A stretch of 64,000 nucleotides of DNA from Schwartzia succinivorans DSM 10502 (GTDB lineage: Bacteria > Bacillota > Negativicutes > Selenomonadales > Selenomonadaceae). Position numbers and translations under genes: made by a program. How positions within the stretch are numbered: the first letter of the stretch is position 1; each line of letters opens with the position of its first letter. Shown here one piece after another: positions 1 to 64,000 of this stretch. The stretch is taken from NCBI RefSeq assembly GCF_900129225.1, contig NZ_FQUG01000003.1:124001-188000 (forward strand), in the 5' to 3' direction. A model generated the notes under the pieces. The model was given only the letters and a program-made list of their open reading frames with translations. It was not told where the DNA came from and did no database searches.

Positions 1-252
1 CAGGTAGTGGACAACAACAACGGTTCACGCCTTGAGACTTATGTTATCCCGGGACCGAAGGATTCCGGTGTTATCTGCCTGAACGGTGCTGCAGCCCGTC
101 TTGTGCAGCCGGGAGATACCGTCATCATCATGGCATACGCATGGATGGATGAAAAGGAAGCCGAGAGCTACAAACCGACGGTCGTTATGGTTGACAGCAA
201 AAACAAGGCTGTCGAGGTACGCCGTGTTGAGCATGCGGGCGAAGTCGGCTGA
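1..252 (+). CDS. panD: Aspartate 1-decarboxylase, C-terminal part (window-edge partial)
   Basis: This is the last 83 residues of the pyruvoyl enzyme that decarboxylates L-aspartate to beta-alanine for pantothenate synthesis. The frame is open from base 1. The segment LETYVIPG carries the Thr-Tyr pair that matches catalytic Tyr58 of the E. coli enzyme. The stretch [11 protein letters not shown] is the highly conserved Asn-Gly-Ala-Ala-Ala loop near the active site. The Gly-Ser self-cleavage site that generates the pyruvoyl group lies upstream of the window, since the family is about 127 residues long. The gene ends at a TGA and is followed by a clear terminator, so it is the last gene of its transcription unit. 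Confidence 0.95.
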
Positions 253-273
253 GTAAGGCCTTATGAAAATTTT

Positions 274-308
274 AAGCGGTACGCAGAAAAATGCGCGCCG
301 CTTTTTTT
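274..308 (+). terminator. Rho-independent terminator after panD
   Basis: A stem AAGCGG/CCGCTT (274-279 with 298-303) is followed by a run of seven T. It lies 20 bases past the panD stop codon. Confidence 0.75.
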
Positions 309-326
309 ATTACAGTAGATAAAAAC

Positions 327-354
327 TTGTCTAAAAATTATTCGTGGCTATACT
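327..354 (+). promoter_or_regulatory. Candidate sigma-70 promoter for the LPP20/FlgT-like pair
   Basis: TTGTCT at 327-332 and TATACT at 349-354 are separated by 16 bases. They sit about 85 bases upstream of the chosen GTG start at 438. Confidence 0.5.
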
Positions 355-437
355 CTTTCAACTATAAAAAGAGTATCATATATATGTATTGAAAATTTGT
401 ACAGCAGAGGCGCTGTACATTTTTGGGGGAATGCTTA

Positions 438-1523
438 GTGCAAAAACTGCGGATACTTTTCGCTGCGGCATGCTTTATGTTCATTGCGGCAACCGCATCG
501 GCTGCAATGGTTACGACAACAGGGCAGGGCGGCTCGGAGCGTGACGCGCTGCATGATGCCATGCGAAACGCGATAGAGCAGCAGGTAGGCGTGCTTGTTG
601 ACAGTAAAACCTACGTGCAGAATTATAAGGTCATACACGATCAGATTTTTACCCACTCTGAGGGTTACATAAAAAGCTACAGCATTGTAAACAAGCAGTA
701 TGTAAACGCAATATATTCGGTCACGATACAGGCGGATGTAGCAAGCGACATACTGAATACGGACCTCATGAATAAGCTGCAGAAGCAGCAGGTGGTCAGG
801 GCGAATATGCAGGACCCGCGTGTGGGTGTTATTGTCATGGAAAATGACGGTACGGAGAATTCAGCTCTTGAGAGCAAATTGATGAAAGGTCTTGCCAATA
901 ACGGATTTTCGCGGATAGTAGACATGCGGCAGATTGATGCCTCGGTCAAAAATCGTATATCCGATGCTGTATTCGAGGATGATATGGACCTTGCACAGAT
1001 GCTGAAATCCCAGTTCAACGCGGATTATCTGGTGATGGGATATATAGACAAGACCTCTGACGCGGTCTCTGTTCCAGGGGATATTCCCTTTGTGAATTCA
1101 CTTCAAAATGTCGTTGTAACGATTTCAATTCGTATGCTGAACACGAATACTGGAGAAGTTGTTTATGCCGATTCCTTTGAAGGACAGGCCTTTGATTTCG
1201 GAGCGAAGGCAGAACAGGAGGCCATGAAGAAGGCTTCGAAAAATATCGTCAAGGAGCTCTCACGCTCCGCGCTTAAAAAAGCGGCAAATCCTGAGCAGCA
1301 TATTACTTTGATTGTTACAAACGGAGCTCTTGGAACGATGTCTGAGGCATATAACCGAATAAGCAGCATTTCAGGAGTGAATGGAGTATACGTCAGAAGC
1401 ACGCAGTCCGGAAATATACAGATGGACGTGGATTATTACGGGACGGCCTATGATTTGGCGCAGGCTCTTGAAAGAAGCGGAATAGGAATAAGCGAAATGA
1501 ATTCGGAGTACATCCGGATTTGA
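438..1523 (+). CDS. Exported FlgT/LPP20-like protein of unknown role
   Basis: A 361-residue protein with a clear signal peptide (QKLRILFAAACFMFIAATA, then ASAA). I chose GTG at 438 because GGGGGA sits seven bases upstream; an in-frame TTG at 423 has no such site. The mature N-terminus has a GxGGSERDALHDAMRNAIEQ pattern typical of the LPP20/FlgT N-terminal fold. The middle (about residues 130-280) has a beta-rich domain with NADYLVMGYID, as in FlgT or CsgG-like periplasmic proteins. Nothing in the window is flagellar, so a flagellar role is only a possibility. It is probably cotranscribed with the related gene 24 bases downstream. Function is not known to me; export to the periplasm or outer membrane is well supported. 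Confidence 0.7.
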   Translation: MQKLRILFAAACFMFIAATASAAMVTTTGQGGSERDALHDAMRNAIEQQVGVLVDSKTYVQNYKVIHDQIFTHSEGYIKSYSIVNKQYVNAIYSVTIQADVASDILNTDLMNKLQKQQVVRANMQDPRVGVIVMENDGTENSALESKLMKGLANNGFSRIVDMRQIDASVKNRISDAVFEDDMDLAQMLKSQFNADYLVMGYIDKTSDAVSVPGDIPFVNSLQNVVVTISIRMLNTNTGEVVYADSFEGQAFDFGAKAEQEAMKKASKNIVKELSRSALKKAANPEQHITLIVTNGALGTMSEAYNRISSISGVNGVYVRSTQSGNIQMDVDYYGTAYDLAQALERSGIGISEMNSEYIRI

Positions 1524-1547
1524 GTCCAAATAAGGGAGGAATATTTC

Positions 1548-2399
1548 ATGAAAAAAATAGCGGCATTACTCATTATGTGCTGTATGCTGGTGTTCGGCAG
1601 TGTGGCGTCTGCGGCATCGGGAGCGAATTTTGATGCGAACCGTGTAGAGGCCGACGGCTACGGTGTAGAACCTGATAATGCAGGAAGCGCGGTGCAGGCA
1701 CGGCTTATGGCCCGCAGAGCGGCAATCGCGGATGCCCAGAGAAATCTCGCGGAGCAGATTGCGGGGGTGCAGGTAAATGCGGAGACAACAGTCCGTGACA
1801 TGCAGCTGGCAAGCGATGTAGTGACAACCAGAGTCTCGGCAGTTTTGAAGGGAGCTAAGGTTATCGAGGAATCCTACGAGGACGGTGCCTATCATGTTGT
1901 ACTGGCACTGCCTGTATTTGGAGCAAGGAACTCCCTGGCCTCTGTAGTTCTTCCGTCGAACCCTGTAAAAACAGAATTTCCCAAGGCACTTACGCCTGAG
2001 CCTGAGGAGAATCCATACGCGCCCGAATATACACCGGAGACAACCATTGAGCCGACAACTCACCGCGTCAGCGGAACATATACAGGTATTATCGTCGACT
2101 GCACAGGGCTGGGGCTTCGCACCGCAATGTCTCCTGTAATAAAAACCACATCGGGGGAAGCAATCTACGGCTACAAAAATCTCGATTCGAAAAAGGTAAT
2201 CAAAAACGGAATGGCAGGCTATGCGAAGAATATCAACGGAAATGTTTCCCGTGCAGGCTCAAATCCTCTGATTGTCCGTGCAGTAGGAGTTGACCGTTAC
2301 TTCAACCCTGTTCTCTCCGTTGCCGATGCTAAGATGGTGCTTGAGGAGAATGAACTTACACACTTCCTTGACAACACGGCAGTCGTGTTTATTCACTAA
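1548..2399 (+). CDS. Exported LPP20-like protein
   Basis: A 283-residue protein with a signal peptide ending VASAASG. The ATG is preceded by GGGAGG. Residues about 30-130 form an LPP20-type domain: MARRAAIADAQRNLAEQI followed by a beta strand pair around AYHVVLALPVFG. A Pro/Glu/Thr-rich linker (about 140-170) leads to a C-terminal domain with GTYTGIIVDCTGLGLRTAMS and a strand-rich tail. There is no lipobox cysteine at the signal cleavage site, unlike classical LPP20 lipoproteins. Together with its upstream neighbour it forms a pair of exported proteins sharing the LPP20 fold but with different C-terminal domains. The role is unknown. Confidence 0.7.
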   Translation: MKKIAALLIMCCMLVFGSVASAASGANFDANRVEADGYGVEPDNAGSAVQARLMARRAAIADAQRNLAEQIAGVQVNAETTVRDMQLASDVVTTRVSAVLKGAKVIEESYEDGAYHVVLALPVFGARNSLASVVLPSNPVKTEFPKALTPEPEENPYAPEYTPETTIEPTTHRVSGTYTGIIVDCTGLGLRTAMSPVIKTTSGEAIYGYKNLDSKKVIKNGMAGYAKNINGNVSRAGSNPLIVRAVGVDRYFNPVLSVADAKMVLEENELTHFLDNTAVVFIH

Positions 2400-2448
2400 A
2401 AGAAAACAAAAAATATACAAGATGTAGACGGTTTCATAGAAAAAAAGT

Positions 2449-2477
2449 TTGCTTTTTCAAAAGGTGCGTGCTACAAT
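2449..2477 (+). promoter_or_regulatory. Candidate promoter of rpsT
   Basis: TTGCTT at 2449-2454 and TACAAT at 2472-2477 are spaced by 17 bases. The rpsT start lies about 100 bases downstream, leaving room for a structured leader. Confidence 0.6.
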
Positions 2478-2512
2478 ATTACGGTAACAAACTGGTTAGG
2501 CGACAGACGTCT

Positions 2513-2528
2513 GCCGGTTCGGACCGGC
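2513..2528 (+). promoter_or_regulatory. Stable hairpin in the rpsT 5' leader
   Basis: GCCGGT/ACCGGC forms a perfect 6-bp stem around TCGG in the untranslated leader. It is not followed by T residues, so it is not a terminator. A role in S20 autoregulation is possible but is inference. Confidence 0.4.
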
Positions 2529-2577
2529 GGATTTGATTCGCTAGATTCGTGAGTAAATGTTAAGGGGGGTGAATTAT

Positions 2578-2844
2578 TTGCCAAATATCAAAGCATCCAT
2601 TCTGAGTGTTAAAACCGATGCGAAACGCCATGCGAAGAACGTCGCTGAGAAGACGCGCGTAAAGAAGGCTTCCCGTCAGGTGGTTGACGCAGTCGCTGCT
2701 GGTAATGCGGACGAGGCGAAATCCCTCCTTCAGACGGCTTGCAAGACAATCGACCAGGCAGCTGCTAACCATGTATTCCATAAGAATACTGCAGCCCGCA
2801 AGAAGTCGGCGCTTGCTCAGAAAGTCAACGCTATTGCGAAGTAA
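2578..2844 (+). CDS. rpsT: 30S ribosomal protein S20
   Basis: An 88-residue basic protein of the small ribosomal subunit that binds 16S rRNA. The start is TTG at 2578, giving MPNIKAS, the usual S20 beginning. AAGGGGGGTGA lies just upstream, and the earlier in-frame start at 2557 would add seven residues foreign to the family. Conserved features are PNIKAS, the basic segment KRHAKNVAEKTRVKK and the C-terminal helix HKNTAARKKSALAQKVN. It is a single-gene unit with its own promoter and terminator. A TTG start is common for S20 genes and fits translational control of this protein. Confidence 0.95.
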   Translation: MPNIKASILSVKTDAKRHAKNVAEKTRVKKASRQVVDAVAAGNADEAKSLLQTACKTIDQAAANHVFHKNTAARKKSALAQKVNAIAK

Positions 2845-2865
2845 TCGCATAGGACGAGATATCAG

Positions 2866-2893
2866 GTCCGTACAGAAATGTACGGACTTTTTT
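2866..2893 (+). terminator. Rho-independent terminator after rpsT
   Basis: A perfect 9-bp stem (GTCCGTACA with TGTACGGAC) closes a GAAA loop and is followed by six T. Confidence 0.92.
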
Positions 2894-2907
2894 CTTTGTG
2901 TACTGCG

Positions 2908-2936
2908 TTGACAATGAAGAAGCAATTTGCTAGACT
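2908..2936 (+). promoter_or_regulatory. Promoter of the glyQS T-box transcript
   Basis: A consensus TTGACA at 2908-2913 and TAGACT at 2931-2936 are spaced by 17 bases. Transcription would begin just before the T-box leader. Confidence 0.8.
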
Positions 2937-2941
2937 AGGAA

Positions 2942-3130
2942 AAGCGATGAAAAAGAGGAGTACGCGCACCTTAGCGAGACTGTGGCGGTGAAAGTCAGTC
3001 AAAAGCGCGGAAAGGCACTTTGGAGCTTAGGTTTATAAAGATGAAGGCGGGCCTTTTGGCCAAGCAGGGTGGAACCGCGAGATTATATCCCGTCCCTGTA
3101 ACAATTTTTGTTACAGGGACGGGATTTTTG
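2942..3130 (+). promoter_or_regulatory. Glycine T-box leader with terminator
   Basis: The leader contains the conserved T-box sequence AGGGTGGAACCGCG at 3066-3079. Its UGGA would pair with the UCCA 3' end of tRNA-Gly, whose discriminator base is U. A GGC triplet at 2984-2986 in the first stem region is a candidate specifier codon for glycine. A strong terminator follows: a 17-bp stem spanning 3087-3125 ends in TTTTT. Uncharged tRNA-Gly is expected to stabilise the antiterminator and allow glyQS transcription. The specifier position is my reading, not a modelled fold. Confidence 0.9.
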
Positions 3131-3166
3131 TTATCCTGTGCCTGTACTGTGAGGAGGAAATATTTC

Positions 3167-4054
3167 ATGAAATTTCAGGAGATTATCCTGACCCTGCAGC
3201 AGTTCTGGTCAGAACAGGGCTGTATTCTGGGTGAGCCCTACGACGTCGAAAAGGGCGCCGGCACAATGAATCCGATGACTTTCCTGCGCGTTCTCGGTCC
3301 TGAGCCGTGGCACATCGCGTATGTTGAGCCGAGCCGCCGTCCGGCAGACGGACGCTACGGTGAGAATCCGAACCGTCTGTATCAGCATCATCAGTTCCAG
3401 GTCATTATGAAGCCGTCCCCGGACAATATTCAGGAGCTTTACCTTGCAAGCCTTGAACGCCTCGGTATTGATCCGAAAAAGCATGACATCCGTTTCGTTG
3501 AGGATAACTGGGAGTCACCGACACTTGGCGCATGGGGCCTTGGCTGGGAGGTCTGGCTCGATGGTATGGAAATCACGCAGTTCACGTATTTCCAGCAGGT
3601 AGGAAGTCAGGATGTAAAGCCGGTTGCTTCGGAGATTACGTACGGTCTTGAGCGTCTTGCCATGTATATTCAGGGCGTAGAGAATGTTTATGATATTCAG
3701 TGGACCGACGACTACACCTACGGTGATGTTTTCCACCAGAATGAATACGAGCAGTCCAGCTATTCCTTTGATCTCTCCGATGAGGCACTTCTTTTTGACC
3801 TCTTTGAGAAATATGAGAAAGAAGCGGTTCGTGTAATTGAGCTTGGCTATGTTCATCCGGCATACGATTATGTACTGAAATGCTCCCATACATTCAATCT
3901 TTTGGATGCACGCGGCGCAATCAGTGTTTCGGAGCGTACGGCATTCATCGGACGCGTCCGCCGTCTTGCCCGTCTTTGCGCTCAGTGCTACTTAAAGCAG
4001 CGTGAGGACCTCGGATATCCAATGCTTAATAAAGGAGGCCGTAAGAATGCCTAA
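3167..4054 (+). CDS. glyQ: Glycine-tRNA ligase alpha subunit
   Basis: A 295-residue catalytic subunit of the bacterial alpha2-beta2 glycyl-tRNA synthetase, which activates glycine and charges tRNA-Gly in the cytoplasm. The ATG at 3167 follows GAGGAGGA and gives [14 protein letters not shown], the normal start. Class II features are visible: [19 protein letters not shown] near the N-terminus, [18 protein letters not shown], and the motif 3-like [13 protein letters not shown]. Its last eight bases overlap glyS, so the two subunits are translationally coupled. Expression is set by the glycine T-box just upstream. Confidence 0.97.
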
Positions 4055-6107
4055 GGATTTATTGCTCGAAATCGGAACGGAAGAAGTCCCGGCACATGCT
4101 ATGCCAGGCATTCTTCAGGAAATTAAAGTTAATACAGAAAAGGCGCTGAAGGAGCTCCGCCTTGAATATAAGGAAATACGCACACTTGGTACACCGCGCC
4201 GTATGACTCTCTATGTCGAAGGACTTTCCGAGCGTCAGCCGGACATTTCCAGTGAGCGCCGCGGTCCGTCTGTTCAGGTCGCTTTTGATGCGGACGGCAA
4301 CCCGACGAAGGCATGTGAGGGTTTTGCACGCGGACAGAAGCTTGAAGCGAAGGACCTTGTTACAAAGGACGGCTATGTTTACGCAATGGTTCATGAGAAG
4401 GGACAGGAAACAGCAAAGCTTATGGAGAAAATGCTTCCTGAGCTTATCTGCGGACTTGGCTTCCCAAACAACATGCGCTGGCGTGACCTCGAATTCAAAT
4501 TCATCCGTCCGCTCCGCTGGATTGTTGCTCTTTATGATGACGCAGTGATTTCTTTTGAGGTTGCTGAGGTAAAGTCAGGAAGAAGCTCCCGCGGCCATCG
4601 TTTCCTCGGAGACGAAAGCTTCGAGATTGCGCGTGCTTCCGAATATGAGGCAGCCTGCGAGAAGCAGTTTATTATCGTAGACCCGGAGCGCCGTCAGGCA
4701 ATGATAAAGGAACAGATTGAAAAGGTTGCGATAGAGAACGGCGGTAAGGTTGAGATTTCCGCTGACCTTCTCGAAGAGGTCAACTATCTTGTAGAATATC
4801 CGACAGCTCTCTGCGGCCATTTCGAAGAAAAATATCTTGAGCTTCCGCCGGAGGCAGTTATTACACCGATGCGTGACCATCAGCGCTATTTCCCTGTCAA
4901 GGACAAGGATGGGAAGCTCATGCCGCTCTTTATCACAGTCCGCAACGGTGGCAGCGAGTATCTGGAAATCGTGCAGCACGGAAATGAGCGAGTTCTTCGC
5001 GCGCGTCTTGCTGATGCACAGTTCTTCTTTGATGAAGACCGCAAGAAATCTCTGGAGCAGCACCTCGAGAAAACAAAGACGGTTGTGTTCCAGGAAGGTC
5101 TTGGAACAATTTTTGATAAATCAGGCCGCCTTGTTGAGCTTGCTGAGCTTATCTCTGATAAGATTGGTGCTTCCGCAGATGACAAGAAAAAAGCTATGCG
5201 TGCAGCAAAGCTCGCAAAGGCAGACCTTGTCACAGGTATGGTTACCGAGTTCACGGAGCTTCAGGGTACGATGGGACGTTCCTATGCGCTTCTCGACGGA
5301 GAGGACGAAGAGGTCGCACAGGCAATCGACGAGCACTATATGCCGCGCTTTGCAGGTGACGCGGAGCCGAAGACAGTCGCAGGCCGTATTGTAAGCCTTG
5401 CAGATAAGATTGATAATATTGTCGCCACCTTCAGCCGCGGACTGATTCCGACAGGTTCACAGGATCCGTTTGCGCTCCGCCGTCAGGCTCTCGGACTTGT
5501 CCGCATGCTGATTGATGAGAAAATCAGCGTCAAGCTTTCTGACATAGTTGAGAAATCAATGGATCAGTTCAAGCTTGAGGGTGACGCACGTCAGAAAATG
5601 CAGCAGGATGTTGCGGATTTCATTCGCCTCCGTCTTAAAAATGTGTTTGAAGAAGAAAATATTCCTTATGATGTTGCCGATGCGGTTCTTTCGGATACAG
5701 ATGATGTATATGCTGTATTCTGCCGTGCGCAGGCCGTATCAAAGGAGCTTTCGTCGCAGGATCTCACAACAGTTATTCAGGCATTTGTTCGCGCCGGGAA
5801 CATTGCGAAAAAGGCTGACAGCACAAAGATTGATGAAGCATTCTTTGAAAATGATGCTGAGACGGCACTTTATCAGGCGTTTACCTCTGCTGAGGGTTCC
5901 GTCGAGAGTCTTATCGAAGGACAGGATTATGTCGGAGCAATTGATGCCCTTAAGGATCTGGCTCAGCCCATTGACAGCTTCTTTGATGCTGTAATGGTCA
6001 TGGCGGAGGATGAAAAGGTCCGGAACAACCGTCTCGGACTTTTGAAATCAATCAATGACCTTATCTGTAAGGTTGCAGATTTCAGTAAGATTGTTTTGAA
6101 GAAGTAA
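4047..6107 (+). CDS. glyS: Glycine-tRNA ligase beta subunit
   Basis: A 686-residue beta subunit that binds tRNA-Gly and partners GlyQ. The ATG at 4047 has AAAGGAGG eight bases upstream and gives [19 protein letters not shown], the family start. Further hallmarks are [21 protein letters not shown] and the HD-like stretch [19 protein letters not shown] with [11 protein letters not shown]. The C-terminal anticodon-binding region ends near [20 protein letters not shown]. Length fits the family. It is the second and last gene of the T-box operon. Confidence 0.97.
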
Positions 6108-6126
6108 AAATCTTTAAGCATGAAGA

Positions 6127-6154
6127 AAGGCGGCGCCCACAGGCACCGCCTTTT
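6127..6154. terminator. Terminator between convergent glyS and the LptA-like gene
   Basis: AAGGCGG pairs with CCGCCTT (6127-6133 with 6146-6152), with an inner GCC/GGC, followed by TTTT on the plus strand. The opposite strand has a shorter T-rich tail, so it may serve both genes. Confidence 0.75.
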
Positions 6155-6166
6155 GTATGTTTTGGT

Positions 6167-6655
6167 TTATTCTTCAACCGTAAATTCTCCGGTCATTACA
6201 TTATATGTAAGGTGATTGAATTTTTCTGTTTCACCGTCCATTGTCCGCTTTACATTTCCGCTGAAATCCGCAAGCTTTGTATCCCAGTTGAAGGAAGCAT
6301 TGTCGGATTTTATGACGAGGTTCGAACGCTCGTAGGTCGTGCCGCCGGTGATATCGGCGTTATGCGCGTTGCCGTTGACGTAGAGCTTCTCGCCCTTGAA
6401 TACTATGTCGTCCTGCATCAGGGTTATCCGTCCGTCGGCCCATACCTCCATAGTGGTCATCGTACCCTTTGCGTGGTCTGCGGTTATGACGCGGTCGCTG
6501 GTTGCAACGCGGACGTTACCGGTAAGCTCGTAAGTCATTGTGAGGGGATCGAACTTTGTCTTGTCTGCGGATATATCCGGCATAGCTGCACTGGCTGCAG
6601 CTGTCAGCGAAAAGAGCATGCAGGCAAGCAGCAAAAAAATACGAATGGGTTTCAT
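6167..6655 (-). CDS. LptA/OstA-like periplasmic protein
   Basis: A 162-residue exported protein with a signal peptide (KPIRIFLLLACMLFSLTAAA, then SAA). I chose the ATG at 6655 because GAAGGAA lies six bases before it; an ATG six codons earlier has no good site. The mature part reads as an OstA/LptA beta-jellyroll: repeated strands such as YELTGNVRVATSDRVITADHA, GRITLMQDDIVFKGEKLYV and LADFSGNVKRT. Proteins of this fold bind lipopolysaccharide in the periplasm and bridge inner and outer membranes. Its presence supports a diderm cell. It stands alone, divergent from dgt, without other lpt genes nearby, so its exact role is inferred. Confidence 0.75.
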   Translation of the reverse strand: MKPIRIFLLLACMLFSLTAAASAAMPDISADKTKFDPLTMTYELTGNVRVATSDRVITADHAKGTMTTMEVWADGRITLMQDDIVFKGEKLYVNGNAHNADITGGTTYERSNLVIKSDNASFNWDTKLADFSGNVKRTMDGETEKFNHLTYNVMTGEFTVEE

Positions 6656-6783
6656 GAAATTTCCTTCTTTCAAATGTATTATGTTTTTTGTATTCTTTCC
6701 ACCCGTAAGGGAAGGAAATTGTTTGTAAATGTAGAATACTAATCAAATAGGAAAATAAGCTGAAAACGGAAGGAGCGGTTTTG

Positions 6784-7785
6784 ATGAGCGGCATAAGGGA
6801 ACGTACAGAAGAACTGGAATATGAAATCCTTGCGCCTGAGGCGGCGAAAAGCCGTGAGGCTGAAAGAAAAAGGCCTGATGACCTTTGCCCGTTCAGGACG
6901 TCGTATCAAAGAGACCGTGACCGTATTCTGCATTCGAAATCCTTCAGACGCCTCAAGCATAAGACACAGGTCTACATAATGTCGGGCGACCATTATCGGA
7001 CACGCATGACTCACAGTCTTGAGGTAGCTCAGATTTCGCGGACGATTGCAAGGGGACTTCGTTTGAACGAAGACCTTGTTGAAGCAATAGGTCTTGGTCA
7101 TGATGTGGGGCACACTCCCTTCGGCCATTCAGGTGAAGCTGTTATGGATGAGCTTACGGGGCATTTCGCTCATAACGAGCAGAGCCTTCGTGTTGTGGAA
7201 TATCTGGAACGCGGCGGTGAGGGATTGAATCTTACCTTCGCCGTTAAGGACGGTATTGTCAATCATACAGGAAAAACACGGCCCAGCACACTTGAAGGAC
7301 GCATCGTTCATATAGCAGACCGTATCGCATATCTGTGCCACGATTACGACGACAGTCTGCGGGCAGGGCTGCTGCATCCCGGTGATTTGCCCCAAAAGGT
7401 TACAGATGTGCTTGGAGAATCACATTCAAGGATGATTACAGGCTTCGTTTCGGATCTCATCATCAACTCGGCTGATTTGAAAGATATTGCCCTTTCAGAT
7501 AAGATGCAGGATGTAATGACAACCTTCCGGCAGTTTATGTTTGAGAATATATACCATTCAGAGGCGTTGAAGAATGAGCGTGAGCAGGCAGGCTTCGTGC
7601 TGTGTCAGCTTTATAAGTATTTTTTTGAGCATTTTGAAAAGCTTCCCAAGGAATTTGTAGAGCGCGAGGAGCGCTGGGGAAAGACGCAGGTAGTTGTTGA
7701 CTACGTAGCAGGCTTGACGGACAGCTACGCGGTACAGCTTTTCCAGGAAATTTTTGTTCCGCCTGTTGGATTTGTATCAAGATGA
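6784..7785 (+). CDS. dgt: Deoxyguanosinetriphosphate triphosphohydrolase-like protein
   Basis: A 333-residue HD-domain phosphohydrolase of the dGTPase-like family, which removes triphosphate from deoxynucleotides. The ATG at 6784 follows GGAAGGAGCGG. Family motifs are FRTSYQRDRDRILHSKSFRR and the metal-binding HD set: TRMTHSLEVAQ, GLGHDVGHTPFGHSGE and IADRIAYLCHDYDD. The length suits the short Firmicute-type branch (YqfB/Dgt-like) rather than the longer E. coli enzyme. It lies immediately upstream of dnaG-rpoD, an arrangement common in Firmicutes and consistent with a link to replication. Confidence 0.9.
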   Translation: MSGIRERTEELEYEILAPEAAKSREAERKRPDDLCPFRTSYQRDRDRILHSKSFRRLKHKTQVYIMSGDHYRTRMTHSLEVAQISRTIARGLRLNEDLVEAIGLGHDVGHTPFGHSGEAVMDELTGHFAHNEQSLRVVEYLERGGEGLNLTFAVKDGIVNHTGKTRPSTLEGRIVHIADRIAYLCHDYDDSLRAGLLHPGDLPQKVTDVLGESHSRMITGFVSDLIINSADLKDIALSDKMQDVMTTFRQFMFENIYHSEALKNEREQAGFVLCQLYKYFFEHFEKLPKEFVEREERWGKTQVVVDYVAGLTDSYAVQLFQEIFVPPVGFVSR

Positions 7786-7952
7786 AACGCTGAAAACGAA
7801 TTTTTTTCAAAAAATCTTTCGAACAAAAGAGGAATTTTCAATTTTATCTTGAATATATGATAAAGTGAACCGCTGAAAAGAATTAAAAATTTTTAAGCGT
7901 TCATCTTATTGAAGAAGTTCTTTTTGGGGAGTCCAGGGGTGAATCGACGATA

Positions 7953-9740
7953 ATGAAAAATGCAGCGATGGATGAGTTTGTGGAACGGGTAAGAGCCGAG
8001 TCCGACATCCTAAGCGTAGTGGCGTCCTATGTACCTCTGAAGCGTAAAGGAAATCGATATTGGGGATGCTGTCCTTTCCATCAGGAAAAGACCCCGTCAT
8101 TTTCGGTTGTTCCGAGCGAAGGATTCTTTTATTGCTTTGGCTGTCATGCAGGAGGGAACGTCTTCAAATTTATTTCGCTCATAGAGAATGTGAGCTATTT
8201 TGACGCCATAAAAATGCAGGCGGAGAAATTGAATATCCCGCTTCCACAGCGGGAGCGTTCTGAGAAAGAAGAGGCCCGCGACCGTAAGATTGCAGATTTG
8301 CATAAAGTGCTGACGATGGCCCGTGATTTTTTTCACAGCTGTCTGACACGTACTCCGTACGGAGAACCGGGAATGTCTTATTTTGCAGGGCGCGGCATTG
8401 GTCAGGAGACTATCGAAGCATTTCAGCTTGGCTTTGCGCCGAATTCCTACGAAAAGCTTCGGGATGCTTTTATGAAGCGCGGAGTCAGCGAGGAGCTCTT
8501 GAAGGAAAGCGGACTCGTAACGGCGCGGCAGGAAGGAACAGGTGTCTACGACAGATTCCGTAACCGCGTGATGATTCCGATTGCTGACGAGCGCGGCCGT
8601 GTAGTGGGCTTCGGCGGTCGTGTGATGGATGATTCCACCCCCAAATATCTTAATTCTCCTGAAACAATGATTTTTAACAAACGCAGGCTTTTGTTTGGTC
8701 TTGACCGTGCAAAGCAGGAGATTCGCCGTATGAAATACGCGATTCTCGTTGAAGGCTATATGGATGCCATATCTCTTTACAACGCAGGGATTCAGAATGT
8801 TGCTGCATCCCTTGGCACGGCGTTTACCATAGAGCAGTGCAGATTGCTTCTGCGCTTTGCACCAGAGATTTATTTCTGTTACGACAGTGATGAGGCCGGA
8901 CAAAAGGCAACGATGCGTGCCCTTGGCATTGTGCGTGAAACAGGGGCTCATGTTAAGGTACTCGTTGTACCGGATGGCAAGGATCCGGATGAATTTGTAC
9001 GAAAACACGGAAAGGATGCGTTTCTGAAGCTTACTGAGACGGCACTGCCGCTCACTGAGTATCAGACGAGGTACATTCTTTCCCATCATGATGTTCGTAC
9101 GATGGACGGAAAAGCGGCTGCGCTGCAGGCGATGCTGCCGGTGCTTTATGAAGCGGCGAATGTCGTGGAGCAGAACGAGTATATTGGAAGACTGACGAGA
9201 ACTCTCGGCATTGACGAGGGGATTATACGGCAGGAGCTTGCGAATTACCGCGGGCGCCCGGATGAGTCCCTGCAGCCGAGACGTGCACCGGTCAGACAGG
9301 CCGTGCGTCAGGTTGACAACGCAGTGCGGCGTGCAGGCCGCATAGTAATCCGGCAGATTTGGAATGACCCGGATTCTATTCTTTATCTTAAATCCGCTGT
9401 ACCGCTGGAAAAAATTCCTTTCACTGTTCATGGGGAGATTCTTCGGTATTTCGACGATAAAATTACACGCGGGGAAGCGTTTTCGGATACGGCAGCAATG
9501 AGTGAGCTTTCCGGCGATGCAGCGGACGAACTTTCACGGGCACTCGTGGAAAATCTTGATGGGCAGGACCTCATGCAGTTGTTTGAGGACTGTGTCAGGG
9601 TATTGAGAAAAACAGTACTACAGCTGCGTTTTGAGGAGCTCCGTTTAAAGGCGGATGCCCTTGAGCGTGCGAATGATTCGTCATTTCTTGAAGTTCTTCG
9701 GGAAAGCGAGTCAATAAGAAAAGAAATGGATGGTTTGTGA
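7953..9740 (+). CDS. dnaG: DNA primase
   Basis: A 595-residue primase that makes RNA primers at the replication fork. The ATG at 7953 follows AGGGGTGA. The N-terminal zinc-binding domain shows [16 protein letters not shown] and [15 protein letters not shown]. The TOPRIM domain contains [18 protein letters not shown] and the acidic [15 protein letters not shown]. The C-terminal third (after about residue 430) is the helicase-interacting region and is poorly conserved, as expected. The 3' end leads directly into rpoD, so the two form the classical macromolecular-synthesis operon without rpsU. Confidence 0.97.
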
Positions 9741-9792
9741 ATTGAGTAAGAAATCTGTAACTGATACTAATGAAGAGGGGGGGCGTGAGAGC

Positions 9793-11232
9793 GTGACGGC
9801 AAAGAAAGAAAAAGCTGCGGAAGCACCGGAAAAAGAGACTAAAGTAAAAAAGGCCACAAAAAAGACGACGGCAAAGAAAGCTCAGGCAGAACCGGAAGCA
9901 ACAAAACCAGCGAAAGCGGATAATGAAATAAAGGCAGAAAAAACGGCTGCAAAGGCCGCAAAGACAGATAGTGCGGCAAAAACGAAAAAGACCGGGAAGG
10001 CTGCTGAGAAGAAAACAGCAAAAAAAGCTGCGGTAAAGAAAGATGATAAGCCGGAAATACAGGAAACGGCAGAAGATATAAAAGCAGAGCAGCCACCTCA
10101 GAAGAAAGCTGCCGGAAAGAAAAAAGCAGCGAAGAAGCCTGCCAAAGAGGAAGAAGCGGCAGCACCTTCTGTTGAAGATATCGTTAAGGAGCTCTGCGAG
10201 CTTGGAAAGAAAAACGGTAATATGCTCACCTATGGTGAGATTGCTGATGCATTCCAAAAGCAGAATTTTTCTGTTGATGATATTGAGGATTTGTATGAAA
10301 CCTTCGGCAAGAACGGCATAGATGTCGTAGAGGAAACATCGGATTCCGATGATGATGATGATAAGTCTGAGGAAGAGATTGACCTCAGTATTCCCGAGGG
10401 TATCAGCATCGATGACCCGGTGCGCATGTACCTCAAGGAAATCGGCCGTGTTCCTCTTTTGACAGCTGATGAAGAGGTTGAGCTTGCAAAGCGTATGGAG
10501 GCCGGCGATGAAGAAGCCCAGAAGCGTCTTGCCGAAGCGAACCTGCGTCTTGTTGTAAGTATCGCCAAAAGATATGTCGGACGCGGAATGCTCTTCCTTG
10601 ACCTGATTCAGGAGGGCAATCTCGGTCTTATAAAGGCTGTTGAAAAGTTCGATTATAATAAGGGCTATAAATTCAGTACCTATGCAACATGGTGGATTCG
10701 TCAGGCAATCACCCGTGCAATCGCGGATCAGGCCCGCACAATCCGTATCCCTGTGCATATGGTCGAGACAATCAACAAGCTGATTCGTATCTCCCGTCAG
10801 CTGCTGCAGCAGCTGGGACGCGATCCGTCTCCTGATGAAATCGCAAAGGAAATGGAAATCAGCGTTGACCGTGTACGCGAGATAATGAAAATTGCACAGG
10901 AGCCAGTTTCTCTCGAAACACCAATCGGTGAGGAGGAGGATTCGCACCTCGGCGACTTCATAGAAGACCAGGATGCGCCTGCGCCGGCTGATGCCGCGTC
11001 CTTCACGCTTTTGAAGGAACAGCTTGAGGATGTTCTTGACACACTGACGCCGCGTGAAGAGCGCGTGCTGCGTCTCAGGTTCGGTATTGATGACGGCCGC
11101 TCCCGTACGCTGGAAGAGGTTGGACAGAACTTTGGCGTTACGCGTGAGCGTATCCGTCAGATTGAGGCGAAGGCACTCAGAAAGCTTCGTCACCCGACCC
11201 GCAGTCACAAGCTGCGCGATTTCCTCGATTGA
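9793..11232 (+). CDS. rpoD: RNA polymerase primary sigma factor with a Lys/Ala-rich N-terminal extension
   Basis: The principal sigma-70 factor. The GTG start at 9793 (479 residues) is best supported because GAGGGGGGG lies upstream; in-frame TTG 9742 and ATG 9730 are alternatives. The first about 125 residues are low-complexity Lys, Ala, Thr and Glu, for example [15 protein letters not shown]. Region 1.1 follows ([17 protein letters not shown]), then an acidic linker [13 protein letters not shown]. Regions 1.2 to 4 are complete: [36 protein letters not shown] and the region 4 helix [20 protein letters not shown]. It is cotranscribed with dnaG and ends at a strong terminator. Confidence 0.96.
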
Positions 11233-11242
11233 TAATAAAATT

Positions 11243-11274
11243 GCCGCTATCCTTTTTGGGACAGCGGCTTTTTT
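11243..11274 (+). terminator. Rho-independent terminator after rpoD
   Basis: GCCGCT...CC pairs with GG...AGCGGC around a short loop, followed by TTTTTT. Confidence 0.85.
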
Positions 11275-11356
11275 GTTGTATACTAAATTTATTATCGTCT
11301 TATGTTCAGCCTGTATCATGAGCATCTATGTTTATCTTTTTATGGTGTACATTTCG

Positions 11357-11385
11357 TTGACTAAATCATAGGGAAACGGTATAAT
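11357..11385 (+). promoter_or_regulatory. Promoter of the serine acetyltransferase gene
   Basis: TTGACT at 11357-11362 and a perfect TATAAT at 11380-11385 are spaced by 17 bases, about 40 bases before the start codon. Confidence 0.8.
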
Positions 11386-11427
11386 TATCCGTAATCTTTG
11401 CAAAAAAACTAAAGGTGTGTGAAACTC

Positions 11428-12384
11428 ATGTCCATTGCAAAAGAAAATGAAATTCAGAATATCGTATCCGAAATTCTTGAGGATTACAAAAAGGACCGAC
11501 CTATTGATAAGGCAGAGGCATCGACACAGCTGGATGAAAAGGCCATCGTAGATGTAATACAAAAGCTTCTTCGAATTTTATATCCAGGCTACTATCGACG
11601 TAAATCCTACAGTCCTCATGATGATTACCGCAATCTTTCGTATTTCATTGAGGTTATCGTGTTTAATCTCAGTCAGCAGGTGTCCAGTGTTCTTTCACGT
11701 ATGCCTGAGTTTGCGGAAGTAGACGAGCCTGTTATACAGAGGGAAGCACAGAGGCTTGTATTTGAGTTCCTTCATCGTATTCCAAAGCTTCGCGATTATG
11801 TAAATTCAGACCTTGAGGCGGCATTTGACGGAGACCCGGCAGCAAAGAGCATGGAAGAAATCGTTCTGGCTTATCCGGGACTTCTTGCGATTACAATTTA
11901 TCGGATAGCACATGAGCTGTATACACTCCGTATCCCACTGATTCCGCGCATGATGACTGAATACGCTCACAGCCGTACAGGAGTTGACATTCATCCCGGC
12001 GCGGACATTGGAAGATACTTCTTTATCGACCATGCGACGGGTGTTGTCGTTGGCGAGACTTCGGTTATCGGTGACCATGTGAAGCTCTATCAGGGTGTAA
12101 CTATAGGCGCGCTTTCCACACGCGGAGGACAGAAGCTGAAGGGGAAGAAACGTCATCCGACCATTGAGGACAACGTAACAATCTATTCAGGAGCTTCAAT
12201 TCTCGGAGGAGAGACCGTCATAGGGCATGACTCGGTAATCGGAGGCAACTCCTTTATTACTCAGTCCATTAAGCCGGGAACACGTGTAAGCGTAAAAAAT
12301 CTCGAGCTGCAGCTGGATGAGAGCCTCCACGAGACCGTGCAGAGTAAAGACCTTTCACCGGAAGGCTGGATTTATACAATCTGA
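11428..12384 (+). CDS. cysE: Serine O-acetyltransferase, EpsC type
   Basis: A 318-residue enzyme that acetylates L-serine with acetyl-CoA, the first step of cysteine synthesis. The ATG at 11428 follows AAAGGTG. The N-terminal helical domain is longer than in E. coli CysE and matches the EpsC branch (about 300-320 residues). The C-terminal left-handed beta helix is clear: GVDIHPGADIGRYFFIDHAT, VVVGETSVIGDHVKLYQG and ILGGETVIGHDSVIGGNSF. Catalytic His and Asp lie in FIDHATG. It has its own promoter and terminator, so it is monocistronic. No cysK is adjacent. Confidence 0.93.
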   Translation: MSIAKENEIQNIVSEILEDYKKDRPIDKAEASTQLDEKAIVDVIQKLLRILYPGYYRRKSYSPHDDYRNLSYFIEVIVFNLSQQVSSVLSRMPEFAEVDEPVIQREAQRLVFEFLHRIPKLRDYVNSDLEAAFDGDPAAKSMEEIVLAYPGLLAITIYRIAHELYTLRIPLIPRMMTEYAHSRTGVDIHPGADIGRYFFIDHATGVVVGETSVIGDHVKLYQGVTIGALSTRGGQKLKGKKRHPTIEDNVTIYSGASILGGETVIGHDSVIGGNSFITQSIKPGTRVSVKNLELQLDESLHETVQSKDLSPEGWIYTI

Positions 12385-12397
12385 TATGATACAAATG

Positions 12398-12428
12398 AAG
12401 TCTGCGGACGTGAGCCGCAGACTTTTTT
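12398..12428 (+). terminator. Rho-independent terminator after cysE
   Basis: A perfect 10-bp stem (AAGTCTGCGG with CCGCAGACTT) with a 7-base loop is followed by six T. Confidence 0.92.
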
Positions 12429-12508
12429 CATGTTTTGAAATATGTTAAAATACATATTAAATCGTACGGATATCATCCGCAACAGGAAAGTACGAAGGGA
12501 GTATTATT

Positions 12509-13348
12509 ATGAGTGAAGAAAACTGCAGCCATGACTGCTCAAGCTGCGGCGTAGAGTGCGGTTCACGCACGTCGCCGCAGAGTCTTTTGGTAAAGCCCAA
12601 CGAACTGTCAAAGGTTAAGCATGTCGTTGCCGTAATGAGCGGCAAGGGCGGTGTCGGTAAATCCTCCGTTACATCGCTTGCGGCTTGCCTTATGAGCCGT
12701 GCAGGCTATCATGTGGGCATCCTTGATGCTGATGTAACGGGACCGTCTATACCTAAAATGTTCGGTGTAAAGGGCGAGCTGCGCGGAACGGAAAGCGGAG
12801 CATATCCCCTGCCGAGCGATGGAGGAATCGACCTTGTATCCATTAACCTTATGCTGCCAAACGAGGATGACCCCGTTGTATGGCGCGGACCTGTGATTTC
12901 AGGTGTTATCAAACAATTCTGGTCAGAGATTATCTGGCAGGACATTGACTATCTGTTTGTAGATATGCCGCCGGGAACAGGCGATGTTCCTTTGACAGTG
13001 TTTCAGTCGCTTCCTGTAGATGGAATCCTAGTCGTCACATCTCCGCAGGATCTCGTATCCATGATTGTGAAGAAGGCCGTCAATATGGCAGCCATGATGA
13101 ATGTTCCTATCCTCGGACTCATTGAAAACATGTCCTTCTTCCGCTGCCCTGACTGCGGCAAGGAGCATCATCTTTTTGGAGAAAGTCATCTGCCGTCGAT
13201 TGCAGCGCAGTATGACCTGCCTGTCATCGGACATGTGCCACTCGATCCAGTCCTTGCTGATGCCTGCGACCACGGAAAGATTGAGACATACGATGCTCAC
13301 TATCTCGACAGCCTGCAGGAAATTCTCGAAAAGCTGCCGGAAAAGTAA
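12509..13348 (+). CDS. mrp: Mrp/NBP35-type iron-sulfur cluster carrier ATPase
   Basis: A 279-residue P-loop ATPase of the Mrp/ApbC/NBP35 family, which carries and delivers 4Fe-4S clusters in the cytoplasm. GAAGGGAG precedes the ATG. The N-terminus carries four cysteines (CSHDCSSCGVEC), a ferredoxin-like cluster site seen in NBP35-type members. The deviant Walker A is MSGKGGVGKSS, Walker B is LFVDMPPGTGD, and the paired CPDC motif at about residue 213 is the bridging cluster site of the dimer. It is followed by a terminator and appears monocistronic. Confidence 0.9.
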   Translation: MSEENCSHDCSSCGVECGSRTSPQSLLVKPNELSKVKHVVAVMSGKGGVGKSSVTSLAACLMSRAGYHVGILDADVTGPSIPKMFGVKGELRGTESGAYPLPSDGGIDLVSINLMLPNEDDPVVWRGPVISGVIKQFWSEIIWQDIDYLFVDMPPGTGDVPLTVFQSLPVDGILVVTSPQDLVSMIVKKAVNMAAMMNVPILGLIENMSFFRCPDCGKEHHLFGESHLPSIAAQYDLPVIGHVPLDPVLADACDHGKIETYDAHYLDSLQEILEKLPEK

Positions 13349-13361
13349 CTTAATATCAAAG

Positions 13362-13382
13362 CCCGCCTTATGGCGGGTTTTT
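13362..13382 (+). terminator. Rho-independent terminator after mrp
   Basis: CCCGCC/GGCGGG (13362-13367 with 13372-13377) around TTAT, followed by five T. Confidence 0.8.
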
Positions 13383-13402
13383 CTATATAGAGGTGATTAA
13401 AC

Positions 13403-13855
13403 GTGAAAATACTTGTGGATGCGGATGCGTGCCCTGTCGTTCGGCAGATAGAGGCAGTTGCCGAACGTCACAGTGTACCTGTGATTCTCCTTTGCGATAC
13501 CAATCACATCATGACCTCGGATTACAGTGAGGTGCGTACGATTGAAGCAGGAGCGGATTCCGTGGATATTGCGTTGATAAATATTCTTGCCGCAGGGGAT
13601 ATTGTCGTAACTCAGGATTACGGTGTAGCAGCAATGGCACTTGGAAAGAAAGCCTATGCGGTGCACCAGAATGGGTGGGAATATACAGATGAAAATATCG
13701 ACAGGCTTCTTATGGAGCGGCATATTGCGAAAAAAGCACGCAGGGCATCGAAAAAGAATCATCTAAGCGGCCCGAGGAAAAGAACTGGTGAGGACAATGA
13801 GAATTTTGTCACCCGCTTTGAAGCTTTGGTTTTAAGGCTGATTGGAAAAGATTGA
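13403..13855 (+). CDS. YaiI/YqxD family (DUF188) protein
   Basis: A 150-residue protein of the YaiI/YqxD family. It starts with GTG at 13403 after AGGTGA. The PIN-like fold core is visible: KILVDADACPVVRQIE at the N-terminus, ADSVDIALINILAAGDIVVTQDYG in the middle, with conserved Asp residues that could bind a metal. A basic tail (KKARRASKKNH) follows. The family is predicted to be a nuclease-like protein, but the activity is not established. It has no obvious operon partner. Confidence 0.85.
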   Translation: MKILVDADACPVVRQIEAVAERHSVPVILLCDTNHIMTSDYSEVRTIEAGADSVDIALINILAAGDIVVTQDYGVAAMALGKKAYAVHQNGWEYTDENIDRLLMERHIAKKARRASKKNHLSGPRKRTGEDNENFVTRFEALVLRLIGKD

Positions 13856-13902
13856 TTTTAAATTTTGTATTAAGAAACAACTATAAAATAAATTTCGTTT
13901 TA

Positions 13903-13911
13903 TGCTATAAT
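13903..13911 (+). promoter_or_regulatory. Extended -10 promoter before the hybrid kinase
   Basis: TGCTATAAT is a perfect extended -10 element. No good -35 is present at 16-18 bases. It lies about 78 bases before the kinase start. Confidence 0.55.
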
Positions 13912-13988
13912 TTAACATAGTATAAACAATTTTCTTGGTCTGCACGAAATAAACGGTTTCCTAATAAATCGTGAAGGAGTGAACCTGT

Positions 13989-16790
13989 ATGAAGCAGCGT
14001 ACAGGAGGAATAGCAGCACTTTTCCTGATAGTTTTTTTCGGCGTTTTGTTTTACTGCGGGGCAAATGCATATATGCAGGGGGATAATTCGTCAGATAATA
14101 AAGCATCGGCAGCACGGGTTGTTCATGTGGGTATTCTGCAGCAGCGTGGGTATTCAATCCTTCAGGAGTATGGGGGAGCAGTCGGTTTTGATGCTGAATA
14201 CATGTATAAAATCGCCCAGTACGCAGGCTTTCAGATTGAATTTCACCCGTACAAGGATTTTCGCGCGCTTCTATCCGCTCTGGAGCAGGGAGAAGTACAG
14301 GTGGCGCTTGGTATTTCCCAGACTGATGAAAGAAGGGAAAAGTTCCTTTTTACCGATAACTGGATGAACAGAGGCATGATGAGCATCCGTGTACGCGTTG
14401 ACGATAAGCGCTATGACTACGGAAACGTGCAGAAGATTGACGGGATGCGTATCGGTGCAATCCGTGGCTCAGTCATGCTTACCAAAGCAGAGAGATGGGC
14501 GGAAAACAATGAAATATCTCCGCAGTTTGTTCTGTATGAAAATGTCGGAGATTTGGAAGAAGCACTCATACACGAAGATGTAGACGGAGTTGTGGTAGGC
14601 GGCATGATGCTTTCCGACCACTACAGGGCTATTCTTCGTGTTTCAACCGACCTATATTACCCCATACTGAATAAAAATGAGAAGAAGCTGCGGCTTGAGA
14701 TTGATAATGCCATGAACCGTATCCTGAGAGAGGAGCCGCTTTATCCTGAAAAGCTTAAGCTTAAGTATCTCAGTGATGATCAGAACAGGGTTTTCTTTAC
14801 AGCGGAGGAAGAAAACTATCTGCAGGAGCATCCTGTTCTGCGCGTTGCAATCGCAGATCTTTATCCACCGTTTTACGAAGAAAAGAATGGAGTAAGCAAA
14901 GGCATTGTGCCTGATTTTTACCGTATCGTGGCTTCACGCATAGGTGTGCAGGTTGAATTTATAAAATATAAAAACCGTTATGCCGCATTGGATGCCATGC
15001 ACAGAGGTGAAGCGGATGTTCTCGGACTTTCAACTGAAGATATCATAGCAGCCTCACAGGTTGGACTCGTTCAGACAAAACCATATTTTTCATTCCCGGT
15101 ATTTCAGATCCGCCGTCCGCGGACGGCGGAAATCAACAGAGTTGCTGTTATGAATTTCATGCCGATGCACATTCGAAGCGCAATAAATGGACGTTTTCCG
15201 AATATCCATTTCATTGAATATCCTGATATCAGGGCGTGCTTTGAGGCGCTGGAAAGCGGCGAGGTGGACTCGCTTTTCTGCAACATGGTGCAGATGAATT
15301 CCTTCATGAGCAGGTTCAGACCTGTCGAATATTTAGTTGAAGGAGTTGAGCATATCTCCGTCGACTGCTCGGGAGAAGTAATTCAGGAAAATGCAGTCCT
15401 CGGCTCAATACTGAGCAAGGCATCAATGACTGCGGCAAATGAGATTGAGGGTATCATCGACAGCAATGTATATATGAAACCTACGCTGAGAGGTCTTCTG
15501 CAGTCTCTGCCGATTCAGTGGGTGGTTGCGTTCTTTGCATTGCTGCTTGTCATTATCGGTCTGAGCGTATGGGAGCATTATTCAGCTGAAAAACAAAGGG
15601 TACTTGCAAACCTTGCGAAAAAGCAGGCAGCCCTTGATGCCGCAGAGCAGGCGCGCAGAGCTGAAAGCAGCTTCCTCTCATCCATGAGCCATGATATAAG
15701 AACTCCCTTGAATGGAATCCTGGGCTACACGCATCTTGCAAAAAAATCCGAAAGCATAGGCGAGATACGTCATTTCCTTGACCGTATAGACGGCTCGGGA
15801 CACCTGATGCTGGATATTGTCAATGATATCCTTGACCTTTCGAAAATCGAAAGCGGCAAGATGGTGCTCAGCTCAGAGTGGTTTGACATAAGGGAGCTTT
15901 TTGAGGCAATAGAATCGTCTATATCAATGAATGCAGAGGGAAAGGATATAGATTTTTCAGCAGTATGCGATGTTCCGGAAAGACTGTATATTCAGTCAGA
16001 CCGGCTGCGTATCCAGCAGATTGCTATGAATCTCTTGAGCAACGCAATAAAATACACTCCTGCAAGCGGACATGTAAGATGGGAGATGTCGGTTAAAAAA
16101 GAAGGAGAGCAGTGGATGCTCACTGAGATATTCAAGGACGACGGTATCGGTATGAGCGAAGAGTTCCAGAAAAAAATGTTTGATGTCTTCACTCAGGAAA
16201 ACCGTACGGAAATGAAGGGCGTACAGGGGACGGGCCTCGGCCTTTCCATCGTCAGCAGATTCGTTGAGCTTTTGGGCGGTACGATTGACGTAAAGAGCCG
16301 CCTGCACGCAGGAACTACATTTACAGTGCGGATTCCTGTTCAGGCAGAATATCATGAGGTCGAGGAAGTACAGGAAGGCAGTGAAGGTACTGTTTCAAAG
16401 GATTTCCTGAAAGGAATGCCTATTCTTCTCTGCGAGGATAACGAGGTGAACGCGGAGCTTGCACGATTCCTTCTGTCTGATTACGGCGCTGACACCATAG
16501 ACTGGGCAAAGAACGGCGCGGAAGGCGTCGAGATGTTTAAGAACAGTGAGGAGAACAAATACAAGCTTGTCCTAATGGATTTAAGAATGCCGGAGATGAA
16601 CGGTTTTGACGCGGCAGAAAACATTCGGGCACTTAACCGCGAAGACGCGTCGAAGGCGGTAATCATTGCAATGTCTGCTGATGCTTATGAATCTGACGTA
16701 AAGCACTGCATTGAGGTAGGGATGAACGCGCACATAAGCAAGCCAATCAATCCAAGCGAGCTTATAAAAGTTATTGCGAAATTTTTGTGA
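13989..16790 (+). CDS. BvgS-like hybrid sensor histidine kinase with two periplasmic solute-binding domains
   Basis: A 933-residue membrane sensor. A first hydrophobic segment (about 9-28) is followed by two periplasmic Venus-flytrap domains of the SBP_bac_3 type: about 44-265 (VHVGILQQRGYSILQEYG, VALGISQTDERREKFLFT) and about 280-500 (LRVAIADLYPPFYEE). A second membrane helix lies near 510-532. The cytoplasmic part has HisKA with His568 (SSMSHDIRTPLNG), an ATPase domain with NLLSNAIKYTP, DDGIGMS and GTGLGLSIV, and a receiver domain with Asp864 (LVLMDLRMPEMNG). There is no PAS and no HPt domain. The ligand is likely an amino acid or other small molecule. No separate response regulator is adjacent, so its output partner is elsewhere. 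Confidence 0.9.
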   Translation: MKQRTGGIAALFLIVFFGVLFYCGANAYMQGDNSSDNKASAARVVHVGILQQRGYSILQEYGGAVGFDAEYMYKIAQYAGFQIEFHPYKDFRALLSALEQGEVQVALGISQTDERREKFLFTDNWMNRGMMSIRVRVDDKRYDYGNVQKIDGMRIGAIRGSVMLTKAERWAENNEISPQFVLYENVGDLEEALIHEDVDGVVVGGMMLSDHYRAILRVSTDLYYPILNKNEKKLRLEIDNAMNRILREEPLYPEKLKLKYLSDDQNRVFFTAEEENYLQEHPVLRVAIADLYPPFYEEKNGVSKGIVPDFYRIVASRIGVQVEFIKYKNRYAALDAMHRGEADVLGLSTEDIIAASQVGLVQTKPYFSFPVFQIRRPRTAEINRVAVMNFMPMHIRSAINGRFPNIHFIEYPDIRACFEALESGEVDSLFCNMVQMNSFMSRFRPVEYLVEGVEHISVDCSGEVIQENAVLGSILSKASMTAANEIEGIIDSNVYMKPTLRGLLQSLPIQWVVAFFALLLVIIGLSVWEHYSAEKQRVLANLAKKQAALDAAEQARRAESSFLSSMSHDIRTPLNGILGYTHLAKKSESIGEIRHFLDRIDGSGHLMLDIVNDILDLSKIESGKMVLSSEWFDIRELFEAIESSISMNAEGKDIDFSAVCDVPERLYIQSDRLRIQQIAMNLLSNAIKYTPASGHVRWEMSVKKEGEQWMLTEIFKDDGIGMSEEFQKKMFDVFTQENRTEMKGVQGTGLGLSIVSRFVELLGGTIDVKSRLHAGTTFTVRIPVQAEYHEVEEVQEGSEGTVSKDFLKGMPILLCEDNEVNAELARFLLSDYGADTIDWAKNGAEGVEMFKNSEENKYKLVLMDLRMPEMNGFDAAENIRALNREDASKAVIIAMSADAYESDVKHCIEVGMNAHISKPINPSELIKVIAKFL

Positions 16791-16798
16791 TGCAAAAA

Positions 16799-16831
16799 GA
16801 TGAGGAACACCGAAAGGCATTCCTCATCTTT
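16799..16831. terminator. Bidirectional terminator between the hybrid kinase and the convergent small gene
   Basis: GATGAGGAA pairs with TTCCTCATC (16799-16807 with 16820-16828). T residues follow on the plus strand, and TTTTT follows on the minus strand. Confidence 0.85.
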
Positions 16832-17160
16832 TATTTTGCTGACGGAAGCTTTTTGACGACAGCATCCATGAATGGCTTTGTGAATTTGAAAACAAAAGCA
16901 TCCTTGCCGGGTGATTCTTTTATATCCTCAAAGACAATACATTGTGACAAGAATCCGAATTCGTTGTTGCGCGCATACGCCATATCACGGAGGTCTTCAA
17001 AATCCGTGCCCATAGACGGCGTATATCCGAGCAGGGAAAGCTCATCATAGGAAAGTACAATTTCGCCGTTTTCAGGTACAGTTTTTCTCAGACGTTCAAG
17101 AGCCGTACTAAATATTTTTTTCATGATATCATCGTAAGACAAGGTATTATTTTCCTGCAT
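16831..17160 (-). CDS. Hypothetical small cytoplasmic protein
   Basis: A 109-residue protein that I do not recognise. The ATG at 17160 has GGAGG seven bases upstream (minus strand), so I prefer it to an earlier start at 17223. It begins QENNTLSYDDIMKKIF, is rich in charged residues and has no signal peptide or membrane segment. The middle (VLSYDELSLLGYTPSMGTDF) and the Phe-rich end (DAFVFKFTKPFMDAVVKKL) suggest a compact alpha/beta fold. It is monocistronic and convergent with the hybrid kinase; no functional link is evident. Confidence 0.6.
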   Translation of the reverse strand: MQENNTLSYDDIMKKIFSTALERLRKTVPENGEIVLSYDELSLLGYTPSMGTDFEDLRDMAYARNNEFGFLSQCIVFEDIKESPGKDAFVFKFTKPFMDAVVKKLPSAK

Positions 17161-17273
17161 GAAGTACCTCCGGAGCTGTTTGAATTTTGTTTTAATAGTA
17201 TCATGCAGGGCTGTTATGGGCAATGCAGAAAAATTTCAAATCATTTTCATTTGATGAATATACCTGCGACGGG

Positions 17274-17302
17274 TGGAAACAGAGCGTTTGTTGTGGTATA
17301 AT
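17274..17302 (+). promoter_or_regulatory. Promoter of the yebC-like gene
   Basis: TGGAAA at 17274-17279 and TATAAT at 17297-17302 are spaced by 17 bases, and TGG before the -10 makes it an extended type. Confidence 0.7.
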
Positions 17303-17355
17303 ATCACAGGTTATTTACTTTTAATGAAAGTTATTGTTAAAGGAGCGGTTCTTGC

Positions 17356-18099
17356 ATGTCAGGACATTCTAAATGGGCAAATATCAAACGTAAAAAGGGC
17401 GCAAACGACGCAATCCGTGGAAAGATTACGACGAAAATCGGCCGTGAGATTACGATTGCAGTTCGTATGGGCGGTCCGGATCCGGTCGGCAACATGCGTC
17501 TGAAGCTGGCTTTGTCCAAAGCAAAGGCAAACAATATTCCTAAGGACAACATTCAGCGTGCCATCAAAAAAGGTCAGGGCGCTGCTGACGGAGCAAATTA
17601 CGAAGAGTTCACATACGAGGGCTATGGTCCGGGCGGTGTCGCAATGCTTTTGGATATCATGACGGATAACCGCAACCGTGCGGCTGCTGATGTGCGCCAT
17701 CTTTTCTCCAAGCATGGCGGAAACCTCGGTGAGACAGGCTGCGTTTCGTGGATGTTCAAGCAGAAGGCTGTTTTCGTAGTCGAGAAGGAAAAATTCGAGG
17801 ACGAGGATGCTCTGATGGATATCGTTCTTGAGGCAGGCGCGGAAGATATGAAGGCAGAGGATGATGTATTTGAAATCACTGCCGAGCCGGGAGATTTCAA
17901 TGCTGTCGAGGCTGCACTTGCTGAAAAGGGTATTGAGACTGCATCCGCTGAAATCACGATGGTACCTGATACGACAGTTCATCTCGAGGGTAAGGACGCG
18001 CAGAAGATGCTCGACCTCATTGACGCATTTGAGGAGTCCGATGATGTTCAGAACGTCTATGCAAACTATGAGATTGATGAGGATTCCCTCGAAGGCTGA
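17356..18099 (+). CDS. YebC/PmpR family protein (TACO1-like)
   Basis: A 247-residue cytoplasmic protein of the YebC/PmpR/TACO1 family. The ATG follows AAAGGAGCGG. Hallmarks are SGHSKWANIKRKKGANDAIR at the N-terminus, GYGPGGVAMLLDIMTDNRNR in the middle and an acidic C-terminus (YEIDEDSLEG). Members have been described as transcription regulators (next to ruvC in many genomes) and, more recently, as factors that relieve ribosome stalling; I cannot tell these roles apart from sequence. It sits before ruvCAB as in many bacteria, but here a terminator and a 270-base repeat array separate them. Confidence 0.93.
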   Translation: MSGHSKWANIKRKKGANDAIRGKITTKIGREITIAVRMGGPDPVGNMRLKLALSKAKANNIPKDNIQRAIKKGQGAADGANYEEFTYEGYGPGGVAMLLDIMTDNRNRAAADVRHLFSKHGGNLGETGCVSWMFKQKAVFVVEKEKFEDEDALMDIVLEAGAEDMKAEDDVFEITAEPGDFNAVEAALAEKGIETASAEITMVPDTTVHLEGKDAQKMLDLIDAFEESDDVQNVYANYEIDEDSLEG

Positions 18100-18112
18100 G
18101 TAAAGCAAAACG

Positions 18113-18136
18113 CACCCGGAGAAATCCGGGTGTTTT
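18113..18136 (+). terminator. Rho-independent terminator after the yebC-like gene
   Basis: CACCCGGA/TCCGGGTG closes a GAAA loop and is followed by TTTTC. Confidence 0.88.
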
Positions 18137-18143
18137 CTTTTAT

Positions 18144-18417
18144 AATGCAGACATAGGAAGTTTTGCCTTTGGCAAAACTTGAATTAATGCGTTATAACTC
18201 GGCGTGCGCCTCGTTGAAATGCCACAGAGGAAAGTTTGTCATGGACAAACTTTGATTAAAGGCATTATAACTCGGCGTGCGCCTCGTTGAAATGCCACAG
18301 AGGAAAGTTTGTCATGGACAAACTTTGATTAAAGGCATTATAACTCGGCATGCGCCTCGTTGAAACGCAGACATAGGAAGTTTTGCCTTTGGCAAAACTT
18401 GAATTAATGCGTTATAA
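18144..18417 (+). repeat. Four-unit palindromic repeat array (A-B-B-A)
   Basis: Four units of 53-54 bases start at 18144, 18218, 18291 and 18364 and are joined by three 20-base linkers (CTCGGC, then G/A, TGCGCCTCGTTGA). Units 1 and 4 (type A) have the inner stem AAGTTTTGCC/GGCAAAACTT. Units 2 and 3 (type B) are identical to each other and have AAAGTTTGTC/GACAAACTTT. Outer stems also match within each unit: AATGCC/GGCATT in B, AACGCA/TGCGTT in unit 4. Each unit ends in TTATAA. The linker itself can fold (GGCG/CGCC). The array fills the 360-base gap between yebC and ruvC. Related single units occur at 27564, 47418 and 49056. Confidence 0.92.
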
Positions 18418-18418
18418 T
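18389..18418 (+). promoter_or_regulatory. Promoter embedded in the last repeat unit, driving ruvC
   Basis: TTGGCA at 18389-18394 lies in the descending arm of the hairpin. TATAAT at 18413-18418 forms the right end of the unit, with 18 bases between. The ruvC start is 41 bases downstream, and no better promoter is visible. Confidence 0.6.
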
Positions 18419-18458
18419 AAACAGAGTATTTGTTCTAAAAGGAGCGGTTGAAAGAAAT

Positions 18459-18953
18459 ATGCTGGTACTTGGAATCGACCCCGGTACGGCTATCTGCGGC
18501 TACGGATTTGTTGAAGCAGCCCAGGGAAGCCGTCTGATTCCGCATGAATATGGAGCTATATTGACGAGCCCTAAAGCACGCATGCAGGACAGACTCATGA
18601 AGCTTTATGATGAGCTTGATGAGCTTATCAAAAAATATAAGCCTGATGCAATGGGTGTTGAACAGCTGTTTTTCAACCGAAATGTTACGACGGCGATACC
18701 TGTCGGGCAGGCGCGTGGAATTGTGCTTTTGGCTGCGGCGAAAAATAACATTGAGCTTGTTGAGCGCACGCCGCTGCAGATTAAGCAGTCAGTTACAGGC
18801 TACGGAAAGGCGACGAAGGAGCAGGTTATTTACATGGTGACGAAGCTTTTGCATCTTCCCGAGCCGCCGAAGCCTGATGATACGGCAGATGCGCTGGCGG
18901 CGGCTATATGCACGCTGCATTGCTTGGACAGTATTCGATGGAGGAACGGTTGA
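18459..18953 (+). CDS. ruvC: Crossover junction endodeoxyribonuclease RuvC
   Basis: A 164-residue Holliday-junction resolvase that cuts junctions prepared by RuvAB. AAAGGAGCGG precedes the ATG. Catalytic acids are visible: Asp7 in LGIDPGT, Glu in MGVEQLFFNRN, and the C-terminal Asp pair in PPKPDDTADALAAAICTLH. The length is normal (about 165). It opens a tightly packed operon that runs through ruvA, ruvB, queH, a spoIID-like gene, queA and on to radC, probably driven by the promoter in the repeat unit just upstream. Confidence 0.96.
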   Translation: MLVLGIDPGTAICGYGFVEAAQGSRLIPHEYGAILTSPKARMQDRLMKLYDELDELIKKYKPDAMGVEQLFFNRNVTTAIPVGQARGIVLLAAAKNNIELVERTPLQIKQSVTGYGKATKEQVIYMVTKLLHLPEPPKPDDTADALAAAICTLHCLDSIRWRNG

Positions 18954-18956
18954 TAT

Positions 18957-19556
18957 ATGATAGGATTTCTTCGTGGCAGAGTCGCGCATCTTTTGGCGGA
19001 CTGCTGTCTTTTGGATGTAGGTGGCGTAGGCTACCGCGTGTATATCGCGTCGGCAACGCGGAGCCGTCTTCACATGGGGGAGGAAGCGACGCTTTTCACG
19101 CATCTTTCCGTGCGTGAGGATGCTTTGACTCTTTATGGTTTTTACAGCCAGGAAGAGTATGATATTTTTCAGCAGCTTATTTCCGTTTCGGGTATAGGCC
19201 CTAAGGTAGCTCTTGGTATTTTGTCTGCAATATCCGTGGATAAGCTTTGCGCGGCAATCCACGGGCAGCAGCTTACAGTTTTGACAAAGCTTCCGGGTAT
19301 AGGGAAAAAATCTGCCCAGCGTCTGATTCTGGAGCTGAAGGATAAAATAGCCGCAGGCTCAGGAGACATCGCTGCAGATGATGTTTCGGATATGCCTGTT
19401 GTCGGGGATGATACAATATCCGAAGCAACTGCGGCATTGATTTCACTCGGATACTCACAGGCCGAGATTGACCCTGTTATGCGGCGCGCGGGAGAAGGAA
19501 TGGATGCGGCGGCACTCATCCGTTTTGCTCTGAGTGAGTTTGGAAAGAGAAAATAA
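18957..19556 (+). CDS. ruvA: Holliday junction branch migration protein RuvA
   Basis: A 199-residue protein that binds the four-way junction and recruits RuvB. GGAGG lies upstream of the ATG. Domain I begins IGFLRGRVAHLL. Domain II has the two helix-hairpin-helix motifs, around VSGIGPKVALGILSAIS and LPGIGKKSAQRLILELKDK. Domain III (about 145-199, AALISLGYSQAEIDPVMRR) contacts RuvB. It starts three bases after the ruvC stop. Confidence 0.96.
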   Translation: MIGFLRGRVAHLLADCCLLDVGGVGYRVYIASATRSRLHMGEEATLFTHLSVREDALTLYGFYSQEEYDIFQQLISVSGIGPKVALGILSAISVDKLCAAIHGQQLTVLTKLPGIGKKSAQRLILELKDKIAAGSGDIAADDVSDMPVVGDDTISEATAALISLGYSQAEIDPVMRRAGEGMDAAALIRFALSEFGKRK

Positions 19557-19575
19557 TACGAAGGGAGGGAACTGA

Positions 19576-20589
19576 GTGGAGCTGACAAAGGAAGAGGAAG
19601 GACGCATTGTCTCCATGGAGGCACAGTCTGCGGATGACTGGCAGTACAGCCTGCGCCCAAGAAAGCTCAATGAATATATCGGGCAGGACAAGGTCAAGGA
19701 AAATCTGTCTGTATTTATACAGGCTGCGCTTAAACGCGGTGAGGCGCTGGATCATGTGCTTTTGTACGGGCCTCCGGGCCTTGGAAAGACGACTCTTGCT
19801 GCAATTATCGCGAACGAGCTTGGTGTGAATTTCCGTGTTACCAGCGGACCTGCTATCGAGCGTTCGGGGGATTTGGCGGCGCTTTTGACGAATCTCGGTG
19901 AGCGTGACGTGCTTTTTATTGACGAGATACACCGTCTTTCCCACAGCGTAGAAGAGGTGCTTTACTCCGCTATGGAGGATTTCGCTCTGGATATCGTTAT
20001 CGGAAAAGGTCCGAGTGCCCGTTCTATCCGTTTGGATATAGCCCCATTTACTCTTGTCGGGGCAACGACGAGGGCAGGGGCCTTGGCGGCTCCTCTCAGG
20101 GACCGTTTCGGAGTAATAGAGCGGCTTGAATACTATAAGCCCGATGCACTGGTCGAAATCATAAAGCGTGCGTCGGAGATTCTGCAGATACCAATAGACG
20201 ACCACGGAGCGGAGGAGATTGCAAGGCGCTCCCGTGGAACGCCGCGTATAGCAAACCGCCTATTGAAGCGCGTGCGCGATTTTGCGCAGGTAGACGGACG
20301 GGGAACGATTACTGCTGATACCGCAGACAAGGCCTTAAGCCGTCTTGAGGTTGACAAAGCAGGGCTTGACCGTACTGACCGTCGTATGCTGGATACTATG
20401 ATTCAGAAATTCGGAGGCGGCCCTGTCGGACTTGATACTATTGCAGCAGCTATCAGCGAAGAGCCTGATACAATCACGGACGTATATGAGCCATTTCTGC
20501 TGCAGATGGGTTTTCTGATGAAGACTCCGAGAGGACGCGTCGTGACACGGGCAGGCTATGAGCACATGCATGTGCCGTATCCGGAATGA
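19576..20589 (+). CDS. ruvB: Holliday junction branch migration helicase RuvB
   Basis: A 337-residue AAA+ motor that drives branch migration with RuvA. It starts with GTG at 19576 after AAGGGAGGGA. Visible motifs are Walker [12 protein letters not shown], Walker [12 protein letters not shown], sensor [18 protein letters not shown] and the arginine-containing sensor II region [18 protein letters not shown]. The C-terminal winged helix ends with [15 protein letters not shown]. The length and order match the family. Confidence 0.97.
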
Positions 20590-20601
20590 GGTAGAAGCGG
20601 A

Positions 20602-21270
20602 ATGAAATTACTTATGCACATGTGCTGCGGCCCATGCTCATGCTACCCTGTAAAACGGCTGCGTGAGGAAGGCATTGAGCCTGTCGGGTTCTTTTTTAAT
20701 CCTAATATCCATCCATATATGGAATGGAAAATGAGGCTTGATACGGCGAAGGAATTTGCGGAAAAGGTAAAAATGGAAATACATACGGACGAGGAATACC
20801 GAATCCGTGATTTTCTGCGCAGAGCTCTGCCCCTTGAACCGGAAACTACGGAGGAGGCTGTCCGTATCGCAGCAGAGGGCGGAGAAAAGGCCCGCTGCCG
20901 TATGTGTTACAGCTGGCGTCTTGGAGAGGCTGCGCGCTATGCGGCAGAAAATGGATATGAGGCTTTTACATCAACACTTTTTTACAGCATTTACCAGATG
21001 CACGACCTTATGAAGGAGACCGCGGAGCATTTTGCAAAGCAGTATGGTGTGGAATTTTTCTATGAGGATTTCCGTCCGGGTTGGCAGGAAGGTATAGATA
21101 TATGCAATTCGCTGGGACTATACCGTCAGCCCTACTGCGGTTGTATATTCAGTGAGGAAGAGCGCTACAGCAAGGCAATCAGGAAGGCGCACAAAAAGCT
21201 GATGAAGGCACGGAAGGCAGCGCGGCTGCAAATGGAAAAGGAGGAAAGGCATGAAACAGAAAACTTTTAA
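20602..21270 (+). CDS. queH: Epoxyqueuosine reductase QueH
   Basis: A 222-residue iron-sulfur protein that reduces epoxyqueuosine to queuosine in tRNA, the QueG-independent route. The cysteine pattern of QueH (formerly DUF208) is present: MHMCCGPCSC at the N-terminus, ARCRMCYSWR in the middle and YCGCIFSEEERY near the end. A lysine/arginine-rich tail follows. The gene overlaps the spoIID-like gene by 20 bases, and queA, which makes epoxyqueuosine, is two genes downstream, so the last two queuosine steps are in one operon. Confidence 0.92.
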   Translation: MKLLMHMCCGPCSCYPVKRLREEGIEPVGFFFNPNIHPYMEWKMRLDTAKEFAEKVKMEIHTDEEYRIRDFLRRALPLEPETTEEAVRIAAEGGEKARCRMCYSWRLGEAARYAAENGYEAFTSTLFYSIYQMHDLMKETAEHFAKQYGVEFFYEDFRPGWQEGIDICNSLGLYRQPYCGCIFSEEERYSKAIRKAHKKLMKARKAARLQMEKEERHETENF

Positions 21271-22636
21271 GATACTTGCGGTGTGTCTTGCACTTGCATT
21301 GTGGATGCTGCCGACCATGGTGATGGCGGCGCCGCAGAAATCGGATAAAATGTCCAAAGCACCTGCAAAGGAAACTGTATCAAGGACCACACCTTCAAAG
21401 GCCAACACTGATAAAACAAATACAGCCAAAACGAATACTGCCAAGGCAGATACTTCGAAGAAAGCCGTCCCTGCAGCAAAAAAAGAAGAGCCGATGCTTC
21501 GTGTCGGTCTGGCAGAGGAGCAGAATTCGGCTGTATTCTCCGCAGACAATGATTACGTAGTCCGCGACGGAGCAACCGGCAAGGGCCTTGAGAAAAAAAC
21601 ACATAAGGATAAGCTTACGATTACGGTAAAAAATCATCAGTTTGTGTTGAACGGCAAGGCTGTGTCAGCAAAGAAAATCAAACTGAAGCCTGTAGACAGC
21701 AAGGAAAAAATTGTTTTTTCATACAACGATACTAAGTACCGGGGAGAATTTGAGCTTGTCCTGAAAAACGGAAGCTTTACGGTAATAAATATAGTAAAGC
21801 TTGATGATTATATCGGCGGAGTACTTAATGAGGAAATGGGTGAGGGCTGGCCGTCTGAGGCTATGAAGGCGCAGGCAGTTGCGGCACGCACATTTGCCCT
21901 TTATACAGTGGGCGAGGAAAAGCACGAAGAGGACGGATATGATGTATGCGCCACGACACACTGTCAGGTATACGGCGGCGTTGAGTCAGAGTCAAGAGAT
22001 GCGCTTGCGGCGGTATCCGCGACGCGAGGCGAAGTGATGACCTACGGCGGAAAGCCAATCTATGCGGCTTTTCACGCATCATCAGGCGGACGTACGGCAG
22101 GAAGTGACGAGACAAATGAAGTGCTGCCGTATCTGAAATCACGTCTTGACCGGGAGGACTCAGTAAACCCGAACCAGGAATGGCAGATCGCTGTACCTGT
22201 TACAACACTTGTACAGAAGCTCCGCAGTGAGGGCTATAACATCGGGACACTTAAAAGAATCGAGATTTCACCCCTTGATATACAAAGCCCGAAGCCATCA
22301 AAGGACAGATATACCTCATGCCGCGTGAAAACAGTACGCTTTGTAGGAAGCGTAAAGACAGTTGAGGTTCCGGGAACAAAGCTCCGCTGGATATTCGGAC
22401 TTCACAGCACGCTTTTTGATATACGCTACGGCAGCGGAAAATCCATCAAACCAAACAAGGACGGAAAAATCGAGATAAAAAACCGTTCAGGTGAGACAAT
22501 TACCTTTGACGGCGCCGGCTGGGGGCACGGACTCGGACTTTCCCAGTGGGGTGCGAGGGGAATGGCTGCAAAGCACGGCTACCGTGATATTCTCGCACGG
22601 TACTATACAGATGTTAAGATTGAAAAATTATTTTGA
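21251..22636 (+). CDS. SpoIID/LytB domain protein (exported lytic transglycosylase-like)
   Basis: A 461-residue exported protein. Residues 1-26 form a signal peptide (ILAVCLALALWMLPTMVMA). A Lys/Thr/Ala-rich linker follows to about residue 75. The SpoIID domain shows YIGGVLNEEMGEGWPSEAM with the catalytic Glu of SpoIID-type transglycosylases, AQAVAARTFALY, and near the C-terminus GWGHGLGLSQWGARGMAA. SpoIID cleaves denuded glycan strands during engulfment in spore formers, and related proteins act in vegetative wall turnover. No sporulation gene is nearby, so a vegetative or dormant role is equally likely. It is translationally coupled to queH. Confidence 0.88.
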   Translation: MKQKTFKILAVCLALALWMLPTMVMAAPQKSDKMSKAPAKETVSRTTPSKANTDKTNTAKTNTAKADTSKKAVPAAKKEEPMLRVGLAEEQNSAVFSADNDYVVRDGATGKGLEKKTHKDKLTITVKNHQFVLNGKAVSAKKIKLKPVDSKEKIVFSYNDTKYRGEFELVLKNGSFTVINIVKLDDYIGGVLNEEMGEGWPSEAMKAQAVAARTFALYTVGEEKHEEDGYDVCATTHCQVYGGVESESRDALAAVSATRGEVMTYGGKPIYAAFHASSGGRTAGSDETNEVLPYLKSRLDREDSVNPNQEWQIAVPVTTLVQKLRSEGYNIGTLKRIEISPLDIQSPKPSKDRYTSCRVKTVRFVGSVKTVEVPGTKLRWIFGLHSTLFDIRYGSGKSIKPNKDGKIEIKNRSGETITFDGAGWGHGLGLSQWGARGMAAKHGYRDILARYYTDVKIEKLF

Positions 22637-22654
22637 TTGAAGGAATAAAGAAAC

Positions 22655-23692
22655 ATGTTATTATCTGATTTTGATTATGACCTTCCGGAGGAACGTATCG
22701 CGCAGACTCCGGTAGAACCAAGAAATTCTTCGCGTCTTATGGTTCTTGACCCGGTGGAAAAGACCATAGAGCATCAGCATTTCTACGACCTGAAAAAATA
22801 CCTTGAACCCGGTGATACGCTCATATTCAACGATACACGAGTAATGCCTGCAAGGCTTATCGGGCACCGTGAGCCTACAGGCGGACGTGTGGAGGTATTC
22901 CTGCTTCGCCGTATCAGCGGAGACACGTGGGAGACACTTGTTCAGCCGGGTAAAAAAGCAAGACCGGGGACAACGGTAAAGTTCAGTGATGAGCTTTCAT
23001 GCGAGGTTATGGACAATACGGACTTTGGCGGACGTATTGTAAAATTCTCATATGAGGGGATTTTCGAAGAAGTGCTTGACCGTCTCGGAGAGACACCGCT
23101 TCCGCCGTATATCCATGAGAAGCTGCAGGACAAGGAACGCTATCAGACCGTATACAACCGTGAGGAAGGCTCTGCAGCTGCGCCTACGGCAGGACTTCAC
23201 TTCACAAAGGAGCAGATGGAGGATCTGAAGGAATACGGAGTCAACCTTGGATTCCTTACGCTGCATGTGGGACTCGGTACATTCCGTCCCGTAAAAACGG
23301 ATACCATCGAGGAGCATCAGATGCACCGTGAGTATTACTCCATATCCGACGAAACGGCAGACCTTGTGATGCGCACGAAGGCAGCAGGACACAGAGTCAT
23401 AGCGGTAGGGACGACATCCATCCGCACATTGGAATCCGCGGCAACAGCTAAGGGACAGATTGCGGGGAAATCAGATTCCACGGATATATTCATCTATCCC
23501 GGCTATGATTTCAAAATCGTTGATGCGATTATCACGAATTTCCATTTGCCGAAATCTACGCTCATCATGCTCATAAGCGCATTCGCAGGCCGTGAGTTTG
23601 TTCTGGACGCGTACAAAACAGCCGTTGATGAAAAATATCGATTCTTTTCCTTTGGCGACGCTATGTTCATAAAGCGTCCGCCGAAGAAATGA
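22655..23692 (+). CDS. queA: S-adenosylmethionine:tRNA ribosyltransferase-isomerase
   Basis: A 345-residue enzyme that transfers and isomerises the ribosyl part of S-adenosylmethionine to 7-aminomethyl-7-deazaguanine in tRNA, giving epoxyqueuosine. The typical start [16 protein letters not shown] is followed by the family motifs [23 protein letters not shown] and [11 protein letters not shown], and the C-terminal [20 protein letters not shown]. The length is normal. It lies 18 bases after the spoIID-like gene in the ruv operon. Confidence 0.96.
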
Positions 23693-23719
23693 TTTTTTGC
23701 TCAAAGGGGAGGGGCTTTT

Positions 23720-23980
23720 GTGAGACACAGCACAGGATTATGTGTACTATTCGTAGTTGTCGGCGCGATACTCGGAGGACTTCTGGGAAACCTTTTATCC
23801 AACGTGGACGCGCTCTCGGGTTTTATGCCCTATCTGACGGAAAGCTATCCGGTCTTTGATATGGCACCTGTCACGGTGAATCTTTACGTAATCAAGCTGA
23901 CAGTAGGACTTGCCTTTATGCCAAACTTCATGAGTATTCTTGGCATTGTTTTGGCACTGTTCCTGTTCAGACGCTACTGA
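23720..23980 (+). CDS. DUF4321 family membrane protein
   Basis: An 86-residue protein with two hydrophobic segments: about 5-28 (GLCVLFVVVGAILGGLLGNLL) and about 60-84 (LTVGLAFMPNFMSILGIVLAL). It begins with GTG at 23720 after GGGGAGGGG. The family is found next to maf, radC and mreB in many Firmicutes; no function is known. Here too it sits directly before maf and radC. Confidence 0.8.
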   Translation: MRHSTGLCVLFVVVGAILGGLLGNLLSNVDALSGFMPYLTESYPVFDMAPVTVNLYVIKLTVGLAFMPNFMSILGIVLALFLFRRY

Positions 23981-23991
23981 GGAGGATATAA

Positions 23992-24573
23992 ATGATATAT
24001 CTGGCTTCGGGTTCACCTCGCAGAAAAGAGCTTTTGACACAAATCGGATGCCGGTTTGAGATTGTAAAAAGCAACGCGGAGGAGCTGAAGGATTCGATTC
24101 TTTCACCTGATGTGCTTGTCATGGAAAATGCCTGCCGCAAAGCTGAGGAAGCCGCATCACGACTGGAAAAGGATGCTGCAGTGCTTGGCGCGGACACCGT
24201 AGTTGCGCTTGACGGAAAAATCTTTGGGAAGCCAAAGGACGAAAAAGACGCAGCGCGTATGCTGAGTGAGCTTTCGGGCCGCTCCCACGAGGTATATACC
24301 GGCATTGCAATCGTTGCAAACGGAAAAACATTTCGCGCGGTAGAAAAGACACTCGTTGAATTCCGCACAATCTCTGATGAAGAAATAAAAAAATATATCA
24401 AAACAGGAGAGCCGATGGACAAAGCCGGAGCTTACGCGGTGCAGGGGATTGCAGCGAAGTTCATACCACGCATCGAAGGCTCGTTCTCGAATGTAGTCGG
24501 GCTTCCAATAGCTGCCGTTGACTCACTTGCACGAAAGGCAGGAGTCGAGCTTTATGGAAATATTGATGCGTGA
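23992..24573 (+). CDS. maf: Maf-like nucleotide pyrophosphatase
   Basis: A 193-residue Maf family protein, a pyrophosphatase that hydrolyses nucleoside triphosphates such as dTTP and UTP or modified nucleotides. The start is YLASGSPRRKELLTQIG with the conserved SxRR. The motif GADTVVALDGKIFGKP carries the catalytic Asp, and KAGAYAVQGIAAKFI completes the active site. It overlaps radC by 20 bases. In Firmicutes it is often linked to septum formation and radC-mreBCD; mreBCD is not adjacent here. Confidence 0.93.
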   Translation: MIYLASGSPRRKELLTQIGCRFEIVKSNAEELKDSILSPDVLVMENACRKAEEAASRLEKDAAVLGADTVVALDGKIFGKPKDEKDAARMLSELSGRSHEVYTGIAIVANGKTFRAVEKTLVEFRTISDEEIKKYIKTGEPMDKAGAYAVQGIAAKFIPRIEGSFSNVVGLPIAAVDSLARKAGVELYGNIDA

Positions 24574-25243
24574 CCTTCCTGAGGATGAACGTCCACGGGA
24601 AAAGCTTTTGAGCTGCGGAGCAAAAAACGTCAGTGACGCAGAGCTCTTGGCAATACTTCTCCGTACAGGGACAAAGCAGCGCTCAGTTATCCGCGTAGCA
24701 GAAGAAGTGCTTTCAAAATACAAGGATAAAGGACTTCATGCGATTTCGCACATGACACCAAGAGACATCTCCACGGTTCCGGGAGTCGGACCTGCGAAAG
24801 CAGCCACAGTAATCGCGGCGGTGGAGCTGGGGAAAAGAATCGCATCAAGAGCCGCGCTGCAGGTAGAATCAATACGCGGCCCCGAGGACGCTGCGAACTA
24901 CGCCATGCCTCTCCTTAGAGATGAAGTGCAGGAGCATTTTGCAGTAATCCTTCTTGATACGAAAAACCATATCCTTATGATGCCGATTGTTACCAAAGGA
25001 ACACTTTCCTCATCTGTGGCGCATCCAAGGGAAGTATTTCATCAGGCAATCGAGCATTCGGCAGCCAGCATAATCCTTGTGCACAACCATCCAAGCGGAG
25101 ACCCGACACCCAGCCGTGAAGACATTCAGGTAACGAAGCGCATGACTGAGGTAGGGAAAATCATGGACATACCTGTGCTGGACCACATCATCATCGGTGA
25201 TGACAGATTTACCTCAATGAAAGAAAAAGGACTCATGAACTGA
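24554..25243 (+). CDS. radC: RadC family JAB/MPN-domain protein
   Basis: A 229-residue protein. I chose ATG 24554, preceded by GGAG; the frame extends upstream but only within maf. An N-terminal helix-hairpin-helix-like region contains VPGVGPAKAATVIAAVELG. The C-terminal JAB domain carries the zinc motif LVHNHPSGDPTPSRED. The old DNA-repair assignment of RadC is not supported by later work and the function is unknown. It is the last gene of the operon and is followed by a terminator. Confidence 0.92.
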   Translation: MEILMRDLPEDERPREKLLSCGAKNVSDAELLAILLRTGTKQRSVIRVAEEVLSKYKDKGLHAISHMTPRDISTVPGVGPAKAATVIAAVELGKRIASRAALQVESIRGPEDAANYAMPLLRDEVQEHFAVILLDTKNHILMMPIVTKGTLSSSVAHPREVFHQAIEHSAASIILVHNHPSGDPTPSREDIQVTKRMTEVGKIMDIPVLDHIIIGDDRFTSMKEKGLMN

Positions 25244-25251
25244 TACAATTT

Positions 25252-25291
25252 AGACGACAGCGTAACATTCGTTACATCCTGTCGTCTTTTT
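25252..25291 (+). terminator. Terminator at the end of the ruv-radC operon
   Basis: AGACGACAG pairs with CTGTCGTCT (25252-25260 with 25279-25287), with an inner GTAAC/GTTAC, followed by TTTTT. Confidence 0.9.
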
Positions 25292-25334
25292 ATGTGTTAA
25301 GATGAAAAAGGAAAAAGAAAAGGGGGATTATTCT

Positions 25335-25865
25335 ATGAATAAATGGAAAATAGTCGTATCGTCAGTCACCGGCAACACGAAAAAAATAGCAGATGCAATG
25401 GCTGAGGCAGTAGGAACCAAGGCAATAGACTTAAAGGACGCATCACCGGAGACTGATGGAGCAGATATAGTTGCGGTAGGCTTTTGGCTTTGGCGCGGCG
25501 GCCCGGACCCGAAGACAGCAGAGTTTCTTTCAAGGCTGCACGATACAAATGTAGTACTTTTTGCAACGCATGCGGCGGACGCGAAAAGCGAGCATGCAGT
25601 AACTGCACTTGCAAGAGCAGCATACAACGTGGGACCGAACTGCAATATCATAGCAACCTTCAGCTGTCAGGGACAGGTATCTGAAGCAGTGCTGGCACGC
25701 AGAGCAAAGCTCCCCAAGGACGACCCTCATACGAAATCCACAGGCTGGATTACATCAAAGGGACATCCGAACAAAGAAGATATAGCAAACGCCGCAGAAT
25801 TTGCAAAAAAGGCAGACCATAAGCTTGAGCTTTTGAAGAAATTTATGGAGAAAAATAAATCCTGA
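25335..25865 (+). CDS. Flavodoxin-family protein
   Basis: A 176-residue cytoplasmic flavodoxin-like protein. ATG 25335 follows AAAAGGGGGATT. The N-terminal FMN phosphate loop is VVSSVTGNTKKIADAMAE. Other conserved parts are IVAVGFWLWRGGPDPKTAEF and an ATFSCQGQVSE strand-loop. This pattern (Trp-rich loop plus CQG) resembles the flavodoxin group that includes the bilirubin-reductase accessory BilS, but no bilR is nearby, so a specific role is not claimed. It has its own terminator-like hairpin downstream and borders the AT-rich island. Confidence 0.75.
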   Translation: MNKWKIVVSSVTGNTKKIADAMAEAVGTKAIDLKDASPETDGADIVAVGFWLWRGGPDPKTAEFLSRLHDTNVVLFATHAADAKSEHAVTALARAAYNVGPNCNIIATFSCQGQVSEAVLARRAKLPKDDPHTKSTGWITSKGHPNKEDIANAAEFAKKADHKLELLKKFMEKNKS

Positions 25866-25899
25866 TTTTATATCTGAATACATATTCCGTGTGATTATC

Positions 25900-25942
25900 C
25901 GAACGGCTGGGTGTTAACTAAGTTTTAATACCCAGCCGTTCG
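25900..25942 (+). terminator. Long hairpin after the flavodoxin gene
   Basis: A perfect 13-bp stem (CGAACGGCTGGGT with ACCCAGCCGTTCG) has a 17-base loop. The following T tract is weak (ACTATTTT), so it is terminator-like rather than canonical. It marks the left edge of the AT-rich accessory stretch. The following 195 bases, to 26137, show no gene I can support. Confidence 0.65.
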
Positions 25943-26137
25943 ACTATTTTCCTATAGATTTTTGAAAAGGATAAAATTCTGGCAGGATAAAAGTTACAAA
26001 GAAATAGGGACTGACGAAATATTTTTTCTCAAATAGACCGTAGTAGAATATTGAATGTAATTTTGTAAACTGCGTGAGGCAATTCATGGTCTGTAAATAA
26101 GTACAGAGTCGATATACATGTAACCAGGAAGAAGTGA

Positions 26138-26473
26138 TTGTTTAATGAAATGGCAATTGTATTCAATGACGAAACAATAGATGTCTTTAGTAGTGAAAAT
26201 ATTGGACTTGGTGCCAGCGTTTTGCCGGCAGATGGAATGATTGGTGTCGGACATTTAGAAGATAGTGAAGGAAATATAGTAAAAGATTCTAAAACAATAA
26301 ATAAGGAAATGACAGGAATAAGTATTGGAGGGGCGGCATCAGTACTTCGAGGCGTTTCAGAGGCAGTTACACCATCTGGTTACAAATTTGTTATTAAATT
26401 TATGCAATCTAATGCATCGGTTGGTATATCATGGGGGATTACTAGAAGAGTAGGTAAGTTGAAGGAGTTATAA
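26138..26473 (+). CDS. Hypothetical protein in the accessory island
   Basis: A 111-residue protein, if TTG 26138 (after AGGAAG) is the start; ATG 26150 is an alternative. I do not recognise it. It is Gly- and Ser-rich with beta-like segments (ENIGLGASVLPADGMIGVG, TGISIGGAASVLRGVSEAV) and no signal peptide. It ends two bases before the next gene, so the two form a pair. Because a haemagglutinin-repeat fragment follows, it could be the remnant of a CdiA-type toxin tip or an immunity gene, but this is inference from position only. Base composition is more AT-rich than the flanking housekeeping DNA. Confidence 0.45.
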   Translation: MFNEMAIVFNDETIDVFSSENIGLGASVLPADGMIGVGHLEDSEGNIVKDSKTINKEMTGISIGGAASVLRGVSEAVTPSGYKFVIKFMQSNASVGISWGITRRVGKLKEL

Positions 26474-26474
26474 A

Positions 26475-26909
26475 ATGGCGAAAATAATACAGTTATGTAA
26501 AATGATGATTTCAAGTGCAAAAGAATATTTCTTGAATAGGAAATTTCAGCTAAGTGTTTTATTTATGGTATTGCCAGTTTGGATTTTATATACCACATAT
26601 TATACATACTATGATGAGACTACTAAAAATGCTGTTATTAAAGAAACAGAGCATATTGTTAATTATGTTGGGAATGGTATAACTTTTGAGTATAAAAATA
26701 GTGATAAAATAATTGTCTTTAGGTCCGAAATATATATTAATATGACGGATGTTGATAGCGTTGATAGGTATCGTAAATTTCTGGCGGAAAACGGGTATAA
26801 AAAAGTAAGTGATGTCGTTTGGGTAAAAAATAAATATACAATTGTTGAGGAATATACTAAGGAATTCATAATAGTTAATGTAGAATATGTAAAAGATAAA
26901 ATTCAGTGA
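26475..26909 (+). CDS. Hypothetical membrane-anchored protein in the accessory island
   Basis: A 144-residue protein with one hydrophobic helix at about 24-42 (FQLSVLFMVLPVWILYTTYY) and a C-terminal domain of about 95 residues, rich in Tyr, Val and Lys. AAGGAG lies upstream of the ATG. The soluble part (ITFEYKNSDKIIVFRSEIYI, YRKFLAENGYKKVSDVVWVK) looks like a small alpha/beta domain that would lie outside the membrane if the N-terminus is inside. It is unrecognised. The setting suggests an immunity protein of a contact-dependent system, which is only inference. Confidence 0.5.
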   Translation: MAKIIQLCKMMISSAKEYFLNRKFQLSVLFMVLPVWILYTTYYTYYDETTKNAVIKETEHIVNYVGNGITFEYKNSDKIIVFRSEIYINMTDVDSVDRYRKFLAENGYKKVSDVVWVKNKYTIVEEYTKEFIIVNVEYVKDKIQ

Positions 26910-27109
26910 ATTCCATGAACTTTCAAAGAATGTGAAGGCAGTAGGAAACGGAACCCTGAACGCAAAAGAAAACATAAACATAACAGCGGCAGAGCAGGGC
27001 AACGTAACCAGCACAGAAAACAACACATCAAGCAGCTTCGCAGGAATGAGCATAGGACTCGGCACGGGAACAATAGGAGTAAACGTATCCGGAAGCGCAG
27101 GAGTGGAGA
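26908..27109 (+). pseudogene. Fragment of a filamentous haemagglutinin / CdiA repeat domain
   Basis: The frame reads ELSKNVKAVGNGTLNAKENI and then NVTSTENNTSSSFAGMSIGL, ending in GTGTIGVNVSGSAG. The Asn-rich strands followed by a Ser run and a Gly-alternating SIGLGTGTIGVNVSGSAG stretch are typical of the haemagglutinin repeat region of FhaA/CdiA two-partner secreted proteins. It has no start codon with a ribosome site, no signal and no secretion domain, and it is cut off before the following membrane gene. GC content of this stretch is higher than its neighbours. I read it as debris left when CdiA-tip and immunity modules were exchanged. Confidence 0.6.
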
Positions 27110-27118
27110 CAATTGATA

Positions 27119-27462
27119 ATGAAAGAAAAAAATGGGTTGAAAAGTTGGCATTTTTATTTGTTGGGTTTTTTTATGGGGTGGGCGATGTTTGCAAAGAGAA
27201 TTGTTGCAGCACATCCCGATTTTATTGAAGAATATGGGTGGATTGCATATCAACCGTTTACGGTTTATGTTATTATTTGTGCCTATGCGATAGGGAATTT
27301 ATCTGACTTAACAAAGAAGGCGGTAGAACAAAAATACGATAAGTTAGATGGATTCTTATTGTGCGTTTTTTTGTGGTAAAAGTGATAGGTATTTCTGTTA
27401 GTGTGGCAATATTTTATATGTATGTGCTAGGAGGTAAGCCTAATTTGTTGATTTGTCTATAA
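27119..27462 (+). pseudogene. Frameshifted small membrane protein gene
   Basis: The first frame (ATG 27119) encodes about 86 residues with two hydrophobic segments (SWHFYLLGFFMGWAMFA; FTVYVIICAYAIGNL) and stops at 27379. Stepping over a run of seven T at 27366-27372 as if it were eight joins it to a second open stretch reading VVKVIGISVSVAIFYMYVLG and then KPNLLICL, ending at 27462, which adds a third membrane helix. A one-base loss in the homopolymer explains the break; a sequencing error would look the same. The original product would be about 115 residues. It is unrecognised, and its position after the haemagglutinin fragment suggests an immunity-type membrane protein. Confidence 0.5.
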
Positions 27463-27563
27463 GATGCAGAAATTTATATTTTGGTGACAACACAAATAAC
27501 AATTTATGGGGTGGATGAATATGTAAAAATATTGGGTAGTATATGGTTCAAAGCAAACTCTGA

Positions 27564-27617
27564 TTATAACGCCTTCGTTCCAGTTTTGCCGTAGGCAAAA
27601 CTTCCTCTATCAGCGTT
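27564..27617 (-). repeat. Single palindromic repeat unit, minus orientation (type A-like)
   Basis: On the minus strand it reads AACGC...GAGGAAGTTTTGCC, loop TAC, GGCAAAACTGG...GGCGTTATAAT. It shares the inner GTTTTGCC/GGCAAAAC stem, the outer AACGC/GCGTT pairs and the TATAAT end with the 18144 array, and it is preceded by the linker half CGCCTCGTTGA. Confidence 0.85.
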
Positions 27618-27628
27618 TCAACGAGGCG

Positions 27629-27692
27629 TGAGATATGCTCACCGCCAGTTATTTGTCCCAACCCCCACTTACAGAAGTGGGGGACATCCTTT
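27629..27692 (-). mobile_element. 64-base hairpin element inside the repeat linker
   Basis: In the 18-kb array the linker reads GCCGAG next to GGCG with only three bases between (on this strand). Here those three bases are replaced by 64 bases holding a perfect CCCCCACTT/AAGTGGGGG hairpin with ACAG loop (27662-27683) and a second stem near 27630-27646. This looks like a palindromic end of an IS200/IS605-type or similar small non-autonomous element, but no transposase is present and the assignment is a guess from shape. Confidence 0.45.
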
Positions 27693-27901
27693 GCCGAGTT
27701 ATAAGCGCGCTTTTAGCTGTTGGGATGATTTTGTGTGTGATTGCGATTGCTTGTCTGGCAGTAGGAATACCGGTTGTTGATTTTGTAATTCCAATGGGAG
27801 AACTGTTTTTTATTCCGGCAGTATATTTTATAGCGTTATCGGAAGCATATTTTATGACCAAACTGCTCCAATACGAGGAAGCAGAAAACCAAATTTATTG
27901 A
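27635..27901 (+). CDS. Hypothetical small membrane protein whose start lies inside a repeat
   Basis: An 88-residue reading frame. Residues 1-23 (LTASYLSQPPLTEVGDILC) are translated from the repeat and hairpin element. The rest, from about residue 24, has two membrane helices: ALLAVGMILCVIAIACLAVG and LFFIPAVYFIALSEAYFM. No ribosome site precedes ATG 27635, and GTG 27737 is an internal alternative. The repeat therefore seems to have replaced the original 5' end of the gene. It may be non-functional. No family is recognised. Confidence 0.4.
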   Translation: MLTASYLSQPPLTEVGDILCRVISALLAVGMILCVIAIACLAVGIPVVDFVIPMGELFFIPAVYFIALSEAYFMTKLLQYEEAENQIY

Positions 27902-27968
27902 TTTGCTTCCAGGCAGTTAAACTGTGAAAATAAGAAAAAAGTTGCATGTTTATCAAACTTATGGGATA

Positions 27969-27996
27969 TTTACACTGGTTTCGTTTATATTACAAT
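27969..27996 (+). promoter_or_regulatory. Promoter of the TPR protein gene
   Basis: TTTACA at 27969-27974 and TACAAT at 27991-27996 are spaced by 16 bases, 80 bases before the start codon. Confidence 0.6.
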
Positions 27997-28075
27997 GGTA
28001 AAGTGATGTAAATTTGTAAATGTTCATTATGTTTGAACACGAAAAATGAATGCTTCGTGCACGAGGGGGAGAAAA

Positions 28076-29035
28076 ATGGGGAATTTGAAAAAGAAGATTG
28101 TGAGCTGCATGCTGGCGGTTATGTGTTTCGTGCCGTGGTTAAATGTAAGCACTTGTGAAAGCGCGGAGGTTTTGAACTGGAAAGTTGGAGATGAGAGTGT
28201 AAAAGTACCGGCAGAGGTACTGGTGTTGTTGTTAAATGCGGCGCAGGCTCAAGCTGATAATGACCATTTGACGGAACTTGACTATGTGGAAGAAGGTGTC
28301 GAACGATTTCCAAATGAGGCAATTTTTTATTATATGCGTGCGGGGTTGTATCCGTTGCCCGGAATAGATAAAAAAGAAAAAGTAATGGAAAATCTTGATA
28401 AAGCAATAGAACTTAACCCGGATTTTATAAGAGCCTATTATTATCGTGGAGAGAGGTATATCTATACAAAAGAATATGATAAGGCGTTGGCTGATTTCAA
28501 CAAAGCTATAGAATTAAAGCCTGATTCTGTTTATTCATATTATATGCGAGCCTGTGTGTACCATAAAATGAAAGAGTATGATAGTGCCATAACTGATTAT
28601 AGTAAAGTGATTGAACTTGCCCCTGATAGGTCTGATTTTGAACGTTTTGAACGTGCGAGATTATATTTTACACAGGGAAAATATGATGATGCTATTCGGG
28701 ATTGCAATGTACTGATTCAAAATAACAAAGAAACGCGTGGTTCAAGAGAAGAAAATAATTCTGATGTGAAAGGGGTCAGGATGCTTATCGGACCCTATGG
28801 ATTATATTATTCAACGGATGATTACGATGAGGAGCATAAAGATTATAACAGAAGGTTCTTGGACTCGCGTTCATCATTATCAAAGGTATATATACTGCGC
28901 GGCAAGAATTACTATGCACAAGGAAAATATCGGGAAGCTTTGGCGGATGGAAAGGAAGTCATAGCGCAGAAACCCAAATCAAAGGCTGCTAAAGAGCTGA
29001 TAGAGAAAGCTGAAGCAGCTTTGAAAAGTAAATAA
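28076..29035 (+). CDS. Exported tetratricopeptide-repeat protein
   Basis: A 319-residue protein. I chose ATG 28076, six bases after AGGGGGAG; an ATG 30 bases earlier has no such site. A signal peptide (MLAVMCFVPWLNVSTCESA) leads to a run of TPR motifs from about residue 70 to 210, such as AYYYRGERYIYTKEYDKALA, YYMRACVYHKMKEYDSAI and ERARLYFTQGKYDDAIRD, with the usual AIELNPD/AIELKPD turns. A further TPR pair closes the protein (YILRGKNYYAQGKYREALAD). TPRs mediate protein-protein contacts, and the partner is unknown. It closes the AT-rich island, with its own promoter and terminator. Confidence 0.85.
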   Translation: MGNLKKKIVSCMLAVMCFVPWLNVSTCESAEVLNWKVGDESVKVPAEVLVLLLNAAQAQADNDHLTELDYVEEGVERFPNEAIFYYMRAGLYPLPGIDKKEKVMENLDKAIELNPDFIRAYYYRGERYIYTKEYDKALADFNKAIELKPDSVYSYYMRACVYHKMKEYDSAITDYSKVIELAPDRSDFERFERARLYFTQGKYDDAIRDCNVLIQNNKETRGSREENNSDVKGVRMLIGPYGLYYSTDDYDEEHKDYNRRFLDSRSSLSKVYILRGKNYYAQGKYREALADGKEVIAQKPKSKAAKELIEKAEAALKSK

Positions 29036-29048
29036 TCGTACATTTAAC

Positions 29049-29084
29049 ACCGGAGGGGCAGAAGATTGTTTCCTCCGGTTTTTT
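29049..29084 (+). terminator. Rho-independent terminator after the TPR gene
   Basis: ACCGGAGG/CCTCCGGT stem with a 15-base loop, followed by six T. Confidence 0.85.
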
Positions 29085-29134
29085 CATTTTATGATACTAT
29101 TATAGGTAAAGGAAATGAGATGGGAGGTGTTCTT

Positions 29135-29887
29135 GTGGGAAGTGCGGAGCTTTTTGAAAGGGACGGTCAAAGCCGATGGAGAAAGGCTTTTTTCCTTTCG
29201 GCTTTGCTTCACGCAGGAGCATTTGCCGTATTTTACTATTTTGCTCCTGTTATGCAGCCTCAAGAGAGTCAGCCCCTGATGGTGGAGCTGGAAGGGCTGC
29301 CGCAGGAGGGATTTCCTGAAAGCGGAGGAAATGGTATAGGTTCAGGCGGTACAGGGATTGCTTATGGTGATGGTGCCTTATATGGCGGAGACGGGCAGGT
29401 TTATTCTGCGGAGACTGCAGAGGCTGGTGAAGGTGATGACATTTTGACTGAAGCAGCTGCTGCGGTGCCTGTGGAAAATAGCAGCGGTGCAGTTTCGGGT
29501 ACTGCGGGAAGCAAAGAAGCGGCTGAGAAGGAGATAGCAAGGAAGGAGGAAGCTGGCGGCGGAAGCTTTGATCCTTATTCGATATTGATAAACTCCGGAA
29601 GCGGCGGGCCATCTCTTGGCAGGAGTGCAAAGCTTCTTCATGCGGAGTATCCTGCGGCAGGAACGGCGACCTATAAAGGCCGTGTGAATATCTCCGCCTG
29701 TATAGGGACGGACGGGAAAATACGTTATGCGGAAGTCGTCCATTCGTCGGGAAGTAAACTCGTGGATGCGATTGCAATGAGCTGCGCGAAAAAATGGATT
29801 TACAGTCCCGCAACGGACAAAAACGGAACGCCTATAGAGTGCAATGCGCTCATAAGCATTCCGTTCCGTGAAAAGAAGGAAAAATAA
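29135..29887 (+). CDS. TonB-like energy-transducing protein
   Basis: A 250-residue inner-membrane-anchored protein. GTG 29135 has GGGAGGTG just upstream; ATG 29120 with AAAGGA is an alternative. A membrane helix at about 16-38 (AFFLSALLHAGAFAVFYYFA) is followed by a Gly- and Glu-rich periplasmic linker instead of the usual Pro-rich one. The C-terminal TonB domain is at about 165-245: TYKGRVNISACIGTDGKIR, then LVDAIAMSCAKKWIYSPATD. Such proteins pass proton-motive force from ExbBD to outer-membrane receptors. No exbB, exbD or receptor is adjacent, so its partner is elsewhere. Confidence 0.82.
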   Translation: MGSAELFERDGQSRWRKAFFLSALLHAGAFAVFYYFAPVMQPQESQPLMVELEGLPQEGFPESGGNGIGSGGTGIAYGDGALYGGDGQVYSAETAEAGEGDDILTEAAAAVPVENSSGAVSGTAGSKEAAEKEIARKEEAGGGSFDPYSILINSGSGGPSLGRSAKLLHAEYPAAGTATYKGRVNISACIGTDGKIRYAEVVHSSGSKLVDAIAMSCAKKWIYSPATDKNGTPIECNALISIPFREKKEK

Positions 29888-29927
29888 AAGCAGTGCATAT
29901 CGCGAATGTGCGGTATACACTGCTTTT
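29886..29927. terminator. Bidirectional terminator between the tonB-like gene and the symporter gene
   Basis: A 10-bp stem AAAAGCAGTG/CACTGCTTTT, extended by weaker inner pairs, has T-rich flanks on both strands. Confidence 0.8.
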
Positions 29928-29936
29928 ATTATGTCG

Positions 29937-31334
29937 TTATTTAACTTTGCTTGCTTCGTAATCCTTAAGCGCGTCAAGTGCCTCGCCTGCAAGAGGGTAC
30001 AGCATGAAGATGTTGAATATGGTCATGAGGCCGACGCCGACGTCTCCAAGGTCCCACACGAAGGTGTAGGCTGCAAGGCCGCCGATGAAGAGCATGGCGA
30101 GGGCAATGATTTTATATACTGTCTGCCATGTCCAGGAATCTCCGAAGATGTACGCGACGTTTGAACGCGCATAAAACAGGATTCCGATGAATGTGGAGAA
30201 GCAGAACAGAAAGAGAATCATGGCAATGAATATAGTGCCAAATTCGCCGAGATGGTAGTTTACTGCAGACTGTAAAAGCTCCATACCGACTTTGCCGTCT
30301 GTGACGCTGCGCGGTGCGAGGAGAAGTATGAAGGCGGTGCAGCTGCAGATTACGATGGTGTCGATGAAAACACCAAGGGACTGAACAAGCCCCATCTGCG
30401 CGGGATGCTGTACACGTACTGTTGCGGCTGCGCATGGAGCTGAGCCGCTTCCTGCTTCGTTGGAGAAAAGTCCGCGTTTTACACCTGTCATGAGAACGGC
30501 GCCGAAGCCGCCTGCTGCTGCCTGCTGAAAACCGAATGCTTCAGAGAAGATACGTGACAGTACATCAGGAATTGCGGTGATGTTTATGAGTATAAGTGCA
30601 ACGGTGATTCCAAAATAACATGTAGCCATGAAGGGGACGATGATATCAAGAACAGGCACAGTCAGATTTTTCCGAAGAACAATGATGGCCGAAAAAAGCA
30701 CCAGTACGATTGTGGTATAGAGAGGCGGAATACCGAAAGCGTTCTGAAAGGAAGATGTTACTGAGTTGCTTATGACCTGACTGATGCCGCACCAGCAGAT
30801 AAGACCTGACAGGGCGAACAGAAACGCAACAACTGAGTAGCGTATCGGGTGTCCTTTTTTCTTTTCAAAGTAATCGTGGATATAGTAGGCCGGGCCTCCG
30901 CGATAACCTCCGTACAGAGGATCCTTTGTCTGGTGGAGCTGGGCGAGGGTTGCTTCTACGAAGGCGGTGGAGGAACCCAGGAGTGCGGATATCCACATCC
31001 AGAACACTGCTCCTGCGCCGCCTGCAGAAACTGCGGCTACAACACCTACAAGATTTCCCATTCCGACACGCGTGGCGGTGGAAATCATAAGGGACTGAAA
31101 GGATGATAATCCGTCACGGTGATGTGTCTGTTTGAGAACGGTATCTACTTCGTCACGGAAAAGGCGTATTGGAAGGACACGCGTCCTTATGGTGAAGTAG
31201 ATTCCTGTCGGTATCAGAAGCATTACGAGAAGTGAAATACCGAGTGTTCCGCCTCCGGGAAGCGGAAGCGTAATCAGGTCGCCCCACAGAAACGCGCAGG
31301 CGGCTTCAATAAGATTTATGATGCCTTGTATCAT
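29937..31334 (-). CDS. Alanine/glycine:cation symporter (AGCS family)
   Basis: A 465-residue integral membrane protein with about ten hydrophobic segments. AGCS hallmarks are ATRVGMGNLVGVVAAVSAGG in the second helix region, YGGYRGGPAYYIHDYFEKK and the signature GLFSNEAGSGSAPCAAATV. It imports alanine or glycine with sodium or protons; the substrate cannot be set from sequence. On the minus strand AAGGAGA precedes the ATG. A terminator lies between trpD and this gene, so the two minus-strand genes are probably separate units. Confidence 0.93.
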   Translation of the reverse strand: MIQGIINLIEAACAFLWGDLITLPLPGGGTLGISLLVMLLIPTGIYFTIRTRVLPIRLFRDEVDTVLKQTHHRDGLSSFQSLMISTATRVGMGNLVGVVAAVSAGGAGAVFWMWISALLGSSTAFVEATLAQLHQTKDPLYGGYRGGPAYYIHDYFEKKKGHPIRYSVVAFLFALSGLICWCGISQVISNSVTSSFQNAFGIPPLYTTIVLVLFSAIIVLRKNLTVPVLDIIVPFMATCYFGITVALILINITAIPDVLSRIFSEAFGFQQAAAGGFGAVLMTGVKRGLFSNEAGSGSAPCAAATVRVQHPAQMGLVQSLGVFIDTIVICSCTAFILLLAPRSVTDGKVGMELLQSAVNYHLGEFGTIFIAMILFLFCFSTFIGILFYARSNVAYIFGDSWTWQTVYKIIALAMLFIGGLAAYTFVWDLGDVGVGLMTIFNIFMLYPLAGEALDALKDYEASKVK

Positions 31335-31354
31335 TTAACATGTCTCCTTGAGGA

Positions 31355-31390
31355 AAAATAAGGAGTGTCCGTCTTAGACAGACACTCCTT
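31355..31390 (-). terminator. Terminator after trpD, before the symporter gene (minus strand)
   Basis: On the minus strand AAGGAGTGTC/GACACTCCTT (10 bp) is followed by ATTTTT. It could also act as an attenuator for the symporter gene, since the symporter start is only 20 bases further. Confidence 0.75.
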
Positions 31391-31433
31391 ATATTTTACG
31401 GGGAAAGATTTATTTTGTAAACATTCGGCAGTA

Positions 31434-32468
31434 TTATTTATTGCTTTCGCGGCGGAATGCATCAACCTGCTTGAGTGCAGAGCCGTCAGCAACGAGCTTT
31501 TCTGCAAGCTCTACGCCTGCTTTTACGGAGTCAGCCTTGCCACCGACGTAGAGAGCCATTCCTGCGTTCATCATGACGATATCGTATTTCGGGCTTTTTT
31601 TGCCGTTCAGGATATCGAGGGTATCCTTTGCGTTTTCCTCAGGTGTTCCGCCGACGATATCATCCTTTGTTGCTCGGGTGAAGCCGAAATCCTCCGGCTG
31701 GATTACATAGTTTTTGTATTCTGCGGAGTCATCGCCGTTTGGAGCGTGGAACTCGCAGACTGTTGTCGGAGCGCTGACGGAGATTTCGTCCAGCTTATCC
31801 TGCCCGTAGATGACTACGCCGTGTTTGACGCCGAGTCCGACGAGAACCTTTGCAAGCGGCTGAACAAGGTATTCGTCGTAAACACCGAGTACCATGCGTG
31901 TCGGGTGCGCCGGGTTCGTGATAGGACCGAGGATGTTGAAAACTGTGCGGATACCAAGCTCTTTGCGGATAGGTCCGACGTATTTCATGGAAGCATGGTA
32001 TTTCTGTGCAAACATGAAGCAGAGACCGATGTCATTAAGCTCGCGGACGCAGGTTTCGGGCGGCTGGTCAAGATTTACTCCGAGAGCTTCAAGGCAGTCA
32101 GCTGCGCCGCTCTTTGATGATGCGGCACGGTTGCCATGCTTTGCGACCTTTACTCCGCCTGCAGAAATTATGAAAGCAGCAGTAGTGGAGATGTTGATAC
32201 TGCCTGCATGGTCACCGCCTGTACCGACTATCTCAAGTACGTCCATGTCATGAACAACCTGCTTTGCATGGTCGCGCATTGCGGCAGCGGAGCCTGCAAT
32301 TTCAGGGATTGTTTCTGCTTTTGTGCTTTTCGTGGAAAGTGCCGCGAGGTATGCGGCGTTCTGTACTGCGGTTGTCTGACCGTCCATAATCTCTGTCATA
32401 ACGGTGTAGGCTTCATCGTATGTCAAATCCTCTTTACATACGATTTTCTTGATTGCCTCGGCTATCAT
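31434..32468 (-). CDS. trpD: Anthranilate phosphoribosyltransferase
   Basis: A 344-residue enzyme that joins anthranilate to PRPP in tryptophan synthesis. ATG 32468 follows AAGGAG on the minus strand. The PRPP and Mg sites are seen in [20 protein letters not shown] and [20 protein letters not shown], and [20 protein letters not shown] is the family signature. The closely related pyrimidine and thymidine phosphorylases lack this last motif. No other trp gene is adjacent, which is unusual for trpD and leaves open a different substrate. Confidence 0.88.
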
Positions 32469-32562
32469 TGATACCACTCCTTGAAAAATTGGATTATTTG
32501 ACTGAACTGTAACATTAAAAGCTTACCACAGAAACATTTGTGTTTTATTAAATGACAAAAAA

Positions 32563-32591
32563 TTGACAAAATTTTTTTTTGATGGTAACTT
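32563..32591 (+). promoter_or_regulatory. Promoter of the TPP-riboswitch transcript
   Basis: TTGACA at 32563-32568 and TAACTT at 32586-32591 are spaced by 17 bases; TGG before the -10 supports an extended type. Transcription would begin at the first stem of the riboswitch. Confidence 0.65.
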
Positions 32592-32597
32592 TGTAGA

Positions 32598-32721
32598 TGT
32601 TGCAGGGGAGCCGCGAAGGCGGCTGAGAAGGAATACCTGACTCTTTGAACCTGATCAAGTTTAAGCTTGCGTAGGGAGCAACAGAGGATGGGAGTATGCC
32701 GGCTGCAGAGCCGGTTTTTTT
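32598..32721 (+). promoter_or_regulatory. TPP riboswitch (THI element) with transcription terminator
   Basis: The aptamer runs 32598-32683: closing stem TGTTGC/GCAACA, the pyrimidine-sensing arm with CTGAGA followed by AGGAATACC, and the pyrophosphate arm with CCTGATC and GTAGGGA. The expression platform is a terminator at 32698-32721 (GCCGGCT/AGCCGGT with a run of seven T), 17 bases before the thiM start. Bound TPP is expected to stop transcription of thiM-MTH1187-thiE. Confidence 0.95.
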
Positions 32722-32737
32722 GTTTGGAGGAATCATT

Positions 32738-33571
32738 ATGGGGAAAGAAGAACTGCAAAAAGCTGTACGTGAGGCTGTACAGAGAGTGAGGGAGAAAAAT
32801 CCGATGGCGCCGTCCATCACGAACACAGTAACCATCAACCTTGTGGCTAATGCGCAGCTTGCTGTGGGAGGTTCGGCGGCTATGGTGTACATGCCTGACG
32901 AGGGCGAGGCGATGGCACAGCTGGGCGGTGCCATGTATATAAACATGGGAACTCAGATGCCTATCTATGCAGAGACTCTCATACGTACGGCGCGGGCGCT
33001 TCGGGAGGAAGGAAAGACATGGGTGGTTGACCCCGTGGGAATAGGGGTTGGCGGACTTCGGATGAGCGTTTTGAAATCCTTTAAGGAGTTCAAGCCAGGT
33101 GTTGTACGCGGAAACGCATCTGAGATAATTGCGCTTGCAAATCTCTGGGGACTTGAGAGCGGTGTCAAAAATGACGGTGTGCGCGGCGTGGATGCTACGG
33201 ACAGTGTGGATGAGGCCGGGGCTGCTGCTGTTTCTGTTGCACGCTTTACCGGTGGCGCTGTGGCAGTATCAGGAGTACGCGACCTTGTGACGGACGGTAA
33301 GGTTGTTGTGCGCTGTGATGGCGGTTCGAAATTTCTTCCTATGATTACAGGTGCAGGCTGCTCACTTGGTGGTGTTGTGGCGGTTTATGCCTGCTGTGCT
33401 TCACCCTTTATTGCGGCATTGACGGGCACGCTCGTATATAATCTTGCAGGAGAACGGGCTGAGAAAAAATCCGAAGGACCGGGGAGCTTTCAGGTGCATT
33501 TCCTTGATGAGCTTTACAAGGCATCTGCTGAGGAAATTTCGGTACAGTCATTTTCCATTGAGGAGGAATAA
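32738..33571 (+). CDS. thiM: Hydroxyethylthiazole kinase
   Basis: A 277-residue enzyme that phosphorylates the thiazole alcohol for thiamin salvage. ATG 32738 follows TTGGAGG; upstream in-frame codons lie in the riboswitch. The family is shown by TNTVTINLVANAQLAVGGSA near the N-terminus, WVVDPVGIGVGGLR, VRGNASEIIALA and the nucleotide-binding ITGAGCSLGG with its catalytic Cys. It is the first gene under the TPP riboswitch, with the thiamin-binding protein and ThiE downstream. Confidence 0.95.
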   Translation: MGKEELQKAVREAVQRVREKNPMAPSITNTVTINLVANAQLAVGGSAAMVYMPDEGEAMAQLGGAMYINMGTQMPIYAETLIRTARALREEGKTWVVDPVGIGVGGLRMSVLKSFKEFKPGVVRGNASEIIALANLWGLESGVKNDGVRGVDATDSVDEAGAAAVSVARFTGGAVAVSGVRDLVTDGKVVVRCDGGSKFLPMITGAGCSLGGVVAVYACCASPFIAALTGTLVYNLAGERAEKKSEGPGSFQVHFLDELYKASAEEISVQSFSIEEE

Positions 33572-33574
33572 ATC

Positions 33575-33886
33575 ATGAATACTTTGGTTGCGGTGGCTAT
33601 TGCTCCGTGCGGAACAGGAGAAGAGCTTTCGGCGGAGGTTGCGGAGGTCATACGTGTTATACGTGCATCGGGGCTGCCTAACAGAACAAATTCCATGTTC
33701 ACTGAAATAGAAGGTGAGTGGGATGAGGTCATGCGTGTCGTAAAGGATGCGACGATGGTGCTGGCAGAAAAAGGAATACGCACGGAGGTTGTGCTGAAGG
33801 CAGATATACGGCCGGGCTACACGGATATGATGCACGGGAAAACGAAAAAGGTAGAGGATATTCTGGCAAAGGGGACGGAAAAATGA
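33575..33886 (+). CDS. MTH1187/UPF0045 family thiamin-binding protein
   Basis: A 103-residue cytoplasmic protein of the MTH1187/YkoF-like family. The fold core is seen in LVAVAIAPCGTGEELSAEVA and the conserved NRTNSMFTEIEGEWDEVM. Members bind thiamin or its HMP moiety. A site GAGGAGG at the end of thiM drives translation, and the stop codon overlaps the thiE start by four bases. Its place between thiM and thiE under a TPP riboswitch supports a thiamin-linked role. Confidence 0.85.
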   Translation: MNTLVAVAIAPCGTGEELSAEVAEVIRVIRASGLPNRTNSMFTEIEGEWDEVMRVVKDATMVLAEKGIRTEVVLKADIRPGYTDMMHGKTKKVEDILAKGTEK

Positions 33887-34575
33887 GCATAAGGGAAAAT
33901 CTGGATATATCCTCATATCTTGTAGTAGGGCCTGAGAATACGCTTGGACGTCCTGTGAAGTCTATAGTTAGTGCAGCGGTTGATGCGGGCTTTACCTGTG
34001 TGCAGATACGCTCAAAAACAGCATCGGCGCGTGAGATGATAGAGCTTACAGGGGAAGCTGCAGATGTGATTGCAAAAGCAGGGAAATCTGAAACTGTTGC
34101 TCTTCTTGTGGACGACAGACTTGATGTGGTGCTTGCAGCGCGAAAGCTTGGGATAAAGGTGGACGGCGTGCATGTTGGACAGTCGGATATACCTCCTGAA
34201 ATATGCCGCGAGTATCTGGGAGAGGATGCAATAGTCGGACTATCCGCACGGTCAAATGAGCTTTTGGAATACGTTGCCAATGCGGATGTTTCTCCAATTG
34301 ATTATTTCGGTGCCGGGCCGCTTCATGATACCGAAACAAAAAAGGACCTCACTCGAGGTGAGGATGGAAATATTATTCTCCGCACCTTTGACGAGCTTAA
34401 AAAGCTTGCAAAAATTTCTCCTGTGCCCGTGGTTGTGGGCGGCGGAGTCAAAGCCAATGACCTGCCGGCATTGAAGGATACCGGAGTTGGCGGATTTTTT
34501 GTTGTGTCTGCGGTTGCAGGGGCAGAGAATCCAAGGGCTGCGGCTGAGGAGCTTAGAAGCCTTTGGGTGAAATAA
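33883..34575 (+). CDS. thiE: Thiamine-phosphate synthase
   Basis: A 230-residue TIM-barrel enzyme that couples HMP-PP and thiazole phosphate to thiamin phosphate. Visible elements are TCVQIRSKTASAREMIEL, LLVDDRLDVVLAARKLGI, DGVHVGQSDIP, YFGAGPLHDTETKKD and VVVGGGVKAND. The usual RLK/REK at the first pyrophosphate site is replaced by IRSK, and the phosphate loop GxGP is GAGP, so it is a slightly divergent member. It is the last gene of the riboswitch operon. Confidence 0.9.
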   Translation: MSIRENLDISSYLVVGPENTLGRPVKSIVSAAVDAGFTCVQIRSKTASAREMIELTGEAADVIAKAGKSETVALLVDDRLDVVLAARKLGIKVDGVHVGQSDIPPEICREYLGEDAIVGLSARSNELLEYVANADVSPIDYFGAGPLHDTETKKDLTRGEDGNIILRTFDELKKLAKISPVPVVVGGGVKANDLPALKDTGVGGFFVVSAVAGAENPRAAAEELRSLWVK

Positions 34576-34586
34576 ATAGGACAGGG

Positions 34587-34622
34587 AAAAGCCCATGCCG
34601 TTGACGGCATGGGCTTTTTTGC
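34587..34622. terminator. Terminator between convergent thiE and bioWF
   Basis: A perfect 14-bp stem (AAAAGCCCATGCCG with CGGCATGGGCTTTT) with a TTGA loop. T runs lie on both sides, so it can serve both strands. Confidence 0.92.
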
Positions 34623-34634
34623 ATAGTCTGAGGC

Positions 34635-36548
34635 TTATTGTTTTACAGCTTTTGCGATTTTCTGTGCTGCGGCTGTCAGCTCGGCTTCCGTGTGAGTCGC
34701 CATAATGGCGGCGCGAAGGCGGGCTGTGCCCTTGGCGACTGTCGGGTAGCGTATGGCGGTGAGAAAAATGCCGTCATCGTATAGTGCCTGAGCAGCCTTC
34801 AGTGCGGCTCCCTCATCCCCAATGATGATAGGGACAATCGCGGAGCTGCTTTCGGTTGTGATACCGTTTTCTGCCAGAGCTTTTATAAAGACCTTGGTGT
34901 TTCTTTGGAGTTGAGCGACACGCTCGGGCTCATCCTCAATGATATGAAGCGCTTCATCTGCGGCAACAAGGGCGGCAGGGCCAAGGCTTGTAGAAAAAAT
35001 GAAGCTTCTTGCGGTGTTTCTTAGATACTCAATCAGCAGATTATCTCCGCACACGAAGCCGCCTTCACTGGCAAGGGATTTGCTCATCGTTCCCATAAGA
35101 ATGTCAGGGTGCGCGTTGCTGCCGTAATACTCCACAATACCATGTCCCGTTTTGCCTATGACACCTGTGGCGTGGGCTTCATCGACCATGGAAAGCAAAT
35201 TGTATTTTTTTGAAAGACTGATAATCTCCGGAAGGTTTGCAACATCACCGTCCATGCTGAACACGGCATCGCTTACAATCACTCCAAAGGGGGCAGAGAC
35301 TGCTTTCAGCTTTTCCTCCAAATCCTTCATGTCGTTGTGCTTATACACTACAGTACGTGCATGACCAAGACGGCATCCGTCGATTATGCTGGCATGATTC
35401 AGTTCGTCGCTGAATATAACAGCTCCTGATTTTCCCAGTGCCGAAAGAATTCCCACATTTGCCATATATCCCGTATTGAAAAGAATAGCTGCCTCAGTAC
35501 CTTTAAAAGCCGCCAGGTCGCGCTCAAGCTTTTCATGGAGAGGGAGAGTTCCTGTAGTAAGCCTGGAACCTCCGCTTCCAACTCCGTATTCTCTTACGGC
35601 TTCAATGGCAGCCTCTTTGACACGCGGTTCATCAGAGAGACCGAGATAGCTGTTTGATGCCAAAAGCAGCAGCTGTTTTCCTTCGGAACGGACGTGAGCT
35701 GTTTGGGCGGTGTCAATCACGCGGGTGGTACGGTACAGATTGGCGGCTTTTCGCTGTGAGATATCCTTTCGTATTGCTTCCCACGGGTCGGAGACTTTTG
35801 GGGAGCAGGGAGATAAAGGCGCATTCTTTACTAGAACCTTCTGCTTTTCAAGGTATTTTATTGTTTCCTTTGCATCTTCACTGCTTCCACGGAAAAGAAA
35901 GATTCTTCCTCCATCCGGGCAGCCCTTTTCCTTGAGCTTTGTAATCCGGACATATCCTATAGCTTCAGCGGCAACATAGCCTGTCACGTAATCAGGATCG
36001 TCGGACATGCATATCTCTGCTATGATGTGCGGCGCGGAAATAACCTTGCTGGCAAGTACGATGGCCTCCTGAAAATGATTTTTATCATTGCAGACAGAAC
36101 GTTCGGGGCTGTGCTCCGCGTCCATATACGTCGCACGTATTCCGCGCTCAGTGTCAGGCTCCATGCGTTCAAGGGTATCTGCATTCAGGAGCATGGCACC
36201 GCGCATGTCGTATGTCTCTGAGAATCTTGAAAGAATTTCACGTCCGTTTTTGATACCGAGCTTATCCAGAAGCTCCAGTATTACTGCGCGTCCTTCTTCG
36301 GCAGTTTTGACATCACGGGTTGTAAAAGGGAGTGCCTCTACATACGAAAGCTCACCTGGGCGGATTTCTTCGATTTTCAAATTGATAAAATCAGCAGAGC
36401 CCTTTGAATGGCAAAGAGCGCGTTCTATAAGAGCCGAGGCATTATCGTGGATTTCCTTTTGGGCCAAAATTTTTTCTGCACCGGAAACATGGACAGGTTT
36501 TCCGTTCTCATTACGGCTGGCACGCATTTTCATACTGTATAAGGTCAA
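34635..36548 (-). CDS. BioW-BioF fusion: pimeloyl-CoA ligase and 8-amino-7-oxononanoate synthase
   Basis: A 637-residue bifunctional biotin-synthesis protein. Residues 1-250 match BioW, which activates pimelate with ATP and CoA (LYSMKMRASRNENGKPVHVS, SAETYDMRG-like FSETYDMRGAMLLN). Residues about 255-637 match BioF, the PLP enzyme that condenses pimeloyl-CoA with alanine (NSYLGLSDEPRVKEAA, GSGGSRLTTGTLPLHEKLE, VDEAHATGVIGKTGHG, and TMSKSLASEGGFVCG with the PLP lysine). TTG 36548, nine bases after GGAG, gives the normal BioW start. The linker contains PWEAIRKDISQRKAANLYR. No other bio gene is next to it. Confidence 0.92.
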   Translation of the reverse strand: MTLYSMKMRASRNENGKPVHVSGAEKILAQKEIHDNASALIERALCHSKGSADFINLKIEEIRPGELSYVEALPFTTRDVKTAEEGRAVILELLDKLGIKNGREILSRFSETYDMRGAMLLNADTLERMEPDTERGIRATYMDAEHSPERSVCNDKNHFQEAIVLASKVISAPHIIAEICMSDDPDYVTGYVAAEAIGYVRITKLKEKGCPDGGRIFLFRGSSEDAKETIKYLEKQKVLVKNAPLSPCSPKVSDPWEAIRKDISQRKAANLYRTTRVIDTAQTAHVRSEGKQLLLLASNSYLGLSDEPRVKEAAIEAVREYGVGSGGSRLTTGTLPLHEKLERDLAAFKGTEAAILFNTGYMANVGILSALGKSGAVIFSDELNHASIIDGCRLGHARTVVYKHNDMKDLEEKLKAVSAPFGVIVSDAVFSMDGDVANLPEIISLSKKYNLLSMVDEAHATGVIGKTGHGIVEYYGSNAHPDILMGTMSKSLASEGGFVCGDNLLIEYLRNTARSFIFSTSLGPAALVAADEALHIIEDEPERVAQLQRNTKVFIKALAENGITTESSSAIVPIIIGDEGAALKAAQALYDDGIFLTAIRYPTVAKGTARLRAAIMATHTEAELTAAAQKIAKAVKQ

Positions 36549-36674
36549 TTAACTCATCTCCAATTTTTCTTAATTTTAGCATTGGACAGCAATTTGTCAA
36601 CCTGTGTTTTAAATATGGTTAACAAACGCGACATTGTTTCATCATGCTGTAAACAAAATTTGATTGCTCTCTTA

Positions 36675-36703
36675 TTGTAGTGAATGTCCTGCTTTGATAT
36701 TAT
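36675..36703 (+). promoter_or_regulatory. Candidate promoter of the glyoxalase gene
   Basis: TTGTAG at 36675-36680 and TATTAT at 36698-36703 are spaced by 17 bases, 33 bases before the start codon. Confidence 0.55.
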
Positions 36704-36735
36704 TTAGTCAGATGAATAAAGAGGAGGATTATACT

Positions 36736-37104
36736 ATGTCATTTAAGTTTGCACATAATAATTTCAATGTAGTGGATTTGGAAAAGAGCATGAAGTTTTA
36801 TGAGGAGGCGCTGGGCTTTAAAGAAGCACACCGTCTGGAGGGGCCGGGGTTTACACTGGTCTATCTTTCTGACGGAGGAAAGACACCGCATGAGCTGGAG
36901 CTTACATGGCTTCATGACCGTAAAGAGCCGTATAACCTCGGAGAAAACGAATTTCATCTCGCGGTTTACGCAGATGATTTCGAAGCAGCTCATAAAAAGC
37001 ATAAAGAGATGGGCTGTATCTGTTATGAAAATGAGGCAATGGGCATATATTTTATAAGCGACCCGGATAATTACTGGATTGAAATTCTTCCAGAAAAGAA
37101 ATAA
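36736..37104 (+). CDS. gloA: Lactoylglutathione lyase-like VOC protein
   Basis: A 122-residue glyoxalase I-type enzyme, which isomerises the methylglyoxal-thiol adduct. GAGGAGGAT precedes ATG 36736. Two beta-alpha-beta-beta-beta modules carry the four metal ligands of the Ni-type enzyme: His in FAHNNFNVVDLEKS, Glu in HELELTWLHD, His in NEFHLAVYADD and Glu in YWIEILPEKK. It is a single gene with its own promoter and terminator. The true thiol cofactor in this organism is unknown. Confidence 0.88.
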   Translation: MSFKFAHNNFNVVDLEKSMKFYEEALGFKEAHRLEGPGFTLVYLSDGGKTPHELELTWLHDRKEPYNLGENEFHLAVYADDFEAAHKKHKEMGCICYENEAMGIYFISDPDNYWIEILPEKK

Positions 37105-37132
37105 ATCAACATCATAAATGCAAGGGAAATTC

Positions 37133-37158
37133 AAAAGGCAGCTCAGGCTGCCTTTTTT
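37133..37158 (+). terminator. Rho-independent terminator after the glyoxalase gene
   Basis: AAAAGGCAGC/GCTGCCTTTT (10 bp) around TCAG, followed by T. Confidence 0.92.
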
Positions 37159-37221
37159 GTGTATTATTTGGCAAAAAATGATAAAATTATGTTGAAGATT
37201 AAAATGGCAGGAGGCGGAAAA

Positions 37222-38592
37222 ATGGACAGAAGAACTGCAATAAAGGTTATAGGAGGCAGCGTCCTGGGTATTGCAGGATTGGGAGCACTTGCCACAAGAG
37301 AGGATATAATCCGTTGGCTGGATGCAGATAAGGCAGCTATGGAGTCGGGTGAGACGAAGGCAGGCAAGGTTTCTACGCGTTTTTATAAGCCTCTTGAACG
37401 CGAGCTGTCTGTTCTTGGATTTGGCTGTATGCGCTTTCCTATGAAAAACGGTGAAATAGACTACGAGCTTACGGATAAGATGGTGGACTATGCGTATCGG
37501 CATGGCGTTAACTATTATGATACGGCGTATTTCTATCATGGAGGGAAATCTGAGGAAACAATCGGGCGGATTCTGAAAAAATATCCCCGTGAGAGTTTTT
37601 GTCTCACAGACAAGATGCCGACATCAATGATTGATGATCCGGATGATATTCCTGAAATTTTTGAAGAACAGCTTAGACGCTGCGGTGTGGAGTATTTTGA
37701 CAATTATCTTCTGCACTCGCTTTCAAGCATGGAAAAATTTGAGCGGATTTATCTCGCGGGAGGCGGTCTTGATTTTCTTCGGGAGCAGAAGGAAAACGGG
37801 CGTATCCGTTCTCTTGGCTTTTCCTTCCATGGCGACGTGCCGTTTTTCAATTATCTGATGGATAATTTTACATGGGACTGCACCATGATACAGCTTAATT
37901 ATCTTGACTGGAACGAAGCGAATGAGAGCCCGAACGGCAGCCGTCAGGCGGGAAGCCTCTATCGTAAGGCGGAGGAAAAGAATGTACCGTGCTTTATCAT
38001 GGAGCCTGTAAAGGGCGGAAATCTCGCGGAGCTTCCCAAGAATGCTATGGATATACTAAAAAGGCGTGAGCCGAAAAAGAGTGCCGCGTCATGGGCGCTT
38101 CGTTACGTTGGAACAAAGCCTCTCGTCGTAACAATGCTTTCGGGCATGTCGACAATTGAGCAGGTGGTGGATAACGTAAGCACAACTACGGAGTTCAAAC
38201 CACTGGATGACGCTGATATGCGCGTGCTGAATCTTTCCATGGGGAAAAATGATAATACCGGAATGATACCATGCACATATTGCAGATACTGCGACCCGTG
38301 TCCGTACGGAGTTGATATAGCAGGCGTAATAAAGACGTATAATCTGTGGGCAGAACGGCTTGGGCTCACTGAGGGCGGACACGGCGGAATAAAGGAAAAG
38401 AAGGAATTCCTCATAAGATATAAAAATGCGGTAGAAAAATCGGCAAGGGCGGACCACTGCACCAGGTGTTTGAAATGTATGCCGCGCTGCCCGCAAAGCA
38501 TTAACATTCCTACTGAGATTAGAAAAGTTGATGAATTTGTGCAAAAGCTGGAAAAGGATATACATAAAAAAGCAGAGGGGGCATCCGTATGA
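37222..38592 (+). CDS. Tat-signal aldo/keto reductase with C-terminal ferredoxin domain
   Basis: A 456-residue protein. ATG 37222 follows AGGAGG. The N-terminus DRRTAIKVIGGSVLGIAGLG resembles a twin-arginine signal. Residues about 55-330 form an aldo/keto reductase barrel: LSVLGFGCMRFPM, NYYDTAYFYHGGKSEETIG, CLTDKMP (catalytic Lys), YFDNYLLHSL (His). The tail has cysteines for two 4Fe-4S clusters: CTYCRYCDPCPYGVD and HCTRCLKCMPRCPQSI. It overlaps the NapH-NapG fusion gene by four bases, so the two very probably work as a pair that passes electrons from quinol to an exported reductase. Tat export is inferred from the signal. Confidence 0.88.
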   Translation: MDRRTAIKVIGGSVLGIAGLGALATREDIIRWLDADKAAMESGETKAGKVSTRFYKPLERELSVLGFGCMRFPMKNGEIDYELTDKMVDYAYRHGVNYYDTAYFYHGGKSEETIGRILKKYPRESFCLTDKMPTSMIDDPDDIPEIFEEQLRRCGVEYFDNYLLHSLSSMEKFERIYLAGGGLDFLREQKENGRIRSLGFSFHGDVPFFNYLMDNFTWDCTMIQLNYLDWNEANESPNGSRQAGSLYRKAEEKNVPCFIMEPVKGGNLAELPKNAMDILKRREPKKSAASWALRYVGTKPLVVTMLSGMSTIEQVVDNVSTTTEFKPLDDADMRVLNLSMGKNDNTGMIPCTYCRYCDPCPYGVDIAGVIKTYNLWAERLGLTEGGHGGIKEKKEFLIRYKNAVEKSARADHCTRCLKCMPRCPQSINIPTEIRKVDEFVQKLEKDIHKKAEGASV

Positions 38593-40070
38593 AACGTCTC
38601 GTGTGGTTCCGCATTTTGCTTGCATGGGCGGCTGTCACATGGGTGACGTTTGCGTTCTTGGGACTGTCGCGGACTTTCCCTGCAAAGCAGCAGCTGATTC
38701 CTGCACTTTTGATGGGCAATCTTCTGGCGGTTGGAATCATTTTGATAGGCACGATTCTTTTTGGAAGATTTTACTGCTCTGTTATCTGTCCTTTGGGAAT
38801 ATTTCAGGACGGTGTGAGTTTTATATCGGAAAAAATCCGAAGGAAGAAGAACAGCTTCCGATATAGAAAGGAATTACGCGTATTGCGTTATGCAGTGCTC
38901 GTGCTATTTGCCGGAGGACTGTTCAGCGGTATAGGTGTCATCCCGATACTCCTTGACCCGTATGGAAACTACGGGCGCATGGTGTCGAATCTCCTTGCGC
39001 CTGTGTGGAGGCAGTCGGTAAACTTTACGGCTGATATAGTATCCGATTCCTGGCTGATTGAAAAATATGACATTCTTCCACAGACGGAAGCGGCGATGAT
39101 TTTTGCATCGGTGTACCTTTTGTGCATCCTTGCGGCAGCATGGTTTGGCGGACGTATATACTGCAATACCATTTGTCCTGTCGGTACTATTCTTGGCACA
39201 CTCAGCCGCTTTTCACTCCTTCATCCATATATTCGTGAGGATGCCTGTGTTAAATGCGGAAAATGCGAAAAAAACTGCCGTTCATCATGTATTGATATAA
39301 AGACAGGCAGCATAGACACAAGCCGATGCGTTGACTGTATGAACTGTATTGCGGTTTGCCCGACAGGGGCAATGACCTTTGGACGTCAGCAAAAAGAAAA
39401 GGTATCTGCGGAAGCAGCGGAGACAAGAAAAACGGCACAGCCGTTGAGCAGACGTGAGTTTCTGGGAACGGGAGCAGCAGCCATAGGGGCGGCGGCTGCA
39501 GTAATTACTGCGAAAACACGCACGGTGGAATCTGCAGCAGCCGGAGCAAAAAAGATTGTAATGCCGCCAGGGGCCGATACCAGAGAAAAACTCATGAATT
39601 TATGCACTGCATGTGGACTTTGTATAGACCGCTGCAAGGGAGGAGTTCTTCGTCCTGCAAATCTTGAATACGGAATCGGGGGGATTTTCCTGCCGAAGAT
39701 GGATTTCAAAAGCGGCTTCTGCGACTATAACTGCAGTCAGTGCGGAAAGGTATGTCCTACAGGCGCCATTACAAAGCTGCCATTTAAGAAAAAACGCTCG
39801 ACTGTCATAGGAAAAGCAGTTTATCATCATTTTAACTGCCTCATCATGAAAGAGAATATTATCTGCGGCAACTGCGCGCTTCATTGTCCGACAAAGGCAG
39901 TCACCATGACGGAGGATTTTCATGGGAAGAAGCTTCCTAAGGTAAATAAAGACCTATGCATAGGCTGCGGTGCCTGCGAGTATCATTGTCCCGCGGAACC
40001 GAAGGCAATAGAAGTCAACGGATTAAGCAAACAGGATAAACTGAAGGAAAAAGAAAAACCGAAAAAATAA
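38589..40070 (+). CDS. NapH-NapG-like fusion: membrane quinol-linked ferredoxin with internal Tat segment
   Basis: A 493-residue iron-sulfur protein. The first 215 residues match NapH: four membrane helices and the paired cysteines FYCSVICPLG and YCNTICPVG, followed by cytoplasmic clusters CVKCGKCEKNC and CVDCMNCIAVCP. In the middle a twin-arginine motif LSRREFLGTGAAAIGAAAA begins a NapG-like region with further cluster motifs CTACGLCIDRC, CSQCGKVCP, CGNCALHCP and CIGCGACEYHCP. Separate NapH and NapG are the rule in nitrate reductase systems; here they are one chain, and no napA is present. The gene is coupled to the exported aldo/keto reductase. Confidence 0.87.
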   Translation: MKRLVWFRILLAWAAVTWVTFAFLGLSRTFPAKQQLIPALLMGNLLAVGIILIGTILFGRFYCSVICPLGIFQDGVSFISEKIRRKKNSFRYRKELRVLRYAVLVLFAGGLFSGIGVIPILLDPYGNYGRMVSNLLAPVWRQSVNFTADIVSDSWLIEKYDILPQTEAAMIFASVYLLCILAAAWFGGRIYCNTICPVGTILGTLSRFSLLHPYIREDACVKCGKCEKNCRSSCIDIKTGSIDTSRCVDCMNCIAVCPTGAMTFGRQQKEKVSAEAAETRKTAQPLSRREFLGTGAAAIGAAAAVITAKTRTVESAAAGAKKIVMPPGADTREKLMNLCTACGLCIDRCKGGVLRPANLEYGIGGIFLPKMDFKSGFCDYNCSQCGKVCPTGAITKLPFKKKRSTVIGKAVYHHFNCLIMKENIICGNCALHCPTKAVTMTEDFHGKKLPKVNKDLCIGCGACEYHCPAEPKAIEVNGLSKQDKLKEKEKPKK

Positions 40071-40107
40071 TCTTCCTTGAAAATGAAAACGGACGGGGTG
40101 ATATAGA

Positions 40108-40662
40108 ATGATTTTGTTTGTAAGTGCCTGTGTGCGCAGTGAGTCCAGAACAAAAACGCTTGCTGATGCGCTGATTAAGAAGCTCGCGGATGAATGCGAG
40201 GAGCTTAAACTGGAAGATGTCAGCTTTCCGAAGACAGACGAAGCTTTTCTGAGCAAAAGAGACAGCCTGATAGAAGCACGGAATTTTGATGATGAAGCAT
40301 TTGCACCGGCAAGGCAGTTTGCGGAGGCAAAAACAATAGTCATAGCAGCACCGTATTGGGATTTGTCTTTCCCTGCAATGCTCAAGCAGTATATCGAGCA
40401 TATAAATGTTTTAGGAGTTACCTTTGAGTACACACCCGAGGGAATACCGAAGGGGCTGTGCAAAGCGGATAAGCTTTATTACGTCACCACAGCCGGAGGA
40501 AACTACGTCCCCGATGATTTCGGCTTTGGATATATAAAAGCTCTGGCACAGAATTTCTACGGCATCAAAGATGTCAAGCTCATTAAAGCATCAGGGCTTG
40601 ATATATATGGAGCCAATACCAAAGCAATAATGAAAGAGGCTGTTGAAGGCATTACTTTGTAA
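40108..40662 (+). CDS. Azoreductase-like NAD(P)H flavoprotein
   Basis: A 184-residue Flavodoxin_2-type oxidoreductase (AzoR/quinone reductase group). GGGGTGA precedes the ATG. The FMN phosphate loop is SACVRSESRTKTLADAL, the second loop APYWDLSFPAMLKQYIEHIN is typical, and TTAGGNYVPDDFGFGYIKA forms the third. It is cytoplasmic, with no signal. It lies 37 bases after the NapH-NapG gene, likely in the same transcript, and may handle quinones or azo compounds. Confidence 0.85.
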   Translation: MILFVSACVRSESRTKTLADALIKKLADECEELKLEDVSFPKTDEAFLSKRDSLIEARNFDDEAFAPARQFAEAKTIVIAAPYWDLSFPAMLKQYIEHINVLGVTFEYTPEGIPKGLCKADKLYYVTTAGGNYVPDDFGFGYIKALAQNFYGIKDVKLIKASGLDIYGANTKAIMKEAVEGITL

Positions 40663-40749
40663 AAATCACACTTTTTTATATAATTACGTGCCAAAATCAC
40701 ATAATTGTATAAAAATGATTTTTTTGAGCGTACTGTAAAAATAAAATAG

Positions 40750-40778
40750 TTGACGTCATAACATGTGTATGGTAATAT
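40750..40778 (+). promoter_or_regulatory. Promoter of the infC-rpmI-rplT operon
   Basis: TTGACG at 40750-40755 and TAATAT at 40773-40778 are spaced by 17 bases, directly before the leader. Confidence 0.75.
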
Positions 40779-40802
40779 ACTTGAGTGAGTTTATTGAAGT
40801 TA

Positions 40803-40894
40803 GAAGCCACCCGGTCTTCTACACCTGCCGATGAGCGCATCGTTCGGGTTCGATATTGGGATTTATTAGGGTGGCTTCGTGCCACTCTTTTTTG
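40803..40894 (+). promoter_or_regulatory. L20-type leader with attenuator before infC
   Basis: GAAGCCACCC at 40803-40812 can pair perfectly with GGGTGGCTTC at 40869-40878, giving an early long-range stem. GGGTGGC (40869-40875) can instead pair with GCCACTC (40881-40887), a terminator followed by seven T. The two folds exclude each other. This is the expected design of the L20-controlled infC leader of Firmicutes, where ribosomal protein L20 favours the terminator. Protein binding is inferred from position and layout. Confidence 0.85.
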
Positions 40895-40933
40895 TTTTGT
40901 GTTGTTGATTAATGTATTCGGAGGTGTGTTCCA

Positions 40934-41497
40934 ATTAGTAAAGAAAGTTTGAGAATCAATGAGGAAATCCACGTTAGAGAAGTTCGCGTGACGGGAGCAG
41001 ATAATGAACAGCTCGGCATCATGCCTACTAAAGATGCTTTGCACATGGCGATGGAGCAGCATTTGGATCTCGTGGAGGTTGCTCCGAAGGCTAAGCCTCC
41101 GGTATGCCGCATCATGGATTTCGGCAAGTACAGATATGAACAACAGAAACGGGAAAAAGAAGCCAAGAAGAAGCAGAAGGTCATCACGATCAAGGAAGTT
41201 AAGCTTCGTCCCAATATCGAGCAGCATGATTTTGAAGTCAAGTTAAAGAATGCTCTGCGCTTTGTTCAGGAGGGCAATAAGGTCAAGGTAACGATTATGT
41301 TCCGCGGCCGTGAGATGTCCCATCAGGAACTTGGCCGTGAGCTCCTGCACCGTGTTGCTGAGCAGCTGAAGGATTTGGTTGCAATCGAGCGCGATGCAAA
41401 ACTTGAAGGTAAAAATATGATTATGATTTTAGCGCCGAAGGCTCCTGCAAAGGCCCCGAAGGCAAAGGCTAAAGAACCAAGAGGAGGAGAACAGTAA
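40934..41497 (+). CDS. infC: Translation initiation factor IF-3 (ATT start)
   Basis: A 187-residue factor that keeps the 30S subunit free and checks start codons. The ATT at 40934 is seven bases after GGAGGTG and reads [18 protein letters not shown], the full IF-3 N-terminus. The next standard start (TTG 40949) would drop five conserved residues. IF-3 discriminates against ATT, so this gives autoregulation, known from E. coli. Domain N has [20 protein letters not shown]; domain C has [20 protein letters not shown]. The tail is Lys/Ala/Pro-rich. Confidence 0.95.
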
Positions 41498-41694
41498 TGC
41501 CAAAGATGAAGACACGCAGAGCTGCTGCAAAACGTTTTACTGTCACCGGTTCCGGTGAGTTCAAACGCAACAAGGCGTTCAAGCGCCATATCCTGGAGAA
41601 GAAGTCTCCGAAGCGTAAACGCAATATGCGCAAGGCAGCTCTTATCACAGCAGCTGATCATGAGCGCGTAAAACGTATGCTTCCGTATGCATAA
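41497..41694 (+). CDS. rpmI: 50S ribosomal protein L35
   Basis: A 65-residue, very basic large-subunit protein. It starts [19 protein letters not shown] and ends [10 protein letters not shown], typical for L35. The ATG shares one base with the infC stop. It is the middle gene of the conserved infC-rpmI-rplT operon. Confidence 0.97.
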
Positions 41695-41725
41695 TCTGAA
41701 TTTGTAGTTTTAGGAGGAAATAGAC

Positions 41726-42079
41726 ATGCCAAGAGTTAAAACAGGCGTGACGGCACATAGACGCCATAAAAAGATTCTTAAATTAGCAAAAGGCTACAGA
41801 GGCGCTCGCAGCAAGCAGTTCAAAAAAGCTAACGAGCTCGTCATGAAGGCTCTGTACTACGCTCGTCGTGACCGTCGTGCGAAGAAGGGTAACTTCCGTC
41901 GTCTATGGATTGCTCGTATCAATGCTGCTGCACGTCTTAACGATATCACGTACAGCCGCCTTATCTGCGGTCTTACAAAGGCCGGCGTTGAGGTCAACCG
42001 TAAGATGCTTGCAGACCTCGCTGTCAGCGATGCAGCTGCTTTCGCAAAGCTCGCTGCTGTTGCAAAAGAAAATCTGTAA
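41726..42079 (+). CDS. rplT: 50S ribosomal protein L20
   Basis: A 117-residue protein essential in early 50S assembly; it also binds the infC leader to repress the operon. The start [20 protein letters not shown] and the motif [17 protein letters not shown] are family hallmarks. It follows TAGGAGGAAA and ends at a terminator. Confidence 0.97.
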
Positions 42080-42091
42080 TATTGATTTTGG

Positions 42092-42119
42092 AAAGCTCCC
42101 TTGATGAGGGAGCTTTTTT
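42092..42119 (+). terminator. Terminator after rplT
   Basis: AAAGCTCCC/GGGAGCTTT with a 7-base loop, followed by T. Confidence 0.9.
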
Positions 42120-42201
42120 GTGTGCAAATTAAAATTTTGGCAGTAAACGGTATGCGTGAATATATGCTTTTTGAGCATATATTCCGATGAAAAATAGGTA
42201 T

Positions 42202-42265
42202 TAGACAATCTTGCATAATTTATTTTATACTTTGGACAAGGTCAAAAGATGGCTTTGTCCATTTT
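42202..42265 (+). promoter_or_regulatory. Promoter and leader hairpin of the cupin-flavodoxin operon
   Basis: TAGACA at 42202-42207 and TATACT at 42226-42231 are spaced by 18 bases. Shortly downstream GGACAA (42234-42239) pairs with TTGTCC (42255-42260), followed by ATTTTTG. This looks like a small attenuator, or possibly an operator for a regulator. Confidence 0.5.
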
Positions 42266-42289
42266 TGTTGTGAGGTGATTGAAATAGTA

Positions 42290-42532
42290 ATGGATGGATT
42301 GTCTGCGCTTCTGGAGAAAGCAGGTTTTTCTGAAGCCGATGTCAGGCACTATTTGGAGTTGTCAAGGAACTCCGGGACTGAGGCGGCGCGGATGAGGATG
42401 CTTCACGGGCAGCGTGGACGGATTATTGACGAGCTGCACAGACGGCAGCAGGTATTGGATCAGGTTGATTATTTGATATGGCAGACTGAAAAGGAAAACG
42501 GTAATGTAAAGAAAGGAAGGAAAAGAATATGA
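42290..42532 (+). CDS. MerR-like effector half lacking the DNA-binding domain
   Basis: An 80-residue protein (ATG 42290; GTG 42275 possible). KAGFSEADVRHYLELSRNSG, then ARMRMLHGQRGRIIDELHRR and QQVLDQVDYLIWQTEKENG, match the second half of MerR regulators: the GFS-type helix that follows the wing and the long dimerisation coiled coil. The N-terminal winged helix of about 40 residues is missing, and the upstream 150 bases do not encode it in any frame I can see. It heads the operon and overlaps the cupin gene by four bases. It may be a dominant-negative or ligand-sensing relic. Confidence 0.65.
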   Translation: MDGLSALLEKAGFSEADVRHYLELSRNSGTEAARMRMLHGQRGRIIDELHRRQQVLDQVDYLIWQTEKENGNVKKGRKRI

Positions 42533-43068
42533 AAAACTGGACAAAGAAAATGAAGATGGCAATGATGGCAGGTGCTTTTGCGGTAGGGCTTACGACCTTC
42601 GGAGCTTCTGCTGATGCGGCAGCAGCTGCGGAGGGATATCCTGCGGTAGAGGAAGTACGTGCTGAGCTTGGAAAAGAAGCAGGAACGATTTTTGAAATCG
42701 GTAATCCGAATGTCAACTATGATAAGTATTTCACCGGAAAGACTTTCCTGGCGCCCCTTGCAAACGACAAGATTGGTGTTGCAAATGTGACGTTCACGAA
42801 GGGAACAATCAATCATTGGCACATCCATCATGGTACATGCCAGATTCTCGTTGGTGAGTCCGGCCGCGGCTATTACCAGATTTGGGGCGAGGAGCCGAAA
42901 GAAATTCTTCCGGGAACGGTTGTGACGATTCCGGAGGGAACGAAGCATTGGCATGGTGCAGGCCCGAACAATATGATGCAGCATCTTTCCATCATGATGA
43001 ACGGCGAGGGTGTTTCTACGGAGTGGCTGGAGCCTGTAAGTGACACAGAGCTGGCGAAACTGAAATAA
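42529..43068 (+). CDS. Exported cupin-domain protein
   Basis: A 179-residue protein with a signal peptide (MAMMAGAFAVGLTTFGASA, then DAAAAA). One cupin barrel follows: motif 1 INHWHIHHGTCQILVGESGR with histidine metal ligands, and motif 2 VTIPEGTKHWHGAGPNN. The family includes (R)-mandelonitrile lyase-like and small metal cupins that often sit with carboxymuconolactone decarboxylases, as here. The catalytic reaction is not known. It overlaps the MerR-like gene by four bases. Confidence 0.82.
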   Translation: MKNWTKKMKMAMMAGAFAVGLTTFGASADAAAAAEGYPAVEEVRAELGKEAGTIFEIGNPNVNYDKYFTGKTFLAPLANDKIGVANVTFTKGTINHWHIHHGTCQILVGESGRGYYQIWGEEPKEILPGTVVTIPEGTKHWHGAGPNNMMQHLSIMMNGEGVSTEWLEPVSDTELAKLK

Positions 43069-43077
43069 GGTGATTTG

Positions 43078-43752
43078 ATGAATCGGCGGGAGTTTTTGAA
43101 GATAAGCGGTATGGGTGCGCTGACGCTCTTTTTGAGCGGCTGCGGCCTGGCTGCTGCAACTGTGGAAAAGAAAGCTGTGGTGCCTGAAAAGGGCAGTATA
43201 TCAGGAGGAAAGCAAATGAAGATTGTGGTAGTTACATCAAGTCCGCATCCGAAAAACGAGTCCACATCTATTTATCTCGCAGAACGGTTCATGGATGGCG
43301 CCAAGAGTGCGGGCCATGATGTGTTTGTCTTTGATGCAGCAAATGAGGAAACGCATCCTTGCCGGGGCTGTGATAAATGTGGTATGGATGGCCCGTGCGT
43401 TTTCAAGGATGCAATTGAGACGAAGCTGATGCCGAAGATGCTGGAAGCGGATATGCTGGTGCTTACTACTCCGCTTTATTATTACGGTATGTCGGCACAG
43501 CTCAAAACTGTGGTAGATCGTTTTTATTCGCGTACAGGAAAGCTGACAGGGAAGAAGTCAATGCTTATTGCTACGGCATATAACAGCGCGGACTGGACTT
43601 TTGAAGCACTGGCGGCTCATTATAATACGTTGTTGCGTTATATGAACTGGACAGATGCAGGACAGGTACTGGGAGTCGGCTGCGGTTCGCGTTCTTTGGT
43701 TGAGAGCTCTGAGTTTGGTGCAATGGCACAAAAGATTGGCGCAAATTTGTAA
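43078..43752 (+). CDS. Tat-exported lipoprotein flavodoxin / iron-sulfur flavoprotein-like reductase
   Basis: A 224-residue protein. ATG 43078 follows TAAGGTGA. The N-terminus NRREFLKISGMGALTLFLSG ends in a lipobox Cys (LSGC), so it looks like a Tat-exported lipoprotein. The body is a NADPH-dependent FMN reductase fold: IVVVTSSPHPKNESTSIYLA, CRGCDKCGMDGPCVFKDAI with clustered cysteines, and TTPLYYYGMSAQLKTVVDRF. Flavodoxin-fold reductases of this type are normally cytoplasmic, so an exported, membrane-tethered form is unusual. FMN loading before Tat export would explain the Tat route. Confidence 0.82.
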   Translation: MNRREFLKISGMGALTLFLSGCGLAAATVEKKAVVPEKGSISGGKQMKIVVVTSSPHPKNESTSIYLAERFMDGAKSAGHDVFVFDAANEETHPCRGCDKCGMDGPCVFKDAIETKLMPKMLEADMLVLTTPLYYYGMSAQLKTVVDRFYSRTGKLTGKKSMLIATAYNSADWTFEALAAHYNTLLRYMNWTDAGQVLGVGCGSRSLVESSEFGAMAQKIGANL

Positions 43753-43760
43753 GGGAGTGC

Positions 43761-44186
43761 ATGGTCGTGGATTTAAAGGAGCTTAAGGAAAAAAGTGTGT
43801 TTCCAATAGGTGGAGAAAATACGCAGTATGCACAGTTTTTTGACGGTACAAGCTATTTGAATATGCTTTCCCTGGAGCAGGTCGTTGTCGGCAATGTGTC
43901 CTTTGAGCCGGGATGCCGTAATCATTGGCATATTCACCATGCCAAAAAAGGTGGAGGGCAGATGCTTCTTGTTACAGCAGGACGCGGCTGGTATCAGGAA
44001 TGGGGAAAGCCTGCACAGGCGCTGAAGGCCGGAGATATTGTACATATTCCGGCAGAGGTTAAGCATTGGCATGGCGCGGCAAAGGACTCCGCTTTCCAGC
44101 ATCTGGCAATAGAGGTACCCGGAGAAGGTACATCGAATGAATGGTGTGAACCGGTTGACGCAGCCGCGTATGAGGCATTGATATGA
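43761..44186 (+). CDS. Cupin-domain protein, cytoplasmic
   Basis: A 141-residue single-domain cupin similar to the exported cupin two genes upstream: CRNHWHIHHAKKGGGQMLLV and VHIPAEVKHWHGAAKDSAFQ. It has no signal peptide, so the operon has one exported and one internal cupin copy. ATG 43761 is preceded by AAGGGAG; GTG 43767 is an alternative. It overlaps the next gene by four bases. Confidence 0.82.
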   Translation: MVVDLKELKEKSVFPIGGENTQYAQFFDGTSYLNMLSLEQVVVGNVSFEPGCRNHWHIHHAKKGGGQMLLVTAGRGWYQEWGKPAQALKAGDIVHIPAEVKHWHGAAKDSAFQHLAIEVPGEGTSNEWCEPVDAAAYEALI

Positions 44187-44578
44187 AACGACGTGATTTT
44201 TTAAGGTTAACAGGAGCTGCGGCAGCAGCGGCATTATTTGGCCGGGTTTCGTCTGTGTCGGCAGCAAATACAGATTTTGTTAAGGGAAGACGGGTGGATT
44301 TTCACTCTCATGCTATTCTGCCTCCTTATTCTGAGGGGCTTAAGCGTCTTGGAATAGACGCAGCAGCGGAAGAGGGCTTTTTTGTGACTGCAGAGCATGA
44401 TGCACCAAATATAATCCATACAATGGAAATTTATAGAGATGCAGATGCATATAAGAAATACGTTGAGTCCTCTGAGTATAAGGCTTTTCTGCCTAAGCTC
44501 TCGTCGATTTTTATTTCTGCACATGAAGTAGAAAATCGTCCGGCACATATTGTTTTGAGTACAAAAGGTTTTCAATGA
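44183..44578 (+). CDS. Chimera of an amidohydrolase start and an antibiotic-biosynthesis-monooxygenase-like domain
   Basis: A 131-residue protein with a Tat-like start KRRDFLRLTGAAAAAALFG. The next stretch GRRVDFHSHAILPPYSEGLK is the HxH beginning of an amidohydrolase (metallo-dependent hydrolase). At about residue 65 it switches to TAEHDAPNIIHTMEIYRDAD and YKKYVESSEYKAFLPKL, which match the ABM/YgiN quinol-monooxygenase-like fold. A full amidohydrolase would need about 250 more residues. The simplest reading is a deletion that fused two neighbouring genes in frame. Whether the product is functional is unclear. Confidence 0.65.
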   Translation: MKRRDFLRLTGAAAAAALFGRVSSVSAANTDFVKGRRVDFHSHAILPPYSEGLKRLGIDAAAEEGFFVTAEHDAPNIIHTMEIYRDADAYKKYVESSEYKAFLPKLSSIFISAHEVENRPAHIVLSTKGFQ

Positions 44579-44598
44579 GATATAGTAGGGAACGGTAT

Positions 44599-45030
44599 AT
44601 GAACGCGAAAAAATGGATTGCCGGGGCACTGGCAGCGGGTATGCTTTTGACAACAAATTTGATGATTACGGAGGCAGCGGAAATGACGGAAAAGAAGGAA
44701 GCAGTCAAGGTAGTGCAGACGGCGGGCCGCGATAAGCTTGGAGATTTTGCACCTGATTTTGCAAGGTACAACGACGATATTCTTTTTGGCGAGGTTTGGT
44801 CAAAAAATGATGTGCTTTCACTGCATGACAGGAGCATTGTGACTGTATCCGCTCTTGTGGCTTCAGGTGTTATTGACAGTTCGCTTAAATATCATATTGA
44901 ATCAGCAAAGAAAAACGGTGTAACGAAGGATGAGATGGCTGAGATAATAACGCAGCTTGGTTTTTATGCCGGATGGCCGAAAGCATGGGCTGCCTTCAAT
45001 ATGGCAAAGGAAGTATATGCGGCTCCTTGA
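44599..45030 (+). CDS. Exported carboxymuconolactone decarboxylase-like protein
   Basis: A 143-residue protein. I chose ATG 44599 (after AGTAGGGA); ATG 44575 overlaps the previous stop and is possible. A signal peptide (IAGALAAGMLLTTNLMITEA) is followed by an all-helical CMD domain: SLHDRSIVTVSALVASGVID, KKNGVTKDEMAEIITQLGFY and GWPKAWAAFNMAKEVY. There is no CxxC redox pair, so it is not AhpD-like. It is the last gene of the operon. CMD proteins often partner cupins; the exported form here fits the other signal peptides. Confidence 0.85.
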   Translation: MNAKKWIAGALAAGMLLTTNLMITEAAEMTEKKEAVKVVQTAGRDKLGDFAPDFARYNDDILFGEVWSKNDVLSLHDRSIVTVSALVASGVIDSSLKYHIESAKKNGVTKDEMAEIITQLGFYAGWPKAWAAFNMAKEVYAAP

Positions 45031-45087
45031 TGAAGGTACTGCTGAATCGGTAAGGTTGGCTTTTCTGTCTGTATTTTATAAAATAAG

Positions 45088-47378
45088 TTATATGAACCGG
45101 GGGGAAGGTTTCCTTTTTGGATTGGTTGTGAAATTTTTCCAATCCTTTTCTTTGAAAAACTGCTCGATTTCATCGGCCTTTTGGTCTGCTGATTTCTGGA
45201 ACAAACGCAGTGCCTCAAGATAATCAGCAGCGGAGCCGCAGTATTTGAGACCTGTTTTTGTATCAAGTACATGTCCTGACTCGCTGGAAGAAAGCAGCCA
45301 TTCAGGCAGTGAGTCCCCGCTTTCAAAGTTAAATGTGCATGCGCCTGTAAGACTTACTTTTTCGTGTGGCAGGTATTTAACAAGCATTTCCTCAAGGTCA
45401 TGACCTGTTACGGGCTTTGTGAGATAGTCGTTAAAGCCTCTGTCGAGATACCACTCTCTCGCGCCTGAAACTGCGTTGGCGGTAAGACATATCACAGGGG
45501 TTTGCCTGTTTTTACCGTCTTACTGTGCACGTATGGCTGCCAGCGTTTCAACACCGTCCATGCCGGGCATTCTGTGGTCGAGGAAAATTACGTCGTAGAC
45601 GTTCTTATTGGTCAGAGCCAGTGCTTCCTGACCGCTTTCGGCTTCATCCAGGTTTACCTGTGTCGCTTTCAAAAGTCCTTTTATTACTGTGAGGTTCCTG
45701 TTTAATGCGTATTTCGTCACCGTACAGCAATGTGGGAAGCTCCGACGATGCTTCGACTGAAAGAGTGAGCCCTTTTTTCTCAGCTCTGAGTCGTATCATA
45801 TTGGTAAGGTCGTTTAATACAGAGCTCAATGCGTATTCAACGGGGATTATTTCCAGTTTTCCTGCCTCGATTTTTGAGAAATCAAGTATGTCATTGACGA
45901 GACTTAAAAGACTTGTGCCGGCTGTGCGTATGTTTTCTGCGTATTCCCTGATAGCAGGATTGTCGGTTTCGCGCAGAATCATTTCGTCCATGCCCATGAT
46001 GGCATTTATCGGAGTGCGGATTTCATGGGACATGTTTGACAGGAAGTTGGATTTTGCGGCGTTTGCCGTCTGAGCTTTGATGGTTTCTTCTTCAAGCTCC
46101 ATGGTTGCAGTGTCGACGAATGCGGCAAGGCGGTCTGCCAAAGGCACGAAATGAGCCTGCCCGACTGAGGCCTTCAAAGGACAGTCGGTGGGTTCTGCTA
46201 TTTTTGCTGTGCCTTCACGCATGCCGACAGCAATAAGTGTGCTGTTCATTACGCCGCCATAGCCGTTAAAATGATAAAGCTCTCCGTTACCGCCGAAGAC
46301 TGCTGTATGGCTAAAACGTTCATACATAGCTATTTCGTAGCGTGCATGCTCCTTTAGGAAAAGTGTACGGTTGGCACAGGGAATCAGATGGACAAACTCA
46401 GGCCCGAACAGTCGCATGTCTTCACTGGCAAGCCATGTATTATAAAGGATATTGGAGGAATTGCCGTAGGTCAGTTTGAAGCTGTCTCCCTTCTTGATAT
46501 GACCAGTAAAGTAAAGACGGTTATTGCTGTCGTGCATTGGCGAAATCTTCGGAATCAGACGGTCACCGCGCTTTAGAACCAGTGGGAATTCGCAGATATT
46601 AAAAAGAAAATATTCGTCAGGAAGTACCTGCAGGTACTTGTGGTAGATTTCAGTTGCAGGCATATCATTGATTGTTGAGACGATAAACTCGTCCTCGGTA
46701 TCGTTTACTGTCAGCTCCCGGCCGAGAGTTTTCCAGCCGAAAACCGCATCCGCTCTGACGTGCAGGTCGTCTCCGGAATAGAGGACAAGAACCAGCCCGA
46801 TTTCCTGTACAGTTTGATTCATTATGAAAAGGTTGCCGATTCCTACAGCCATTTCCTTAAAGAAATTACGGCAGGATTTGTCATCGTACCTTTCGAAATC
46901 AGTAGTCTGCATCTCTGAACCGAAAAATGGAATATTCTCATTGCCCTTGGAGGCTTCTTCAAGAAAATCCTCTATTTCAACTGAGCTGCCGCCATGATAG
47001 ACTTCAATTCCTTTTATGTCACTGCGGGAGGAAAGCTCAGCAGAAAGCTGTTTTCCAAGTGCCCTTAAATCTTCATTTGCACCGTATTCACGCACTTCGA
47101 CTTGTGCGTTTTCAAAAAAGCATGTGTCAATCTGTATGGATTTTTCTTTTCCTTTTTTTGCCGCGCAGCTCCACTGCAGAAAGGCCGACTATATTTGCGT
47201 CCGGAAGGGCAGCATGCATTTTTTCGAGAATATCTTCTGCTTCACTGCGTGTCAGCATATTTGTTTTTACATGCAGAAGAACGCTTGATGCTGTGGAATA
47301 TTCATCAGAGGTTTTAATTTTTGCAAGAATATCTTTGAATTCGTTTTCATTTTTTGTTGAGTATGCAGCCTGTTTCAC
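45088..47378 (-). pseudogene. Decayed FIST-domain hybrid histidine kinase
   Basis: Read from 47378 leftwards: an N-terminal FIST-like sensor (SVLLHVKTNMLTRSEAEDI), a one-base insertion in a run of seven T (A on the coding strand, 47153-47159), the rest of FIST with FNGYGGVMNSTLIAVGMREG, and a HisKA domain (LSNMSHEIRTPINAIMGMDE). Then DEIRIKQ joins out of frame to NRNLTVIKGLLKATQV near 45695-45705, so the ATPase domain and the start of the receiver are gone. The receiver (VIFLDHRMPGMDG) is cut by TAA at 45520-45522. The final HPt domain stops at DWKNFTT, before its phospho-His. It cannot signal as a kinase. Confidence 0.88.
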
Positions 47379-47417
47379 GATACCGCCTCACGTTAATATA
47401 AGCTGATTTTTACTATA

Positions 47418-47451
47418 ATTATAACGCTATTTGGGATTAAGGCGTTATAAT
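47418..47451 (+). repeat. Collapsed palindromic repeat unit with TATAAT end
   Basis: ATTATAACGC and GCGTTATAAT form a perfect 10-bp inverted repeat around a 14-base loop that contains GGATTAAG, as in the right arm of type B units. The inner hairpin is missing, so this is a deletion derivative. It ends in TATAAT (47446-47451, again at 47451-47456), 36 bases before the methyltransferase gene. Confidence 0.6.
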
Positions 47452-47486
47452 ATAATATAAAAAATTAAATGGCAGGATAGAAACTT

Positions 47487-48308
47487 ATGGAAAAAATCGA
47501 AAGTATGTCAAATGCCAAAATAAAACATGCGGCATCACTTCATTTGAAAAAGAACAGGGAAAAAACAGGGGAATTTGTTGCTGAGGGAATCCGTCTTGCG
47601 GAGATGGCGGCTCAGTCTGCTTGGAGCTGTGTGTTTGCTTTTGTTACGGAAGAGGCAGCTTCGAAGGATAGAGTGAAGAAGATTTTGGAAACTCTCGAAG
47701 GAAAGGGCAGCCCTGTGTACGTGGTGTCTGATAAGCTCTACAGGAAGGCGGCAGCGACAGAGGAACCGCAGGGGCTGCTTTTGGTTATGCGTAGGGAAAA
47801 GGCAGAACTTGATAGCGTCAATTGCGGAAAATCATTTTTGGTTGTTCTTGACGGAGTACAGGACCCGGGGAACGCAGGAACGATTCTACGGACGGCGGAT
47901 GCAGTTGGAGCTGATGCTGTCGTTGCGCTGCAGGGAAGCGTTGATCTTTTCTCGGATAAAACCGTCCGTTCTGCAATGGGCTCGCATTTTCATCTTCCTG
48001 TTATCGACGGAATCAAGCGGGAGGATTTTCTGAAGTATGCGGAAGAAAATAAGATACGCTGTTTTGTAACAGCTCTTGATGAAAAAGCTCAGCCGCATTT
48101 TAATGCAGACTATAAGGGAGCCTGTGCGATTGTTTTCGGAAATGAGGGAAACGGTGCATCAAAGGAGCTTCTGGATTCTGCGGAGCACGTTTATATACCC
48201 ATGCGTGGGCAGGCTGAGTCGTTAAATGTCGCATCAGCGGCGGCTGTTGTGCTTTATGAAGCATTTCGCCAGAGGTATCAGAGTGAGGCCTCGTCCCATA
48301 CAAAATAA
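47487..48308 (+). CDS. TrmH/SpoU-family RNA methyltransferase
   Basis: A 273-residue SPOUT-class enzyme that methylates ribose in rRNA or tRNA. The N-terminal substrate-binding domain starts SMSNAKIKHAASLHLKKNRE. The knotted methyltransferase domain has LVVLDGVQDPGNAGTILRTA, GSHFHLPVIDG, AIVFGNEGNGASKELL and YIPMRGQAESLNVASAAAVV. The target RNA cannot be set from sequence. Its end overlaps the convergent thiamin pyrophosphokinase gene by 31 bases. Confidence 0.92.
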   Translation: MEKIESMSNAKIKHAASLHLKKNREKTGEFVAEGIRLAEMAAQSAWSCVFAFVTEEAASKDRVKKILETLEGKGSPVYVVSDKLYRKAAATEEPQGLLLVMRREKAELDSVNCGKSFLVVLDGVQDPGNAGTILRTADAVGADAVVALQGSVDLFSDKTVRSAMGSHFHLPVIDGIKREDFLKYAEENKIRCFVTALDEKAQPHFNADYKGACAIVFGNEGNGASKELLDSAEHVYIPMRGQAESLNVASAAAVVLYEAFRQRYQSEASSHTK

Positions 48309-49003
48309 AGGCCAAGACTTCCTTCGGAAAAACTCAGACGGCAGCCGTCTGAATCATCGGCAAGCCGATTGCTGACTGTGAGAGTGCGGTCTTGTGATAT
48401 GGAAGTGTTATCAAGAGGCCAGCGGACTCCTGAAAATGAAACGCCGCGTACCATAGGTGAGAGAGGGAGCAGCGAAACTGCCTTCGGTCTTTTTAGGCAG
48501 TGTGCTTCTACGGAGGAAGAGCCGTTAAGAAGGATAAGACATTCTTTTTCATCGGCTAGACAGCCTGACAGACCTGAGCTTAAAAGAGAATACATGGTGG
48601 TGAAGGCATGGTCGAAGCGGCCGCCGAAGCCGCCTGTCAGAATGATAAAAGCTGATGGATTGTCCGCTTTTATTTTTTTCAGGGCAAGGTCTGTGTCAGT
48701 GTAATCCTTTTCAGAAGGGAAGCGTTCGACAGGAATACAGATGGAAAGGGCTTTTTTCCATGCTTCGGGGGAAGCACTGTCTCCGTCGCCAATCAGCTGC
48801 TCAGGTACGAGTCCGGCCGCAAAAAAGCTTTCGAGCCCACGGTCTATTGCCCAGAGAGTACGATGCTCAGCGGCACGGCGAAGCCATGTTTTTTCAGGTG
48901 GGCGGCCTCCTGCGGCAAGAAGAAATTCTTTTCCTTCAGGCGCGGATAATGAAAATTGTATCTGCGGCAGCGATACTGAATTTTTATTTGCTTCGTTTTC
49001 CAT
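48278..49003 (-). CDS. Thiamin pyrophosphokinase
   Basis: A 241-residue enzyme that pyrophosphorylates thiamin to TPP. ATG 49003 has AAGGAAG eight bases before it on the minus strand; ATG 49021 and TTG 49042 are alternatives. Family motifs are LIGDGDSASPEAW (catalytic acids), PSEKDYTDTDLALKKI and LTGGFGGRFDHAFTTMYSLL. The C-terminal thiamin-binding domain includes GVRWPLDNTSIS. It completes the salvage route begun by the thiM-thiE operon, though it lies 14 kb away and lacks a TPP riboswitch. Confidence 0.92.
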   Translation of the reverse strand: MENEANKNSVSLPQIQFSLSAPEGKEFLLAAGGRPPEKTWLRRAAEHRTLWAIDRGLESFFAAGLVPEQLIGDGDSASPEAWKKALSICIPVERFPSEKDYTDTDLALKKIKADNPSAFIILTGGFGGRFDHAFTTMYSLLSSGLSGCLADEKECLILLNGSSSVEAHCLKRPKAVSLLPLSPMVRGVSFSGVRWPLDNTSISQDRTLTVSNRLADDSDGCRLSFSEGSLGLYFVWDEASL

Positions 49004-49055
49004 GTTATCTGCTTCCTTCATAGTGTTTTCTTCATTGTACAATCATAGGTCATGA

Positions 49056-49109
49056 AACGCAAAGAGGAATGTTTTGCCTATAGCAAAACTTGAACAATTG
49101 CATTATAAT
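49056..49109 (+). repeat. Single palindromic repeat unit with TATAAT end
   Basis: AACGCA...GAGGAATGTTTTGCC, loop, GCAAAACTTGAAC...TGCATTATAATAAACA. It matches unit 4 of the 18144 array over its whole length, including the ATAAACA tail. The TATAAT (49104-49109) lies 18 bases after ATAGCA. The UPF0173 gene starts 55 bases downstream. Confidence 0.88.
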
Positions 49110-49164
49110 AAACACAATATATGAAAATGCAGGTAAATTCATAAATTTAAAGGGGGCAGTTTTT

Positions 49165-49842
49165 ATGCTGACGTACACGTATTACGGTCATTCCTGTGTT
49201 TTGCTTGATGACGGAAAATATAAAGTACTTACGGATCCGTTTCTCACGGGTAATCCGAAGGCGGCAATAAAGGCTGAGGACGTCGAATGTGACTATATTC
49301 TTGTGTCTCATGCGCATGCTGATCATCTTGGGGATGCACCGGAAATTGCGGCACGTACCGGAGCAACTATAGTCGCGATTCCTGAGGTAATCGGAGTATG
49401 TCAGGAGAAGGCCGGGAATATAAAGGCTCATGGAATGAATCTTGGCGGCTCCGTTAAGCTCCCTTTTGGCAAGGTTCGCATGACTCTTGCTTTGCACAGC
49501 TCCGGGGTTGCAGGCGGTACAGCTTGCGGCTTTGTTATTCAGATTGGCGGTCAGACTGTTTATTTCGCCGGGGATACTGCTCTGTTCGGTGATATGAAGC
49601 TCATCGGACGTAAGGATTCAATAGATTACGCGCTTCTTCCGATTGGCGATAATTATACGATGGGAATGGAGGATTCTGCCAAGGCCGCGCAGTGGCTTAA
49701 TGCAGTTAATGTCATTCCTATTCATTACAATACATGGCCGGTCATAGAACAGGATGCCGTACAGTATAAGCTCATGACTGAGGAGACGACGCGCGCGACT
49801 GTTCATATCGTTGAGCCGGGGCAGTCAATAGAGCTTAAATGA
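49165..49842 (+). CDS. UPF0173 metal-dependent hydrolase
   Basis: A 225-residue metallo-beta-lactamase-fold protein. ATG 49165 follows AGGGGGC. The zinc motif is VSHAHADHLGDAPEIA, with further ligands in LALHSSG, YFAGDTALFGDM and IPIHYNTWP. The family (YtkL/UPF0173) has no fixed substrate. It overlaps miaA by four bases and opens the operon UPF0173-miaA-hfq-dut-nifS. Its promoter seems to lie in the repeat unit just upstream. Confidence 0.9.
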   Translation: MLTYTYYGHSCVLLDDGKYKVLTDPFLTGNPKAAIKAEDVECDYILVSHAHADHLGDAPEIAARTGATIVAIPEVIGVCQEKAGNIKAHGMNLGGSVKLPFGKVRMTLALHSSGVAGGTACGFVIQIGGQTVYFAGDTALFGDMKLIGRKDSIDYALLPIGDNYTMGMEDSAKAAQWLNAVNVIPIHYNTWPVIEQDAVQYKLMTEETTRATVHIVEPGQSIELK

Positions 49843-50810
49843 CTGAATTCAAAAGGGAAAGGCTGATTGCTGTTCTCGGTCCTACGGCGTCGGGTAAGAC
49901 GGCTCTTTCAGTTGCGCTCGCCAAAAGACTTGGGACGGAGATTATTTCAGGTGATTCCATGCTGGTCTATCGGGGCTTTGATATCGGCAGTGCAAAGCCG
50001 GATGAGGCAGAACGATGCGGCATAAGGCATTGGCTTTTGGATATTCTGCCGCCTGATGCAGAGTTCAATGTGACAGATTTTCAGACGGAAGCATCAAAAA
50101 TAATTACCGGGCTTAATGAGAAGGGGCTTATCCCTGTGCTCGCGGGAGGAACCGGGCTGTATGCCAAGGCGCTTCTTGAGGGCTATGATTTCAATTCATT
50201 TTCAGGTGATGATGAGTACAGGGTGTCGTTGGAAAGACTGGCTGAGGAGCATGGAAAGGAATACGTTCATGCAATGCTTGAAAAGGTAGATCCTGAAACT
50301 GCGGCACGTCTTCATGTAAATGATTTCCGCCGTGTGGTACGTGCTCTTGAGGTCTGGCATTTGGGCAGGGAAAAGATTTCTCAAAAGAAAGAGGAAGGAC
50401 GTCTTCTTTATGATGCTTTTGTGATTGGGCTTCGTTGGGAGCGTGCTGTTCTTTATGAGAGGATAAACCGCCGTGTTGACCTTATGATGGAGCAGGGCCT
50501 TGTAAATGAGGTCAGGCAGCTCATGGCTGCGGGAGTTTCGAGAACGTCACAGGCAATGAAGGGAATCGGTTATAAGGAGACTGCGGCGTATCTTGACGGA
50601 GAATGCAGTCTTGATGAAGCGGTATATGAAATAAAAAAGGCGACTCGTCATTTTGCAAAGCGTCAGCTGACGTGGTATCGTAAAATGCCGTATATTCATT
50701 GGTTTGAAGCGGACAGAAAGACTACTGAGGAGCTTTTGCAGGAAATTTTACCGAAAATAGAGGAATTTTTCGCGGAAAAGCGAATAATATTAAATATGAA
50801 TTCTTTATGA
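49839..50810 (+). CDS. miaA: tRNA dimethylallyltransferase
   Basis: A 323-residue enzyme that adds dimethylallyl to A37 of tRNAs reading U-starting codons. The P-loop is [16 protein letters not shown], followed by [18 protein letters not shown] and [19 protein letters not shown]. The C-terminal motif [12 protein letters not shown] is typical. It directly precedes hfq, the classical miaA-hfq arrangement. Confidence 0.96.
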
Positions 50811-50823
50811 GGGGCGATTAAAT

Positions 50824-51081
50824 ATGGCGGCGAAGATATTGAATCTTCAGGACAGCTTCCTGAATCAGGTACGTAAAGAGGATGTAGGAGTCAGCATTCA
50901 TCTGGTGAATGGATTCCAGCTCAAGGGAACTGTACGCGGTTTTGATAATTTTACGGTAATTCTTGAGTCCATGGGTAAGCAGCAGCTGGTATATAAGCAT
51001 GCGATTTCTACGATTACACCGGCAAGAGCGCTCGAAAGCGGATTTGAGTTCGCGAAGAAGGACGGAGCAAAGGAAAATTAA
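50824..51081 (+). CDS. hfq: RNA chaperone Hfq
   Basis: An 85-residue Sm-like hexameric RNA chaperone. Sm1 is seen in [20 protein letters not shown] with [16 protein letters not shown]. Sm2 is the conserved [10 protein letters not shown] with the proximal-face Lys-His. The tail is short and acidic/basic ([10 protein letters not shown]), as in Firmicute Hfq. It lies 13 bases after miaA. A terminator follows before dut. Confidence 0.96.
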
Positions 51082-51094
51082 TTTGAGATGTTCG

Positions 51095-51131
51095 GGAGCT
51101 GCGGAGCCCTTTCCGGCTTGCAGCTCCTTTT
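51095..51131 (+). terminator. Internal terminator/attenuator between hfq and dut
   Basis: GGAGCTGC pairs with GCAGCTCC (51095-51102 with 51120-51127), with an inner AGCC/GGCT, followed by TTTTG. The dut start is only 17 bases away, so partial readthrough is likely. Confidence 0.75.
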
Positions 51132-51147
51132 GTATGGAGGGAAACAG

Positions 51148-51600
51148 ATGAAAAGAGGATTTGAGGTAGTAAGCTCTTACGCGGATAAGGGAATACATAT
51201 CCCGGCGCGAAAGACTGCTTCAAGTGCCGGCTACGATATAGAAGCAGCAGAGGATACAGTGCTTGCACCGCATGAGGTAACTCTCGTTCCGACGGGTATT
51301 AAGGCGTACATGCAGCCTGATGAATATCTTGGAATCCATGTTCGTTCAGGCTTTTCAATAAAGAAGAAAATTTCCTGCATTAATGATGAGGGCATTATTG
51401 ATGCGGATTATTATAATAATGACGATAACGAAGGGCATATCATGATTGCGCTTTACAATCACGGCGATGAGCCTGTGCCTGTTGAAAAAGGTATGCGCGT
51501 GGCACAGGGAATTTTTTATTCCTATCTGACTGTTGATGGCGATGAGGCAGGCCGTGGAGCTAAGCGGCGCGGCGGTATGGGTTCGACGGGGGCGCTCTGA
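51148..51600 (+). CDS. dut: dUTP diphosphatase (deoxyuridine triphosphate nucleotidohydrolase)
   Basis: A 150-residue trimeric dUTPase that hydrolyses dUTP to dUMP. ATG 51148 follows TGGAGGGA. The five motifs are present: SSAGYDIEAAED (I), HVRSGFSIKKKI (II), NDEGIIDADYYNN (III), RVAQGIFY (IV) and the flexible GRGAKRRGGMGSTG (V). The usual GxIDxxYRG in motif III is changed to GIIDADYYNNDDNEGH. Its stop codon shares one base with the cysteine desulfurase start. Confidence 0.92.
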   Translation: MKRGFEVVSSYADKGIHIPARKTASSAGYDIEAAEDTVLAPHEVTLVPTGIKAYMQPDEYLGIHVRSGFSIKKKISCINDEGIIDADYYNNDDNEGHIMIALYNHGDEPVPVEKGMRVAQGIFYSYLTVDGDEAGRGAKRRGGMGSTGAL

Positions 51601-52760
51601 TGGCTGTTTATTTGGACTATGCGGCTACAACGCCTACTGATTCAAAGGTTTTGACGGCGATGCAGCCTTTTTTTACGGAATGCTTTGGGAATCCTTCCAG
51701 TGTATATTCCTTCGGACGGCAGACAAAGCAGGCAGTATTAAAGGCTCGTGGCGAAATTGCCGAGCTTTTGGGGGCATCGTCTGAGGAAATATTTTTCACC
51801 AGCGGAGGAAGTGAGAGCGACAACTGGGCGCTCTTGGGAATAGCTGCTGCAAACGCGGAAAAGGGACATCATGTTATTACTAGTGAGATAGAACATCATG
51901 CGGTTCTTCATACAGTGGATTATATGAGGTCGCAGGGGTTTGATGTGACTGTTCTGCCGGTTGACAGGTACGGTTTTGTTTCAGCAGATTCGCTAAGAAA
52001 TGCTCTTCGTGATGATACGGTTCTTGTTAGTATCATGATGGCAAATAATGAAGTCGGAACGATACAGCCTGTCGCGGAGCTTTCTGAAATTGCACACGCG
52101 CGGGGAGTGCTTTTTCATACAGATGCGGTGCAGGCTGCGGGACATATTCCTATAGATGTGCATGCTCTTGGTGTCGACGCATTGTCTTTGTCAGGACATA
52201 AGCTGTATGGTCCGAAGGGAATCGGTGCGCTTTATGTACGAAAGGGAGTAGACATTAAACCGCTTGTTTACGGCGGAGGACAGGAGCGCGGGCTTCGGGG
52301 AGGAACAGAAAATGTTCCGGGTATCGTGGGGCTTGGCGCGGCATCAGTGATGGCACTTCATGAAATGGATGACGAGAACAGACGGCTTGCTTCTTTGCGT
52401 GATGAGTTTATTTCCTGCGCGGCAGAAGCCATCGAAGGCTGTCATTTGAACGGCGCATCAGGAGAAGGACGTCTTCCGGGAAATATCAATCTGCGGTTTG
52501 ACGGAATATCCTCGGAGTCTCTTTTGATTCGTCTCGATATCGCAGGCTTTGCTGTGTCGGCAGGAAGCGCCTGCAGCGCAGGAGCAGTTGAACCCAGCCA
52601 TGTACTCACAGCTATGGGATTATCCGAGGCCGAGGCAAAAAGCTCGGTGCGTATTACAATCGGACGGTATACAACGAAAAAAGAGCTTCATGATTTTTTT
52701 GAGGAATTGAAGAAATCTGTCAGGGAAATCCGATTGGCATCGAAGCCCGAAAATACATGA
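51600..52760 (+). CDS. Cysteine desulfurase (NifS/IscS-like)
   Basis: A 386-residue PLP enzyme that removes sulfur from cysteine as a persulfide for Fe-S cluster or thiolation use. YLDYAATTPTDSKVLTAM opens the fold, SLSGHKLYGPKGIGALYV holds the PLP lysine, and AGSACSAGAVEPSHVL carries the catalytic Cys on the short loop of group I enzymes. No iscU, nifU or mnmA is adjacent, so its acceptor is unknown. Confidence 0.93.
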   Translation: MAVYLDYAATTPTDSKVLTAMQPFFTECFGNPSSVYSFGRQTKQAVLKARGEIAELLGASSEEIFFTSGGSESDNWALLGIAAANAEKGHHVITSEIEHHAVLHTVDYMRSQGFDVTVLPVDRYGFVSADSLRNALRDDTVLVSIMMANNEVGTIQPVAELSEIAHARGVLFHTDAVQAAGHIPIDVHALGVDALSLSGHKLYGPKGIGALYVRKGVDIKPLVYGGGQERGLRGGTENVPGIVGLGAASVMALHEMDDENRRLASLRDEFISCAAEAIEGCHLNGASGEGRLPGNINLRFDGISSESLLIRLDIAGFAVSAGSACSAGAVEPSHVLTAMGLSEAEAKSSVRITIGRYTTKKELHDFFEELKKSVREIRLASKPENT

Positions 52761-52777
52761 AAAATACATGTGAATAT

Positions 52778-52806
52778 TTGTTTTTATATGATTCATCATG
52801 TATAAT
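52778..52806 (+). promoter_or_regulatory. Promoter before the rodZ-like gene
   Basis: TTGTTT at 52778-52783 and a perfect TATAAT at 52801-52806 are spaced by 17 bases. The leader to 52951 shows no further signal I can support. Confidence 0.6.
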
Positions 52807-52951
52807 TAAAAAGGTGTATTGTGCTGAAAGGTAAGTAATCAGTTCTGTTTCGTTTCAGAGGGTTATTTCTGCGGCATGAATGCATATTCTTGATGAATTC
52901 TTTATGGTTGATATATATGCAGTGAAAAAAAGACAGGAGGACGCTTAAGAA

Positions 52952-53818
52952 ATGGTTGGAAGTACTCTGCGGGCCGCACGCGAAAAACGCGGGCTTACAG
53001 TTAAAGATATTGAAAATGAAACAAGCATTCGTGCGACATATATAGATGCGATTGAAAAAGGCGATTATGATTCTCTCCCGGGAGAGGTATATGTAAAGGG
53101 CTTTATCCGCAACTATGCGGATTTTCTTGGGCTTAACGCGGACAATCTTGTTCAGGAATTTCGTGAAGAGCTTCACGGGATTGAGGCTGCAGCTCCTGTA
53201 AAAGAGGTTAAGAATGAACAGCCTCATTCTATGTTCGATACGGGTTCAGATTTCAAGGAGCGAGTTGAAAAGTCACATCGTGGACAGAATATATTGATTA
53301 CCGTAGCTGTCATTATTTTGGCATTCGTTGGAAGTATATATTACTTCTTCGGTGAAGACCCTGCTGCGAAGCCGACGCAGAAGCCTGCTGCAACACAGCA
53401 GGCAAAACAGGATAAAAAGACAACTCAGACTCAGAAGCCTGCATCGTCTAACACGCAGTCTAATCCTGCACAGTCTAATGGTACAAAGAATGATAACAAG
53501 CAGGCGGTTCCTGCGCCTTCGGGAGTTGCGGCTCCCGGTACTACTGTCCCGAATGCGAACGGGACAGTTCAGGTTTCTATGAGATTTACTGACCGCTGCT
53601 GGACGTTGGTGGAAGCTGACGGAAAAGTGCTCTTTGAAGGAACGGCAGAGCCGAACAAGACACTTAACTGGAGCGGAAAAGACAAGGTGAATGTTACTCT
53701 TGGAAATGCCGGAGTGGCTGAGGTTACCTTCAACGGCAGGCCAATAGGAAAGCTTGGCAATGTCGGTGAGGTTGTTGAGCGCAGCTTCACTAAGGATAAA
53801 ATGACAGAGATTAAATAA
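52952..53818 (+). CDS. RodZ-like membrane protein with HTH_25 and DUF4115 domains
   Basis: A 288-residue protein. AGGAGGAC precedes the ATG. An N-terminal helix-turn-helix of the RodZ type is at about 1-70 (LRAAREKRGLTVKDIENETS, YVKGFIRNYADFLGL). A membrane helix lies at about 112-132 (ILITVAVIILAFVGSIYYFF). A Gln/Thr/Ser/Pro-rich linker leads to an external DUF4115 domain (about 205-285, MRFTDRCWTLVEADGKVLFE). RodZ links MreB to the cell-elongation machinery. The domain layout supports this, although mreB is not nearby. Confidence 0.85.
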   Translation: MVGSTLRAAREKRGLTVKDIENETSIRATYIDAIEKGDYDSLPGEVYVKGFIRNYADFLGLNADNLVQEFREELHGIEAAAPVKEVKNEQPHSMFDTGSDFKERVEKSHRGQNILITVAVIILAFVGSIYYFFGEDPAAKPTQKPAATQQAKQDKKTTQTQKPASSNTQSNPAQSNGTKNDNKQAVPAPSGVAAPGTTVPNANGTVQVSMRFTDRCWTLVEADGKVLFEGTAEPNKTLNWSGKDKVNVTLGNAGVAEVTFNGRPIGKLGNVGEVVERSFTKDKMTEIK

Positions 53819-53854
53819 GCCGTACGGGATTTGTGCGGAGAATGAGGAAGAGAT

Positions 53855-55684
53855 ATGAATCCTTTTTTGCCGATGACAAGGCAGGATATGGAGAACCGCG
53901 GATGGGATGAGCTTGATTTTATTTTTGTATCAGGCGATGCATACGTTGACCATCCAAGCTTTGGCCCGGCGATTATCTGCCGGCTTTTGGAAAAACACGG
54001 ATACAAGGTTGGAATTATTGCACAGCCGGACTGGCGGGGCGAGGAGGATTTCCGTCGCCTTGGCCGGCCTCGGCTGGCTTTTTTGGTATCAAGCGGTAAT
54101 ATGGATTCGCTGCTCAATAAGTTTACCGCAGCGAAAAAGACACGTCACGAGGATGCGTATTCACCGGGGGGAAAATCGGGCTGCCGTCCCGAACGCGCTG
54201 TTATCGTATATACGAACAAGCTGCGTGAGATATGGCCGGGCGTTCCTGTTATCATTGGAGGTATTGAGGCGAGCCTCAGGCGGTTTGCACACTATGATTA
54301 TTGGACAAACCGTGTAAGAAGATCTGTACTGATGGACAGCCAGGCAGATCTTCTGGTCTACGGTATGGGTGAAAAGCAGATTCTTGAGATTGCATCTGAC
54401 CTTCATCAGGGGGTTGCTGTAGAAAATATACAGGATGTTGCAGGGACGTGTTACCGTGTTCCGGATTTTGATTATGTATATGACTACGTGAAGCTGCCTG
54501 ATTTTGAAACGGTTGCTGTTGACAAAAAAGCTTTTGCCGATGCTTTCGCGGATATTTATCTTGAGCAGGATGCTATCAGGGGGAAAAAGCTTGTGCAGCG
54601 GAACGGTGAGGCATGTGTCGTCCAGAATCCTCCTGCAATGCCATTGACGGAAGAGGAAATGGATGAAATATATGACCTTCCCTATCAAAGAACGTATCAT
54701 CCAATGTACGAAAAGGCAGGCGGAGTTCCTGCTATCAAGGAAGTTAAATTCAGTCTTGTAAGTCAGCGCGGATGCTTTGGAGGCTGCAATTTCTGTGCGA
54801 TTGTTTCGCATCAGGGACGTATAATTCAAAGAAGAAGTCATGCGTCAATCCTCCGCGAGGCCAAGCTTCTTACGGAGCTTCCGGATTTTAAGGGATATAT
54901 TCATGATGTGGGCGGACCGACGGCTAATTTCAGACGGCCGAGCTGTGATGAACAGCTTCAGAGGGGAACATGCCGAGGCAAGGAATGTCTTTCGCCTACA
55001 CCGTGTAAAAATATTGTTGCCGACCACAGCGATTATCTGAGCCTTTTACGGGAGCTTAGAAAGCTTCCTAAGGTCAAAAAGGTATTCATACGTTCAGGTA
55101 TCAGGTTTGACTATCTTATGCTTGTAAAGGATTCTTTTCTTGAGGAGCTTTGCAAATATCATATCAGCGGTCAGCTTAAAATCGCGCCTGAGCATATTTC
55201 AGACCGTGTTACACGGCTGATGGGAAAATCAAACAAAGAGGTGTACAGAAAATTCGTTCAGCGGTTCAAAGCCATGAATGAACGGCTGGGAAAGAAGCAG
55301 TATCTTGTTCCTTATTTCATGTCCAGCCATCCGGGTGCAAGGCTTGAGGATGCTATTGAGCTTGCGGAATTTATACGTGATCTCGGATATCGTCCTGAGC
55401 AGGTGCAGGATTTCATTCCGACACCGGGGACACTTTCTACGGCGATGTACTATTCAGGGATTCATCCGCTGACTGGGGAGGCTGTATATACTGCAAAAAA
55501 TCCTCAAGAAAAACGTATGCAGCGTGCGCTTATGCAGTACTGGATACCGGGAAACCGGCCGCTTGTCAGGGAGGCTCTGCGGCTGGCTCACCGTACGGAT
55601 TTGATTGGTTTTGATAAAAAATGTCTTGTTCATCCCGAGAAAACGGCTGGGCAGGAAAAAAATAAGCCGCGAAAGCGGAGATAA
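53855..55684 (+). CDS. YgiQ-family radical SAM protein
   Basis: A 609-residue radical SAM enzyme of the YgiQ family (UPF0313). The N-terminal domain starts [20 protein letters not shown] and contains [20 protein letters not shown]. The cluster-binding motif is [18 protein letters not shown] (CxxxCxxC). Later motifs are [17 protein letters not shown] and [20 protein letters not shown], and the C-terminus is a basic KPRKRR tail. The reaction is not known. It lies in the operon rodZ-ygiQ-nrdR-radical SAM-pgeF. Confidence 0.9.
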
Positions 55685-55704
55685 AGAAGGATGAGGGTGT
55701 AATT

Positions 55705-56169
55705 ATGCGTTGTCCATTTTGCAAAGAAGAAGACAGTCGTGTTATTGATTCCAGATCGGCAGACGACGGAAATTCTATCCGCCGCCGCAGGGAGTGTTCG
55801 AAGTGCGGCCGCCGCTTTACCACCTACGAGGTTGTTGAGAAAACACCTTTGATGGTTATTAAACATGACGGACGCCGAGTTCAGTTTGACAGAGACAAGC
55901 TTTTGAAGGGACTCATACGTTCCTGCGATAAGAGGGATATTCCTACAGACAGGATTGTAGCTCTTGCGGATGAAATCGAGCGCGAGCTGCGCAACACAAT
56001 GGAGCGTGAAATAACAACGAAATCCATTGGTGAGCTTGTAATGGAAAAGCTCAAGAATTTTGATGAGGTAGCATATATACGTTTTGCATCGGTTTATCGT
56101 AAATTTGCGGATATAAGCATGTTTAAGGAGGAGCTGGAGGAGCTTCTTCGTGAAAAAAGAGAAAAGTAA
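55705..56169 (+). CDS. nrdR: Transcriptional repressor NrdR
   Basis: A 154-residue ATP/dATP-sensing repressor of ribonucleotide reductase genes. The N-terminal zinc ribbon is RCPFCKEEDSRVIDSR with RRRRECSKCGRRFTTYE. The ATP-cone domain follows, at about 50-135 (VIKHDGRRVQFDRDKLLKGL, VAYIRFASVYRKFADI). The length is exactly normal. No nrd gene or NrdR box is visible in the window. Confidence 0.96.
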   Translation: MRCPFCKEEDSRVIDSRSADDGNSIRRRRECSKCGRRFTTYEVVEKTPLMVIKHDGRRVQFDRDKLLKGLIRSCDKRDIPTDRIVALADEIERELRNTMEREITTKSIGELVMEKLKNFDEVAYIRFASVYRKFADISMFKEELEELLREKREK

Positions 56170-56190
56170 TATTCACAGGAGGTAAATGGT

Positions 56191-57930
56191 TTGTCTTGGA
56201 AGCTTGCGGCAAAGCTTAAAGCTCAGTTGGAAAAAGAGAAGGGCTGTTATATTTTCCCTGCGGGGCAGCGTGAACGAATGGCGCTGGTGTATCCCAATTC
56301 GTATTTTGTCGGGATGTCAAATCTTGGAATTCATATTATATATGATTTGATGAATCGAAGAAACGATACGGCCTGTGAACGTTTTTTCCTGCCGGAGAAA
56401 AAGGAGCTTGATGAGTACAGGAGAACAAATACTCCGCTTATGAGTCTTGAAACACAGACGCCGTTGGCGGAATTTTCACTGATTGCTTTTGCTGTTTCCT
56501 TCGAGATGGATTATTTTAACCTGATGGATATTCTTTCTGTCGGGCGTGTACCGCTTTTGGCTTCGGAGCGAGGGGATTCTTCTCCGCTGGTCATTGCGGG
56601 AGGCCCCTGTGCAACCTTCAACCCTGAGCCGTTATCAGATTTTGTTGATGCGTTTATTATAGGGGAAGGCGAAGAAATAATGCAGCATTTTATGGATGCC
56701 TACTATGCTGCAAAAGCGGACGGAGCAGGGAAAAAGGAGCTTCTCAAAAGGCTTGCGGAGGTTGACGGGGTATATGTCCCCTCGCTTTACGAGCATAATT
56801 TTTCAGAGGATGGGACTCTCGTTTCGATTACTCCGCTTGAAGACGCGCCGGAAAAGGTTCACCGTCAGTGGGTGAAAAATCTTGATGAGTATCCGGCGCA
56901 TACTGTCGTTGTAACGGATGATACGGAATTTAATCTGTACCTGGTGGAGACTGCACGCGGCTGTGGGAGACACTGCCGCTTCTGCATGGCAGGATATTGC
57001 TTCCGCCGCCCGAGAAACCGTTCACTTGAGGTTCTGCAGGAGGAATTCAGGGACGGGGAAAAATACGGAAAGCGTTTCGGACTCATGGGAGCTGCTATAT
57101 CCGATTATCCTGAGATAGATGCTTTGTGTGAGGGTATAATAAGTACAGGAAATACTATGTCTGTAGCCTCCTTCCGTGCTGATTCGGTGACGGCTGTTTT
57201 GGTGGATTCTCTCGTAAAGAGTGGTATGCGTACATTGACTCTTGCACCGGAAGCAGGAAGTCCGCGCATGCGCAGTGTCATAAATAAGGGGATAACAGAG
57301 GAGCATCTTTTTCATACGCTTGACCTTGGTCTTGATGCAGGAATCCGCCATTACAGGCTCTATATAATGATTGGTCTGCCTATGGAGACTGCAGAGGATA
57401 TTGACGCCATAGCTGACCTCACTTTAAGGATGAAGGATTACTTGGAGCAGAAGGATAAAAAAACTACGCTGACATTAAGCGTTAATCCTTTCATTCCTAA
57501 GCCTTTTACACCATTCCAGTGGTCTCCTATGGCTGACAAGAAAACAATAGAGGCAGCATTGAAGCGCCTGCGGCAGGGAATTGCCGGGCATAAAGGAATA
57601 GATATGATTTCTGAGCCGCCGAAGTCGGCTCTGGTGCAGGGGGTATTGGCACGGGGAGACCGTCGTATTGCAAAGGTTCTTTACAAAGCGCATGAGGCAG
57701 GCGGGGCTAAAGCTTTTTTGCGCGCAATGAAGGAATGCGGGCTTGATGCGGATTTTTATCTGCATCGTACACGCAGCCGTGAGGAATGTTTGCCGTGGAG
57801 CAGTCTCGATATGGGACTCAAAGAGGAATATCTTTGGAGTGAGTGGGAACGCGCAAAAGCGCTGAAGGATACTGTGCCGTGCTTTGACGGTTGTCAGCGA
57901 TGCGGTGTCTGCGGCAGAACGGAGGAATAG
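56191..57930 (+). CDS. B12-binding-domain radical SAM protein (TIGR03960 type)
   Basis: A 579-residue radical SAM enzyme. TTG 56191 is seven bases after AGGAGGT. The N-terminal B12-binding-like domain shows YPNSYFVGMSNLGIHIIYDL and IAGGPCATFNPEPLSDFVDA. The cluster motif is TARGCGRHCRFCMAGYCFRR, and LTLAPEAGSPRMRSVINKGI with YIMIGLPMETAEDIDAIADL complete the barrel. The C-terminus has paired cysteines (CFDGCQRCGVCG). In many Firmicutes the gene precedes a TIGR03936 partner and rng; here that partner is absent. Confidence 0.9.
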   Translation: MSWKLAAKLKAQLEKEKGCYIFPAGQRERMALVYPNSYFVGMSNLGIHIIYDLMNRRNDTACERFFLPEKKELDEYRRTNTPLMSLETQTPLAEFSLIAFAVSFEMDYFNLMDILSVGRVPLLASERGDSSPLVIAGGPCATFNPEPLSDFVDAFIIGEGEEIMQHFMDAYYAAKADGAGKKELLKRLAEVDGVYVPSLYEHNFSEDGTLVSITPLEDAPEKVHRQWVKNLDEYPAHTVVVTDDTEFNLYLVETARGCGRHCRFCMAGYCFRRPRNRSLEVLQEEFRDGEKYGKRFGLMGAAISDYPEIDALCEGIISTGNTMSVASFRADSVTAVLVDSLVKSGMRTLTLAPEAGSPRMRSVINKGITEEHLFHTLDLGLDAGIRHYRLYIMIGLPMETAEDIDAIADLTLRMKDYLEQKDKKTTLTLSVNPFIPKPFTPFQWSPMADKKTIEAALKRLRQGIAGHKGIDMISEPPKSALVQGVLARGDRRIAKVLYKAHEAGGAKAFLRAMKECGLDADFYLHRTRSREECLPWSSLDMGLKEEYLWSEWERAKALKDTVPCFDGCQRCGVCGRTEE

Positions 57931-57933
57931 ATA

Positions 57934-58749
57934 TTGTCGTTTTATCTTTCGAAAAGCGCTGATTCCATATGGACGGGACAGTTTACAAAGCTTAAAAAGC
58001 CTGGACTTATACATGCTGTATCGACGCGCTTCGGGGGCGTCAGCAAAGCTCCGTATGATTCTCTTAACCTTGCGCTTCATGTTGGTGATGAGGCTGCGGA
58101 TGTAATAGAGAACCGTAAGCTGTTTTGCAGGGCTGTGGGAGTTTCTTTTTCAGGGCTTACAACACCTGAGCAGGTTCATGGAGATAAAATTTTCCGCGTG
58201 ACAGAGAAGGACGCAGGCAGAGGAAGCCTTTCCTATGATGATTCAATCAAGGGTACAGATGCTCTTATGACAAATGTCAGGGGGATTTCACTCATGCTCT
58301 GTTATGCCGACTGCACGCCGCTGCTTTTCTTTGACCCGGTCAACATGGTTATCGCTGCCGCACATGGAGGCTGGAAGGGGACTTACCTTGGTATAGCCGG
58401 GAAAACTCTCAGGGCAATGCAGGAGTCATATGGTTCGAGACCTGAAAATGTTATCGCGGCAATCGGACCTGCAATCGGACCTTCCTGCTATGAAGTCGGA
58501 GAAGAGGTTGCGGAAAAATTCCGCACGGCGTATCCGGATGACGCGAGTGAAATACTGGTTAAAGATGGTGAGAAAATTCACCTGGATTTATGGGCTGCGA
58601 ACCGTCTGCAGCTTCTGTATGCAGGCATTCGTGAAGAAAATATAGACAGCGCTGAGACCTGCACGCAGCACAATGCAGAGGTGTTTTATTCATACAGGGC
58701 AGCAGGTGGAACAACGGGCCGTATAGCGGCACTGATTTCTTTGGAATGA
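57934..58749 (+). CDS. pgeF: Polyphenol oxidase/laccase-domain protein (PgeF/YfiH)
   Basis: A 271-residue protein of the YfiH/PgeF family. TTG 57934 follows GGAGGA. The copper or zinc site residues are seen in GISLMLCYADCTPLLFFDP, IAAAHGGWKGTYLGIAGKT and IAAIGPAIGPSCYEVGEEV, with His and Cys as expected. Members act as purine nucleoside phosphorylases or correct peptidoglycan errors. It starts three bases after the radical SAM stop and is followed by yggS, a common order in Firmicutes. Confidence 0.92.
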   Translation: MSFYLSKSADSIWTGQFTKLKKPGLIHAVSTRFGGVSKAPYDSLNLALHVGDEAADVIENRKLFCRAVGVSFSGLTTPEQVHGDKIFRVTEKDAGRGSLSYDDSIKGTDALMTNVRGISLMLCYADCTPLLFFDPVNMVIAAAHGGWKGTYLGIAGKTLRAMQESYGSRPENVIAAIGPAIGPSCYEVGEEVAEKFRTAYPDDASEILVKDGEKIHLDLWAANRLQLLYAGIREENIDSAETCTQHNAEVFYSYRAAGGTTGRIAALISLE

Positions 58750-58783
58750 TTTTTCAAACTTATAATATACAGGGGGCTTTCAA

Positions 58784-59476
58784 ATGATTGCTGAGCATTT
58801 GGAAACGGTGAAGAAGAATATCGAAGAAAGTATGGCAAAGCGCACGGGTATCTTTAAGGATGATCCTGTACAGCTTGTTGCGGTTACCAAAAATCATGAT
58901 GTGGAAGCGATGCGCGAGGCTATTGATGCCGGAGTCACCGTTGTTGGGGAAAACCGTGTTCAGGAAGCAGTAGAAAAGCATGAAAAGCTGGACCGTGATG
59001 TTACATGGCACCTCATAGGCCACCTGCAGACCAACAAGGTAAAGCAGGCAGTCAAAAATTTTGACCTTATCCATTCGGTTGACAGTGAGCATTTGCTGGA
59101 TGCAGTGGATACGGCTGCAGGAAAGATTCATAAGGTGCAGAATATCCTGATTCAGGTCAATCTGGCAAAGGAAGAAAGCAAATTTGGTATTTATAAGGAG
59201 GATTTGCCGTTCCTGCTTCAAAAGGCTGACCAGATGAAGCATGTGCATCTCATGGGACTGATGTGCATTGCCCCCAATTATGAAAATGTTGAGGAATGCC
59301 GCCCGCTGTTTCGGGAGATGCGCGGGATATTTGATAAGCTTCAGATGTTTCCGCTTATGAATTCTGAGATGAAGTGGCTTTCCATGGGAATGACTCACGA
59401 CTATCAGATAGCCATTGAAGAGGGTTCTAATCTTGTTCGGATAGGAACAGCGATTTTCGGACCAAGGCAGTATTGA
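58784..59476 (+). CDS. YggS-family PLP homeostasis protein
   Basis: A 230-residue single-domain PLP-binding protein (YggS/PROSC). The PLP lysine is in LVAVTKNHDVEAMREAI, followed by GENRVQEAVEKHEKL, WHLIGHLQTNKVKQAVKNF and MGLMCIAPNYENVEE. It buffers free PLP and affects amino-acid balance. It begins after AGGGGG, and a TATAAT lies 23 bases before the start, so a second promoter is possible. It precedes sepF, as in many Firmicute division clusters. Confidence 0.94.
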   Translation: MIAEHLETVKKNIEESMAKRTGIFKDDPVQLVAVTKNHDVEAMREAIDAGVTVVGENRVQEAVEKHEKLDRDVTWHLIGHLQTNKVKQAVKNFDLIHSVDSEHLLDAVDTAAGKIHKVQNILIQVNLAKEESKFGIYKEDLPFLLQKADQMKHVHLMGLMCIAPNYENVEECRPLFREMRGIFDKLQMFPLMNSEMKWLSMGMTHDYQIAIEEGSNLVRIGTAIFGPRQY

Positions 59477-59500
59477 TGGATGCAAAAACAAGTATTTGTT

Positions 59501-59530
59501 TTGGAAAATTTCAGATATATAAGTTATAAT
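59501..59530 (+). promoter_or_regulatory. Promoter of the sepF operon
   Basis: TTGGAA at 59501-59506 and TATAAT at 59525-59530 are spaced by 18 bases, about 70 bases before the sepF start. Confidence 0.65.
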
Positions 59531-59600
59531 AATAGGATAGTCATGAAAGTAAAAAATTAAGAGCAAAAATAAAGAATACGTGAGCAGAGGAGGAATTAAC

Positions 59601-60077
59601 ATGGGGATAAAATTCATTGATAAAATGTGTGGAAAGATTGGACTCGTAGACCCGGAGAATGAAGAGCTCAGGGAAATTGAGCGTGCTGAGGAGGAAGTCG
59701 AGGAGAAGGTATACGACGCACCGAAAAAACAGCAGTCTTCACATCCGGACAATGTTGTAAATATTCAGGAGGCTGCTGCAGGTATCGGCCGCACGACGAG
59801 AATGAAGGTCATAGTTATTGAGCCGCGTTCCTTTGATGACGTGCAGCAGGTAGCAAACGCACTGAAGGAAAAGCGTCCTGTTCTCATCAACTTCGAAAAG
59901 ACCGATGCCGATGAAGCAAAGCGCATAATTGATTTTATCAGTGGAACTACCTATGCTATTTCCGGTGATATAAAGAAAGTAGGAAAAAATGTTTTCCTCT
60001 GTGCACCGAGCAACGTGAATGTTGATTATTCTCAGGACCGCAGTAATCCTATGGACATGTCCTGGATGAAGAAGTAA
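59601..60077 (+). CDS. sepF: Cell division protein SepF
   Basis: A 158-residue protein that anchors FtsZ to the membrane. ATG 59601 follows AGGAGG. The N-terminal amphipathic helix GIKFIDKMCGKIGLVD is the membrane anchor. An acidic Glu-rich linker leads to the FtsZ-binding domain, at about 70-145 (MKVIVIEPRSFDDVQQVANA, RPVLINFEKTDADEAKRIID, GTTYAISGDIKKVG). It heads the operon sepF-proC-ylmH-divIVA-lspA-rluD. Confidence 0.94.
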   Translation: MGIKFIDKMCGKIGLVDPENEELREIERAEEEVEEKVYDAPKKQQSSHPDNVVNIQEAAAGIGRTTRMKVIVIEPRSFDDVQQVANALKEKRPVLINFEKTDADEAKRIIDFISGTTYAISGDIKKVGKNVFLCAPSNVNVDYSQDRSNPMDMSWMKK

Positions 60078-60110
60078 CTCCATATATCAATCAAACAGGG
60101 GGAAATTTCT

Positions 60111-60926
60111 ATGGAGAAGGTACAGTCTATCGGATTTATCGGTGGCGGAATGATGGCTGGCGCGATTTTGGACGGCATGGTGAACCGTATAAAGAAAAAT
60201 CCCACGGAGATTTTTGTTTCGGAGCGTCGTCAGGAGCGCTGTGATGAACTGCATGACATGTACGGAGTTTCTGCGTCAACTTCTGCTGATTCATTTATCG
60301 GAAATGTTGATGCGGTTCTGCTGGCTGTAAAGCCGCAGGCTTTGGATGCCGCGCTTGATGAAATCGCGTCTAAGGTGAAGTCTGACGCGAGGATTATTTC
60401 TATCGTGGCCGGTGTACCGTTGGCGCGTCTTGAGAAAGCTTTCCCGGGACATCCTATAGTCAGGGTTATGCCTAATACGCCTCTTTCGGTTGGAGAGGGC
60501 ATGTCCGCTTATACATTTAATGATGCGGCAGAGGCTGTAAAGGATACGACTGCTGAGGAAATTTTTTCTTCCTGCGGAAAAGCAGTCAAGGTTGCAGAGT
60601 CTTTGATGGATGCTGTTACAGGTCTTTCCGGCAGCGGTCCTGCGTATGCTTTTTTGATGATTGATGCATTGTCAGACGGCGGTGTTATGGCAGGGCTTCC
60701 ACGTGATTATGCACGAATCATGGCGGCACAGACTCTTTTGGGTGCCGCAAAAATGGTACTTGAGACAGGAAAGCATCCTGATGCTTTGCGGGATGCGGTC
60801 ACTTCTCCTGCAGGAACGACTATTGCAGGTGTACGTGTTATGGAGCAGCAGGGGGTACGCGGGGCTCTTATTGATGCGGTTATGGCTGCAACCCGCCGTT
60901 CTGAAGAGCTGGGGAAATTAAAATGA
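60111..60926 (+). CDS. proC: Pyrroline-5-carboxylate reductase
   Basis: A 271-residue NAD(P)H enzyme for the last step of proline synthesis. The Rossmann motif is IGFIGGGMMAGAILDGMVNR. The signature near the C-terminus is MDAVTGLSGSGPAYAFLMID, with VTSPAGTTIAGVRVMEQQGV. It overlaps ylmH by four bases. Its place in a division cluster after sepF is typical for Firmicutes. Confidence 0.95.
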   Translation: MEKVQSIGFIGGGMMAGAILDGMVNRIKKNPTEIFVSERRQERCDELHDMYGVSASTSADSFIGNVDAVLLAVKPQALDAALDEIASKVKSDARIISIVAGVPLARLEKAFPGHPIVRVMPNTPLSVGEGMSAYTFNDAAEAVKDTTAEEIFSSCGKAVKVAESLMDAVTGLSGSGPAYAFLMIDALSDGGVMAGLPRDYARIMAAQTLLGAAKMVLETGKHPDALRDAVTSPAGTTIAGVRVMEQQGVRGALIDAVMAATRRSEELGKLK

Positions 60927-61711
60927 CAACAGCACGTGAACGGATTTTACGTTATTATAAGGGGACAGAAGGAGAAGCTGTTTCAGTCCAGCTTGTTGAC
61001 CTTGCGGAGCAGGCAATGCGCACACAGAAGTTTCGTCTGACTCCTTTTCTGGATCCCTACGGAGTTGAAATTGCCGAGACTGTAGCCGCCAGCTATGACG
61101 GTCTTACTGTGCAGTATGATGGCGGCTATCAGGGGGCAGAGCGGCAGAGGGCAATGTTTACTCACGATGCCTTTGGCGGCAGGCCTTCCTTTGATATAGC
61201 GGTAATAAAAGCAGAATGGAAAAGTGATTTTTGCTATCTTACACATCGTGATGTGCTTGGCGCATTGATGGGGCTGGGGATCGAGCGCGATACACTGGGA
61301 GATATTCTTGTAGCTTCCGGAACGGCGAGGATTTTGACGACGAAGCAGATGGCGGACTATCTTTTGTCTAATCTTACGCAAATTGGGGCTGCAGCGGTTC
61401 ACTGTGAGGCTGATGAGCTTTCGGCCATAGCGCCGAGAGAGGAACGCACTAAGGAAATAACTGCGACGGTGGCATCGCTTAGAGTAGATTCCATTGCGGC
61501 TGCAGGCTTCGGTATGTCACGCAGCCGTGCCGCGGCAGACATAGAGGCTGATAAACTGAAGCTCAACTGGCAGTCTGTGAAAAATGCCTCGGTGACTGTG
61601 GGGGAAGGTGATATCCTTTCGCTGCGCGGCCGTGGACGTGTTGAGGTCGTCGAAGTACGCGGTAAAACAAAAAAAGGCCGTGTGGGTATATCGCTGAAGC
61701 GCTATATTTGA
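60923..61711 (+). CDS. YlmH-family S4-domain RNA-binding protein
   Basis: A 262-residue RNA-binding protein. The N-terminal region (RERILRYYKGTEGEAVSVQ) and middle LTHRDVLGALMGLGIERDTL are family-specific. The C-terminal S4 domain at about 180-255 has GFGMSRSRAAADIEADKLKL and VGEGDILSLRGRGRVEV. B. subtilis YlmH acts in ribosome-associated quality control. The gene is in its usual place between the sepF/proC pair and divIVA. Confidence 0.9.
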   Translation: MTTARERILRYYKGTEGEAVSVQLVDLAEQAMRTQKFRLTPFLDPYGVEIAETVAASYDGLTVQYDGGYQGAERQRAMFTHDAFGGRPSFDIAVIKAEWKSDFCYLTHRDVLGALMGLGIERDTLGDILVASGTARILTTKQMADYLLSNLTQIGAAAVHCEADELSAIAPREERTKEITATVASLRVDSIAAAGFGMSRSRAAADIEADKLKLNWQSVKNASVTVGEGDILSLRGRGRVEVVEVRGKTKKGRVGISLKRYI

Positions 61712-61724
61712 GGAGGTATGATGC

Positions 61725-62399
61725 ATGATTACACCGTCCGATATTCATAATCAGGAATTCAAAAAGGAATTTCGCGGTTATGATGTAGAAGAGGTTGATG
61801 ATTTTCTTGATCGGATTGTGAATGATTACGAAACACTGTTTCGTGAAAATCAGCAGATGAAGGATGAGCTCGAGCTTAATGCAAAGAGGATTGAGCAGTA
61901 TCAGGAGCTGGAAAAGAATCTTCAGGATACGCTTCTTGTGGCGAAGAAAACCTCGGAAGAGATAATAGAGAACGCGAAGCAGCGGGCTGATGAGATACGT
62001 GATAATGCTGCAAAGGAATGCGAGAATATGAAGCTTCAGGCACAGATGGAGCTTTCTGAGCAGCAGATTTCGGTGCGTGAGAATGTGCGCCGCGAGGAAG
62101 AAAAATACGATGCTGTATTGCAGCGTCAAAGGCAGTTCCTTATAAAGATAAAGTCCCTTCTCCGTACCGAGCTTGAGCTTCTTGAGGAAGACGGTGTAAG
62201 GGAGGCCGTAGGCTCTCTTGATGAGATTTCTGAGGAAATAAAGGAAGAGCTGGATAAGGACAGCGGAGTAAAACCGCTGCCTTGGCAGCATCATTATCAT
62301 ATGAAAAATACAAATCCCGACGGACCGGTGGAGCGTGACGCCAGAGTGCTCGCTGAGCAGCGGCGTGAGCAGCAAAGCCATGAGGACGGTAATAAATAA
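61725..62399 (+). CDS. divIVA: DivIVA cell-pole/septum protein
   Basis: A 224-residue coiled-coil protein that senses curved membrane. The N-terminal membrane-binding domain ITPSDIHNQEFKKEFRGYDV with EEVDDFLDRIVNDYE is typical. A long coiled coil covers about 30-130 (Glu/Gln/Lys-rich), then a more variable C-terminal part with a His-rich LPWQHHYHM. AGGAGG precedes the ATG. It follows ylmH by 13 bases. Confidence 0.93.
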   Translation: MITPSDIHNQEFKKEFRGYDVEEVDDFLDRIVNDYETLFRENQQMKDELELNAKRIEQYQELEKNLQDTLLVAKKTSEEIIENAKQRADEIRDNAAKECENMKLQAQMELSEQQISVRENVRREEEKYDAVLQRQRQFLIKIKSLLRTELELLEEDGVREAVGSLDEISEEIKEELDKDSGVKPLPWQHHYHMKNTNPDGPVERDARVLAEQRREQQSHEDGNK

Positions 62400-62416
62400 G
62401 AGGGGCACGAAACAAC

Positions 62417-62866
62417 GTGTTTTGGCTGATTGTAGCATTACTGATTATTCTTGATCAGGCAGTTAAATTTTTTGTCATGGCATCTATGGAGCTGGGACAT
62501 TCAGTTCCTGTCCTGCCTGGCATTTTTCATATCACATACATACAAAATCCCGGGGCTGCCTTCGGTATACTTGCCGAGCAGCGTTGGATATTTATAATTG
62601 CCGGAGTTTTGATTATAGGAGCCGGTGTGTTCTTTTTTAAGCGGCTGGAAAAGGAAAGTGCGTGGATTTACTACGGGTCGTCTCTTCTTCTTGGCGGTGC
62701 GGCTTCCAATTTGATTGACCGTATCTGGCTTGGAAAGGTCATTGATTTTTTTGATTTTAGAGTCTGGCCGGTATTTAACACGGCTGATATCGCCATCTGC
62801 GTCGGAGTCGGAGCTATTCTGTACGCTATGCTTATGGATGAATGGAAGGAGGCACATCAGGCCTGA
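62417..62866 (+). CDS. lspA: Lipoprotein signal peptidase
   Basis: A 149-residue inner-membrane aspartyl protease that cleaves signal peptides of lipoproteins. It starts with GTG 62417. Four hydrophobic segments are seen. The family motifs are ILDQAVKFFV, NPGAAFGIL, GGAASNLIDRIWLGKVIDFF and FNTADIAICVG; the two catalytic Asp lie in VIDFF and TADI. Its stop codon overlaps the rluD start by one base. Confidence 0.95.
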   Translation: MFWLIVALLIILDQAVKFFVMASMELGHSVPVLPGIFHITYIQNPGAAFGILAEQRWIFIIAGVLIIGAGVFFFKRLEKESAWIYYGSSLLLGGAASNLIDRIWLGKVIDFFDFRVWPVFNTADIAICVGVGAILYAMLMDEWKEAHQA

Positions 62867-63786
62867 TGGAGCGTTTTGAATATACTGCGGAAACGACAGG
62901 TACACGGCTGGATGTTTTCCTTTCCGAAAAGCAGCCCGAGCTTTCACGCTCTCATATACAAAAGGTTATCGAGAGCGGCGGCGCGCTGGTAAACGGAAAA
63001 GCAGAAAAAAGCAGAACGAAGCTGAAGGAAGGGGACACTGTTTCCTTTACTCTGCCGGATCCCGTATCGGTAGATGTGCTGCCGGAGGATATTCCTCTGG
63101 ATATTTTATACGAGGATCATGATGTTATTGTTGTAAACAAAGCACGCGGTATGGTTGTTCATCCTGCAGCGGGAGTTTACAACGGTACCCTGGTTAATGC
63201 GCTTTTGCATCATTGTGAGGATCTTTCCGGGATTAACGGTGCGGTTCGTCCGGGAATTGTCCATCGTCTTGATAAGGATACGTCCGGTGTCATGATAGCG
63301 GCGAAAAATGATGCGGCGCATGTAGATTTGGCGGAGCAGATACGCGTAAAAAGTGCTCACAGGGTATACTTGGCAGTTGTCTGCGGAAATATTGCAGAAG
63401 AGAGCGGAACGATTCATGGTGCTATTGGCAGAAGCCAAAAGGACCGCCAAAAGATGGCAGTCGTGCTGCACAACGGAAAGGATGCTACTACCAAGTTTAA
63501 GGTACTTGAACGATATGGGGACTATACTCTCGTAGAGTGTCGGCTTCTTACAGGCCGTACACATCAGATTCGCGTGCACATGGCATTCATAGGTCATCCC
63601 GTCCTCGGAGATCCTAAATACGGACCGAAAAAATGTCCGTTTGCAATAGAAGGGCAGGCACTTCACTCGAAGTCGCTTACCTTTGAACATCCGGTATCAA
63701 AAAAGGAAATGACCTTTGAGGCTCCTGTACCTGAGGATATGCAGCGTATTATTGATTCGCTGAGAAAGCGGCAGGGGATAAAGTGA
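62866..63786 (+). CDS. rluD: RluD-family 23S rRNA pseudouridine synthase
   Basis: A 306-residue enzyme of the RluA/RluD family. ATG 62866 follows AAGGAGG; the frame runs upstream but only inside lspA. An N-terminal S4 domain (about 1-60, GTRLDVFLSEKQPELSRSHI) is followed by the catalytic domain: IVHRLDKDTSGVMIAAKND holds the catalytic Asp, and ECRLLTGRTHQIRVHMAFIG is the second signature. The exact target uridines are not determined. It closes the sepF operon; the pyr region follows. Confidence 0.93.
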   Translation: MERFEYTAETTGTRLDVFLSEKQPELSRSHIQKVIESGGALVNGKAEKSRTKLKEGDTVSFTLPDPVSVDVLPEDIPLDILYEDHDVIVVNKARGMVVHPAAGVYNGTLVNALLHHCEDLSGINGAVRPGIVHRLDKDTSGVMIAAKNDAAHVDLAEQIRVKSAHRVYLAVVCGNIAEESGTIHGAIGRSQKDRQKMAVVLHNGKDATTKFKVLERYGDYTLVECRLLTGRTHQIRVHMAFIGHPVLGDPKYGPKKCPFAIEGQALHSKSLTFEHPVSKKEMTFEAPVPEDMQRIIDSLRKRQGIK

Positions 63787-63803
63787 GACTTATTCAGGGC
63801 TTT

Positions 63804-63848
63804 ATAGGTGCTATCCCCCACCTTAGAGGCGGGAGCCTTAGCACCTAT
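63804..63848 (+). repeat. Long imperfect palindrome before pyrR
   Basis: ATAGGTGCTA and TAGCACCTAT form a perfect 10-bp outer stem (63804-63813 with 63839-63848). An inner stem CCCACCT/AGGCGGG has one mismatch and a TAG loop. No T run follows, so it is not a simple terminator. It may be a regulatory RNA element of the pyr operon or the remnant end of a small IS200/IS605-like element. Confidence 0.6.
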
Positions 63849-63875
63849 TGGCATCGGATAAAAAATAACTGATAG

Positions 63876-64000
<125 letters not shown>

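Follow-up and report, generated by a model that had tools for sequence, protein, structure and literature searches.

Our analysis shows that the palindromic repeat ahead of ruvC in a 64,000-nucleotide stretch of the Schwartzia succinivorans DSM 10502 genome (hereafter the window) belongs to a family of mobile two-hairpin elements. We consider it about 80% probable that these are MITE-like elements with a promoter at their right end, which insert at (T)ATAA(W) and of which the copies feeding a gene have been kept by selection. Judging from sequence signals, about 40 genes of the window genome (G000), including ruvC and a UPF0173 gene, are probably transcribed from element copies, and a sister-species comparison suggests that dozens of ordinary genes, including essential ones, are now driven by copies of the element.

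Inspection of the sequence located the units where they had been predicted, as a tandem of four at 18143–18417, a minus-strand copy at 27564–27618 and a single copy at 49055–49108. The tandem, all on the plus strand, begins with a type A core hairpin that has lost its left domain (unit 1, 18143–18197) and is joined to unit 2 by TATAAC; unit 2 (18194–18270) is a mini-element composed of a short left hairpin, ATAACTCGGCGTGCGCCTCGTTG, and a type B core, and has an ATAA in common with its neighbours. Two further mini-elements follow, one with a type B core (unit 3, 18267–18343) and one with a type A core, which forms the terminal unit (unit 4, 18340–18417). TTATAA had been noted as the common end, with TATAAT at three of four end positions; TATAAT holds for the ends of the three loci, whereas inside the array all three junctions between units are TATAAC. 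Between the intrinsic terminator of yebC (18112–18133, plus strand), which separates ruvC from upstream transcription, and ruvC itself (18459–18953, plus strand) there is nothing but the array and 41 bp. Unit 4 carries a predicted −35-like TTGGCA in its right hairpin arm (18389–18394, plus strand), which together with a predicted −10 TATAAT (18413–18418, plus strand), whose final T comes from the flank and which is kept in the sister species, gives TTGGCA-18-TATAAT with 11 of 12 matches. This is the sole promoter-like site in a scan of 18080–18480.

The second copy said to lie shortly before a gene does so as well: a single core unit (49055–49108, plus strand) ends 56 bp upstream of the gene for a UPF0173 metal-dependent hydrolase (49165–49842, plus strand). 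Its predicted −10, TATAAT (49104–49109, plus strand), is preceded by a weak −35-like ATAGCA (49080–49085, plus strand, predicted; 3/6 matches to TTGACA). Sigma-70 hexamers (−35 and −10 at 16–18 bp) are present upstream of the genes, although at 49.1 kb a simple, strict promoter scan found none. The third locus holds a full-length element (27564–27702, minus strand) with two hairpin domains and ATAA at both ends, whose TATAAT (27568–27563) faces no called gene start; the unit as originally delimited covers only the right half of such a longer element. The window also contains a TPP riboswitch (32594–32694, plus strand).

A covariance-model search recovered 81 clear units at 64 places in the window genome, 52 of which are single copies and the remainder arrays of at most four units; one doubtful place (L096) was omitted from most counts, and totals are given for 63 places. 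The units correspond to right halves of a non-coding, non-autonomous two-hairpin element of 135–165 bp. Type A units are imperfect palindromes of the form AAACGC-loop-AGTTTTGCC-N3-GGCAAAACT-loop-GCGTTATAA, to which type B units (AAATGC...GGCATTATAA) are related. Full-length copies start with (T)ATAACTCGGCAAAAGATGTCCCCCACTTCTGTAAGTGGGGG...CAGGCGGTGAGCATATCTCCCGCCTCGTTG, followed by the core, and fold into two adjoining hairpin domains, D1 (AACGAGGC...GCCTCGTT or variants) and then D2 (AACGC...GCGTT). Terminal inverted repeats are present and short (6–8 bp; (T)ATAACG.../...CGTTATAA), and the element ends in Selenomonadaceae read TATAACKCGG and GCGTTATAA. The right end has the form GGCA-18-TATAA, and the adjoining flank base completes TATAAT. 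The “linkers” between tandem units are D1 left domains with internal deletions, and the ruvC array is thus a tandem of 73-bp mini-elements sharing ATAA.

When 44 copies are aligned, 97.6% of the cells in stems are paired, and compensatory changes were observed at 6 of 14 stem pairs (47 cells compared to 15.5 in shuffles, and also above slid controls). As DNA, the hairpins of the array units fold far better than shuffled sequence (z about −5); the 49.1-kb hairpin does so more weakly (z −2.4). In one subfamily (L253–L256 and L261, from genomes G032 and G052) the two sides of the outer stem have changed in a compensating manner (AAAGGCC...GGCCTTATAA), indicating that the palindrome was kept while the element was mobile. 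Some copies (L099, L102, L105, L106, L192 and L197) contain a second, smaller insert of ∼24 bp, CGAAGCGAAGCTAGTCCTTTAGGG or CGCGACGCGAAGCTAGTGCCATTGGC, in either orientation where D1 meets D2 or within the loop of the D1 hairpin; in L022 and L035 it lies inside the left hairpin loop in opposite orientation. This insert is possibly a nested mobile hairpin.

Within the Selenomonadaceae the element is patchily distributed, being carried by 23 of 61 genomes (13 of 30 genera), with none to 76 copies per genome at the threshold used. Selenomonas sp. AE3005 (G043) harbors about 40 near-identical full-length copies, and one copy is located on the Selenomonas ruminantium plasmid pSRC1. A 30-base block is exactly shared by Selenomonas, Ruminiclostridium hungatei and other Clostridia, where the copies have the Selenomonas architecture with a different inner hairpin and palindrome. 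The patchy counts, the Clostridia matches and the plasmid copy point to mobility and horizontal spread, and the near-identical AE3005 copies and orthologous sites lacking the element likewise speak for mobility; no carriers were found in phage records or IMG/VR.

Copies in the window genome are clearly biased towards gene starts, as called with a purpose-written script. Right ends face a start in 57 of 63 arrays compared to 20 of 59 left ends (Fisher p 4e-11), and 45 of the 63 arrays are located 15–100 bp ahead of a start, in agreement with the original prediction, for which a count of copies ending 30–80 bases ahead of a start codon had been proposed as the test. TATAAT is the end of 49 of the 63 arrays; 47 of these 49 face a start and 40 do so at 15–100 bp, compared to 46 start-facing and 19 end-facing sites, and 29 at 15–100 bp, among 65 ordinary intergenic TATAAT sites. 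Copies flanked by A are placed like ordinary or random TATAAA sites, and promoter-like behaviour appears restricted to copies whose flank gives a T. The predicted promoter cassette is therefore supported in a corrected form, as the right half of a MITE-like element that is probably promoter-like in T-flanked copies only.

The hexamers TTGGCA, TGGACA, ACGGCA and ATAGCA lie 18 bases ahead of TATAA as had been noted, and this spacing is family-wide: at least four of six matches to TTGACA occur at spacer 18 in 41 of the 49 TATAAT copies, and TTGACA-like hexamers are almost absent at spacers 12–17 and 19–22. As the −35 is set by the palindrome, its presence alone is no proof of selection for a promoter. 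Core-only copies, which look older, end in TATAAT in 31 of 35 cases compared to 18 of 28 full-length copies, and the diverged copies L088, L089, L092 and L095 have a broken palindrome and keep TATAAT. In other genera, too, the right ends of terminal units mostly read TATAAT ahead of gene starts. Genes behind copies (NCBIfam names) comprise ylqF, rapZ, ftsH, trmL, uvrB, ahcY, nfo, mraY, deoC, ruvC, putP and UPF0173, as well as those for part of a methionine synthase, a ParA-type ATPase, a Mn-dependent pyrophosphatase and a D-aminoacyl-tRNA deacylase.

The sister genome (G001) is 63% complete; of the 24 loci that could be resolved in it, 17 likewise have a unit ahead of the orthologous gene, e.g., ruvC, UPF0173, ylqF, mraY, nfo, uvrB and a pyrophosphatase gene. 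Units differ at the same gene, with four versus one at ruvC and one versus two at UPF0173 in G000 and G001, respectively, and type A versus type B at ylqF, which upholds the proposed mobility and variability in copy number. Despite changed unit number or type, the −35/−10 right half is kept at constant distance in 16 anchored pairs, and GGCAA at −21 to −17 is 100% identical in 14 of 14 scorable pairs. Identity amounts to 86% in the right arm and 58% in the 5′ arm and loop, compared to 41% in the DNA upstream of the unit. Since these pairs were anchored on TATAAT itself, its conservation in them is partly by construction; unanchored alignments give the same picture. In the orthologues of L038 and L010 the left hairpin arm is gone and GGCA-18-TATAAT is retained. 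Conservation of the right half together with broken palindromes is the pattern expected if the promoter, and not the hairpin, is under selection. At two other loci of the sister genome, the orthologue of L014 (L230) lacks the core and has a TCGGCA-18-TATAAT made of left-domain sequence, as if rebuilt by deletion, and the orthologue of L086 (L182) shows an element-like end near the same site in opposite orientation.

ATAA is present at both ends of 56 full-length copies from two species, with a point change in a few right ends. T precedes the left ATAA in 52 of the 56; the right end is followed by T in 28 copies, by A in 22 and by C or G in the others. Orthologous sites free of the element, in relatives that are there only 75–85% identical, carry one ATAA-like word: CATAAA at L023, GATAAA at L042, TATATT at the counterpart of the AE3005 site L102, and at L029 a native TATAAT with TTGGCA 17 bases ahead; in the region orthologous to L039, TATAAT lies near the site. 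Among T-flanked copies, with those adjoining older units removed, a native −35 is found at 16–18 bp in the left flank in 7 of 22 (3.0 in shuffled flanks; p 0.02) and an extended −10 TG likewise in 7 of 22. The left flanks of A-flanked (TATAAA) copies show neither excess. This excess of native promoter signals suggests that some TATAAT copies inserted into −10 boxes that were already present.

We propose that insertion at (T)ATAA(W) would leave ATAA at both ends, and that the right end would bring a near-complete sigma-70-type promoter, with (T)TGGCA in the right arm of D2, an 18-base spacer and TATAA, to which the flank adds the last T of the −10. When the element enters a −10 box already in place, a promoter for the gene behind would then be rebuilt; copies feeding a gene would be retained by selection, and the rest of the element would decay or change in unit number and type. 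More tentatively, at somewhat less than even odds, an enzyme recognizing TATAAW might preferentially enter Pribnow boxes, with the −10 rebuilt downstream, such that upstream promoter halves could be replaced without silencing and dozens of core genes in several genera could come to share one tunable promoter sequence.

The placement bias of the window genome does not simply reflect where the element inserts, as only 7 of 28 young copies in AE3005 are in promoter position compared to 45 of 63 in the window genome. Many AE3005 copies are placed after a stop codon and ahead of a terminator; among the young copies, 13 are followed by A and 10 by T. Although two different species are compared here, we read the bias of the window genome over AE3005 as selective retention. 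With young copies mostly away from promoters, retention by selection together with insertion into existing −10 boxes would best explain the pattern.

A neutral repeat could also insert at TATAAW, often in −10 boxes, and the rebuilt native promoter would then be used by accident and the element remain unselected. The target consensus and the native promoter signals in left flanks fit this reading, as does the fact that behind a sense TATAAT the right end can face only downstream. However, TATAAT copies exceed the ordinary intergenic rate in promoter position (40/49 vs. 29/65), and right halves are conserved across the sister-species split while the rest decays; moreover, the ends would still be promoters. 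We therefore regard a purely neutral repeat as unlikely. Even less probable is that the palindrome GTTTTGCC-N3-GGCAAAAC is a transcription-factor operator of a dispersed regulon, with the repetition arising from regulation rather than mobility. The palindrome does overlap the −35 in dozens of promoters and is preserved by compensatory changes, but an operator would not account for full-length copies with a conserved left half, tandem arrays, AE3005 copies before terminators, or counts that range between genera from none to dozens; in orthologous promoters the left arm is gone and −35/−10 remain, and the inner palindrome differs in Clostridia. A secondary regulatory role of the palindrome may nevertheless exist.

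In search of the mobilizing enzyme, we considered Y1 and IS110 transposases, neither of which tracks the element. Y1_Tnp matches are missing from the carrier genomes G032, G007, G035, G027 and G059, and AE3005 has only a fragment with a stop; the IS110 DEDD transposase PF02371 is absent from G000, G032, G003, G052, G007 and G035. It is thus very improbable that the repeat is a REP/BIME-like or IS200/IS605-derived (PATE-like) element mobilized by Y1 and devoid of a promoter role: short intergenic palindromes and the Y1 transposases of the window genome would suit such an origin, but the five carriers lack a Y1_Tnp match, and direct ATAA repeats at both ends are atypical of IS200/IS605. That the repeat acts in the 5′ leader as a structured RNA or an attenuator is similarly improbable despite the stable fold and covariation, given no Rfam match in the sequences scanned, few G-U intermediates and hairpin decay in conserved promoters, and since the hairpin lies upstream of the −10 it would be absent from an mRNA started there.

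For the preferred reading of a MITE-like element, the class assignment follows from the lack of a parent: no autonomous element sharing the ends was found in about 1.09 Mb of DNA examined, and AE3005 gave no end-only match pointing to one. No Rfam family matched the element in the sequences scanned, and no description of it was found in open papers. GCGTTATAAC resembles Vibrio repeats, hence an integron attC-like site was considered; it was rejected in view of the dispersed placement of the copies and of a left flank without the G that such a site requires. The G000 assembly breaks at copies of an IS200/IS605-type Y1-transposase element (ends of contigs C2, C3, C7, C9, C10, C14, C19, C20 and others), and a complete copy of it, followed by a TnpB-like gene, is located at C15:377829 (L121).

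Like the bacterial MITEs RUP, ERIC and NEMIS, the element is shorter than 200 bp and non-coding, with inverted-repeat ends and probably short direct repeats, whereas most described MITEs have TA instead of ATAA ends (PMC2229807), and here the parent transposase was not found. Intergenic palindromes, arrays and high copy numbers are shared with REP/BIME/REPIN sequences, in contrast to the head-to-tail orientation of the arrays, the 135–165 bp full-length form, the missing Y1 link and the promoter at one end. Circular IS intermediates, as in IS911 and IS110, form junction promoters. Similarly, a copy's −35 and the junction TATAAC combine in the arrays into a promoter-like sequence that reads into the next copy; in contrast to those IS, the element has no transposase gene, and its occurrence is not matched by that of IS110 transposases.

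The window genome is an old, settled genome in which ftsH, mraY, uvrB, rapZ, ylqF and ruvC are among the genes with likely promoters from the element. These promoters can be traced across a species split along with changes in their units, and provide a natural series of mobile DNA becoming regulatory DNA. They also call for caution in promoter prediction in Negativicutes.

By analogy, the nearest known case is the Neisseria Correia element, which forms promoters in two ways: in the Black promoter the end of the element contributes the −35 and part of the −10, completed by the flank, and in the Snyder promoter a native −35 is combined with a −10 located in the element's first bases (PMC2649163); the present element would work like both, and shares no sequence with Correia. 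Both are short and non-autonomous with palindromic ends (Correia elements span 70–160 bp, in over 100 copies), and occupy positions conserved between strains or relatives, with some mobile differences. Membership in the Correia (CREE) family was rejected, as the ends are not of the TATAG[CT]GGATTAA type and the host is not Neisseria. Further differences are the two hairpins, ATAA instead of TA ends, a directional promoter confined to one end, mini-elements lined up head to tail in arrays, and a host range of Negativicutes and Clostridia. Genes downstream of copies here include uvrB and mraY of the cell-wall cluster (L027 and L084), and in Neisseria, too, Correia promoters precede uvrB and a dcw gene, which is probably coincidence. 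Promoter-bearing repeats were thus already known in Neisseria, where they are a minority of copies, with 18 potential Black promoters listed for FA1090, whereas here most copies (49/63 ending in TATAAT) are likely gene promoters.

Follow-up and report, generated by a model that had tools for sequence, protein, structure and literature searches.

A probable Correia-like mobile repeat of Selenomonadaceae with a predicted outward promoter and its four-unit array upstream of ruvC

Introduction

Bacterial genomes contain several classes of small, dispersed, intergenic and non-coding repeats, among them the ERIC, BOX and RUP-type elements. The REP/BIME sequences, which are considered together with RAYT transposases, are likewise intergenic and comprise many hairpins and arrays. 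For the Correia elements (CREE) of Neisseria, the published account gives at least 100 dispersed copies of about 150 bp together with shorter forms, and places a -35 and a partial -10 sequence inside the gene-proximal end such that the flank completes the -10. It also reports that the opposite end begins with six bases resembling a -10 hexamer, and that many copies lie 5' of genes (PMC2649163). IS200/IS605 elements have hairpin ends and insert on the 3' side of a fixed sequence of four or five nucleotides, without target duplication (PMC7290912). Template switching, and its mimicry of compensatory change, has also been published (PMC8794818).

The window analyzed here is a stretch of 64,000 nucleotides of the Schwartzia succinivorans DSM 10502 genome (contig NZ_FQUG01000003.1, positions 124,001 to 188,000 of the forward strand). 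It contains an array of hairpin units between two genes which, from their protein sequences and gene order, we take to be a yebC-family gene and ruvC. The explanation we favor, and hold to be probable, is that these units correspond to the right-hand half of a non-autonomous mobile repeat, ~140 nt long and dispersed in Selenomonadaceae genomes. This repeat is probably Correia-like, with a predicted outward promoter, and the last unit of the array would drive ruvC. A literature search, limited in its terms and coverage, turned up no publication describing a repeat of this kind from either Schwartzia or Selenomonas.

Results

A repeat finder and the sequence itself place four units in the yebC-ruvC gap (18144-18416), arranged in the order A-B-B-A with a period of 73-74 nt (Table 1). 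The units are 52-53 nt long and are separated by 21-nt linkers. As a sequence-only reading of the locus had already described, correctly on all points checked, there are two subtypes with perfect 10-bp inner stems of different sequence, AAGTTTTGCC/GGCAAAACTT in type A and AAAGTTTGTC/GACAAACTTT in type B. Three pairs differ between these stems, with both sides altered at each, and the outer stems are also altered on both sides, with a T-G wobble in unit 1. The two B units (2 and 3) are identical across all 52 nt. The inner units end in TATAAC, a poorer -10 than TATAAT, and the array is without the side hairpins of the left module found in full-length copies. RuvC is 99% identical to the RuvC of a Schwartzia MAG.

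Table 1. Positions of the array, its neighbors and further copies of the element in the window
Feature	Position	Strand	Basis
yebC-family gene, upstream	17356..18099	+	own gene calls; name from protein sequence and gene order
Intrinsic terminator of yebC (CACCCGG...CCGGGTG and T-rich run), immediately left of array	18113..18141	+	read from sequence
Unit 1, type A; T-G wobble in outer stem; left hairpin module absent	18144..18196	+	sequence, repeat finder, model match G000:C15:142144-142196
Linker, shrunken left hairpin module, ACTCGGC-GTGC-GCCTCGTTGA	18197..18217	+	sequence; comparison with full-length copies
Unit 2, type B	18218..18269	+	repeat finder, model match
Linker, identical to 18197..18217	18270..18290	+	sequence
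Unit 3, type B, same as unit 2	18291..18342	+	repeat finder, model match
Linker, one-base difference (ATGC)	18343..18363	+	sequence
Unit 4, type A, terminal	18364..18416	+	repeat finder, model match
Predicted -35 hexamer TTGGCA, formed by hairpin loop and 3' arm	18389..18394	+	18-nt spacer, as in most other copies
Predicted -10 hexamer TATAAT, right end of last unit	18413..18418	+	sequence
ruvC, gene taken as driven by terminal unit	18459..18953	+	own gene calls, protein comparison; name from protein sequence and gene order
Full-length 142-nt element copy, both side arms present	27564..27705	-	model match, comparison of copies
Older diverged single unit, ends TATAAT, same-strand gene 57 nt on; common to sister species	49056..49107	+	model match, gene placement

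In the sister species the same gap holds a single type B unit, whose left module is short and whose TATAAT is equally far from the start, and the leader from TATAAT to the ruvC ATG is conserved. Among 49 ruvC-region loci from named genomes, our model matched this gap only in the sister species. The array is thus a lineage-specific addition in which a single unit was expanded or replaced. The identical B units fit the recent duplication that had been proposed from them and from the A-B-B-A order. The four units would stem from insertion or tandem duplication, and their left modules would have shrunk to short linkers, giving the 73-nt period. The predicted promoter of ruvC is likely to be the last unit, which lies downstream of the yebC terminator.

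Each unit folds strongly, both as RNA (-16.1 to -18.1 kcal/mol, z -4.0 to -4.8, with none of 200 shuffles equal) and as DNA (z -4.2 to -5.1), the outer stem of unit 1 being absent from its best DNA fold. The covariation check that the sequence-only reading proposed was made on two alignments of genomic copies. The first, from the same genome, was chosen by sequence pattern from 30 loci and retained only units of 52-53 nt (43 of the 48 pattern matches); 94.1% of its cells are paired and its covariation score is 0.252, compared with 0.130 for shuffled alignments (0/500 as high) and at most 0.056 for slid ones, a signal that is mostly the single A/B split. The second spans genera (43 rows, of which 42 are distinct and two come from our genome; from the 124 matches we left out G001, which belongs to the same genus, as well as weak matches and repeats of near-identical copies in G003). 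Here 95.1% of cells are paired, and the score of 0.350 exceeds those of shuffled (0.138, 0/500 as high) and slid (at most 0.077) controls; three pair types (CG, UA, GC) are seen at one outer pair and four (UA, GC, AU, CG) at one inner pair. Two of the five measures used were not above shuffles in either set, namely pairs with a change on both sides (156/500 own-genome, 40/500 cross-genus) and further pair types (498/500 and 347/500). Since this is so, and since the counts are of sequences and not of independent events, the alignments are good evidence for kept pairing and no gauge of how often pairing was restored.

In genomes G003 and G021, from two other genera, many near-identical copies stop sharply at flanks that are unrelated, as expected of a MITE-like non-autonomous mobile repeat, and these copies fix the ends of the whole element. 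A full copy consists of TATAAC, a left module, GA, a right module corresponding to the units described above, and TATAA, and measures about 132-142 nt without inserts. The left module is a stem enclosing two side hairpins, the stem being AACGAGGC/GCCTCGTT or variants of it: G003 has AACGAGGC/GCCTCGTT and G021 has AACGAGCT/AGCTCGTT, again a paired change. The form usual in our own genome, AACTCGGC/GCCTCGTT, has two mismatches. Preceding the 92 own units of a later set (105 matches less 13 on the opposite strand), we find CTCGTTGA 27 times, the pairing form GAGTTGA once and other sequences 64 times.

At E<=1 the covariance model matches our own genome 128 times, some of the matches being partial or on the opposite strand. 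With these removed, and a few matches up to E 0.6 retained, there are 98 copies grouped into 73 arrays. Matches occur in 11 of 41 genomes of relatives (34 in G007 and 60 in G021) and, class-wide, in 39 of 300 genomes, 37 of which belong to the same family. Presence within genera is patchy and copies are locally near-identical, arguing that the element is mobile.

Several variants of the element were observed. In two G003 loci (L311, L319) the element consists of its left hairpin only and retains the ATAAC...GTTA ends, which suggests that each module can occur on its own. At 19 places (own loci include the L096:1318 region, L033 and L017) an insert of ~26 nt, composed of GCGACGCGAAGCTAGT, a small hairpin and AA, is nested in the element at one of two fixed positions, between the modules or in a side-hairpin loop; its stem varies with compensation (GCC/GGC, GCTC/GAGC, CCC/GGG). 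At L010 (G000:C13:333208 region) a normal unit is followed downstream by a second one of like architecture and wholly different stems (AACTTAAAAGATAATTTTTTGGCAAACATTATCCTTTAAGTTATAAT), which is conserved in the sister species. This second unit is absent from the matches of the R1 model, so the family is larger than counted. For the window array, Rfam gave nothing at the gathering score, and the sole Rfam match in the window lies elsewhere (a TPP riboswitch at 32594-32694, 73.1 bits). Among three full-copy loci searched at E<=1, one (L290) matched CsrC at 21.7 bits, compared with a cut-off of 61, and we take this match as chance.

The right end of the Schwartzia copies resembles an outward sigma-70-type promoter, predicted as TTGGCA-N18-TATAAT, in which the -35 lies within the hairpin loop and 3' arm and the 18-nt spacing is found in most copies. 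The terminal hexamer is TATAAT in 51 of the 73 own arrays. With gene starts and gaps taken from our own simple gene finder, a same-strand start follows within 120 nt of the end in 58 of the 73 own arrays (median 49 nt), 31 of 37 in the sister species and 15 of 21 in G007. So short a leader leaves little room for another complete promoter. In codirectional gaps, 45 own arrays run with the genes and 3 against them (binomial p 5e-10, computed for 43/46); the corresponding counts are 20 to 0 in the sister species and 12 to 1 in G007, where 7 of 21 copies have a perfect TTGACA-N18-TATAAT. The link between TATAAT and a near start is only marginal (44/58 vs 7/15, Fisher p = 0.055). At one locus (L009:1655-1824, 103 bits) a cobalamin riboswitch begins about 21 nt past the TATAAT of a terminal unit, which is where the predicted transcript should begin.

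Decay of the copies is uneven. Of those scoring below 60 bits, 26 of 32 have a 5' half that is more decayed than the promoter half, the 3' arm through TATAAT being kept (Wilcoxon p = 3e-5), whereas this asymmetry is absent from those of at least 70 bits (11 to 21 of 36). The loss of the 5' arm from decayed copies that retain the other arm and TATAAT points to selection at resident sites on the promoter, not on the hairpin. A copy upstream of a gene could take over its transcription, and the promoter half would then be kept by selection while the remainder decays. The promoter is not common to all members of the family, as the right end of the G021 copies is without a -35 and the young copies there, 11 in number, lie mostly 3' of genes. 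A codirectional bias is nevertheless still present in G021 (9 to 1 of 15), and so part of the orientation bias may reflect insertion and not promoter selection.

At the left ends TA precedes TAAC in 53 of 60 cases, and the right ends read TTATA in 59 of 60 and TTATG in one; only about seven terminal bases are inverted. With such ends, duplication of TA or TATAA is indistinguishable from a fixed target. At C14:188871, one of eight sites queried, the sister species has GGTATAATAATAG without the element and our own genome has GGTATAAC...GTTATAATGATA, which fits a duplication of TATAA or TA, or insertion 3' of TATAA without duplication. Of 12 G003 sites queried, three were examined in relatives; the leaders align poorly there, and the element is present at none of the three. 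One right end coincides with the native TATAAT of the relatives, and two insertions (L270, L266) lie downstream of a native promoter, so we dropped the rule that insertion is always into a -10 box. Insertion into a -10 box fits C14:188871 well, and for C13:163769 a plain promoter occupies the corresponding position.

No autonomous element was recognized at nine G003 left ends that are without a right-module partner, and we found no terminal inverted repeats matching one, the inverted bases numbering about seven. Equal-scoring G021 matches were also considered as autonomous candidates and rejected, similarity among the 11 inspected loci stopping at the ~140-nt element. A multi-copy IS605-type element (L072) lies at many contig ends of our own genome, and its copies are probably the reason for the assembly breaks. 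It was discarded as a source of the repeat, as the end motifs of the repeat were not seen there.

Discussion

Throughout the genome and in other genera, paired changes preserve the fold of the units, and in this respect the sequence-only reading stands. Its further proposal, that the paired changes are caused by selection on structure as RNA or cruciform DNA, is not established at these sites, given the decayed and the palindromic copies. We consider that the pairing reflects the mobile stage of the element, to which hairpin pairing would matter, and/or template switching, and give weight to both.

Template switching between the arms of a quasi-palindrome yields paired changes without selection on structure, and that it accounts for them here is a serious possibility, if one short of an even chance. 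Its direct sign is that in five of 180 copies (92 own units and 88 chosen others), from four genomes, the palindrome is uninterrupted and takes in the internal loop, which is normally unpaired. The right module of these copies (L096:478-529, L234, L256, L258, L364) is palindromic over its whole length, perfectly or nearly so. The other 175 copies, however, keep an asymmetric internal loop (edit distance >=4), indicating some selection, and covariation persists in the 5-bp outer stem past the loop, which arm-to-arm copying alone would not predict. Template switching probably contributes without being the sole cause. Since young copies of the element coexist with decayed ones retained for the promoter only, the element offers a clean case in which to ask what share of 'compensatory' hairpin change comes from template switching and what share from selection.

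The mobile repeat that we favor requires an enzyme, and we judge it unlikely that this is an IS200/IS605-type (Y1) transposase moving the element as single-stranded DNA and inserting it 3' of an ATAA-type target without duplication. Such an enzyme would suit the hairpins near both ends, the ATAA at both ends of young copies and the head-to-tail arrays that share one TATAA. It would also suit the single strand switch on the largest contig of the near-complete genome G273 (26 of 29 among the copies listed, counted by eye with one opposite-strand duplicate dropped), yet gene orientation accounts equally well for that switch, and replication-strand bias, being inseparable from gene orientation, was set aside. 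TA duplication by another enzyme type suits the ends equally. Moreover, PF01797 does not track the repeat: it has no match in G007 and G021 despite their many copies, and matches are present in four repeat-free genomes. A RAYT/Y1 mobilizer is thus unsupported, and the analysis recognized no other gene that would mobilize the repeat.

Selection on a structured RNA or cruciform DNA at each site, with the units acting as RNase III sites, mRNA stabilizers or supercoil-sensitive cruciforms, seems to us improbable. It would explain the cross-genus covariation, with up to four pair types, as well as the strong RNA and DNA folds, and most young G021 copies lie just after genes, where transcription would cover them. 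Against this, 26 of the 32 decayed copies break the 5' arm and retain the 3' arm, the own transcript of the promoter unit would begin past the hairpin, and the usual left-module stem of our own genome is imperfect. Rfam offers no gathering match for the array and only the one weak CsrC match in three loci.

A regulon, in which the palindrome is a transcription-factor operator and the copies are binding sites at promoters, not mobile DNA, is very improbable: the palindrome does adjoin the -35 at many promoters, but stem sequence varies by copy and genus while pairing stays, near-identical copies of 135-142 nt have unrelated flanks, presence within genera is patchy, and array content at the same gene differs between sister species.

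If the mobile, promoter-bearing repeat is the right explanation, 58 of 73 arrays in one small genome place copies of a mobile sequence directly before gene starts, and repeat-driven promoter turnover would be observable between sister species. A bolder version, which we offer as speculation, is that the element is a self-healing promoter transposon. It would settle at TATAA sites, many of which in Schwartzia would belong to native promoters, and its right end would there restore the -10 at the same distance from the gene and bring its own -35, so that dozens of native promoters may have been replaced. The hairpins would have to stay paired for a structure-reading enzyme, and subfamilies lacking the -35, as in G021, would lie after genes.

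How does the element compare with described repeats? By description, not by sequence, it resembles the ERIC, BOX and RUP-type repeats in being small, dispersed, intergenic and non-coding. With REP/BIME sequences it shares many intergenic hairpins and arrays, but it is much larger, modular and has a promoter at its end, and two carriers have no PF01797 gene. It is like the IS200/IS605 ends-only elements (PATE) in its subterminal hairpins, in its head-to-tail arrays and in the short, fixed sequence resembling a target at either end. It differs from these in that two copy-rich genomes (G007, G021) have no Y1 transposase and that the resident IS605-type copy (L072) is without the element's end motifs.

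The closest analog appears to be the Correia element of Neisseria, the likeness lying in the way of working and not in any Correia-specific sequence. The two are similar in size, copy number and promoter parts at the ends, and an outward -35 and a partial -10 completed by the flank are present in our element as a way of working only. The Schwartzia repeat differs in belonging to another lineage, in having its promoter at one end in nearly all copies with only about seven terminal bases inverted, and in stems that vary between copies and genera with pairing kept. The element is of a general kind already known, probably a promoter-bearing mobile repeat, with stems that vary while their pairing persists.
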